Positions 1 to 32,500 of a DNA stretch of 32,500 nt are shown here, one piece after another. A program made the translations under genes and the position numbers. The stretch's first letter is position 1, and every line of letters starts with the position of its first letter. The DNA comes from [Chlorobium] sp. 445 (GTDB taxonomy: Bacteria > Bacteroidota > Chlorobiia > Chlorobiales > Thermochlorobacteraceae). The notes below the pieces were generated by a model. It had not been told where the DNA came from and did no database searches. It saw only the letters and a list, made by a program, of their open reading frames with translations. Where the stretch lies: assembly GCA_002763895.1 (NCBI GenBank), contig NSLH01000081.1, positions 1-32,500 on the forward strand, in the 5' to 3' direction.

Positions 1-1
1 T

Positions 2-1273
2 CCTGTCAATGAAGTGTATTTCGGTTTTGAATTGGTCAAGAAATACAACGACAAACTTTGGGTTCACGCCGATACACTTAGCGACTTTGCAAAGAGTTTT
101 ATTTTGCCTAAAGCTGAAGAGCCACCATTCACGCCGTTTGAGTTTAATCGCCGTCCATCGCAAAAAATCGTGGTTGGAAACTTAGACGTCGGTGGCGATG
201 CAGTTCCGCGCGTCGAGTTGGAGGTCAAAGCGTCGCTTTCTAATGTTGAGAAAGTTCGCGACGAAATCATCTTTTCGGCAAAGCCTTTTCTTCGAGATGG
301 CGCCAAATCGGAATTTACTTCTATCACTACCGACTGCATTGACGATGTCAAAGCGATTCAAGCCGCACTGAATGAAAAATTTGTTGCGCCGATTTTGTCT
401 GTCTCCGTTAGCCAGATGCTTACAGCAAAGGCTTTGGTTAATTCGGTCGACAAAATTCGCTTGAACATCAAGCGTGGCGATGTGCCCTTTGAGAAAGAGG
501 GCTTGCAGCATCTTGTCGGGCGCGCTGCCATTGAGTTTTCGTTTGTCAAAACTGATGAAACCGATACAGCAATCGCCGAAATTCTCACGCGCCTTGCTGA
601 AAAGTGCCGTGCGGTTGGACTCGAGCGCGCCATGTTTTCGATTCAAGCCAAGGACATCATTTATCCTTATCGGCGTTTAGCGCAAGCCTTCAAAAAAGCA
701 CAGATAACATTTCCGATTGTGCTTCGCTACGACGCACGCCATGTTCAACCGACGAACAATCCACACGCTAAAATTCCTGACTCAACCATTGACGCTTCAA
801 CGCTCTGCACCGTCGCTGTTCAACTTGGCACGCTCTTGTGCGATGGCATTGGCGATGCGGTCGCGCTTTGCTCAAATCTCTTGCGCGGCGATGAATTGAA
901 CTTGGTCTACAACATTTTGCAAGCCACACGCTACCGCATGACCAAAACCGAGTTCATCTCTTGCCCATCTTGCGGCAGAACACTCTTTGACCTCGAGGAA
1001 GTTACAGCGAAAATCAAAGCCAGAACAGCGCACTTGAAAGGCTTGAAAATTGGCATTATGGGCTGCATTGTCAATGGTCCAGGCGAAATGGCCGATGCCG
1101 ATTTCGGCTATGTTGGCACAGGCGTCGGTGAGATTAGTCTTTATGTTGGCAAGGAGGTTGTTGAGCGCCATATTCCCGAAGCCGAAGCTGTTGACCGCCT
1201 CGTTGAACTCATCAAGCGCCATGGTAAGTGGCAAGAGCCAGAGGCATCACTTGCTGAAGAGACGCAATCTTAA
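2..1273 (+). CDS. ispG: 4-hydroxy-3-methylbut-2-enyl diphosphate synthase (IspG/GcpE), long form, 3' part only
   Basis: The frame is open from base 2, so the 5' part of the gene lies outside the window. IspG reduces 2-C-methylerythritol 2,4-cyclodiphosphate to HMBPP in the MEP isoprenoid pathway, using a [4Fe-4S] cluster. The cluster ligands are visible: a CPSCGRT motif (Cys codons at 962 and 971), then GCIVNGPGE (Cys codon at 1064, with the Glu that also contacts the cluster). More than 420 residues are present, with a long segment before the cluster part. This fits the long IspG of Chlorobi, Bacteroidota and plants, which carries an extra domain between the TIM barrel and the iron-sulfur domain. 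The C-terminal tail after the conserved part is short and acidic. The frame is intact. The next gene is 114 bases downstream and unrelated. In a chlorosome phototroph this pathway would feed carotenoid and chlorophyll side-chain synthesis; that link is inference. Confidence 0.95.
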   Translation, partial: PVNEVYFGFELVKKYNDKLWVHADTLSDFAKSFILPKAEEPPFTPFEFNRRPSQKIVVGNLDVGGDAVPRVELEVKASLSNVEKVRDEIIFSAKPFLRDGAKSEFTSITTDCIDDVKAIQAALNEKFVAPILSVSVSQMLTAKALVNSVDKIRLNIKRGDVPFEKEGLQHLVGRAAIEFSFVKTDETDTAIAEILTRLAEKCRAVGLERAMFSIQAKDIIYPYRRLAQAFKKAQITFPIVLRYDARHVQPTNNPHAKIPDSTIDASTLCTVAVQLGTLLCDGIGDAVALCSNLLRGDELNLVYNILQATRYRMTKTEFISCPSCGRTLFDLEEVTAKIKARTAHLKGLKIGIMGCIVNGPGEMADADFGYVGTGVGEISLYVGKEVVERHIPEAEAVDRLVELIKRHGKWQEPEASLAEETQS

Positions 1274-1387
1274 TGTTGCCACTCTCAGGCTTGTGCCTTT
1301 CTTGATTATCGCACGAGTATGCAGTTTTGCTTTACTTCATAGTGCATCTCATTTAGTCTGTTTTTGAAGGTTTAACTACGCTCTATC

Positions 1388-2659
1388 ATGATGGATTTCA
1401 TTCAATCGTGGCTTGTATCTGCTGGTGTGCCCTATGCTGAGACGCTTACGCTTGTGCTTGGCATCACCTTTCTGCTAATTGCATGCTACGTTTCGCATGT
1501 TATCTCACGCCGCATCTTGCTTGTGTGGATTCACAGCATTGCGCAGGCAAGCAAAGCCAGTTGGGACGATGTGCTTTTGGAGCAAAAAACCTTTGACCGC
1601 TTGGCACATCTTGCGCCAGCAATCGTGCTGCAACTTTGTGCCCCGATTTTCTTTCCTAATTCGCCTGACATCGTCTCCTTTCTTTCACGCATTAATGATT
1701 TTTACGTCATCTGGGTTGTTGTTGCTGTAGTTTTCTCGATCTTGAATGCGGTGGGACAGCTCTATTTGCTTTCTCCGAAAGCTGCGAAGGAATTTCCTAT
1801 CAAGGTCATTATCCAAGTTTTTCAGATTGTCGCTGTCTTTGTTGGTGCAATTTTTGGTTTGGCTATTCTTCTCAATGAATCGCCGCTGGTCTTGCTTTCA
1901 GGGTTAGGCGCCATTACCGCCGTGCTGCTAATCATCTTTCGTGATGCGCTTTTGGGTTTTACTGCTGGTATTCAAATTGCAACCAACCGTTTGGTTGCAG
2001 TCGGGGACTGGATTGCCATGCCGAAATATGATGCTGACGGCACAGTTACAGAAATCGCCCTCACCACTGTGCGTGTCCAGAATTGGGATAATACATTTAC
2101 GATTATTCCCACTTATGCTCTTATTAGCGACTCATTTAAGAACTGGCGTTCGGTCTTTGAGATGGGCGCTCGACGCATCAAACGCTCCATTAACATTGAC
2201 ATCCATTCCGTGAAATTTCTTGATGAATCAGCCATAGAGCGCTTTTCGAAAATTAAATACATTGCCGATTACATCGAGCAGCGACGCGCAGAGGCAATTT
2301 ACGAAGGTGGAACAGGCTTAGTCGATGAGCGGCGCATCACGAATCTGGGGGCGTTTCGCGCGTATGTCTTTAACTACATCAAAAATCATCCCAAGATTCA
2401 CAAAGCCATGACCTTCAACGTGCGGCACCTGCAACCGACGGAGAATGGCATTCCCATTGAAATTTGGGCTTTTACCACAGAAACGCCTTTTGTGAATTAT
2501 GAGAATGTACAAGCCGAAATTTTTAACCATATCATCGCTATTGTCCCTGAATTTGAACTCCGAATCTTCCAGCGTCCGACAGGCTACGATATGCGCCAGA
2601 TGTATGTGCCAAACGGTGAGAGTGTCGCGGCATTACCACCTACTTCGAACACCAACTAG
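1388..2659 (+). CDS. MscS-family mechanosensitive channel, YbdG-like
   Basis: This 423-residue membrane protein resembles the YbdG/miniconductance branch of the MscS family, which opens under membrane tension to protect against osmotic downshock. Hydrophobic segments lie at about residues 18-40, 103-125 and 137-163. The pore-like helix at about 166-188 runs PLVLLSGLGAITAVLLI and leads into FRDALLGFTAGI. The soluble beta domain follows, with GDWIAMPKYDADGTV, VTEIALTTVRVQNWDN and a FKNWRS motif typical of YbdG. The length is close to E. coli YbdG (about 415 residues). ATG at 1388 is followed by a second ATG at 1391 and either could be used; no Shine-Dalgarno sequence precedes them. It appears to be transcribed alone between ispG and the sugar dehydrogenase. 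Family assignment is firm; the gating stimulus is inferred. Confidence 0.9.
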   Translation: MMDFIQSWLVSAGVPYAETLTLVLGITFLLIACYVSHVISRRILLVWIHSIAQASKASWDDVLLEQKTFDRLAHLAPAIVLQLCAPIFFPNSPDIVSFLSRINDFYVIWVVVAVVFSILNAVGQLYLLSPKAAKEFPIKVIIQVFQIVAVFVGAIFGLAILLNESPLVLLSGLGAITAVLLIIFRDALLGFTAGIQIATNRLVAVGDWIAMPKYDADGTVTEIALTTVRVQNWDNTFTIIPTYALISDSFKNWRSVFEMGARRIKRSINIDIHSVKFLDESAIERFSKIKYIADYIEQRRAEAIYEGGTGLVDERRITNLGAFRAYVFNYIKNHPKIHKAMTFNVRHLQPTENGIPIEIWAFTTETPFVNYENVQAEIFNHIIAIVPEFELRIFQRPTGYDMRQMYVPNGESVAALPPTSNTN

Positions 2660-2791
2660 AAGAGATGACATTGAGTGCTTGCGCAAGATAACTTTGATCA
2701 CGACTGAGCACACGTGATTGCTAAGCCACACGCTTTCAAGCCACGTTCGTCAGACTTGCAGTGCACTTTTCTCAATTCAGTTGGAAACGGC

Positions 2792-2799
2792 TATTTTTG
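2792..2799 (+). promoter_or_regulatory. TAnnTTTG element upstream of the sugar dehydrogenase
   Basis: TATTTTTG lies 23 bases before the start codon at 2823. It matches the TAnnTTTG -7 element known from Bacteroidota promoters. I see no clear TTTG partner about 19 bases upstream, so this is a weak call that gains some support from similar elements before other + strand genes in the window. Confidence 0.3.
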
Positions 2800-2822
2800 C
2801 GCCGCATTAACCAAAATTCATT

Positions 2823-4154
2823 ATGTCGCTTAAAGAAAAATTAGAAAGCAAATCCGCCGTTATTGGTGTCGTCGGCTTAGGCTATGTTGGCTTGCCACTT
2901 GCTGTCGAGTTTGCTCGCAAAGGCTTTAAAACCATCGGAATTGATTTAGATAAACGCAAAGTCGAGTCTATTGCTGCAGCAAAAAACTACATTCAGGATA
3001 TTAAGGAAGAAGACTTTCAAGACGCAATCAAACAGGGCTTCAAGGCTACAGACAATTACGACTGCATCGGTTCGTGCGATGTAATCTATATCTGTGTGCC
3101 CACACCTTTTACGCCGAATAAAGAGCCAGATATTTCGTTTATTACTTCCGCCTCGGAGTCAATTGCTAAACATCTGCGAAAAGAGCAGCTTATCATTCTC
3201 AAATCCACAACCTTTCCCAATACCACGGAAGGCTATGTGCAACCGATTTTAGAGCGCACGGGCTTGAAAGTTGGCGTTGATTTTTATTTGGCTTTCTCGC
3301 CTGAACGTATTGACCCCGGCAATACCAAATGGCACACTGGCAATACGCCAATTGTTGTCGGCGGCGTTACAGCACGGTGTACAGAACTTGCGAGGCTGGC
3401 AAATCAGCAAATCATTGCACACGTGCACACCGTCTCCTCACCGAAGGTTGCGGAAATGGAAAAACTCTTAGAAAACATCTTCCGCAGCGTCAACATCGCA
3501 CTCGTCAATGAAATGGCAATGCTTTGCGACCGCATGGGTGGCATTAACATCTGGGAAGTTGTAGAAGCAGCTGCCACTAAACCGTTTGGATTTATGCCGT
3601 TCTATCCCGGTCCCGGCATTGGTGGTCATTGCATCCTGATTGATCCCTACTACCTTGCTTGGCTTGCGCGTGAGTATGACTTTCAGACCAAATTCATCAC
3701 ACTGGCAGCTGAGACCAACGAGCATATGCCGTTTTATGTGCGCGATATGATCATGAAGGAAATTGCGCGTCTGCCGGTTACTGTGGAGAGTGCAAACTAC
3801 CTTTTTTTAGGTGTTGCTTTCAAAAAAAATGTCGATGACATTCGCCATTCTCCTGCCATCAAGATCATTGAGCTCTTGCAACGTGAAGGCGCAAAGCATA
3901 TTCACTACTGTGACCCATATGTGCCGCATTTTCGCGAACATGGAATTGCTAATACGGTTATCGAAATGCACGCTTCGCCTTTCACCAAAGCTACATTAAA
4001 TGCCGCCGATATCGTCATTATCACGACCGATCATTCAGCGTTCGACTATGAGATGATTGTACGCGAATGCAAGCATATCATTGACACACGCAACGCCTTG
4101 AAGTCTGTCAAGCATCACCATGCGCATGTTGTGCTACTTGGCGATGGTAAGTGA
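2823..4154 (+). CDS. nucleotide-sugar dehydrogenase (UDP-GlcNAc 6-dehydrogenase, WbpA type)
   Basis: The 443-residue protein belongs to the UDP-glucose/UDP-N-acetylhexosamine dehydrogenase family, which oxidises C6 of a UDP-sugar in two NAD+-dependent steps to give a uronic acid for surface polysaccharide. The Rossmann motif GLGYVG is at residues 18-23. FSPERIDPGN is at about 160, and the catalytic Cys270 sits in GGHCILIDPYYL. The C-terminal NAD/sugar domain carries FKKNVDDIRHSP. PFGFMPFYPGPGIGGHC is the form seen in WbpA-like enzymes acting on N-acetylated sugars rather than in UDP-glucose dehydrogenases, so UDP-GlcNAc is the better substrate guess. A run of eight A (FKKN) and a run of seven T are in frame here, unlike the broken homopolymers elsewhere. 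No other glycan genes are adjacent. The next gene on the minus strand ends 4 bases away. Confidence 0.9.
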   Translation: MSLKEKLESKSAVIGVVGLGYVGLPLAVEFARKGFKTIGIDLDKRKVESIAAAKNYIQDIKEEDFQDAIKQGFKATDNYDCIGSCDVIYICVPTPFTPNKEPDISFITSASESIAKHLRKEQLIILKSTTFPNTTEGYVQPILERTGLKVGVDFYLAFSPERIDPGNTKWHTGNTPIVVGGVTARCTELARLANQQIIAHVHTVSSPKVAEMEKLLENIFRSVNIALVNEMAMLCDRMGGINIWEVVEAAATKPFGFMPFYPGPGIGGHCILIDPYYLAWLAREYDFQTKFITLAAETNEHMPFYVRDMIMKEIARLPVTVESANYLFLGVAFKKNVDDIRHSPAIKIIELLQREGAKHIHYCDPYVPHFREHGIANTVIEMHASPFTKATLNAADIVIITTDHSAFDYEMIVRECKHIIDTRNALKSVKHHHAHVVLLGDGK

Positions 4155-4158
4155 TGCT

Positions 4159-4452
4159 CTAAAACTCCGGCTCCAAACCGCGCAGCACTGCGCACATTCG
4201 GCAGATTTTCTGACCCTCGTCCTCCATAAACCACCCCTTGCGTGCGTTATACCATAGATCACAATCTTCGGCTTCACATCTTTTGAAGCCCACCTCAAGT
4301 GCAAACAGGACGATATTTTCTTCTGTGATTTGTACCGGCAAGCGGTTGCCCAGTTCAATTTCTTCAAGTAATGCGGCTTTGAGAACGCCAAAAGATGCCA
4401 CGGGCTTGAAAATTTGCAGGCGCTCAAGCGCAGTATATTTGTTTGGTATCAT
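4159..4452 (-). CDS. small four-cysteine protein of unknown function
   Basis: This 97-residue protein is not one I recognise. The N-terminal half is leucine-rich and probably helical. The C-terminal third holds four cysteines in a C-x4-C then C-x2-C layout (RCEAEDC, then KICRMC), with WYNARKGWF between the pairs, so a zinc-ribbon-like metal site is plausible. The start ATG at 4450-4452 is the first in the frame, and the gene ends tail-to-tail 4 bases from the sugar dehydrogenase. The 5' side faces the phosphatidyltransferase across 64 bases, a divergent arrangement. Against a shadow ORF is that it lies in a gap between real genes and shows ordered Cys spacing. Function is unknown. Confidence 0.65.
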   Translation of the reverse strand: MIPNKYTALERLQIFKPVASFGVLKAALLEEIELGNRLPVQITEENIVLFALEVGFKRCEAEDCDLWYNARKGWFMEDEGQKICRMCAVLRGLEPEF

Positions 4453-4519
4453 CGGAGTGTTAGTTTTGCACGTTGAGCAACTTTTTGCACAAAAGCTAGC
4501 TCAACGCAATACATTAATG

Positions 4520-5094
4520 ATGTCTGAACATATGAATCAAGAGCAAGAACGCATTTTTACGCTATCGAATTTCCTAAGCATTCTGCGCGTGCTGCTTATC
4601 CCGCCCTTCATTTACTTTTTTCACACGGTGAAAAACTCACCGCTTTTATTCTCGTGCTGATTGCAATTTCCACAGATTGGTTCGATGGACGCGTTGCGCG
4701 CTGGACTCATACCGTTTCTGAAATGGGCAAAATTTTGGATCCGCTTGCCGATAAACTTTCTGCTGCGTTGTTAGGCATTTATTTTGCTTACCTTGGCGAA
4801 CTGCCCGTCTGGTTTGTTGTCTTTCTCTTCTTGCGCGATGCTATCATCTTCGCTGGTGGTATCTATGCCAAATATCGTAAGCACATTCTCACTACGGCTC
4901 TGCCTGCAGGCAAATGGGCGGTCGGGTTTCTTGCGCTGCTCTACGCCATGATTGTCTTCCCTTACCCCGTTGATTTTTCTCTGGCGAAAACCGTGTGCCT
5001 CTGGGCTGCAACAGCACTGCTTTTCGGCTCTTTTGTACAATACGCCCTCCGCTTCCGCGATATTCTGCTCGGTAAAGAGGTCGTCAACCTTTGA
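4520..5094 (+). CDS. CDP-alcohol phosphatidyltransferase, PgsA-like (frameshifted)
   Basis: The reconstructed protein is about 191 residues, the usual size of CDP-diacylglycerol-glycerol-3-phosphate 3-phosphatidyltransferases, which make phosphatidylglycerol phosphate in the inner membrane. The family signature DG-x2-AR-x8-G-x3-D-x3-D is complete in DWFDGRVAR followed by GKILDPLADKL; several hydrophobic helices follow. The N-terminal part (TLSNFLSILRVLLIPPFIYFF) is in one frame and stops at 4660, while the signature lies in another. One added base in the T run at 4616-4621 (or removal of two) joins them as IYFF-S-H-GEKLTAFILVLIAIS, the expected sequence. I read this as an assembly indel. The start could be 4517, 4520 or 4532, all in frame. 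PgsA is the best guess, though another CDP-alcohol transferase is possible. Confidence 0.8.
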
Positions 5095-5106
5095 AGACTG
5101 GCTGAC

Positions 5107-5914
5107 TTAAATCGTCGTAGAATTTCTTTCTACAATTGCGCGAATGCCATAGAGCACAGCATCTTTTTCTACACGGTCGATTGTGGCAACAGTGCGTGCA
5201 AACACCGCTGCATCCCCACCCGTTGCTACCACCAAAATTTTTCGATTCTCGATACTTTCTTTTCAGTTCAACTTTGAGTTTTGCAATCAAGCCTTCAGTT
5301 TCTGCTACTTTACCCCAAAATAGCCCCGCCTCCAAGCACTCTACTGTGCTACTTCCAATCAACTTCGACGTTTTACGCAGTTGAAACTCTGGCAATTGTG
5401 CGGCACGTTGCCATAGCGATGCTGCAGCTGTATGTGCGCCGGCAAGAATTAACCCGCCAAGATAGTGAGCACCGGAAGTCAGAATGTCGTAGGTAATCGC
5501 TGTGCCGAAATCAATCACGATTACGGCCTGGCTCGGAAAGTGCTCTGCTGCAAACGCTGCAACCGCAATTCTATCTGCGCCCAATGTCTGCGGTGTCCGA
5601 TAGCGTATTTCAAACGGTAACTTCAATGAAGCAGATATGATGTAGGACTCTGCGCGCACATTTTTTTCGAGCCATGGCAAAAACGTTTGTGTGGCTTTCG
5701 GCACAACTGATGCCACTCCAATATGCTGAATCTGCTCACGGCACTTGCTTATTTCCTCACCCCAGGCTTTGGCTAAACACTTGGCGTTGCGCTGGTTGAG
5801 CAGTTGCGCTGTTTTTACGGTGCTGCGCCAGAGCATTCTCTTGCCTCTGAGTACAGCAAGTGTGGTATGTGTATTGCCAACATTGAGTGCAAGAATCGGC
5901 TTAGTAGCGGACAT
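5107..5914 (-). CDS. coaX: type III pantothenate kinase (CoaX), frameshifted
   Basis: CoaX phosphorylates pantothenate, the first step of coenzyme A synthesis. Visible motifs are the N-terminal phosphate loop region (LNVGNTHTTLAV), GADRIAVAA and DFGTAITYDIL. The upstream frame runs off into a cysteine-rich nonsense tail ending at 5084. Removing one base from the five-base run at 5238-5242 (A on the coding strand) restores VVATGGDAAVFA...VLYGIRAIVER and a stop at 5107-5109, giving about 268 residues, normal for the family. ATG at 5912-5914 is the likely start; a GTG immediately upstream is possible. The start overlaps the end of birA, and the two are probably one transcript. Unusually, Asn replaces the Asp expected before the GNT motif, a residue linked to catalysis in studied CoaX enzymes. 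Confidence 0.85.
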
Positions 5915-6648
5915 CACTTATCTCAGTTTGGGCATAACGCACGCGCTCTCCTTCTGACTCGATCCACAGAAATCCTACTTCATCGACATCAACAGCTTTA
6001 CCTGTACGCACTCTGCCTTCGTGCCGAAAGACAACGACTTTGCCAATCATCGTGCAGCGCGCTTTCCACGCATGCAGCATCTCGGCAGTCTTACCTTGTT
6101 GAAAAACATGATACTGTTCATCTAAGCGTCTTAGCAATGCCGTCAGCGTCTCTGTGCGGTCAAAGTCTTGCGCTGTGAGCAATTTGAGTGATGTGGCCGG
6201 CAACGCTTCGTCGAACACAGTTTGATTGACATTCAAGCCGATGCCAAGCACCACGGTGTGCGTCTGTGTTGAATTGCTGCGTGCTTCTACCAAGACTCCA
6301 GCAATTTTTCTTGTTCAAGACCACAACATCATTCGGATACTTGATTTCAGTTGGCAACTGCGTCAAGTGCTCGACAGTCTCAGCAACCGCTTCTGCTGCA
6401 AGCAGTGAAAGCAGTCCCAAATTCGCCCCATGCGTTCTGGGGCGCAATACAACGGACATCAGTATGTTTTTGCCTTTTTCGGCTTGCCACCTTTTACCCG
6501 CTCGACCTTTTCCTTGTGTCTGGAAGTCCGCAATTAGCACACTGCCTTCGGACAAGTCACCAAGACGAAACGCCTCGGTATTTGTGGAGTCAATTTCATC
6601 GTAGACGAGAATGTGCTTGCCGATGCAGTAGTGCGTGGCACAGGCCAT
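5901..6648 (-). CDS. birA: biotin-[acetyl-CoA carboxylase] ligase (BirA), frameshifted
   Basis: This enzyme activates biotin as biotinyl-AMP and transfers it to the biotin carboxyl carrier protein. The N-terminal part has YDEIDSTN, the nucleotide-binding QGKGRAGKRW, and KYPNDVVV with the catalytic-region Lys. The frame then fails at LNKKNCWS. Deleting one base of the five-base run at 6305-6309 gives NKKIAGVLVEAR, the canonical continuation, followed by GIGLNVN and the C-terminal SH3-like domain ending at 5901. The repaired length is about 248 residues. There is no N-terminal helix-turn-helix, so it is a ligase only, not a repressor-ligase. I chose ATG at 6646-6648; a TTG at 6670-6672 would add eight residues. 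It sits between the PH-like membrane protein and coaX in a minus-strand run; birA/coaX adjacency is common in bacteria. Confidence 0.87.
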
Positions 6649-6675
6649 TTTTATACGCTGTGAATCTAACAAGGC

Positions 6676-7190
6676 TCAGGTTGGGCGTTCAATTTTACGA
6701 TTTGTTTTTTCTGCGATGCGCTGCAAGACTTTCTCAAAATCTGGTAAGTTTTCCTTGATGCTAATCGAATCGACACGTATGGAGTCTATCAAACCAATAA
6801 TATGATAACTTTTAGGTGGATTATAAGTGAGCGGTTCGCGGTAGATGCGTTGAATCTCACTGTATTTGAGCGATTTACGCTTACCGTTACGTGTCTCATA
6901 AATCACTTCCTCATCACTTAGCATGATTTTATCGCCCTCATGTCCATGTTCTGCATAAAAACTTGGTGTTATACATCATCGGGAATCCAAACGAGATCGT
7001 TGTTGCCGCAATGATGAGCACCGTTTTCACAAGGCAGCCGATATCAATTCCATATCTGAAATTGCCATAGCGAAAAAAAGAGCGCCCAAGTTGCTGCTAA
7101 AAACACCATGGAGAGTATCCAAGTAATTGTCGCGTAGTTTTCAAGCCAGATAGAAGGTTGGGTTTGTGGATAAGCAAATACTTCATTCAT
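6676..7190 (-). CDS. two-helix membrane protein with PH-like C-terminal domain (two frameshifts)
   Basis: Only the last 82 residues form an obvious ORF. Reading upstream, ATG at 7188-7190 opens a frame with hydrophobic segments ITWILSMVFLAATWALFF and, after the first repair, VKTVLIIAATTISFGFP. Removing one base from the seven-base run at 7073-7079 and one from the five-base run at 6957-6961 gives one continuous 170-residue protein. Its C-terminal part (MLSDEEVIYETRNGKRKSL, then YSEIQRIYRE, a strand region and a final helix) resembles the bacterial PH/YcxB-like fold of small membrane proteins. No function can be named. It starts 22 bases after the GWxTD gene ends and ends 28 bases before birA, so co-transcription is likely. 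The reconstruction is my own reading and rests on restored hydrophobic helices and length, not on a close family match. Confidence 0.65.
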
Positions 7191-7211
7191 TTTGCGTTAG
7201 AGCTTTAATGT

Positions 7212-8550
7212 TTAGGGTAGGGTTTCTTCAGCAATACGTTCATAGTTGCCGTTGTTGTTTCTGTCGGCAAAAATAAATCTCTTTTTGATTTCGTTGTATG
7301 TCCAGATTTCTTGTGTCGGTCGGTTAATTGGAAATTCGCGCGTGATGGAAGACGGCTCACCGTAGAGAATGTATGTTTTGCCGCGGTCAGTGCGCCAACC
7401 AAAGTCGCGTGCTGTGTAGAAGTTGAAGAACGCATAATCCACGCGCCGATAGTATTCTGCCATGAGTTCGTTGTACTCCGTCTCGGGCGTCGGATCTCGC
7501 TTTTTCCAGTATTCCAGAAACTTACGACGCTGTTCTTCGACTGAACCGCTCTGCATTTCGTTTAACGCTTCCGGTTGTAAAATGTACTCCATCAAGCGAA
7601 TTGCCAGTGTAATATCGTAGAGCGCAAATGGAATATCAATCCACGCATTTTCAAAATCTTTGCTCGTCTCATAGTTTTCTTTACCGGCTTGTACCCTCAG
7701 TTTCAAAAGAAAGCGCATATTGGCTAACCGTTCTGCTTGAAAATCAATGATTGCCAAGTAGCGTACCGATTGGCTAAGTCTTTGAGCTGAAAGTGTATAT
7801 ATTTGTTGCTCACTCTCATTGACCTCAAGACTTTTTTATGGCAATCAGGTTCTCTTTCGGTATAGTTTTCTTTTCTATGAGCTTTTCTTTCTGTGTGGTC
7901 TTTTCGTAGAGTTCCCATGTTAGCACATCAATCGGTTGCGGCGAGATAATTTCCACCAAACCCACATAGTCGCGCCCGAAGATACCGTTGCCTGATGCCC
8001 CTAACAGTTTGAAGTGCAAATCCTCATTCAAAGTATTGGGGCGATAGACCATCATCACATCGGACATCATAATCGGCTTCCTTGGTTTTGGTGCAATGCG
8101 CCTTCGATCGAGCCGAATCTGCTTCTGGATTTCGTCGTTGTAAATTTCTGAAAGCAATTCATATTCGCCCACTTTGAGAGGTATGTCGAAGGCTGCTTCT
8201 ACAAACCGCGAGCGATCTTTTGTTGCTGCAAAACTATCGACAACAATCACGCGGCGTTGCACTTTACGCCCTACAGAGACTTGTCGACTTAGAACCTCAA
8301 TCGTAAAATTGAGTTCTGCGCCAAACTTGCCATCTTGACGCTTGACAAAAAAGGCGTTGTCGTATGAGATCTTCATATGGGCAATGAGCCGCATTGAGTC
8401 AGGTGATGGTGTCAGTAACACTGCGGTCTCAAGGTAAAACTGCGGTCGACCGTACCGCTGCACGATTTCGATATAACGCTCTTGCGCGATTGACTCGACA
8501 AAATACAGCGGCAGAGCCAGCAACGATAATGAGCAGAAAAGAATTTTCAT
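7212..8550 (-). CDS. GWxTD-domain exported protein (frameshifted)
   Basis: The GWxTD domain is named for a motif found here as GWRTDRGKTYILYGEP near the C-terminus. The family is typical of Bacteroidota/Chlorobiota and relatives, and its function is not established. The N-terminus MKILFCSLSLLALPLYFVESIAQ is a signal peptide, so the protein is exported. The first frame (start 8550) ends at IAIKKS. Removing one base from the six-base run at 7832-7837 gives IAIKSLEVNESEQQIYTL and continues without a stop into the GWxTD part, for about 445 residues, a usual length for these proteins. The last residues include FADRNNNGNY. It heads the minus-strand run with the PH-like protein, birA and coaX, and is divergent from ruvB across 128 bases. 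A beta-sandwich-like middle region is likely but not proven. Confidence 0.85.
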
Positions 8551-8630
8551 TTTTTTATTGCAATTTGTCTTTCAATTTCAGCAAAGTTCAAACGAGTTCA
8601 AAGAGATAATTACGGCTACAACTTTCAAGG

Positions 8631-8638
8631 TACATTTG
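8631..8638 (+). promoter_or_regulatory. TAnnTTTG element upstream of ruvB
   Basis: TACATTTG lies 40 bases before the ruvB start, in the divergent gap with the GWxTD gene. It matches the Bacteroidota -7 consensus; no convincing -33 TTTG is seen at the usual distance. The identical octamer precedes the Rieske gene. Confidence 0.3.
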
Positions 8639-8678
8639 AGCCTAAGAAAACGCTGATGCACTTTACACAGGCAAACTT

Positions 8679-9701
8679 ATGAGGAACACAAATTTAGAGA
8701 CAAGCAAAGTCCCTGCAGAGGCGCAACTTGAAGAGCGCCTGCGCCCGATTCGTTTCGAGGATTTTTCAGGACAGCAGAAAATTGTCGACAATCTTCGGAT
8801 TTTTATCACCGCCGCGCGCAGCCGAGGCGAAGCCTTAGATCATGTGCTGCTTTCAGGACCGCCCGGGCTTGGCAAAACCACACTTGCTTATATCATTGCG
8901 CACGAAATGGGCGTCTCAATCAAAACAACCTCTGGTCCTGTTTTGGACAAGCCCGGCGACCTTGCTGGGTTGCTTACCAATCTTGACAAAGGCGACATTT
9001 TGTTCATTGATGAAATTCATCGTCTTAACCCTGTTGTCGAAGAATATCTCTATTCTGCAATGGAGGATTTCAAGTTAGATATTATGATTGATTCAGGACC
9101 GTCGGCACGCAGCGTACAGATTTCCATTCCACCATTTACTTTAGTTGGTGCCACCACACGCGCCGGCTTGTTGACGGCACCGTTACGCGCGCGCTTTGGC
9201 ATTAGCTCACGGCTCGATTACTACACTGCTGATTTGCTCGAGAAAATTATTCTGCGCTCCGCAAAAATCCTGGCTGTGGAGATTGATAAAGAAGGGGCTT
9301 TTGAAATCGCACGCCGCTCACGTGGTACACCGCGCATCGCCAATCGTCTGCTGCGGCGTGCTCGTGATTTTGCTCAAGTTAACGGCTCCAATTTCATCAC
9401 CCTTGAAATTGCCCGCCAAACCCTTGCCGCCCTCGATATCGACGAATACGGGCTTGATGAAATGGACAAGCGCATCATGCTCTCCATCATTGAAAAATAT
9501 GCCGGCGGTCCAGTTGGACTCTCTACGCTTGCCATTGCAGTTGGCGAAGAGCCCGACACTGTTGAAGAAGTCTACGAACCCTATCTCATTCAAGAAGGGT
9601 ATTTGATGCGCACCCCACGCGGTAGAGTCGCCACCGACCTTGCTTACCAGCGTTTGCGTCTTGAAAAACCAAAATCTACACCCAACTTATTTGACACATA
9701 A
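8679..9701 (+). CDS. ruvB: Holliday junction branch migration ATPase RuvB
   Basis: RuvB is the hexameric AAA+ motor that, with RuvA, drives branch migration of Holliday junctions in recombination and repair. The 340-residue length is standard. Walker A is GPPGLGKTT at residues 60-68, Walker B FIDEIH at about 109-114, and the sensor/signature region [18 protein letters not shown] follows at about 157-174. The C-terminal winged helix includes [10 protein letters not shown] and YLMRTPRGR. The frame is intact. ATG at 8679 gives a short non-conserved N-terminus before [11 protein letters not shown]. No ruvA or ruvC is in the window, so the gene is split from its usual partners. The M48 protease gene starts 32 bases downstream and may be co-transcribed. 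Confidence 0.97.
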
Positions 9702-9733
9702 CACACATTTTCTCTAACCTAACCACAACACAA

Positions 9734-10552
9734 ATGACCATCAACACACCACGTCTTGCTGCTAGTACATTTTTCATCTTGTGTTTTGCTCTTGCTGTAT
9801 GGGCGTGTCGAACCGTAGCGATTACAGGACGCCAACAGCTGAATCTTATTCCGAGCCAAACATTGCTCTCCATGAGCTATGAGCAATACGGCGCATTTCT
9901 TTCGCAAGCACGTCTAAGCAATAATCAAGAGCAAACGGCACTTATCAGGCGCGTTGGTCGTCGCATTCAAGCCGCCGTTGAGAAATACTTTGCCGATCAA
10001 GGGCTCTCCGATCAATTGCGCGGGTATGCGTGGGAATTTAATCTGGTAGAAAGTCCCGAAGTTAATGCGTGGTGTATGCCCGGCGGAAAAGTTGTCTTCT
10101 ATACGGGCATTTTGCCTATCACGAGAGATGAAGAAGGACTTGCCGTTGTGATGGGGCACGAAATTGCTCATGCAGTTGCAGAGCACGGCAATGAGCGTAT
10201 GAGCAAAGGCTTACTGGCTCAGCTCGGCGGTGTAGCGTTGGATGTTGCCTTGCAAGATAAGCCGCAAGAAACCCGTCAACTTTTCTTTGCTGCATATGGC
10301 TTAGGCGCACAATTTGGCGTGCTGCTCCCGTTTAGTCGCCTGCAAGAAAGTGAAGCTGATCGTTTAGGACTTATTTTTATGGCGATGGCAGGCTATAACC
10401 CAAATGCCGCACCTGAATTTTGGAAACGCATGGCTGCAGTGAGCGGACAAAAAGTGCCAGAATTTTTTAGCACACACCCGTCTGACGAAACCCGCATCCG
10501 AGATTTACAAAACGCTATTCCTGAAGCCATGAAGTACTATCAGCGTAATTAG
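9734..10552 (+). CDS. M48-family zinc metalloprotease lipoprotein (LoiP/YggG-like)
   Basis: The 272-residue protein starts with a signal peptide ending in a lipobox (AVWAC, Cys25), so it is probably a lipoprotein facing the periplasm. TGRQQLNLIP just after the Cys is characteristic of the LoiP/YggG and BepA-like group. The zinc site is HEIAH at residues 142-146, with the third ligand in the downstream LQESEADRLG motif. AWCMPGGKVVFYTGIL precedes the catalytic helix as in the family. Members degrade or help fold outer-membrane proteins. No TPR domain follows, unlike BepA. It lies 32 bases after ruvB. The frame is intact and the stop at 10552 is followed by a short gap. Confidence 0.9.
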   Translation: MTINTPRLAASTFFILCFALAVWACRTVAITGRQQLNLIPSQTLLSMSYEQYGAFLSQARLSNNQEQTALIRRVGRRIQAAVEKYFADQGLSDQLRGYAWEFNLVESPEVNAWCMPGGKVVFYTGILPITRDEEGLAVVMGHEIAHAVAEHGNERMSKGLLAQLGGVALDVALQDKPQETRQLFFAAYGLGAQFGVLLPFSRLQESEADRLGLIFMAMAGYNPNAAPEFWKRMAAVSGQKVPEFFSTHPSDETRIRDLQNAIPEAMKYYQRN

Positions 10553-10597
10553 CCTCCTACCCGATACTTCTGCTGCTTTTTATCTGTACCACTAAGC

Positions 10598-11098
10598 TCA
10601 CTTGTATTCTACTATCTGTGCATCCAGCGCTTTTTGAAAGGCTTCCTTGAAGGCTTTGCTGCGCCAGTTAAATTCTATAACCAGCCAGCCATACAATATC
10701 GCCCAAAGTAGTGCCAGCATCAAAAGGTTTTTGCTTGTGCCAGTGTTAAGATACGTCGCAAGTTCACCAATTAGCCCCGGCATCAGCACTAAGGAGAACA
10801 ATATGACAAAAAGATTACCGAACCAACGCAAGCCTATTATCACTTGAATCAGGGTTCCTGTTGCTTGCGCACTCACCTTTCCAGCCACACGCGTAAAGAA
10901 GAAACTACGTGAATCAATTTTATGCTCGAACGAGAATTTTTCGCTCTCTACTTTTCCAAAGTAAGGATGTAGAGCATCTTTTTCGGCATCGTCTTTTTTC
11001 TGCTGCGCAATTTCTGTCAAGCGCTTGAGCGTCTCTTCTTTACTGAGCGTCGTCTCAAACGCCACATGCTCTCTTGGGAAGAGTTTTACTCCGGGCAT
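10598..11098 (-). CDS. two-helix membrane protein of unknown function
   Basis: I do not recognise this 166-residue protein. The N-terminal 80 residues are soluble and charged (HPYFGKVESEKFSF, then IDSRSFFFTRVAGKV). They are followed by RWFGNLFVILFSLVLMPGLI and NLLMLALLWAILYGWLVIEF, two transmembrane helices, and a short amphipathic tail KAFKEAFQKALDAQI. Small bacterial proteins with a beta-rich soluble half and two helices are common in Bacteroidota, but no function follows. The ATG at 11096-11098 is used. It is convergent with the M48 gene (45-base gap) and divergent from leucine dehydrogenase. Confidence 0.7.
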   Translation of the reverse strand: MPGVKLFPREHVAFETTLSKEETLKRLTEIAQQKKDDAEKDALHPYFGKVESEKFSFEHKIDSRSFFFTRVAGKVSAQATGTLIQVIIGLRWFGNLFVILFSLVLMPGLIGELATYLNTGTSKNLLMLALLWAILYGWLVIEFNWRSKAFKEAFQKALDAQIVEYK

Positions 11099-11358
11099 GT
11101 TTTGAGAGATGATGATTTGTTTGTGACGCAGCAGGGCGTGTAAAATTAAGCGTCTTTCGGGAAATTTCTCAAAAGTTTTTGACCAATATGCTGCCGCATT
11201 GTTAGCTTACTTTTACTTGGGTTAATGCTCTCTATCGTCATGCGATAGCGCTACTGTTTATGATTCTCACTTGAGCACTGTTGACATCAAGACAAGTTTT
11301 TTTAACTTGCTACACAAAATCGACATTTTTTCCAATTTTCAATTAGCTGGCATTAACT
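11099..11358. promoter_or_regulatory. 260-base divergent intergenic region with a small inverted repeat
   Basis: This gap separates the minus-strand membrane protein from leucine dehydrogenase and must hold promoters for both. I see no ORF or RNA gene. CTATCG-TCATG-CGATAG forms a perfect six-base inverted repeat at 11232-11248, a possible operator. TTGACA at 11281-11286 resembles a -35 box, but no good -10 sits 17 bases later. A second AT-rich inverted repeat (CAAGTT...AACTTG) lies at about 11293-11309. Confidence 0.35.
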
Positions 11359-12513
11359 ATGACGAATTTCAGTGAGCATACCGAAGTCTCTCAAAGCCTC
11401 AGCATCTTCGCAGAACTCGAGCGATACGACTACGAGCAGCTTATCTTCTGCTCCGATCAAAAAGTAGGATTGCGTGGTATTATCGCCATCCACAATACGA
11501 TGCTTGGGCCTGCGCTCGGTGGCACGCGCATGTGGGTCTATCCCACTGAACAAGATGCGATTGCTGACGCCTTGCGTTTAGCTCGTGGGATGACTTACAA
11601 AGCCGCTGTCTCACGCCTCAATCTCGGCGGAGGCAAAGCCGTGCTCATTGGCAATCCCGAGCGTGATAAATCCGAGGCGCTCTTTCGCACGTATGGCAGA
11701 TTTGTTGAGGGACTGGCGGGACGCTATATCACCGCAGAAGATGTTGGCACGAACGTGCGCGACATGGAGTGGGTACGCATGGAAACAAAGTATGTAACTG
11801 GTATCTCTCGTGCGCTCGGTGGCAGCGGCGATCCTTCACCTGTAACCGCACTTGGTGTCTATATGGGCATGAAAGCCGCTTGCAAAGCACGTTATGGCAA
11901 TGACAGTCTTAATGGCAAAACTGTGGTAGTGCAAGGTGCTGGTCAAGTTGCTTATCATCTGTGTGGCTATCTTCGTTCTGAAGGCGCTGTGGTCTATGTG
12001 AGCGATATCTACGAAGAGAAAGCCCGACGCATTGTCAATGAATACGGCACGATTTATGTTAAACCCGAAGAAGTCTACGACAAAGCGGCGCACATCTTTT
12101 GCCCAGCTGCACTTGGAGGTGTTCTAAATAGCGATACGATTCCGCGCTTGAAGGTAGAAATTGTCGCTGGTCCAGCAAATAATCAATTGCGCGATGAAGA
12201 GGTGCACGAGCAAATGCTTATCGAACGCGATATTCTCTATGTCCCTGACTTCGTTATCAATGCTGGAGGCTTAATCAATGTCGCTAATGAACTCGAAGGC
12301 TATAACCGCGAGCGCGCTCTCTCTCAAGCAAGGGAAATTTACGACGTGGTCGGCGATGTGCTGCGCATCGCTAAGGAAAGAGACCTTACACCAAACTCGG
12401 CAGCTATTCATTTAGCTGAAGAGCGACTTAGGAAAATTGGTCAGATAAAGTCCATTTACGCCGGCGAAAGTAATTATGCCGGACGTCTGGGAGAAATGCA
12501 CTCTCGCCGATAA
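11359..12513 (+). CDS. leucine dehydrogenase (Glu/Leu/Phe/Val dehydrogenase family)
   Basis: The enzyme catalyses NAD-dependent oxidative deamination of branched-chain amino acids to 2-oxo acids and ammonia, or the reverse amination. LGPALGGTRMW is at residues 49-59, the catalytic lysines are in MTYKAA (Lys81) and LGGGKAV (Lys93), and TAEDVGTN follows. The Rossmann motif QGAGQVA is at about 197-203. VPDFVINAGGLINVANELEGY is the end of the catalytic core. At 384 residues it is slightly longer than Bacillus LeuDH because of N- and C-terminal extensions. It may be a valine or leucine dehydrogenase; the substrate cannot be settled by eye. It stands alone, 141 bases ahead of nusB, with no Shine-Dalgarno sequence. 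Confidence 0.9.
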   Translation: MTNFSEHTEVSQSLSIFAELERYDYEQLIFCSDQKVGLRGIIAIHNTMLGPALGGTRMWVYPTEQDAIADALRLARGMTYKAAVSRLNLGGGKAVLIGNPERDKSEALFRTYGRFVEGLAGRYITAEDVGTNVRDMEWVRMETKYVTGISRALGGSGDPSPVTALGVYMGMKAACKARYGNDSLNGKTVVVQGAGQVAYHLCGYLRSEGAVVYVSDIYEEKARRIVNEYGTIYVKPEEVYDKAAHIFCPAALGGVLNSDTIPRLKVEIVAGPANNQLRDEEVHEQMLIERDILYVPDFVINAGGLINVANELEGYNRERALSQAREIYDVVGDVLRIAKERDLTPNSAAIHLAEERLRKIGQIKSIYAGESNYAGRLGEMHSRR

Positions 12514-12654
12514 ATGCTTGTGCTCGCTTTCCCAAGTAATGTTGCAACACTTGCGCACATCAGTTCTTTTTCATAGATGTGAATTTCTTTAGCTTAATCG
12601 TTGTTTCACCTTAGGTAGGTTTATGCTCTTCTAACCCGAAAGCGTTCTTTATCA

Positions 12655-13278
12655 ATGATAAATCGCAGACAAGTTCGTGAAGTTGTAATGCAGGTTCTTT
12701 ACGCTCACGATATTCGGAAGGATAACATTGAAAAGGTTGCGGAAGGTATCATTCCTGAAGAAATCCTGGCTCAGGAAAAATCACGGGAGTTTGCTCGCAA
12801 GTTGCTCACAGAGGTCAGCACCCATCAAAAGATGATCGACGAGTATATTACCAAGCACGCTGACAACTGGGAGCTCGAGCGCATGGCACTTATCGACAAA
12901 AATCTCATGCGTATGGCGATTGCAGAATTCCTTTTTATGGATGATGTGCCACCAAAAGTTACCATCAATGAGGCGATTGAAATTTCAAAGAAGTATAGCA
13001 CGGATAAAAGTGGTAAGTTTATCAACGGGATCTTAGATGCAACACTCAATGAACTCAAACAAACTGGCAAACTCCACAAGTCTGGACGTGGCTTGGTCGA
13101 TGTGCCTCCAAAGCATCCTAAGACAACAGCCGCTCCTACACAGACCGCCGAAAAGCCAGCGGCATCTCCCCCAGCAGCACCTACATCACCTGCACAAAAG
13201 CCTTCATCAAAACCTAGTGTCTCAAAACCATCACCTTCCGGTAAGAAATCAACACCATCTACGCATAGACCAAAATGA
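12655..13278 (+). CDS. nusB: transcription antitermination factor NusB with Pro/Ser/Thr/Lys-rich tail
   Basis: NusB with NusE binds boxA RNA and supports rRNA antitermination. The N-terminal RRQVREVVMQVLYA is the first helix of the fold. KNLMRMAIAEFLF and the strongly conserved VTINEAIEISKKYSTDKSGKF-type segment follow, then FINGILDA. The fold ends near residue 135. The remaining 70 or so residues are low-complexity, rich in Pro, Ala, Ser, Thr and Lys (for example PAASPPAAPTSPAQKP), making the protein 207 residues against about 140-150 for most NusB. The gene overlaps the phosphatase by four bases (ATGA), so the two are translationally coupled. Identity is firm; a role for the tail is unknown. 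Confidence 0.93.
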   Translation: MINRRQVREVVMQVLYAHDIRKDNIEKVAEGIIPEEILAQEKSREFARKLLTEVSTHQKMIDEYITKHADNWELERMALIDKNLMRMAIAEFLFMDDVPPKVTINEAIEISKKYSTDKSGKFINGILDATLNELKQTGKLHKSGRGLVDVPPKHPKTTAAPTQTAEKPAASPPAAPTSPAQKPSSKPSVSKPSPSGKKSTPSTHRPK

Positions 13279-14033
13279 CTGACACTACAACTTCCAAATC
13301 TACTGCTGCGCAAAAGTTCATCGCCATTGGCGACATCCATGGCTGCCTTTCACCCCTGCAATCGCTTCTTGACTTACTTGCACCCCAATCTGATGAAATA
13401 CTCGTTTTTTTGGGCGATTATATCGACAGAGGTCCTGACTCAAAAAGTGTGATTGATTATTTGCTCAAACTTCAAACTCAACATCCTTGCGTGTTCTTAA
13501 TGGGCAATCATGAAGTGATGATGCTCGAGTATCTGGATTTCGGTAGAGAAGAAGGCTGGGCAATGAATGGCGGCAAATCTACACTGGATTCATATCTTGT
13601 CAATGGTACCATTCTTATTCCTGACTCACACATCGAGTTTTTGCACAACTGCGCCTACTACTACGATACCGACAAGTATTTCTTCGTGCATGGTGGCTTA
13701 AAGCCTACGCGCTCTATCGCAGATAACCTGCGCCTGCTTTCTCCTATGGACTTTGTTTGGGAACGCGAGCATCTCAATCCACATCATCTTTTCTATGAAG
13801 ATTATGCTTGGGAAAAAACCGTCGTCTGCGGTCATACCCCGCGTCCAGAACCGATTATCAAAGAGAAATTGATTTCAATTGACACAGGATGTGTCTATAA
13901 CTATTCGCCAGAACTCGGGCGTCTGACGGCAATTCGTTTGCCCTCCCTTGAGCTTACACAGGTAGATAACCGCACGCAAAAATTTTCATTTTCTCGCTGG
14001 CTGAAATCTAAGATGTCAGTGTCTGGACGCTAA
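13275..14033 (+). CDS. PPP-family metallophosphatase (serine/threonine phosphatase-like)
   Basis: This 252-residue cytosolic enzyme carries the complete two-metal phosphatase signature: GDIHG (19-23), GDYIDRG (47-53), GNHE (77-80), then FVHGG and CGHTP with the later metal-binding histidines. This is the bacterial PPP/PphA-like group, which removes phosphate from proteins; some members instead cleave diadenosine polyphosphates. The start codon overlaps the end of nusB by four bases, and nth follows 17 bases after its stop, so nusB-phosphatase-nth looks like one operon. The C-terminal 25 residues are basic and variable. Substrate is unknown. Confidence 0.88.
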   Translation: MTDTTTSKSTAAQKFIAIGDIHGCLSPLQSLLDLLAPQSDEILVFLGDYIDRGPDSKSVIDYLLKLQTQHPCVFLMGNHEVMMLEYLDFGREEGWAMNGGKSTLDSYLVNGTILIPDSHIEFLHNCAYYYDTDKYFFVHGGLKPTRSIADNLRLLSPMDFVWEREHLNPHHLFYEDYAWEKTVVCGHTPRPEPIIKEKLISIDTGCVYNYSPELGRLTAIRLPSLELTQVDNRTQKFSFSRWLKSKMSVSGR

Positions 14034-14050
14034 TTTTAGCTGCGTTCATT

Positions 14051-14761
14051 ATGACAAAGAAAGAAAAGTTTCGACGCGTTATAGAGATATTGAGCAAGAA
14101 ATTCCCCGCACCCCGAACAGAACTTGTCTATCAAACACCGTTTCAACTCCTTGTCGCTACAGTTTTAGCTGCGCAATGCACTGACAAACGCGTCAATATG
14201 GTTACTAAGCCGCTCTTTGAAAAATACCCTGATGCCCAAGCCCTGAGCCAACTTTCGCTCTCTGAACTGCGCGAGCATATCAAATCCATCAATTTTTTCA
14301 ACAATAAAGCAAAGCACATTTACGAGCTTACACGTGCGCTGCTTGAACGCCATCACGGTGAAGTGCCACAAACCTTAGAGGAACTGACCGCACTGCCCGG
14401 GGTCGGTCGCAAAACCGCCCATGTTGTGATGAGTAACTGCTTTGGCAAGCCTGTCTTAGCCGTCGATACCCATGTCTTTCGCGTCTCCAATCGACTTGGT
14501 CTTGCAAAAGCCAATGATGTCCTGCAGACCGAGAAACAGTTAATGAAATATCTCGCGCCAGAAGAGGTTGGAAATTTTCATCACTACCTCATCTTGCATG
14601 GTCGATATACCTGCAAAGCTCAGTCGCCTGCTTGCCACAGCTGCGAGCTTACCTCAATTTGTTCATACTACAAGCAGCATTTGCACACAGCAAGCGAGCG
14701 TTCACGGTCAAATGGCAAGTCTGCTTTAGGGCGCAAGCATCTTACGCGGCAGACATCGTAA
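14051..14761 (+). CDS. nth: endonuclease III (DNA glycosylase/AP lyase)
   Basis: Nth removes oxidised pyrimidines and nicks the abasic site. The helix-hairpin-helix LPGVGRKTAHVV carries catalytic Lys121. AVDTHVFRVSNRLG carries Asp139. The [4Fe-4S] loop has the exact C-x6-C-x2-C-x5-C spacing (Cys188, 195, 198, 204). The enzyme core ends there; about 30 further residues are basic and serine-rich (for example SERSRSNGKS), making it 236 residues, longer than the E. coli enzyme (211). The last 20 bases overlap the 3' end of the BLUF gene on the other strand. It is probably co-transcribed with nusB and the phosphatase. Confidence 0.95.
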   Translation: MTKKEKFRRVIEILSKKFPAPRTELVYQTPFQLLVATVLAAQCTDKRVNMVTKPLFEKYPDAQALSQLSLSELREHIKSINFFNNKAKHIYELTRALLERHHGEVPQTLEELTALPGVGRKTAHVVMSNCFGKPVLAVDTHVFRVSNRLGLAKANDVLQTEKQLMKYLAPEEVGNFHHYLILHGRYTCKAQSPACHSCELTSICSYYKQHLHTASERSRSNGKSALGRKHLTRQTS

Positions 14762-15188
14762 GTGGGTTACGACGGCTTTTCTCTATGAGTTCATGGAGCA
14801 ACTCGATGCAAGACTCCGGCTCCATCGCAAGTGGGTCAAATTCCCTGACCGCGCTATATTTGCTATACTCTGCTTGGAATTCACGTGCCGTAGCGAAAAA
14901 TACAAGCGACATGTCCCAGCCGCGAAACATCCGCTTGGCAACGCGTTTGAACTCAAGGAGTTTGATATCTTTATGACGCGGATCCTGCATGATGCGAGAG
15001 AGCGTGTAGTTTACTTCGTGAATGCCGCCCTCTAAGGTTTGCAGAAACTTTCCTTCGCAAAACAGCAGCGCTCCTGAAATAGCCCGTTTTGCGTTGTTCA
15101 GACTTGCTTTGCGAGAGATTTCTTTGACATCCTCAAGCGAAAGAGTATCGCTTGCCACACTGTAATAGACTAGTCGGTAAAGTCCCAT
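14742..15188 (-). CDS. stand-alone BLUF-domain blue-light photoreceptor
   Basis: BLUF proteins bind FAD and sense blue light through a hydrogen-bond switch. This 148-residue protein begins MGLYRLVYYS and carries all key residues at the same numbers as cyanobacterial Slr1694/PixD: Tyr8, Asn32 (in NNAKRAISG), Gln50 (in FLQTLEG), Trp91 and Met93 (in RGWDM). RIMQDPRHKDI is the conserved loop. After the BLUF core there are only about 50 residues, probably two helices, and no output domain, so it should signal by binding a partner, as short BLUF proteins do. ATG at 15186-15188 is at the correct distance from Tyr8. It is divergent from a STAS-like gene across 122 bases and overlaps the 3' end of nth by 20 bases. 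Family assignment is firm; output is unknown. Confidence 0.92.
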   Translation of the reverse strand: MGLYRLVYYSVASDTLSLEDVKEISRKASLNNAKRAISGALLFCEGKFLQTLEGGIHEVNYTLSRIMQDPRHKDIKLLEFKRVAKRMFRGWDMSLVFFATAREFQAEYSKYSAVREFDPLAMEPESCIELLHELIEKSRRNPLTMSAA

Positions 15189-15269
15189 TTGATGACTATA
15201 AGTTTGATTTTTAAGTATTCTTCTTCAAACGCTTGCCTGAGTTCTTTGGTTTTTAGCGCGCGAAAAAAA

Positions 15270-15300
15270 ATTGCAACTTTACACTGATATCCTATGTTTG
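15270..15300 (+). promoter_or_regulatory. Bacteroidota-type promoter (ATTG-N19-TATGTTTG)
   Basis: TATGTTTG at 15293-15300 matches the TAnnTTTG -7 element, and ATTG at 15270-15273 lies 19 bases upstream, where the -33 TTTG is expected. The ATG at 15311 is only 10 bases further, which implies a very short leader. This is the best promoter match in the window and drives the STAS-like gene away from the BLUF gene. Confidence 0.5.
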
Positions 15301-15310
15301 GTTTGAGTTT

Positions 15311-15745
15311 ATGTATGAAATAGATAATTCAACATTTCCGATTATTACGCTGCGCAGCGAATCGCCAGTGAGCCAAGCTATGCTCAAGGATTTTTACAAG
15401 TCCATTCGCGCAGCGGTTGAGCATAAAGTAGCGTTTGGCGTTTTCTATCGCTGCGATGCAACGGAGCCTAAACTGGCGCGTGCAGCGCCCCCTAACATCA
15501 TGACCGAACAACTGCCACACGACCTTCCCGAATACTTTGCTGGATTAGTTGCCGTTATGAAATCGACGAAAATGATTCGCTACTTACGTCCCATTTCTGT
15601 CGGTTTAACTCACGCTATGCCGAAGTGTCCCGTTAAAATCTTCACTTGGGGCGAAGAGCAGAACGCTAAAGCATGGATTCAAGCGCAAATTGAAATCAAG
15701 CAGGGTCGACTTGCTTGGGCGCGCCTTGCACAGAAAACCAGTTAA
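15311..15745 (+). CDS. STAS/SpoIIAA-like small protein, unknown function
   Basis: The 144-residue protein has alternating strands and helices with no signal peptide or membrane segment. The pattern FPIITLRSESPVS, then FYKSIRAAVEHKVAFGVFYRCDA, a helix ending in IRYLRPISVGLTHAMPKCPVKIF, and a final EEQNAKAWI resembles a family of small STAS/SpoIIAA-like proteins from myxobacteria and other groups, in which a late strand and an A-W helix are conserved. That resemblance is from memory and not strong. It is divergent from the BLUF gene, which raises the possibility that it is the photoreceptor's partner or shares its regulation; this is inference. The start ATG is fixed by the nearby promoter-like element. 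Confidence 0.7.
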   Translation: MYEIDNSTFPIITLRSESPVSQAMLKDFYKSIRAAVEHKVAFGVFYRCDATEPKLARAAPPNIMTEQLPHDLPEYFAGLVAVMKSTKMIRYLRPISVGLTHAMPKCPVKIFTWGEEQNAKAWIQAQIEIKQGRLAWARLAQKTS

Positions 15746-15811
15746 TGCCATCTGCTCTCTGAAATTTTTAGCGTCTTCACACAGTGGCACCTTCTTTCCC
15801 TAAGTCTTTTG

Positions 15812-15819
15812 TATTTTTG
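15812..15819 (+). promoter_or_regulatory. TAnnTTTG element upstream of yebC
   Basis: TATTTTTG lies 49 bases before the yebC start chosen at 15869. It matches the -7 consensus only; no -33 partner is clear. Confidence 0.3.
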
Positions 15820-15868
15820 TGCTTTCTATGTTACAGGGTTTCTTAACAAACCGTCAAAAAATTCTGCT

Positions 15869-16579
15869 ATGGGTCGCATTTTTGAGAAGCGCAAGCACAA
15901 GATGTTTGCGCGCTGGGCGAAGATGTCCAAAGCCTTTACCAAAATTGGTCGTGAAATCTCGATTGCAGTTAAGTTAGGGGGCCCAGACCCAGACGCCAAT
16001 GCTCGACTTCGACGCGCTATTCAAAACGCACGCAGCGTCAATATGCCCAAAGATCGCATTGAAGCTGCCATCAAACGTGCATCCTCAAAAGAGGAAGCAG
16101 ATTTTCAAGAAGTAACTTACGAAGGTTATGCGCCGCACGGCGTTGCCCTCATTGTGGAAGCGGCAACAGATAATCCTACGCGTACGGTCGCCAATGTGAG
16201 AATGTATTTTAATCGCAGCGGGGGCTCGTTGGCTGCAAATGGCGCCGTGAGTTTTATGTTTGAACGCAAAGGTGTCTTCAAACTCGCTAAGCCTGCTAAT
16301 GTTAATCTCGAGGAACTGGAGCTCGAGCTGATCGACTACGGTGCGGAAGATTTCGTCTTAGAAGACGATGAATTGCTTATCTACACCAGCTACAATGATT
16401 TTGCAATGATGCAAAAGAAGTTGGAAGAAAAAGGTCTAGAAGTGCAAATGTCGGCACTGCAATATATTCCTACCACGACAACGGAACTAAGCGAGGAGCA
16501 AGAAAAAGATGTGATGGAGCTTATCGAGAAGTTAGAAGAAGATGACGATGTGCAAGCTGTCTATCACAACATGAAGTAA
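15869..16579 (+). CDS. yebC: YebC/PmpR family protein (TACO1-like)
   Basis: YebC-family proteins act as DNA-binding regulators or, as shown for some members, help ribosomes through proline stretches. The start MGRIFEKRKHKMFARWAKMSKAF is the form found in Bacteroidota and relatives, and fixes the ATG at 15869 rather than an upstream in-frame codon at 15809. GGPDPDANARLRRAIQNA and NMPKDRIEAAIKRA are the family signatures; YEGYAPHGVALIVEA and DNPTRTVANVR follow. The 236-residue length is normal. The C-terminus is acidic (KLEEDDDVQAVYHNMK). It ends 27 bases from the convergent aminotransferase. Which of the two roles applies cannot be read from sequence. Confidence 0.95.
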   Translation: MGRIFEKRKHKMFARWAKMSKAFTKIGREISIAVKLGGPDPDANARLRRAIQNARSVNMPKDRIEAAIKRASSKEEADFQEVTYEGYAPHGVALIVEAATDNPTRTVANVRMYFNRSGGSLAANGAVSFMFERKGVFKLAKPANVNLEELELELIDYGAEDFVLEDDELLIYTSYNDFAMMQKKLEEKGLEVQMSALQYIPTTTTELSEEQEKDVMELIEKLEEDDDVQAVYHNMK

Positions 16580-16606
16580 GTTGGCGCAGCCGATGCTATT
16601 TGCACC

Positions 16607-17956
16607 TTAGGCTCTTACACTTTTAACTTCGCCACGTGCGATTTTCTCCATTGCATCTGCAAAGCAGTCAATTTCAGAGGGCCGTGTGTAAATGTTTGGC
16701 GTAACGCGAATGCCCTTGAAGTCATCAAAAACGGCTTTGGTTGAGCTTGCTCGTTCTGCGTTATCAGGCGGCAAAATAGCGACTGTATAAATACGATGTT
16801 TTTCGAAGAGATAACTTTGAACCTTATTGGGGTCCGTGCCTTCGACATGCACGTTAACAAGCCCGCACCACTGTGTTTCATCATCGATGTTAGTTCTGAA
16901 TTTCACATTGTCATATTTCCTGAGGCGTTCTATCCAGCGTTTGTGCTGGTAGCGCAACCGCGCTGCCTTGCGTTCTACGCCTAAATTTTCATGAAAGCCA
17001 AGGGCTTCAGCAATTGCATTGTGGTTAGCGGCTGGATGTGTGCCAATCTCTTCGAACTTGCGAATGTCATTTTGCATTGATTCAGGTGCAGCAAATAGTG
17101 GCCAGACATTTTTGATTTTTTCTTTTTTCACATAGAGCATGCCTGTGCCAATCGGTGCATATAGCCACTTGTGCAAACTTGTGCCGAAGTAATCGCATTC
17201 TAAGTCGGCGTGTTTGAATGGAATATGAGCGAAGGCATGGGCGCCGTCGACGATGACTTCAATGCCTCGCGCTTTGCCTAAGCGGCAAATCTCACGCACA
17301 GGCAAAATTTGCCCTGTATAGACCACGACCTGTGAGACATGAATGACACGCGTTTTTGGCGTAATTGCCTCTTCAATCGCATGGACAAAATCTTTGGGAT
17401 TCATTAAAGGCACAGGATAGCGCACTTTTTTCAAGATGATGCCATCGCGCCGAACGCGCTGTTCCCAAGTTGTAATCATGCGCGGGTAGTCTTGCGTGGT
17501 TGTAAGCACTTCATCACCGCGTTTGAGTTCCAAGCCAAACTGCAAGGTCTGTAGTGATTCACTGGCATTGCGCGTAATGGCAATTTCTTCAGGCGAGCAG
17601 CCAAAATGTTTTGCCAAACCTTCGCGCACAGTCTCAATATGCGGTTGCAAATGCCGCCACATGGTGTAAGACGGGGCAAGATTCGAGTAGTCCAAATACG
17701 ATTTCAGCGCCTCCATAACAATCTTTGGACTTGGACACACCCCGCCATTGTTAAAATTGATGATGCTTCTGTCGACAGCGAAAGCCTGTTGCACCGTTGC
17801 CCAGAAGTCTTCATCTGCAGCAATATGTTCAAGTGAAGTCTTGGCAGGATATTGTGCGATTTTCTCGGCAAATTCAGCCAGAGCATCGCTTGCAAGCAGT
17901 GCAAGTCCTGTGCCTGCAAGCAGTGTATCTTTTAGAAATTTTCGGCGCGTTGGCAT
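16607..17956 (-). CDS. class V PLP aminotransferase with Tat signal (isopenicillin N epimerase-like)
   Basis: The 449-residue protein starts with a twin-arginine signal: TRRKFLKD, then a hydrophobic stretch LLAGTGLALLASDALA, so a folded, cofactor-loaded enzyme would be sent to the periplasm. The rest is a class V aminotransferase fold: NFNNGGVCPSP substrate-side loop, TRNASESLQTL, VDGAHAFAH (Asp238, contacts the PLP ring) and GTSLHKW with the PLP lysine Lys263. The nearest named relatives are isopenicillin N epimerase (CefD)-like and cysteine-desulfurase-like proteins; penicillin chemistry is not implied. Substrate is unknown. It is convergent with yebC and divergent from the TPR gene, so it is probably monocistronic. 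Exported class V aminotransferases occur in several Gram-negative phyla. Confidence 0.88.
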   Translation of the reverse strand: MPTRRKFLKDTLLAGTGLALLASDALAEFAEKIAQYPAKTSLEHIAADEDFWATVQQAFAVDRSIINFNNGGVCPSPKIVMEALKSYLDYSNLAPSYTMWRHLQPHIETVREGLAKHFGCSPEEIAITRNASESLQTLQFGLELKRGDEVLTTTQDYPRMITTWEQRVRRDGIILKKVRYPVPLMNPKDFVHAIEEAITPKTRVIHVSQVVVYTGQILPVREICRLGKARGIEVIVDGAHAFAHIPFKHADLECDYFGTSLHKWLYAPIGTGMLYVKKEKIKNVWPLFAAPESMQNDIRKFEEIGTHPAANHNAIAEALGFHENLGVERKAARLRYQHKRWIERLRKYDNVKFRTNIDDETQWCGLVNVHVEGTDPNKVQSYLFEKHRIYTVAILPPDNAERASSTKAVFDDFKGIRVTPNIYTRPSEIDCFADAMEKIARGEVKSVRA

Positions 17957-18095
17957 TTTTGCTCAATTTAGAACTTGTGAAATTTGCGCTCCATGCACCC
18001 TTGTAATAAAAGTTCAAGGCAACGCTTTGCTGAAACTTGCTGCATCTTTGTTTCGTCAAAATGTTAGTGTTTCTTTAACACTTTTCAAAAAGCCT

Positions 18096-18929
18096 ATGCG
18101 TTCAATGCAACCTATTGCACTGCACTGTTGGCTTGCACAAGCAATTTACTTCATTCTTGTGCTCTGCACTCTTGCCACCACTGTTCCTGCATTTGCACAA
18201 CCTACCCTTGACGGCGCAAGAAAAGCTGTACGCAAAAATCCAAAGAACCCTATCGCTCACTACAACTTAGGTATTGCACTTGCTGATGCAGATCAACCTG
18301 AACAAGCTATTGAAGCCTTTGAGCAAGCCATTCGGTTGAATCCCAAATTTGCTGAAGCCTACTACAGTTTAGGGATGATGCACGATGCGCTCGAAGATTA
18401 TGCGGCGGCTGTTCGTGCTTTGCAAGAAGCCCTGCGGCTTAACCCTCTGTTACCTGACTTACAATTCAACTTAGGGCTTGTACTCAGCAAAGCGGGTCGG
18501 CATGTCGAAGCTGTGAAAGTCTTGCGCAGCATCAAGGCAGACAAAGCTCCGCTAAATTATTTCTACACGATTGGCACTGTTGCGCTCAAATCCGATAGCA
18601 CCACACAAGATGCTATTGAAGCCTTTGAGCAAATCGTGCGCCTTGCTCCTGACAGTTTGTCATTTTATCAGTTCTTAGGCGATGCATACCGCAAAGCCAA
18701 GCGCTATGACGATGCCGTGCGTACCTACGAGCAAATTTTGGCGAAAGATCCGAACAACGAGGATGCGATTTATGCGCTTGGCATCACTTATGTATTAAGT
18801 CGGCAACGCGCTGCCGCGTTCAAGCAGCATGAAAAATTAGAGCGCCTACGTAGTGCACTTGCCACACCGCTCATCAACTACATTTTTCAAGAAATGCCAA
18901 AGCGTCAGGACACCACGAGGCAAAATTAG
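18096..18929 (+). CDS. exported TPR-repeat protein
   Basis: The mature part is a tandem of tetratricopeptide repeats. Units begin at HYNLGIALADADQPEQAIEAF, then YYSLGMMHDALEDYAAAVRAL, LQFNLGLVLSKAGRHVEAV, a less regular FYTIGTVALKSDSTTQDAI, FYQFLGDAYRKAKRYDDAV and AIYALGITYVLSRQR, six in all, each with the usual small and aromatic positions. A signal peptide (CWLAQAIYFILVLCTLA, ending PAFA-Q) precedes them, so it acts in the periplasm or on a membrane as a protein-binding scaffold. ATG at 18096 or 18105 is the likely start; the frame stays open further upstream but without a signal-like sequence. Length is 277 residues. It is divergent from the Tat aminotransferase and convergent with alanine dehydrogenase. 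Confidence 0.87.
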   Translation: MRSMQPIALHCWLAQAIYFILVLCTLATTVPAFAQPTLDGARKAVRKNPKNPIAHYNLGIALADADQPEQAIEAFEQAIRLNPKFAEAYYSLGMMHDALEDYAAAVRALQEALRLNPLLPDLQFNLGLVLSKAGRHVEAVKVLRSIKADKAPLNYFYTIGTVALKSDSTTQDAIEAFEQIVRLAPDSLSFYQFLGDAYRKAKRYDDAVRTYEQILAKDPNNEDAIYALGITYVLSRQRAAAFKQHEKLERLRSALATPLINYIFQEMPKRQDTTRQN

Positions 18930-19086
18930 CCTTGTACCGCGCCGGCATTTATCTCAGGTCTGCAAGGACCAGCCTGCGTTCCAGTTGCAAATTTATTCCG
19001 ATTCATCTTGCTGCACTGCCACAGAGCTACTTTAAGCTGCATGGATTAGATGTCAGTAGCAAGGAGCATCTGGACTTCACGGAAGG

Positions 19087-20268
19087 TCAATCCCGAAAGG
19101 TCAGCAAGAATTTTTTGGTGAGATATCCTTTGTAAGCATAAGTGCCATTGCGCAAGCTCGTGCTGCGCCAGAGTGCATCAGAGACACTTGCATGTTCGCC
19201 GATTTTGAGAATGAAGGGAATGAGTGCATTCGTCAAAGCATAAGAGGCGGTGCGCGCCACTGCCGAAGGCATATTTGGCACACAGTAGTGCGTCACACCA
19301 TACTTGACATACGTCGGGTTTGAGTGTGAGGTGCGCACGCTCGTCTCAAAGCAGCCTCCTTGGTCAATAGAGACATCAATAATTACTGCGCCTTTTTGCA
19401 TGGTCATCACGATTTCTTCGCTGACGATAGGCTTCATGATTTTTGAGCGAGGATTCATGGCGCCTACCATCACGTCGGCAACTTTTGCGGCTTTTGAGAT
19501 ATAGTGATCATTTGCGACCGCTGTCGTTACGCGGCGGTTGAAAATTGTCTCGAAGCGTCGCAAGCGGTTGAGTTCTTTGTCGATTACGATGACTTGTGCG
19601 CCTAATCCTAAGGCAGCTTGCGCGGCATAGTGTCCTACTGTACCTGCGCCGATAATGACCACGATAGCAGGGGGGACACCAGCGACACCGCCGAGTAGAA
19701 TACCGCGTCCGCCATTGCCTGTTTCAAGATATTTCGCTGCCGTTTGAATCGCCAGTGCGCCTGCAATTTCACTCATGGAGCGCACAATAGGCAGCTCACC
19801 ATCGCGGGTTTCAATGAACTCAAAGGCAAGCCCTGTTACACTTTTTTTGAGCACCGTTTCCACATACTCTTGACGCACGCTGCCCAAGTGCAAGGCTGAG
19901 ATAATGACTTGACTGCGTTGCAATAAATCATACTCTTCTGGCAGTGGTGGGGCAACTTTTACAATAACATTAGCGCGTTTATACAATTCTTGTACATCGT
20001 CTATGATCTCTGCACCAGCTTCACTGTACTCCTCGTCAGTGAAGTTACAATGCGCACCTGCGCCTCGCTCTATCATAACGCGGTGTCCTTGCTCCGTGAT
20101 AATTTTCACACCTGAGGGGGCAAGTGCCACACGATGCTCATCAGGTGTGATTTCGCGGGGCACGCCCAACTCAATGTGCATTTTTCGCTCGGACTTCATC
20201 ACGACCTTCTCGAGCGTTTCCACGCCAAAGTCGAAATCCATGTATCCGAAATCGCTGGTGTAACTCAT
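19087..20268 (-). CDS. ald: alanine dehydrogenase
   Basis: Alanine dehydrogenase interconverts alanine with pyruvate and ammonia using NAD. The N-terminal catalytic domain shows GVPREITPDEHRVALAP, GHRVMIERGAGA, VKVAPPLPEEYDLL and SALHLG. The Rossmann domain has VVIIGAGTVGHYAAQAALGLGA followed by VIDKELNRLRRFE. VIIDVSIDQGGCFETS and HYCVPNMPSAVARTAS are diagnostic of Ald over the related transhydrogenase. I chose the ATG at 20266-20268; a TTG 24 bases upstream would add eight residues. An N-terminal extension of about 30 residues precedes the conserved start. It is convergent with the TPR gene and follows the sdhB terminator, so it has its own promoter in the gap before 20408. Confidence 0.93.
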   Translation of the reverse strand: MSYTSDFGYMDFDFGVETLEKVVMKSERKMHIELGVPREITPDEHRVALAPSGVKIITEQGHRVMIERGAGAHCNFTDEEYSEAGAEIIDDVQELYKRANVIVKVAPPLPEEYDLLQRSQVIISALHLGSVRQEYVETVLKKSVTGLAFEFIETRDGELPIVRSMSEIAGALAIQTAAKYLETGNGGRGILLGGVAGVPPAIVVIIGAGTVGHYAAQAALGLGAQVIVIDKELNRLRRFETIFNRRVTTAVANDHYISKAAKVADVMVGAMNPRSKIMKPIVSEEIVMTMQKGAVIIDVSIDQGGCFETSVRTSHSNPTYVKYGVTHYCVPNMPSAVARTASYALTNALIPFILKIGEHASVSDALWRSTSLRNGTYAYKGYLTKKFLLTFRD

Positions 20269-20407
20269 TTGCTTGAAAGATGCTCTTGCCAATCTGGCGT
20301 CTTAAGAATTTCTGTGTAGAACTGCTGTCATAAATGTAATACTTCTAGTGCAAATGCATCGTTTGCTTTTCTGCATTGTTTTTGCTTTGCTCGTTTTCAA
20401 AAGTCAA

Positions 20408-20448
20408 AAGGTTACCACAACAGGGTCATCGCCTTGTTGGGTAACCTT
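20408..20448 (-). terminator. strong hairpin terminator after sdhB
   Basis: AAGGTTACC pairs with GGTAACCTT, and the stem continues as CAACA/TGTTG and GG/CC around a TCATCG loop, with one bulge and one mismatch. On the minus strand the hairpin is followed by TTTTGACTTTT, as in rho-independent terminators. It lies 30 bases past the sdhB stop and separates sdhB from ald. Confidence 0.8.
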
Positions 20449-20477
20449 CTCTGGAGCTTATGATGCCACACGCTTTT

Positions 20478-21179
20478 TCAATAACGCTCGCTGACAACTT
20501 TGCGCTTAAGCGCAGAAATATGTTTGGTGATATCAATTTCTTTTGGACACGCTTGCACACAGTTGAAAATCGTGTAGCATTTCCAGAGACCTTTGTTATT
20601 ATCGATAATTTTCAGGCGCGCATCACTGGCTTGATCGCGTGAATCAAAAATAAAGCGATAGGCTTTCAGCAGCGCTGCTGGACCCAAGTACTCTTCATCG
20701 CTCCATGTTGATGGACACGAATAGGTGCAAGCGCCACACAAAATGCAGCGTGTTGATTCTTCAATGAGCTCCTGATCGGCGCTGCTCATATAGCGCTCGA
20801 TTTCAGGCGGTGGGTCATCATTGACAAGGTAAGGCATAATGGTTTCGTACTTGCGCCAAAATCCTGTCATATCGATTACCATATCTTTAATCACAGGTGC
20901 GCCAGGCACAGGCTCTATCTTTAACTTGCTGGTGCGCAGGTCTTTGACAAGTGTGACACAAGCCAAACGATTTTCCCCGTTAATCATCATCGCATCACTC
21001 CCGCAGACACCGTGTGCACACGACTTGCGGTAAGTTAGCGTGCCATCTTGTTCCCACTTAATTTTATTGAGCACATCGAGCACTCTATCCATTGGCTCGG
21101 CTTCCACTTTGTAAGTTTCCCAGTGTGGCGCCTGATCTTTTTCTGGATTAAAGCGCTTTATAGATACTTCCAACTGCAT
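20478..21179 (-). CDS. sdhB: succinate dehydrogenase/fumarate reductase iron-sulfur subunit
   Basis: SdhB carries electrons from the flavoprotein to the quinone site at the membrane. All three cluster sites are present in 233 residues. The [2Fe-2S] site has Cys54, Cys59, Asp62 and Cys74, with the CGSD form seen in E. coli SdhB. The [4Fe-4S] site is Cys145-x2-Cys148-x2-Cys151-x3-Cys155-Pro, and the last site has Cys201, Cys207 and Cys211. YLGPAALLKAYRFIFDSRD is typical of SdhB. The flavoprotein and membrane-anchor genes are not next to it; instead a chlorosome-type Fe-S protein lies 50 bases upstream on the same strand, with no terminator between. The hairpin at 20408-20448 ends the unit. Confidence 0.94.
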   Translation of the reverse strand: MQLEVSIKRFNPEKDQAPHWETYKVEAEPMDRVLDVLNKIKWEQDGTLTYRKSCAHGVCGSDAMMINGENRLACVTLVKDLRTSKLKIEPVPGAPVIKDMVIDMTGFWRKYETIMPYLVNDDPPPEIERYMSSADQELIEESTRCILCGACTYSCPSTWSDEEYLGPAALLKAYRFIFDSRDQASDARLKIIDNNKGLWKCYTIFNCVQACPKEIDITKHISALKRKVVSERY

Positions 21180-21229
21180 ACTACTTTACTTCCTTTCTGC
21201 CTTTCTTGTCTCACCGACGTTGCATGCCA

Positions 21230-21949
21230 TCAGGCTTTTTCGACTTTGATTGGTACAGGCTTAACACCGTCTTTAGCAGCACCCTCTGCCGCACCGCCAC
21301 CCGTTGCACTCTTGATAATGTTTGTTGCAGCGTCAATCACGCCTTTTGTAACATCAGCTATGGCATTAGCAACAGGCGCAACCGCATCAGGTAGCCCGTT
21401 AATTGTTTTGTTAATAATCTCTCCAATTTCAGGAGCACGCTCACTCCATGCACTCACGGCATCGTTAATAGAATTGAGCGTTAGGCGTCCGTCAATAATT
21501 CGTCCAATCGCATTCCCTAATGCCATCGGAGCACCAGCCACATGGGCAAGTGTTTCCATGCCTAAAAAGGTGAAGAACTCACCAACATGTCCTTGCGGGT
21601 GCGAGGTCGGTGGAAGGGTTTCTTTCTTTGCCACAAACGCATTGTTGAACAGGCGGCGCGCTTTCTCGGCACGAGTCGTGAGTTTAATCGGCATATTTTT
21701 CACAATCTGAACTTGGCAAGCCAGACGATGCCCTTTTTGTTGCTTCTCAGCCGTCAGCCATGCTTTTTCAACATCATTCATCGGTGAAAGCGCTTCCATT
21801 CCACTTTCTATTATCACTTCGCAGGTTTGGCACAATCCATGTCCACCGCATACATACCCAATGTGGGCTTTATGACGGCGTGCTGCACCAAGTAAGGACT
21901 CATCTACAACGGCATCAAACGATGCACCGTTAATCTCTAATTTTGGCAT
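21230..21949 (-). CDS. [2Fe-2S] chlorosome envelope-type protein (CsmI/CsmJ-like)
   Basis: The N-terminal 90 residues are a ferredoxin fold with Cys34, Cys40, Cys43 and Cys78 (GYVCGGHGLCQTC and RLACQV). GYVCGGHGLCQTC followed by LSPMNDVEKAWL is, as I recall, the form found in the CsmI, CsmJ and CsmX proteins of green sulfur bacteria, which sit in the chlorosome envelope and are thought to switch off energy transfer under oxidising conditions. The C-terminal 130 residues are mostly small and hydrophobic with amphipathic helices (for example LNSINDAVSAWSERAPEI, IADVTKGVIDAATNII), suited to a lipid monolayer, and end in a Gly/Ala-rich then charged tail. I chose ATG at 21947-21949 instead of an upstream TTG. 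It is 239 residues and followed by sdhB. A plain ferredoxin with an unrelated tail is the alternative. Confidence 0.72.
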   Translation of the reverse strand: MPKLEINGASFDAVVDESLLGAARRHKAHIGYVCGGHGLCQTCEVIIESGMEALSPMNDVEKAWLTAEKQQKGHRLACQVQIVKNMPIKLTTRAEKARRLFNNAFVAKKETLPPTSHPQGHVGEFFTFLGMETLAHVAGAPMALGNAIGRIIDGRLTLNSINDAVSAWSERAPEIGEIINKTINGLPDAVAPVANAIADVTKGVIDAATNIIKSATGGGAAEGAAKDGVKPVPIKVEKA

Positions 21950-21972
21950 AGTTCGAATTAAGCGTTTTATTG

Positions 21973-21996
21973 GCAAAAGTTTGTTAGCAAAAGTTT
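21973..21996 (-). repeat. 10-base direct repeat in the leader of the chlorosome-type gene
   Basis: GCAAAAGTTT occurs at 21973-21982 and again at 21987-21996, a 14-base period, 24 to 47 bases upstream of the start codon at 21949. It could be an operator or part of the transcript leader. The copies are perfect and short, so chance is not excluded in AT-rich sequence. Confidence 0.5.
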
Positions 21997-22074
21997 TTGC
22001 ACTGCGTGATGTTTTTGCTACTGACCAATGTACGTAACGTATAAAAGTTTCACGTCTTGTGCAACATTGCCGTA

Positions 22075-23254
22075 CTACCTTGCTCGCAGTGTCCAGAGCT
22101 TCACCGTTTTGTCATCACTCCCCGTTACGGCGTAATGTTCATCAGGCGAGACTGCAACAGTGTTTATCGTAAAGGTGTGTCCACCATAGAGCCTGTCAAT
22201 GGTCTCCACGCAACTGACTTTTTCAATGTCCCAAATTTTTGATGGTCTTATCTTGACTGACCGTCAGCATTTCTTTACCACCGCTAATAAACGACATCCC
22301 TTTAATAGAAAAGGTATGCGCTAGAATTTTTACTTTAGGTTTGATTGATTTACCAGAGACATTCCAAATGCGCAAGCGTGCATCTTTGCAGCCTGTTGAA
22401 AACAGCGTTCCATCAGGCGAAAATGCCACAGCAAACACAGAATCACCATGTCCTTCAATCGTGTGCAATGTCTCGAGTGTCTCTGCGTCGAGAATTTTCA
22501 CAAGTCTATCGCTGCTGCCTGTTGCTACAAGTTTCCCGTCTGGTGAGACGGCTACGGTACGAATGTTGCCTTGATGTAAAGGCAGCACACGCTTTAGTGA
22601 CCAATCCGATGTATTGTAGATTTTCAGTGCACCATGACTGCCGCCCACATAGAGCGTAGATTCATCGGGGCTCATCGCGAGCGCATAGTGTGGCAAAAGT
22701 TGATTACCGCCCATCGTTACCGTTGCATCAGTAGGCATTGTGAGTCCAGCGGTTTCTATGGCATTTCGGACTATCTGTGCACTTTGCGTTGTTTTTTCAG
22801 GTGTTTTGTTGAACTCATAGAGAATGTACTCGACTGCGTTGTAAATCTCATCACCTGAGTTGAGTTCTCTCACCGTATCTGCACTTGCAACAAATGTTCT
22901 GCCAATTCTTCCATCAGCGTAGCGTGTCACAGAGAGAAAATTCATGCCGACTTGCGGGCAGAGCAGCGTTACTATTTTGTCGAATTTTTCGGCATCATAG
23001 ACCATAATCATGCCATCGCGCCCAGTCGTGATGAAATACTTTCCGCTTTTTGAAAAGAGTAGTGCATACACAGACTGTTTGTGATCAGCAAGTCCGCCAA
23101 CTGCCTTGGGCACATTAGGGTCGTAGACGAACACAGCTCGCAAGCCTCCTGCTGCTGCAAAACGTTTGCTATCAGGTGCGAATGCCACCGTGTAGGCATT
23201 TTGTGAATTTTCTAGGTAAGTTTCTTTGAGCGTGAGACGGTTTTGGTCGGGCAT
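22075..23254 (-). CDS. WD40-repeat beta-propeller protein (frameshifted)
   Basis: Blades are visible as AYTVAFAPDSKRFAAAGG, SVYALLFSKSGKYFITTGRDG, a divergent central part with an insertion (about 120-190), LAMSPDESTLYVGGSHG, IRTVAVSPDGKLVATGSSDRLVK, VFAVAFSPDGTLFSTGCKDARL and IKGMSFISGGKEMLTVSQDKTIK. The frame then ends in NLGH at 22223. Removing one base from the five-base run at 22236-22240 gives IKIWDIEKVSCVETI, then VAVSPDEHYAVTGSDDKTVKLW and a stop at 22075, which completes the last blade. The protein would be 392 residues, about seven blades. There is no signal peptide, so it is a cytosolic scaffold. ATG at 23252-23254 starts one base after the stop of the upstream gene, so it is in the yqjDEK-like operon. 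Confidence 0.85.
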
Positions 23255-23255
23255 T

Positions 23256-23714
23256 TTAAGATTTGGTGCGGTTTTGTGATTCTGAGTTCGACTGTGCATT
23301 CTGTGTCATTGCGGCGCTAAGCCAGTCTTGCAGTTTTCGTGTTGCAAAATCAGCAGCGTAATTGAGCGCAAGAGATTTTGCGGTGTTAAGCACTGTGCGA
23401 ACAAGTTGAGTAAAAAATGTGGGCGAGTGTGCCGGTTTGCTTGGCGTTGCCATCTGTGGCGGCAGCATCGGCACGCTTTCATGCCGCGCAGAGCGGCGGG
23501 GCGCCATGATACGACCTAACATTACTCCCACGCCGAGTGCAATCCCTGCAATAGGTAGAGCATTACGCTGCACAATTGCTCCTATGTCCAAGCGCGCGTC
23601 AAGCTCTTCCTTGAGCGACTTTAGGCGCTGTGTTATAGCCTCTTCGCGTACGGCAATCATGCGTTCCAATCTTGCGCGGCGCGCCATCACCTCATCACTA
23701 AAGTTCTTGCTCAT
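23256..23714 (-). CDS. YqjK/DUF3618-like membrane protein
   Basis: This 152-residue protein has a charged coiled N-terminus (RRARLERMIAVREEAITQRL, KSLKEELDARLDIG), one short membrane segment (ALPIAGIALGVGVMLGRIM) and a basic, proline-rich middle (APRRSARHESVPMLPPQ). Later hydrophobic stretches such as VRTVLNTAKSLALNYAADF follow. In enterobacteria yqjD, yqjE and yqjK form a cluster, and this gene occupies the third place in a matching order here. Homology to YqjK itself is inferred from position and general layout, not from a motif. It overlaps the YqjE-like gene by four bases and abuts the WD40 gene. Confidence 0.7.
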   Translation of the reverse strand: MSKNFSDEVMARRARLERMIAVREEAITQRLKSLKEELDARLDIGAIVQRNALPIAGIALGVGVMLGRIMAPRRSARHESVPMLPPQMATPSKPAHSPTFFTQLVRTVLNTAKSLALNYAADFATRKLQDWLSAAMTQNAQSNSESQNRTKS

Positions 23715-24121
23715 ACTTCCTCGTGGGGTCTTTGCTGCTCAAGTTCATCAAGCTTTTCGGAAATGAGTTTCCAGAAAAAATTTTTTAGTGTGTTCGGTGA
23801 CACTTTAACGAAATAAACTGCTATCAGCCCCGTCAGAATTCCCAGCGTTAAAAATCCAAGTGAGGGTTTGCCGAGCCATTCGCCAATCAGCAACGCCACG
23901 GCAATCATCAGGTAGGCAGTGCTAATCAAGGCAATAATAGCCACCAGCAGCGATGCGGCGACTCCTGCAATAATTTCTGCAAGGTCTAACTTGGCAAGAT
24001 CAATCTTAGCCGAAATGATCGCAGAAATATCGCGATAACTGCTCTCAATCGCATCAGCAATCACATCTGTCAGACGTGGCGGACGTGTGCTTTGCGCTGG
24101 CGGGCGTTTTCTGTCAGACAC
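23711..24121 (-). CDS. YqjE-like membrane protein (holin superfamily III fold)
   Basis: The 136-residue protein has an amphipathic helix (SYRDISAIISAKIDLAKLDLAEIIAG), then two membrane helices (AASLLVAIIALISTAYLMIAVALLI and GFLTLGILTGLIAVYFV) and a charged tail KLISEKLDELEQQRP. This layout matches YqjE, which databases often name phage holin superfamily III. No phage genes are nearby, so it is best read as a chromosomal envelope protein. It starts 14 bases after the YqjD-like gene and overlaps the next gene by four bases, so it is co-transcribed and translationally coupled. Confidence 0.78.
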   Translation of the reverse strand: MSDRKRPPAQSTRPPRLTDVIADAIESSYRDISAIISAKIDLAKLDLAEIIAGVAASLLVAIIALISTAYLMIAVALLIGEWLGKPSLGFLTLGILTGLIAVYFVKVSPNTLKNFFWKLISEKLDELEQQRPHEEV

Positions 24122-24135
24122 CAGATGCCGTTCAC

Positions 24136-24381
24136 CTAATCACTGTTGCGACTGACAAGTAAGCCTAAGACAAACCCAATGCCCAAGGCAATCAGTGCCG
24201 ATTGCACTGGGTGTTTTTCCACATATTCCACGACAGAGTCTGTCGCTTCCTTAACATTTTGAAACTGTGGCGTCTGAGCGAGTTTTTCGTAATACTCTGT
24301 AACCTTTTCGTTGAGTTTCTGACGCGCTGTTTCTACAGCGTCTCCTTCTGTTAGGTTCTTGAAAGCAGTTTTCTCAGCCAT
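24136..24381 (-). CDS. YqjD/ElaB/DUF883-family protein
   Basis: Eighty-one residues: a helical, charged N-terminal two-thirds (ETARQKLNEKVTEYYEKLA, EATDSVVEYVEKHPVQSAL) and a C-terminal membrane helix (LIALGIGFVLGLLVSRNSD). VEKHPVQSALIALGIGFVLGLL is the DUF883 hallmark; YqjD and ElaB are inner-membrane proteins that bind ribosomes in stationary phase. It is the first gene of a minus-strand operon with YqjE-like, YqjK-like and WD40 genes and diverges from the Rieske gene across 114 bases. Family assignment is firm; ribosome binding here is inferred. Confidence 0.88.
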   Translation of the reverse strand: MAEKTAFKNLTEGDAVETARQKLNEKVTEYYEKLAQTPQFQNVKEATDSVVEYVEKHPVQSALIALGIGFVLGLLVSRNSD

Positions 24382-24460
24382 AATGCAAATACTTGATGTT
24401 AGCGCAAGATTCTTTGAGCGATTAGTAAAAAAGAATTTAAGAAAACTTTTTATATTGAAC

Positions 24461-24468
24461 TACATTTG
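24461..24468 (+). promoter_or_regulatory. TAnnTTTG element upstream of the Rieske gene
   Basis: TACATTTG, the same octamer as before ruvB, lies 27 bases before the start codon at 24496 in an AT-rich divergent gap. No TTTG partner is found at the usual spacing. Confidence 0.35.
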
Positions 24469-24495
24469 TTTTTGCAAGTAAAGGTTGCCCTTCCA

Positions 24496-24870
24496 ATGCA
24501 AGCACCTGACATGGCCTATATGGAAGCCCAAAGCCAAGCATTTCACACCTTGATGAAATCCAGTGACCTTGCCGACGGCATGTCTAAGCTTTTTCATTAT
24601 TCGAGAAATGGTGAGTCGGTTGAAGGGTTCATCATCCGTTATCAAGGTAAAATTTATGCCTATATCAACCTGTGCCCTCACGCCTATGAGCCTATTGTCT
24701 TCGGGCATCAGTCCGCATTCAACAGCGACAAACGCTACATTGTCTGCCGAGAACACTTTGCGATGTTTAATCCCGAAACAGGGGTTTGTGTGAGCGGTCC
24801 ATGCCCAATTGCAGATTTGGTCAAGATCGAAGTCGTAGAAAAAGAGGATATGATTTGTGTGGTTCTATAG
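24496..24870 (+). CDS. Rieske [2Fe-2S] ferredoxin
   Basis: This 124-residue soluble protein carries the Rieske ligands as C-x-H (Cys60, His62, in LCPHAYEP) and C-x2-H (Cys84, His87, in CREHFAMFNPETGVCVSGPC). It has no membrane helix or transit signal, so it is not the bc-complex Rieske subunit but a small Rieske ferredoxin or a nitrite reductase NirD-like electron carrier or oxygenase partner. The N-terminal 25 residues are variable. I chose ATG at 24496; another in-frame ATG is at 24511. It diverges from the YqjD-like gene, and no oxygenase gene is nearby, so its partner is unknown. Confidence 0.85.
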   Translation: MQAPDMAYMEAQSQAFHTLMKSSDLADGMSKLFHYSRNGESVEGFIIRYQGKIYAYINLCPHAYEPIVFGHQSAFNSDKRYIVCREHFAMFNPETGVCVSGPCPIADLVKIEVVEKEDMICVVL

Positions 24871-24907
24871 CTGCAATGCTCAAGAGCATGTATTGCAACG
24901 ATTCAAG

Positions 24908-25398
24908 TTACTTCTCCACTCCATTTGGATTGTTCTGTCTCTGGCGCATGGCTACAAAAAATGATTTGAGCAGCGCCGTGCACTTTTCCTCCAATACGCC
25001 GCCAATCACTTTTGCCTGATGATTGAGCTTTTTTGATTCCGTTAGGTTGAAGACCGTGCCGCATGCGCCCCATTTTCCATCGTAACTGCCAAAGACAAGC
25101 GCCCGACTTTTGCGAGGACAATTGCACCTGCACACATCGGACATGGTTCTAAGGTTACCACCAGCGTACAATCTTGCAAGTACTTGGAATTGAGTGCTGC
25201 CATTGCAGCCGTCAGCGCAATCATCTCTGCATGTGCAGTTGCATCTCTAAGACGCTCGACTTGATTATAGCCTTTGCCTATCACTGCGCCATTTGAATCC
25301 AGCACAACAGCACCAACCGGCACTTCATTGCACTCAAAGGCTTTTTCTGCCTCACGCAGCGCCAGTTCCATAAATCTCTCAAACCTTTCTTCAAACAT
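24908..25398 (-). CDS. tadA: tRNA adenosine(34) deaminase TadA-like (frameshifted)
   Basis: TadA converts A34 of tRNA-Arg to inosine. The catalytic zinc site is complete: HAE at residues 56-58 and PCPMC (Cys86, Cys89), with [14 protein letters not shown] upstream as in the family. After VLAKVGR the frame goes wrong and stops at 25042, while the next frame carries [34 protein letters not shown] and LLKSFF, the normal end of TadA. One missing base near 25095-25110 (for example in the CCC run at 25102-25104) would join them into 163 residues. This is the one break not in an A/T run. ATG at 25396-25398 is the start. It lies 43 bases after queE on the same strand. A guanine deaminase-like relative is less likely. 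Confidence 0.83.
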
Positions 25399-25441
25399 GA
25401 TGTGTATTGAATGGCTTGCCAAACTGCATGTTATCCTCCCC

Positions 25442-26080
25442 TCATACGCCGCGCGTCTCTGGACTCCAGATGTATTTGTGCATCTGCAATTGAAACCGCA
25501 CTTTCAATTTGTCAGCTAAAATCCATTCGGCAAGGGTTTGCGGTGCCAGCTCACCAAAAACTACCGACATTAACACCGTGAGTTTCTCTGTCAACCGATA
25601 TTCTTCTATCACGCGCTTTGCCCAGTCATAATCGAGCCGAGAGCCAATAACAAACTTAATCTCATCTGTCGGCAGTGCAATCTCAAGATTGCGGTAGTCA
25701 TTCTTTTTGAGCATCCCTGATGAGGGCGTCTTCATATCAATGATTTTTTTGACACGCTTATCGACCTTATCAACCAAAATGTGCCCTGATGTTTCCAGCA
25801 TAACCGAAAAGCCTAAATCGCATAGGCGCGTCATCAGGTCGTAGACCTCTGGCTGTAAGAGCGGCTCACCGCCCGTAATTTCAACCAAGTTGCAACCATA
25901 AGCTGACACCTGCTCAATAATGCTCTGCACAGTGCGCTCTTCGCCCTCATAGAAAGCGTATTCTGTGTCGCAATACGTGCAGCGCAGGTCGCACTCCGTC
26001 AGACGCACAAACACGCACGGCAAGCCCATCTGCGACGACTCCCCTTGAATAGAAAAAAAGATCTCGTTGACTTTCAGCAT
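25442..26080 (-). CDS. queE: 7-carboxy-7-deazaguanine synthase QueE (radical SAM)
   Basis: QueE makes the 7-deazaguanine core of queuosine from 6-carboxytetrahydropterin. The radical SAM cysteines are Cys30, Cys34 and Cys37 in [13 protein letters not shown], preceded by [20 protein letters not shown], the canonical QueE start. [12 protein letters not shown] is the SAM-binding GGEP region; METSGHI follows. Length (212 residues) is normal. With tadA, 43 bases downstream, this gives two tRNA wobble-position (34) modification genes in a row. No queC, queD or queF is in the window. Confidence 0.94.
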
Positions 26081-26174
26081 TGCTTTTCTATGCGTTTTAT
26101 CGACCGCATTACATCAGGCAGTCATCTTGCTCAGGACATATCCTGCATCTTTGGCAAATAGTCTACAAATAGAA

Positions 26175-26201
26175 AATGCGGAGGCTTTTGGCTTCCGCAT
26201 T
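26175..26201 (-). terminator. hairpin terminator after the CocE-like gene
   Basis: AATGCGGAGGC and GCTTCCGCATT form an 11-base stem with one wobble pair around a TTTTG loop. On the minus strand it is followed by TTTTCT. It lies between the end of the CocE-like gene (26239) and the start of queE (26080), so it separates the two minus-strand units. Confidence 0.8.
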
Positions 26202-26238
26202 CTCTTTTGGGAATTTGCAAAAATAGCACTTGAGCGCG

Positions 26239-28128
26239 TCAATCAATAATTTCTACTTCCAAGCGGCTTTGATTTTTCCTATCGTGAAAGAGCCGATGTG
26301 TGGCTTTGATAAAGTCTTTTTCATCAGCTTTGTAAATGTTCGGCACATACTTCTGCGGATTGCGATCGAAGAGCGGAAATGCTGTGCTTTGCACATGAAT
26401 CATAATGCGATGCCCTTTCTTGAAGGTATGCAGGACATCTTGCAAGCGAAACGAAATTTCTGTGACTTGATTGGGTTTCATTGGCTGAGGTTTCTCAAAA
26501 CTGTTGCGGAAACGTGCACGCATTACTTCACTGCGCACCAGTTGCTCGTAGCCACTCATCAAGACACGCTTGTTAGGTAAGTAAGGATGATTTTGTGCTG
26601 TATCAGGATAGACATCAATGAGTTTGACAAAGAAGTCGGCGTCGCTACCTGTGGTGCTCACAAAAAGTCGCGCCGTCAATTCTCCACCCAGTGTGATATC
26701 TTTTTCTAACACATCGGTTTGAAACACCAGCACATCGGGACGCGACGATGCAAAGCGCTGATCTTCTGACATGTACAAGAAAGGTGTAAAGCCAAACATT
26801 TCGGCTTCTACTTCACTTGATGGCACAGGTTTGTTGGGGTCGCTGACATATTCGGAAAATGCTTTTGCTTCGCTTGGCGCTGTGAAGGATAGCTTGCCCC
26901 CACTCTGAAAATAAAGCGCACTTTTCTTTGCAGTTGGCACAGGCCATTTTTCAAACTTACGGTACTCTTTTTTGCCTGTGTCGAAGAGATAGGCTTCGGG
27001 TAAGTCTACTGTGCCGTCGCCTTGCTCTTTGAGGAAGTGCCGGAAAAACTTTGCTTCAATTTCTCGCTGGTAAAATGTTGCAAGGCTATCGCCAAAATAA
27101 ATGTCTCCGTGCAACGTATGCCCTGTCTCACGTGCCCATCTGCCATGTCCGAAAGGTCCCATTGTCAAAATGTTGAATGTGTTCGGATTATATTTTTCAA
27201 TGGTTTTGTAGACTGTGAGCGGTCCGTAAAGGTCTTCAGCATCAAACCAGCCACCAACAGTGAGCACCGCCGGCTTGACATCTTTCAGGTGCTGAATAAT
27301 GTTGCGTTTTTGCCAAAACTCGTCGTAGTTGGGATGCTCTACGGTCTCTTTCCAGAAGAAATTATCGCTGTAGAATTTATCGCCATTTTTGAGTGAGCCT
27401 AAGTTGAGATAGAACTTATAGCCATCTTGTGACGCAGGTGCAGCGATCATTTTGCTTGCCCACCAATCTTCTGTTGTGGGTTGCGGCGTCTGAATCCCAA
27501 ACAGCGGGTAAGTCAGAAAGTATTGCAGCGTGAAAGCACCATGATGATGAAAATCGTCGTAGAAGAAGTCGGAGACAGGGGCTTGCGGTGAAACGGCTTT
27601 CAGTGCAGGATGATTGCATAGCGCACTTGCAATCGTGTAGAAGCCGGGATACGAAATGCCCCAGATTCCCACGCGTCCGTTGTGATGGGCAATGTTTTTC
27701 AGTAGCCACTCAATGGTATCGTATGCATCCGTAGATTCATCAATATCCGTGTTAGATTTCTTTTCAGGAATATGCGGTGTAACATTTGTCCATTTCCCTT
27801 CTGACATGTATCGCCCGCGCACATCTTGATAGACAAAAATGTATTTCTCACGCATCATAATCGGCGAAGGACCAAGTTCATTTGGATAAGCGCTAGGACC
27901 GTAGGGCGCAACGCTGTAACAGGTGCGTTGCATCAAGATGGGATAAGTTTTGTTTGGTGCGGCATCTTTAGGCGTATAGACAATTGTGAAGAGTTTTACT
28001 CCATCGCGCATCGGAATTTGATATTCCGCTTTTTGATAATTCTCTCGGATAAATGTGGAATCGCTTTGCGCCAGAGCCAGCGCAGCAAAGAAAAACACGA
28101 TGGAAAATAACAAAGAGACTTGTCGCAT
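26239..28128 (-). CDS. exported CocE/NonD-type hydrolase (S15 X-Pro dipeptidyl-peptidase family)
   Basis: The 629-residue protein starts with a signal peptide (VSLLFSIVFFFAALALAQ). An alpha/beta-hydrolase core follows, with MRDGVKLFTIVYTP, then VRGRYMSEG and the nucleophile Ser159 in GIWGISYPGFY. GGWFDAEDLYGP holds the likely Asp and GPFGHGRWARETG the likely His. The last 230 residues form the beta-rich PepX C-terminal domain (LGGELTARLFVSTTGSDADFFVKLIDVYP). Members act on esters, beta-lactam esters (alpha-amino-acid ester hydrolases) or X-Pro peptides; the substrate is not readable. The frame is intact. It lies 94 bases after the BatA-VWA gene and is ended by the hairpin at 26175-26201. Confidence 0.9.
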   Translation of the reverse strand: MRQVSLLFSIVFFFAALALAQSDSTFIRENYQKAEYQIPMRDGVKLFTIVYTPKDAAPNKTYPILMQRTCYSVAPYGPSAYPNELGPSPIMMREKYIFVYQDVRGRYMSEGKWTNVTPHIPEKKSNTDIDESTDAYDTIEWLLKNIAHHNGRVGIWGISYPGFYTIASALCNHPALKAVSPQAPVSDFFYDDFHHHGAFTLQYFLTYPLFGIQTPQPTTEDWWASKMIAAPASQDGYKFYLNLGSLKNGDKFYSDNFFWKETVEHPNYDEFWQKRNIIQHLKDVKPAVLTVGGWFDAEDLYGPLTVYKTIEKYNPNTFNILTMGPFGHGRWARETGHTLHGDIYFGDSLATFYQREIEAKFFRHFLKEQGDGTVDLPEAYLFDTGKKEYRKFEKWPVPTAKKSALYFQSGGKLSFTAPSEAKAFSEYVSDPNKPVPSSEVEAEMFGFTPFLYMSEDQRFASSRPDVLVFQTDVLEKDITLGGELTARLFVSTTGSDADFFVKLIDVYPDTAQNHPYLPNKRVLMSGYEQLVRSEVMRARFRNSFEKPQPMKPNQVTEISFRLQDVLHTFKKGHRIMIHVQSTAFPLFDRNPQKYVPNIYKADEKDFIKATHRLFHDRKNQSRLEVEIID

Positions 28129-28222
28129 AGCAGAAGAGCTGTGTTAGAGTTGATTGAGTTTTTTCGTTGATAGCTAACCGAAATATAACACGGCAGATTC
28201 AATGATAAGGTTTGTGTGCTGT

Positions 28223-30371
28223 TCAAGTTTGAGCTACAACGACATCACGTCTGCCCAAAATGCTTTCAGCCAAGAGTCCAAGTACGGCAAGTACCACAAG
28301 GTATTTCCAGATGCCAAGCCCATATCGCGAGCTTGCAATTGCTTCATCGACTTTTTCTATTTGTTCTGCTGCTGGCACATAAAAGAAATCTTTTTCAGGC
28401 AATGAAAAGAGGTTGGCAAAGCGCAAGATGCGTTCAGGCGAGAGCGATGCGGTCTCAGATTCTGCTTCTGGCAAATTAAGAGCAAGTTTCATCACGAGTG
28501 TTGTATCCAGTGCATTTTGTGCGAGCACATCGTAAATACCGATTTCATTGAAGAGCGCAGGCTCGAGCACAAGACGCAAGTCGCCGCTGCGCATTTGTGT
28601 TTGCACGAACATTAACTTGCCGCTTGGTTTGCGCACCACCAGGCTTGCTGGGCTAGTGAGTGAGAGTGGCAAACTCACTTCGCTTTGCTCGCCACACATG
28701 AATTGATAGTTACGACTTTTAGCTTTTGCACTCGAGTAGAGCACCGTGCGAAACATCAGCGGTGCAAACAGCGGCTGAAGCACCAGCGTCGTGTGTTCAG
28801 GTTTCGGGAGTGTGGCAAAGACTATTGCAGTACCCAAGCCGTGTCTGTGTGTGGCAATAAACGCTTTGTCTGTTGCCGAGCTCATGACGATTTCACTTTT
28901 TGGTGTTCTCAGCAGTTCAGTGGCAGAAAAAAGCAGAATCGGTTCCTCGACCGATGACATTGCCGCTTTGCGACGAGCAAATTCACTTTGAAAGATGCCA
29001 TCAAAGAGCGGATGTCGATACTCGATTTTTTCAATTGAGAGTGGTGCCGTGCTGCTCACGCTTGAGAGCGGGGCTAGCGTGCTGGCTTCAAGTGTCGAGA
29101 AAAGCTGGTTAAGCATACCGAAGTTTGCCTGATTAGGACGCGCAAAGAAAATAAGCCCGCCACCTTGTCGCACGAAACTCTCAATGCGCGAGATTGCCGA
29201 TGCTGACAGTGTACCAATGCCGCAGAGTATGAGTGCGTCATACTTTGAAAAATCTTGTGCATCTAAAGCTACTTCAGGGATGAAGACCAGCTCGAAAAAG
29301 TCTTTGTTCTGAAAACTCTCGAGCGCAAGACGCAAGTACTGCGTATCGCGTTCATCGCTGTATGAGAGCAAGAGCCGCAGTTTGTCAGGAATGTAGAAGG
29401 TAAAATATCGGCGGTTATCCCACTCAAGATTATCACTCTCAATAGAAAGTTCACCAGCGATAAAGCCGCTTTGTGTTGGCGTCGCTGCCAGCGTTACTGT
29501 GCTTGGTGTCTGTGCTTGCACTTCAAGCAAGGTCTCAGCTGCAAGTTTGTCAGAAAAGCGCAGCGAGACAATTGTTGAGCGCGTTACAGTTTCTCCAAAC
29601 AGTTTTGCCGTCGCCTCCAGACGCACAGGTTTTGCAGGCTCAAAAATTTTGGTCAGCACATCTACATGCGTGAGTGCCACATTTTTTCTTGTCTTTTGGC
29701 GCCACATTTACTGCATAGAACTTGAACTCAAAGTCGTATTGATAACTTATTGATGAATCGCGCTGCAGAAAGTCATGCGGCTGAAAGTCTGAGATGAGAT
29801 AAAGTTCACGGTTGAAGTGTTTTGCACGCGTCAGCGCCGCAATAGCTTCAAGCAGCGTGCCTTCAGCGTAGAAGGGTTGTGCGGAAAGTTGCGCTTGCGC
29901 AATTTGCCGTTTAGCTTCTGCAAGGCTTAGCAGCTGTGGTGAGACCTTGCCAATTGCAAGAAAAATTTCGTCTTGCTCGGCAAAGTTTTCTAGAATCCGC
30001 AGCGCCGCAGTCTTAGCTTGTTTCCATTGGTCTGCGGCAAGTCGGTCGTTATAGCCCATTGATGCCGAGTTATCCAGCACGATTACGGCACTGGTCTTGG
30101 TGTGCGATGCAAAGTCTGAGCCTGCAAGGTAGCCCGGAATGACGGGCTTGGAAAATGAGGCAACAAGAAAAAAAATCACAAGACTGCGAATCAGCAAGAG
30201 CAGCCACTGGCGAATCTTAAACTTTTGTACTGCACTTTGCTCAATTTGTTTGAGCAGCTCAAGTGAGCTGAATTCAATTTGTTTGCGTCGTCTCAAGTTG
30301 AGCAGATGCAAGAGTATTGGCACACTTGCCGCTACCAAGCCTAAGAGAATCGCCGGATTGAGAAAAATCAT
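28223..30371 (-). CDS. BatA-domain/von Willebrand A membrane protein (frameshifted)
   Basis: The N-terminus (MIFLNPAILLGLVAASVPILLHLL, then RRRKQIEFSSLELL and a second helix LLLLIRSLVIFFLVASF) is the BatA N-terminal double-helix domain. A VWA domain follows with the MIDAS motif DNSAS (Asp100, Ser102, Ser104). The first frame ends after VAPKDKKK. Removing one base from the six-base run at 29682-29687 gives KDKKNVALTHVDVLTKIFEP and continues to 28223, a total of 715 residues. The later part includes a glutamine-amidotransferase-like region (KYDALILCGIGTLSA, FVRQGGGLIFFA) and a final helix (YLVVLAVLGLLAES). This domain order is common in Bacteroidota, usually near MoxR and DUF58 genes, which are not seen here. 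Function unknown, probably periplasmic metal-dependent adhesion or assembly. Confidence 0.85.
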
Positions 30372-30592
30372 TATCTCTTGAGAAAGGTATCTGTTGTGAA
30401 AGGTGTTACAAAAACGTTGCTTGCACACTTGCATGCTCAAGCAAGATAGGCATTCTCCGATATCTTCTTTATGGCATGTGTGTCGACATGACCCATTTGC
30501 ATTGGCTATCAAAGACAACTTTGCACTCTCAGACTAATCGTCTAACTTCGCAATTGTCGAAAAAACCTGAAACAAACAAAATAGGTCGAGAA
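30372..30592. promoter_or_regulatory. 221-base divergent intergenic region
   Basis: This gap lies between the BatA-VWA gene (-) and the exported protein (+) and should hold promoters for both. I find no ORF with family features, no RNA gene and no clear TAnnTTTG or -35/-10 pair. The plus-strand ORF that spans it is open upstream of the signal peptide only by chance. Confidence 0.3.
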
Positions 30593-32331
30593 ATGCATCT
30601 TGCAGTCTCTTTTCATGGCGCCCTTATCGTTTTCTGGAGCGTTGTATTTTTTCTTTGGTTAATTGGTTCTCCTCTTTATGCACAAACTCGAAAATATGAA
30701 CGCAAGTCGATCACATCGTTAGGGACAGTGCTAGTCAAGCCCGGACTTTCTGTTGACTTAGGTATTGTTCAAAACCGTCTCAAAGCTTATTTGGAACTGC
30801 CCCGCTTTGACTTTAATGTAATCTCTGAAAATACGGTTAAAGAGTTTCGCCAAAAAGCCAATCAAACTGACCTTAGTCCTGAAAGCATTGGTTCTGCGCT
30901 GAAGCAAACGGTTGTACCCAAAATTTTGAGGTTGTTAAAGCCGTTGCCGCCTTGCGTGCTCAGGGCAATCTCAAAGAAGAAGACCTTGCCCGTGCTGCCG
31001 TCGATAAGATGAAAGCCTCTGGTCTGACCGCCGAAGATATCAAGAAAGTCTATAACTCTGCCTTCATTTATTTGCCCGTCATTACAGACTACACGGAACA
31101 GACAGTTGCCGACAACTTCGTTGTGGAGATCAAGGGATATATTCTCTGGTATCGCATTATTGTCTCTGCAGATGGCAAAGACGCTTCGGCAGTGCTGCTC
31201 ACCTCACTTTCCGAACCCAAAAGTGGGAGTGCTAGTGCAAATCCCAATGAAACCTACAACTTGAAGCGCCGCTCTGTGGATGGGAAAACCTATGCTCGTC
31301 TGAAGGCTGTGGGTGGTTGGGTGCAAGCTGAAGCCTTAGCCATGCGAGAGTTGCCCGAGTTCAGGCTCTCAGCAGAAATTCGTAGCTTAGAAGGACAGTT
31401 TGCCACAGCAGGGCTTGGCACGCGAGAAGGCATCGGCTTAGACGATGGCTTCAATGCAGTAGACTTTTTTGATGATGGTCAAGGCGGTGTGCTCACTAAA
31501 GACGTTGGTTTCTACCGTGTATCGCAAGTCGCCGATAATCGTACAGACGACAATCAATCTTCACTTTTTTATGGCTACATTCGTGCTGGTGTTGATCGTG
31601 GCAGTTTGCTTGTAGAGCGTCCGCGCTTGCCTGTTGATATTCGCATCTCTCCACGCTTTACGACGCTCAGCATTCCCAGAACAGCAATTCCTGCAGATAG
31701 ACGCACCTATAACAATCTTTTGTTCAATCTTCCAGGTGCTTTTGGCAACATTTTTGCCTTCAATGAAGATGTTACAGCTGCGATTGGCGTTGATGCAGGA
31801 ATTGCGCTCAATCTGGCACGCTGGACTGGCATCACACAACTCTTTGCTGTCGTAGATGGTGGGATTCTCTTCCCGCTTGCCGAACCGCAAAATGCCACTG
31901 CTCCATTTTTTTGGAACATTCACCTCGGGCTTCAGAAAAAGTTTTGGTTCAGTTGGATTAATCTCAGCTTAGGCGCATTTGCTGGCGCAGACTTCCTGAC
32001 GATTTCAGGCGCAAGCAACAATGACGGACAACTCGAGAACTTTAATGTTGGCATGTTTAGCGGTCGCCTTGATGCCACGTTGGAATTTATGCTCAATCCT
32101 GACCTTCTCTTTTCTATCCGCGCAGGCTATAAACTTGCTTCTTCACCTATCTCTGGCAGCATTAAGTTCAGAGGCGATGATGAAATTGCCCTTACGCTTG
32201 AAGATCAGATGCGCCCCTTCCGCAACATCAACTTTTCAGGCTTGATGATTAGCGCAAATATCTCCTTTACTTTACCAAGTTCATCTGGCGTAGATTTCAC
32301 TTCACTTTTCCCTTCAGATATTGACTACTAA
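30593..32331 (+). CDS. large exported protein, probable outer-membrane beta-barrel (frameshifted)
   Basis: A signal peptide (HGALIVFWSVVFFLWLIGSPLYA-Q) is followed by a soluble region with LVKPGLSVDLGIVQNRL and DLSPESIGSALKQT. The frame then breaks. Adding one base in the AAAATTTT tract at 30920-30927 gives KIFEVVKAVAALRAQGNL and continues to 32331, 579 residues in all. The C-terminal 250 residues have alternating strand patterns and end in strands like MISANISFTL, consistent with an outer-membrane barrel (GVDAGIALNLARW, FFWNIHLGLQKKFWFSW, FSIRAGYKLASS). I do not recognise the family; similar proteins may be confined to Chlorobi. ATG at 30593 is chosen because it opens the signal peptide directly. 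Confidence 0.78.
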
Positions 32332-32393
32332 GATTAGCGACCAGTAGATATGTTTGTGAAAGTATGCATTCGTCGTGGTGTAGAGAATACAGC

Positions 32394-32500
32394 TTAGTTT
32401 TTGAGTTTCATGTAGGTATTGAGTTCTGTTACATAGTTTTGAATCTCGACCAGAAATTGTCGTTCGTCTACCATGCGGTCTTCAAACATCGCTACGAGGT
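32394..32500 (-). CDS. 3' end of an unidentified gene, cut by the window edge
   Basis: On the minus strand an open frame enters from the right edge and ends at a TAA at 32394-32396. The 34 visible residues include MVDERQFLVEIQNYV and ELNTYMKLKN, a charged helical C-terminus. Nothing more can be said about its identity. It is convergent with the exported protein, 62 bases away. Confidence 0.5.
   Translation of the reverse strand, partial: LVAMFEDRMVDERQFLVEIQNYVTELNTYMKLKN

Follow-up and report, generated by a model that had tools for sequence, protein, structure and literature searches.

PixD-type BLUF sensors have been studied mainly in cyanobacteria. The 'short' type without an output domain makes up the majority of BLUF proteins (PMC4844311). 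In Synechocystis, the CheY-PATAN regulator PixE is bound by PixD in the dark and released in the light; a stable complex requires the C-terminal part of PixD, and the truncated protein fails to form it (PMC5899715, PMC5812497). A different arrangement is described for YtvA, in which a LOV domain and a true STAS domain are joined in one protein (PMC10949197).

The window, i.e. the whole stretch of 32,500 nucleotides that was analysed, belongs to a 2.8-Mb genome assembly (G000) and was compared with two congeners (G001 and G002) and with a family set of nine genomes. G002 matches the public record of Candidatus Thermochlorobacter aerophilum, and from this placement together with general knowledge the setting is presumably that of a chlorosome phototroph. 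The window encodes a BLUF protein which resembles PixD (Slr1694 of Synechocystis; Tll0078/TePixD of Thermosynechococcus) in its whole-length alignment, in the register of its photocycle residues and in its C-terminal part. However, no pixE-type gene adjoins the BLUF gene in this genome. What adjoins it is a divergent gene for a small STAS-like protein. The locus thus shares with the YtvA-type LOV-STAS photoreceptors the link between a blue-light sensor and a STAS-like protein, here by gene position only, but the sensor is a BLUF protein and its neighbour is unfused and probably a very distant SpoIIAA-like protein.

The BLUF protein

The BLUF gene is located at 14742–15188 on the minus strand and encodes a protein of 148 amino acids with a BLUF core (residues 3–93) and a C-terminal part of approx. 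50 residues. The STAS-like gene follows at 15311–15745 on the plus strand (144 amino acids), and both start codons are separated by a divergent intergenic region of 122 bp (15189–15310), exactly as in the original prediction. Pfam BLUF (PF04940) matched residues 3–93 with 94.1 bits (E 5.8e-27) at a cut-off of 25 bits, and no second Pfam domain above the cut-off was detected in the protein. This supports the earlier view of a short BLUF protein that lacks an output domain and needs a partner. The photocycle residues listed at that time, Tyr8, Asn32, Gln50, Trp91 and Met93, are all present and are invariant across 11 BLUF proteins from the family and one outgroup genome.

When compared with solved structures, the protein matched best to PixD from Thermosynechococcus (Tll0078/TePixD, 1x0p) with an E-value of 8.7e-28. 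Residues 1–141 of 1x0p aligned with residues 1–139 of the query, so that the match covers the whole protein and not the core alone. Slr1694 PixD (2hfn) was the next solved match (E 1.4e-20), and the PixD structures outranked AppA, photoactivated cyclases and BlrP1. Given this full-length match to PixD, the protein was classified as a PixD-type short BLUF protein.

The amino-acid identity to the counterparts in G001 is 71% for the BLUF protein and 78% for the STAS-like protein, with synonymous sites saturated in both cases. Both genes are therefore considered real and under strong purifying selection. The BLUF protein is apparently intact and apparently functional; flavin binding and a red shift of the flavin spectrum are predicted from its sequence.

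On its other side, the BLUF gene is convergent with nth (endonuclease III-like, 14051–14761 on the plus strand), which was named from sequence inspection and not from a family search. The 3' ends of the two genes overlap by 20 bp (14742–14761). Elsewhere in the window, a biotin-ligase-like gene is split over two frames (5901–6672, minus strand), and the tail of a CoaX-like gene is seemingly out of frame (5084–5917, minus strand). Biotin-ligase matches in G004 (L035) lie in a single frame, and the breaks in the two window genes reflect assembly frameshifts or real lesions. Rfam gave no match on the window.

The divergent neighbour

The 144-aa protein reached 15.4 bits with Pfam SpoIIAA-like (PF11964), which is under the cut-off of 25. 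A profile-profile comparison (hhalign) against 25 PF11964 proteins of the phylum was collinear over 109 columns with a pairwise P of 0.00085 and a score of 27.0. None of 200 column shuffles scored as high, the top shuffle reaching 20.6, while 19.1 was the highest score among the other proteins compared. A distant SpoIIAA-like relation is therefore likely, but the protein is not a member of PF11964 by Pfam's rule, and the identity to this family is 14%. With the SpoIIAA-like family (solved relatives 2ook and 2q3l), it shares in the C-terminal half the end pattern K-x-[FY]...A-x2-W-[IL]; it differs from this family in a longer middle loop and a longer C-terminal helix. The other protein with the score of 19.1, which is within the shuffle range, is a 122-aa protein of G004 (L035:12857-13225) without a Pfam match, encoded approx. 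3.4 kb from the BLUF gene of that genome.

With Pfam STAS (PF01740), the window protein had no match up to E 10, and the two congener proteins had none up to E 1. By inspection, none of the three sequences contains the D-S-[SAT]-G phosphosite known from partner-switching STAS proteins. The label 'STAS-like' is backed by Pfam below the threshold only, but the profile-profile comparison supports a distant relation. Partner switching, the mechanism proposed together with this label, is left unsupported because the phosphosite is missing and the protein is at best near PF11964.

Homologues of the protein were confined to the genus (G000, G001 and G002) with 74–78% identity. A profile search of 394 genomes of the phylum yielded no credible homologue outside the genus; the one match covered 25 residues with E 0.006. 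In a scan of 84,980 species genomes, which may leave out records very near the window, a single match was obtained, namely the copy of Ca. Thermochlorobacter aerophilum. No relative was found in viral contigs, and the profile search of PDB sequences returned only 1yqh with E 0.61. The AlphaFold model, calculated from an alignment of the window protein and its two congener proteins, was weak with a pLDDT of 56.5 and a pTM of 0.52. On this model, Foldseek found nothing at E ≤ 0.001, and VIA-align gave Z-scores of 3.5 or less, mostly for ribosomal proteins; 3bl4, a protein of unknown function, had Z 2.3 and 28% identity over 47 residues.

Conservation of the gene pair

Every one of the nine family genomes carries BLUF, as does a single f2 genome (G009). 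The STAS-like gene is present in three of the nine and absent from the other six, all of which contain BLUF. The divergent arrangement is preserved in G001, with a metF-like and a MerR-type gene as its flanks instead of nth and yebC. The pair thus stayed joined although the neighbours on both sides changed, which argues for a light-dependent pair within the genus and against an adjacency by chance. In G002, the STAS-like gene comes directly after the block leuDH-nusB-phosphatase-nth, and no BLUF gene intervenes. The only two BLUF genes of this genome are arranged in tandem on a different contig (C16). They cluster with BLUF genes of another genus and may not be its own, as the assembly is 13% contaminated. 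Whether or not they are contaminants, the STAS-like gene of G002 is without a paired BLUF gene; it is linked to nth, as expected for a chance arrangement.

The BLUF proteins of G000 and G001 form a clade of their own (98/100) on a long stem of 0.57 changes per column, and no BLUF of this clade was detected anywhere in G002. The long stem would be expected after a change of partner and so favours a functional pair, as does the strong purifying selection acting on both genes alike. The persistence of the STAS-like gene in G002 without any detected BLUF of this clade speaks against it. The simplest history would be an ancestral order nth-BLUF-STAS, from which BLUF was lost in G002 and the pair was relocated in G001.

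The background of gene order conservation was counted by hand from DNA matches of window positions 10000–32500 in G001, using neighbour pairs of which both members could be placed (n = 20). In these small counts, 11 of the 20 pairs were retained in G001, among them three of four divergent ones (BLUF/STAS-like; 16607/17748; 23711/24466), and four of four convergent pairs were broken. The retention of BLUF/STAS-like therefore adds little: the adjacency is kept in one of two congeners, which is about the background rate and weighs against a functional pair. The intergenic region does not help such a pair either. Its alignment with G001 was patchily conserved with neither a common promoter pair nor a conserved control element, and a promoter scan of the 122 bp gave nothing above shuffles. 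The conserved adjacency that the original prediction had named as its check was accordingly found in G001, but not in G002 or in the six family genomes without the STAS-like gene.

Given the fluid gene order within the genus and a STAS-like gene that is not known outside of it, the adjacency arose rather probably by chance after rearrangement, and the STAS-like protein would then have a role unrelated to light. This estimate concerns the adjacency alone, which would be meaningless, and it is compatible with a PixD-type sensor that signals to a partner encoded elsewhere. By comparison, it is rather unlikely that BLUF and the SpoIIAA-like protein act as a light-dependent pair in the genus, whose output would have to come from direct binding and not from phosphorylation-based switching. 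A PixD-type BLUF protein that switched its partner in this genus and now controls the genus-specific SpoIIAA-like protein through the divergent pair is an unlikely case. We know of no SpoIIAA-like output for any BLUF sensor.

Other neighbours and PATAN proteins

The neighbours of BLUF vary between the genomes. A gene for a HAMP-HisKA-HATPase histidine kinase lies directly 3' of BLUF in G002 and G007, and a C25 peptidase gene and a putative tRNA nucleotidyltransferase gene are found next to it in G004. A signal from BLUF to the kinase would agree with this adjacency in two genomes and with kinase orthologues in G001, G004 and G006, but it is quite improbable since in these three the kinase lies on a contig other than that of BLUF and G000 keeps its BLUF without an orthologue (best match 31% identity, partial).

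In the tandem of G002 (L033:3494-9377), a HAMP histidine kinase gene lies behind each BLUF gene, and the second kinase copy is fragmentary beside undetermined bases. The first is succeeded by a FecR-domain gene, in an order that looks alike in G007 (L038). In G009, the BLUF gene is convergent with a gene for a KaiC-like ATPase (L040:8584-10101).

All nine family genomes contain PATAN (PF14332) proteins, as do the f2 and f3 genomes; 49 f4 genomes gave none. Their architecture is REC-PATAN or PATAN-REC, and their genes have roadblock/GTPase (mglBA-like) neighbours. In the PATAN-receiver protein of G001, PATAN is N-terminal as in PatA. In G009, a REC-PATAN gene is located approx. 3.9 kb away from the BLUF gene, and an mglA-like gene is closer at 2.8 kb. 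The window genome contains PATAN genes that are not adjacent to BLUF, and no BLUF-PATAN adjacency was found in the window's own family. As the absence of PATAN is confined to one family, the co-occurrence of BLUF and PATAN is confounded with phylogeny. Two further PATAN-containing genomes (G010 and G012) had no BLUF match.

One PATAN gene of G000 (L087:3224-4590, C11) has a first part that is not in frame and a separate receiver ORF beside it. G001 has one intact PATAN-receiver gene, and the split in G000 is a frameshift or an assembly error.

Discussion

Our best explanation, which we hold with about even confidence, is that the BLUF protein is a stand-alone sensor of the PixD type whose partner gene lies elsewhere, and that its adjacency to the STAS-like gene is a lineage-specific arrangement and not an established module. 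Chromophore, photocycle and oligomer change (in PixD a light-dependent change between dimer and decamer) would be as in PixD, judging from the conserved residues and the protein's likeness to it. Excitation of the flavin would lead to a hydrogen-bond switch at Tyr8/Gln50 and to a movement of Trp91/Met93, and a change of the BLUF oligomer would then release or capture a separate partner. A PATAN-receiver protein may be the best candidate for this partner by analogy to PixE, which serves the cyanobacterial PixD, and the output could be surface motility.

A partner encoded elsewhere is favoured by the family-wide presence of BLUF, although the STAS-like gene occurs in only a third of the family genomes, and by neighbours of BLUF that change from the STAS-like gene (G000, G001) to the kinase (G002, G007) and the C25 peptidase (G004). 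Against a PATAN-receiver partner stand its phylogenetic pattern, the PATAN genomes without a BLUF match and the lack of adjacency in the family. The divergent BLUF clade of G000 and G001 could moreover reflect a new partner.

If the SpoIIAA-like neighbour were nevertheless the output, this would be a new signalling route for a BLUF sensor. The relatives of the green sulfur bacteria possess a family-wide set of BLUF proteins together with PATAN-receiver and mglBA-like genes. This set suggests that light control of the PixD/PATAN type may reach another lineage of phototrophs.
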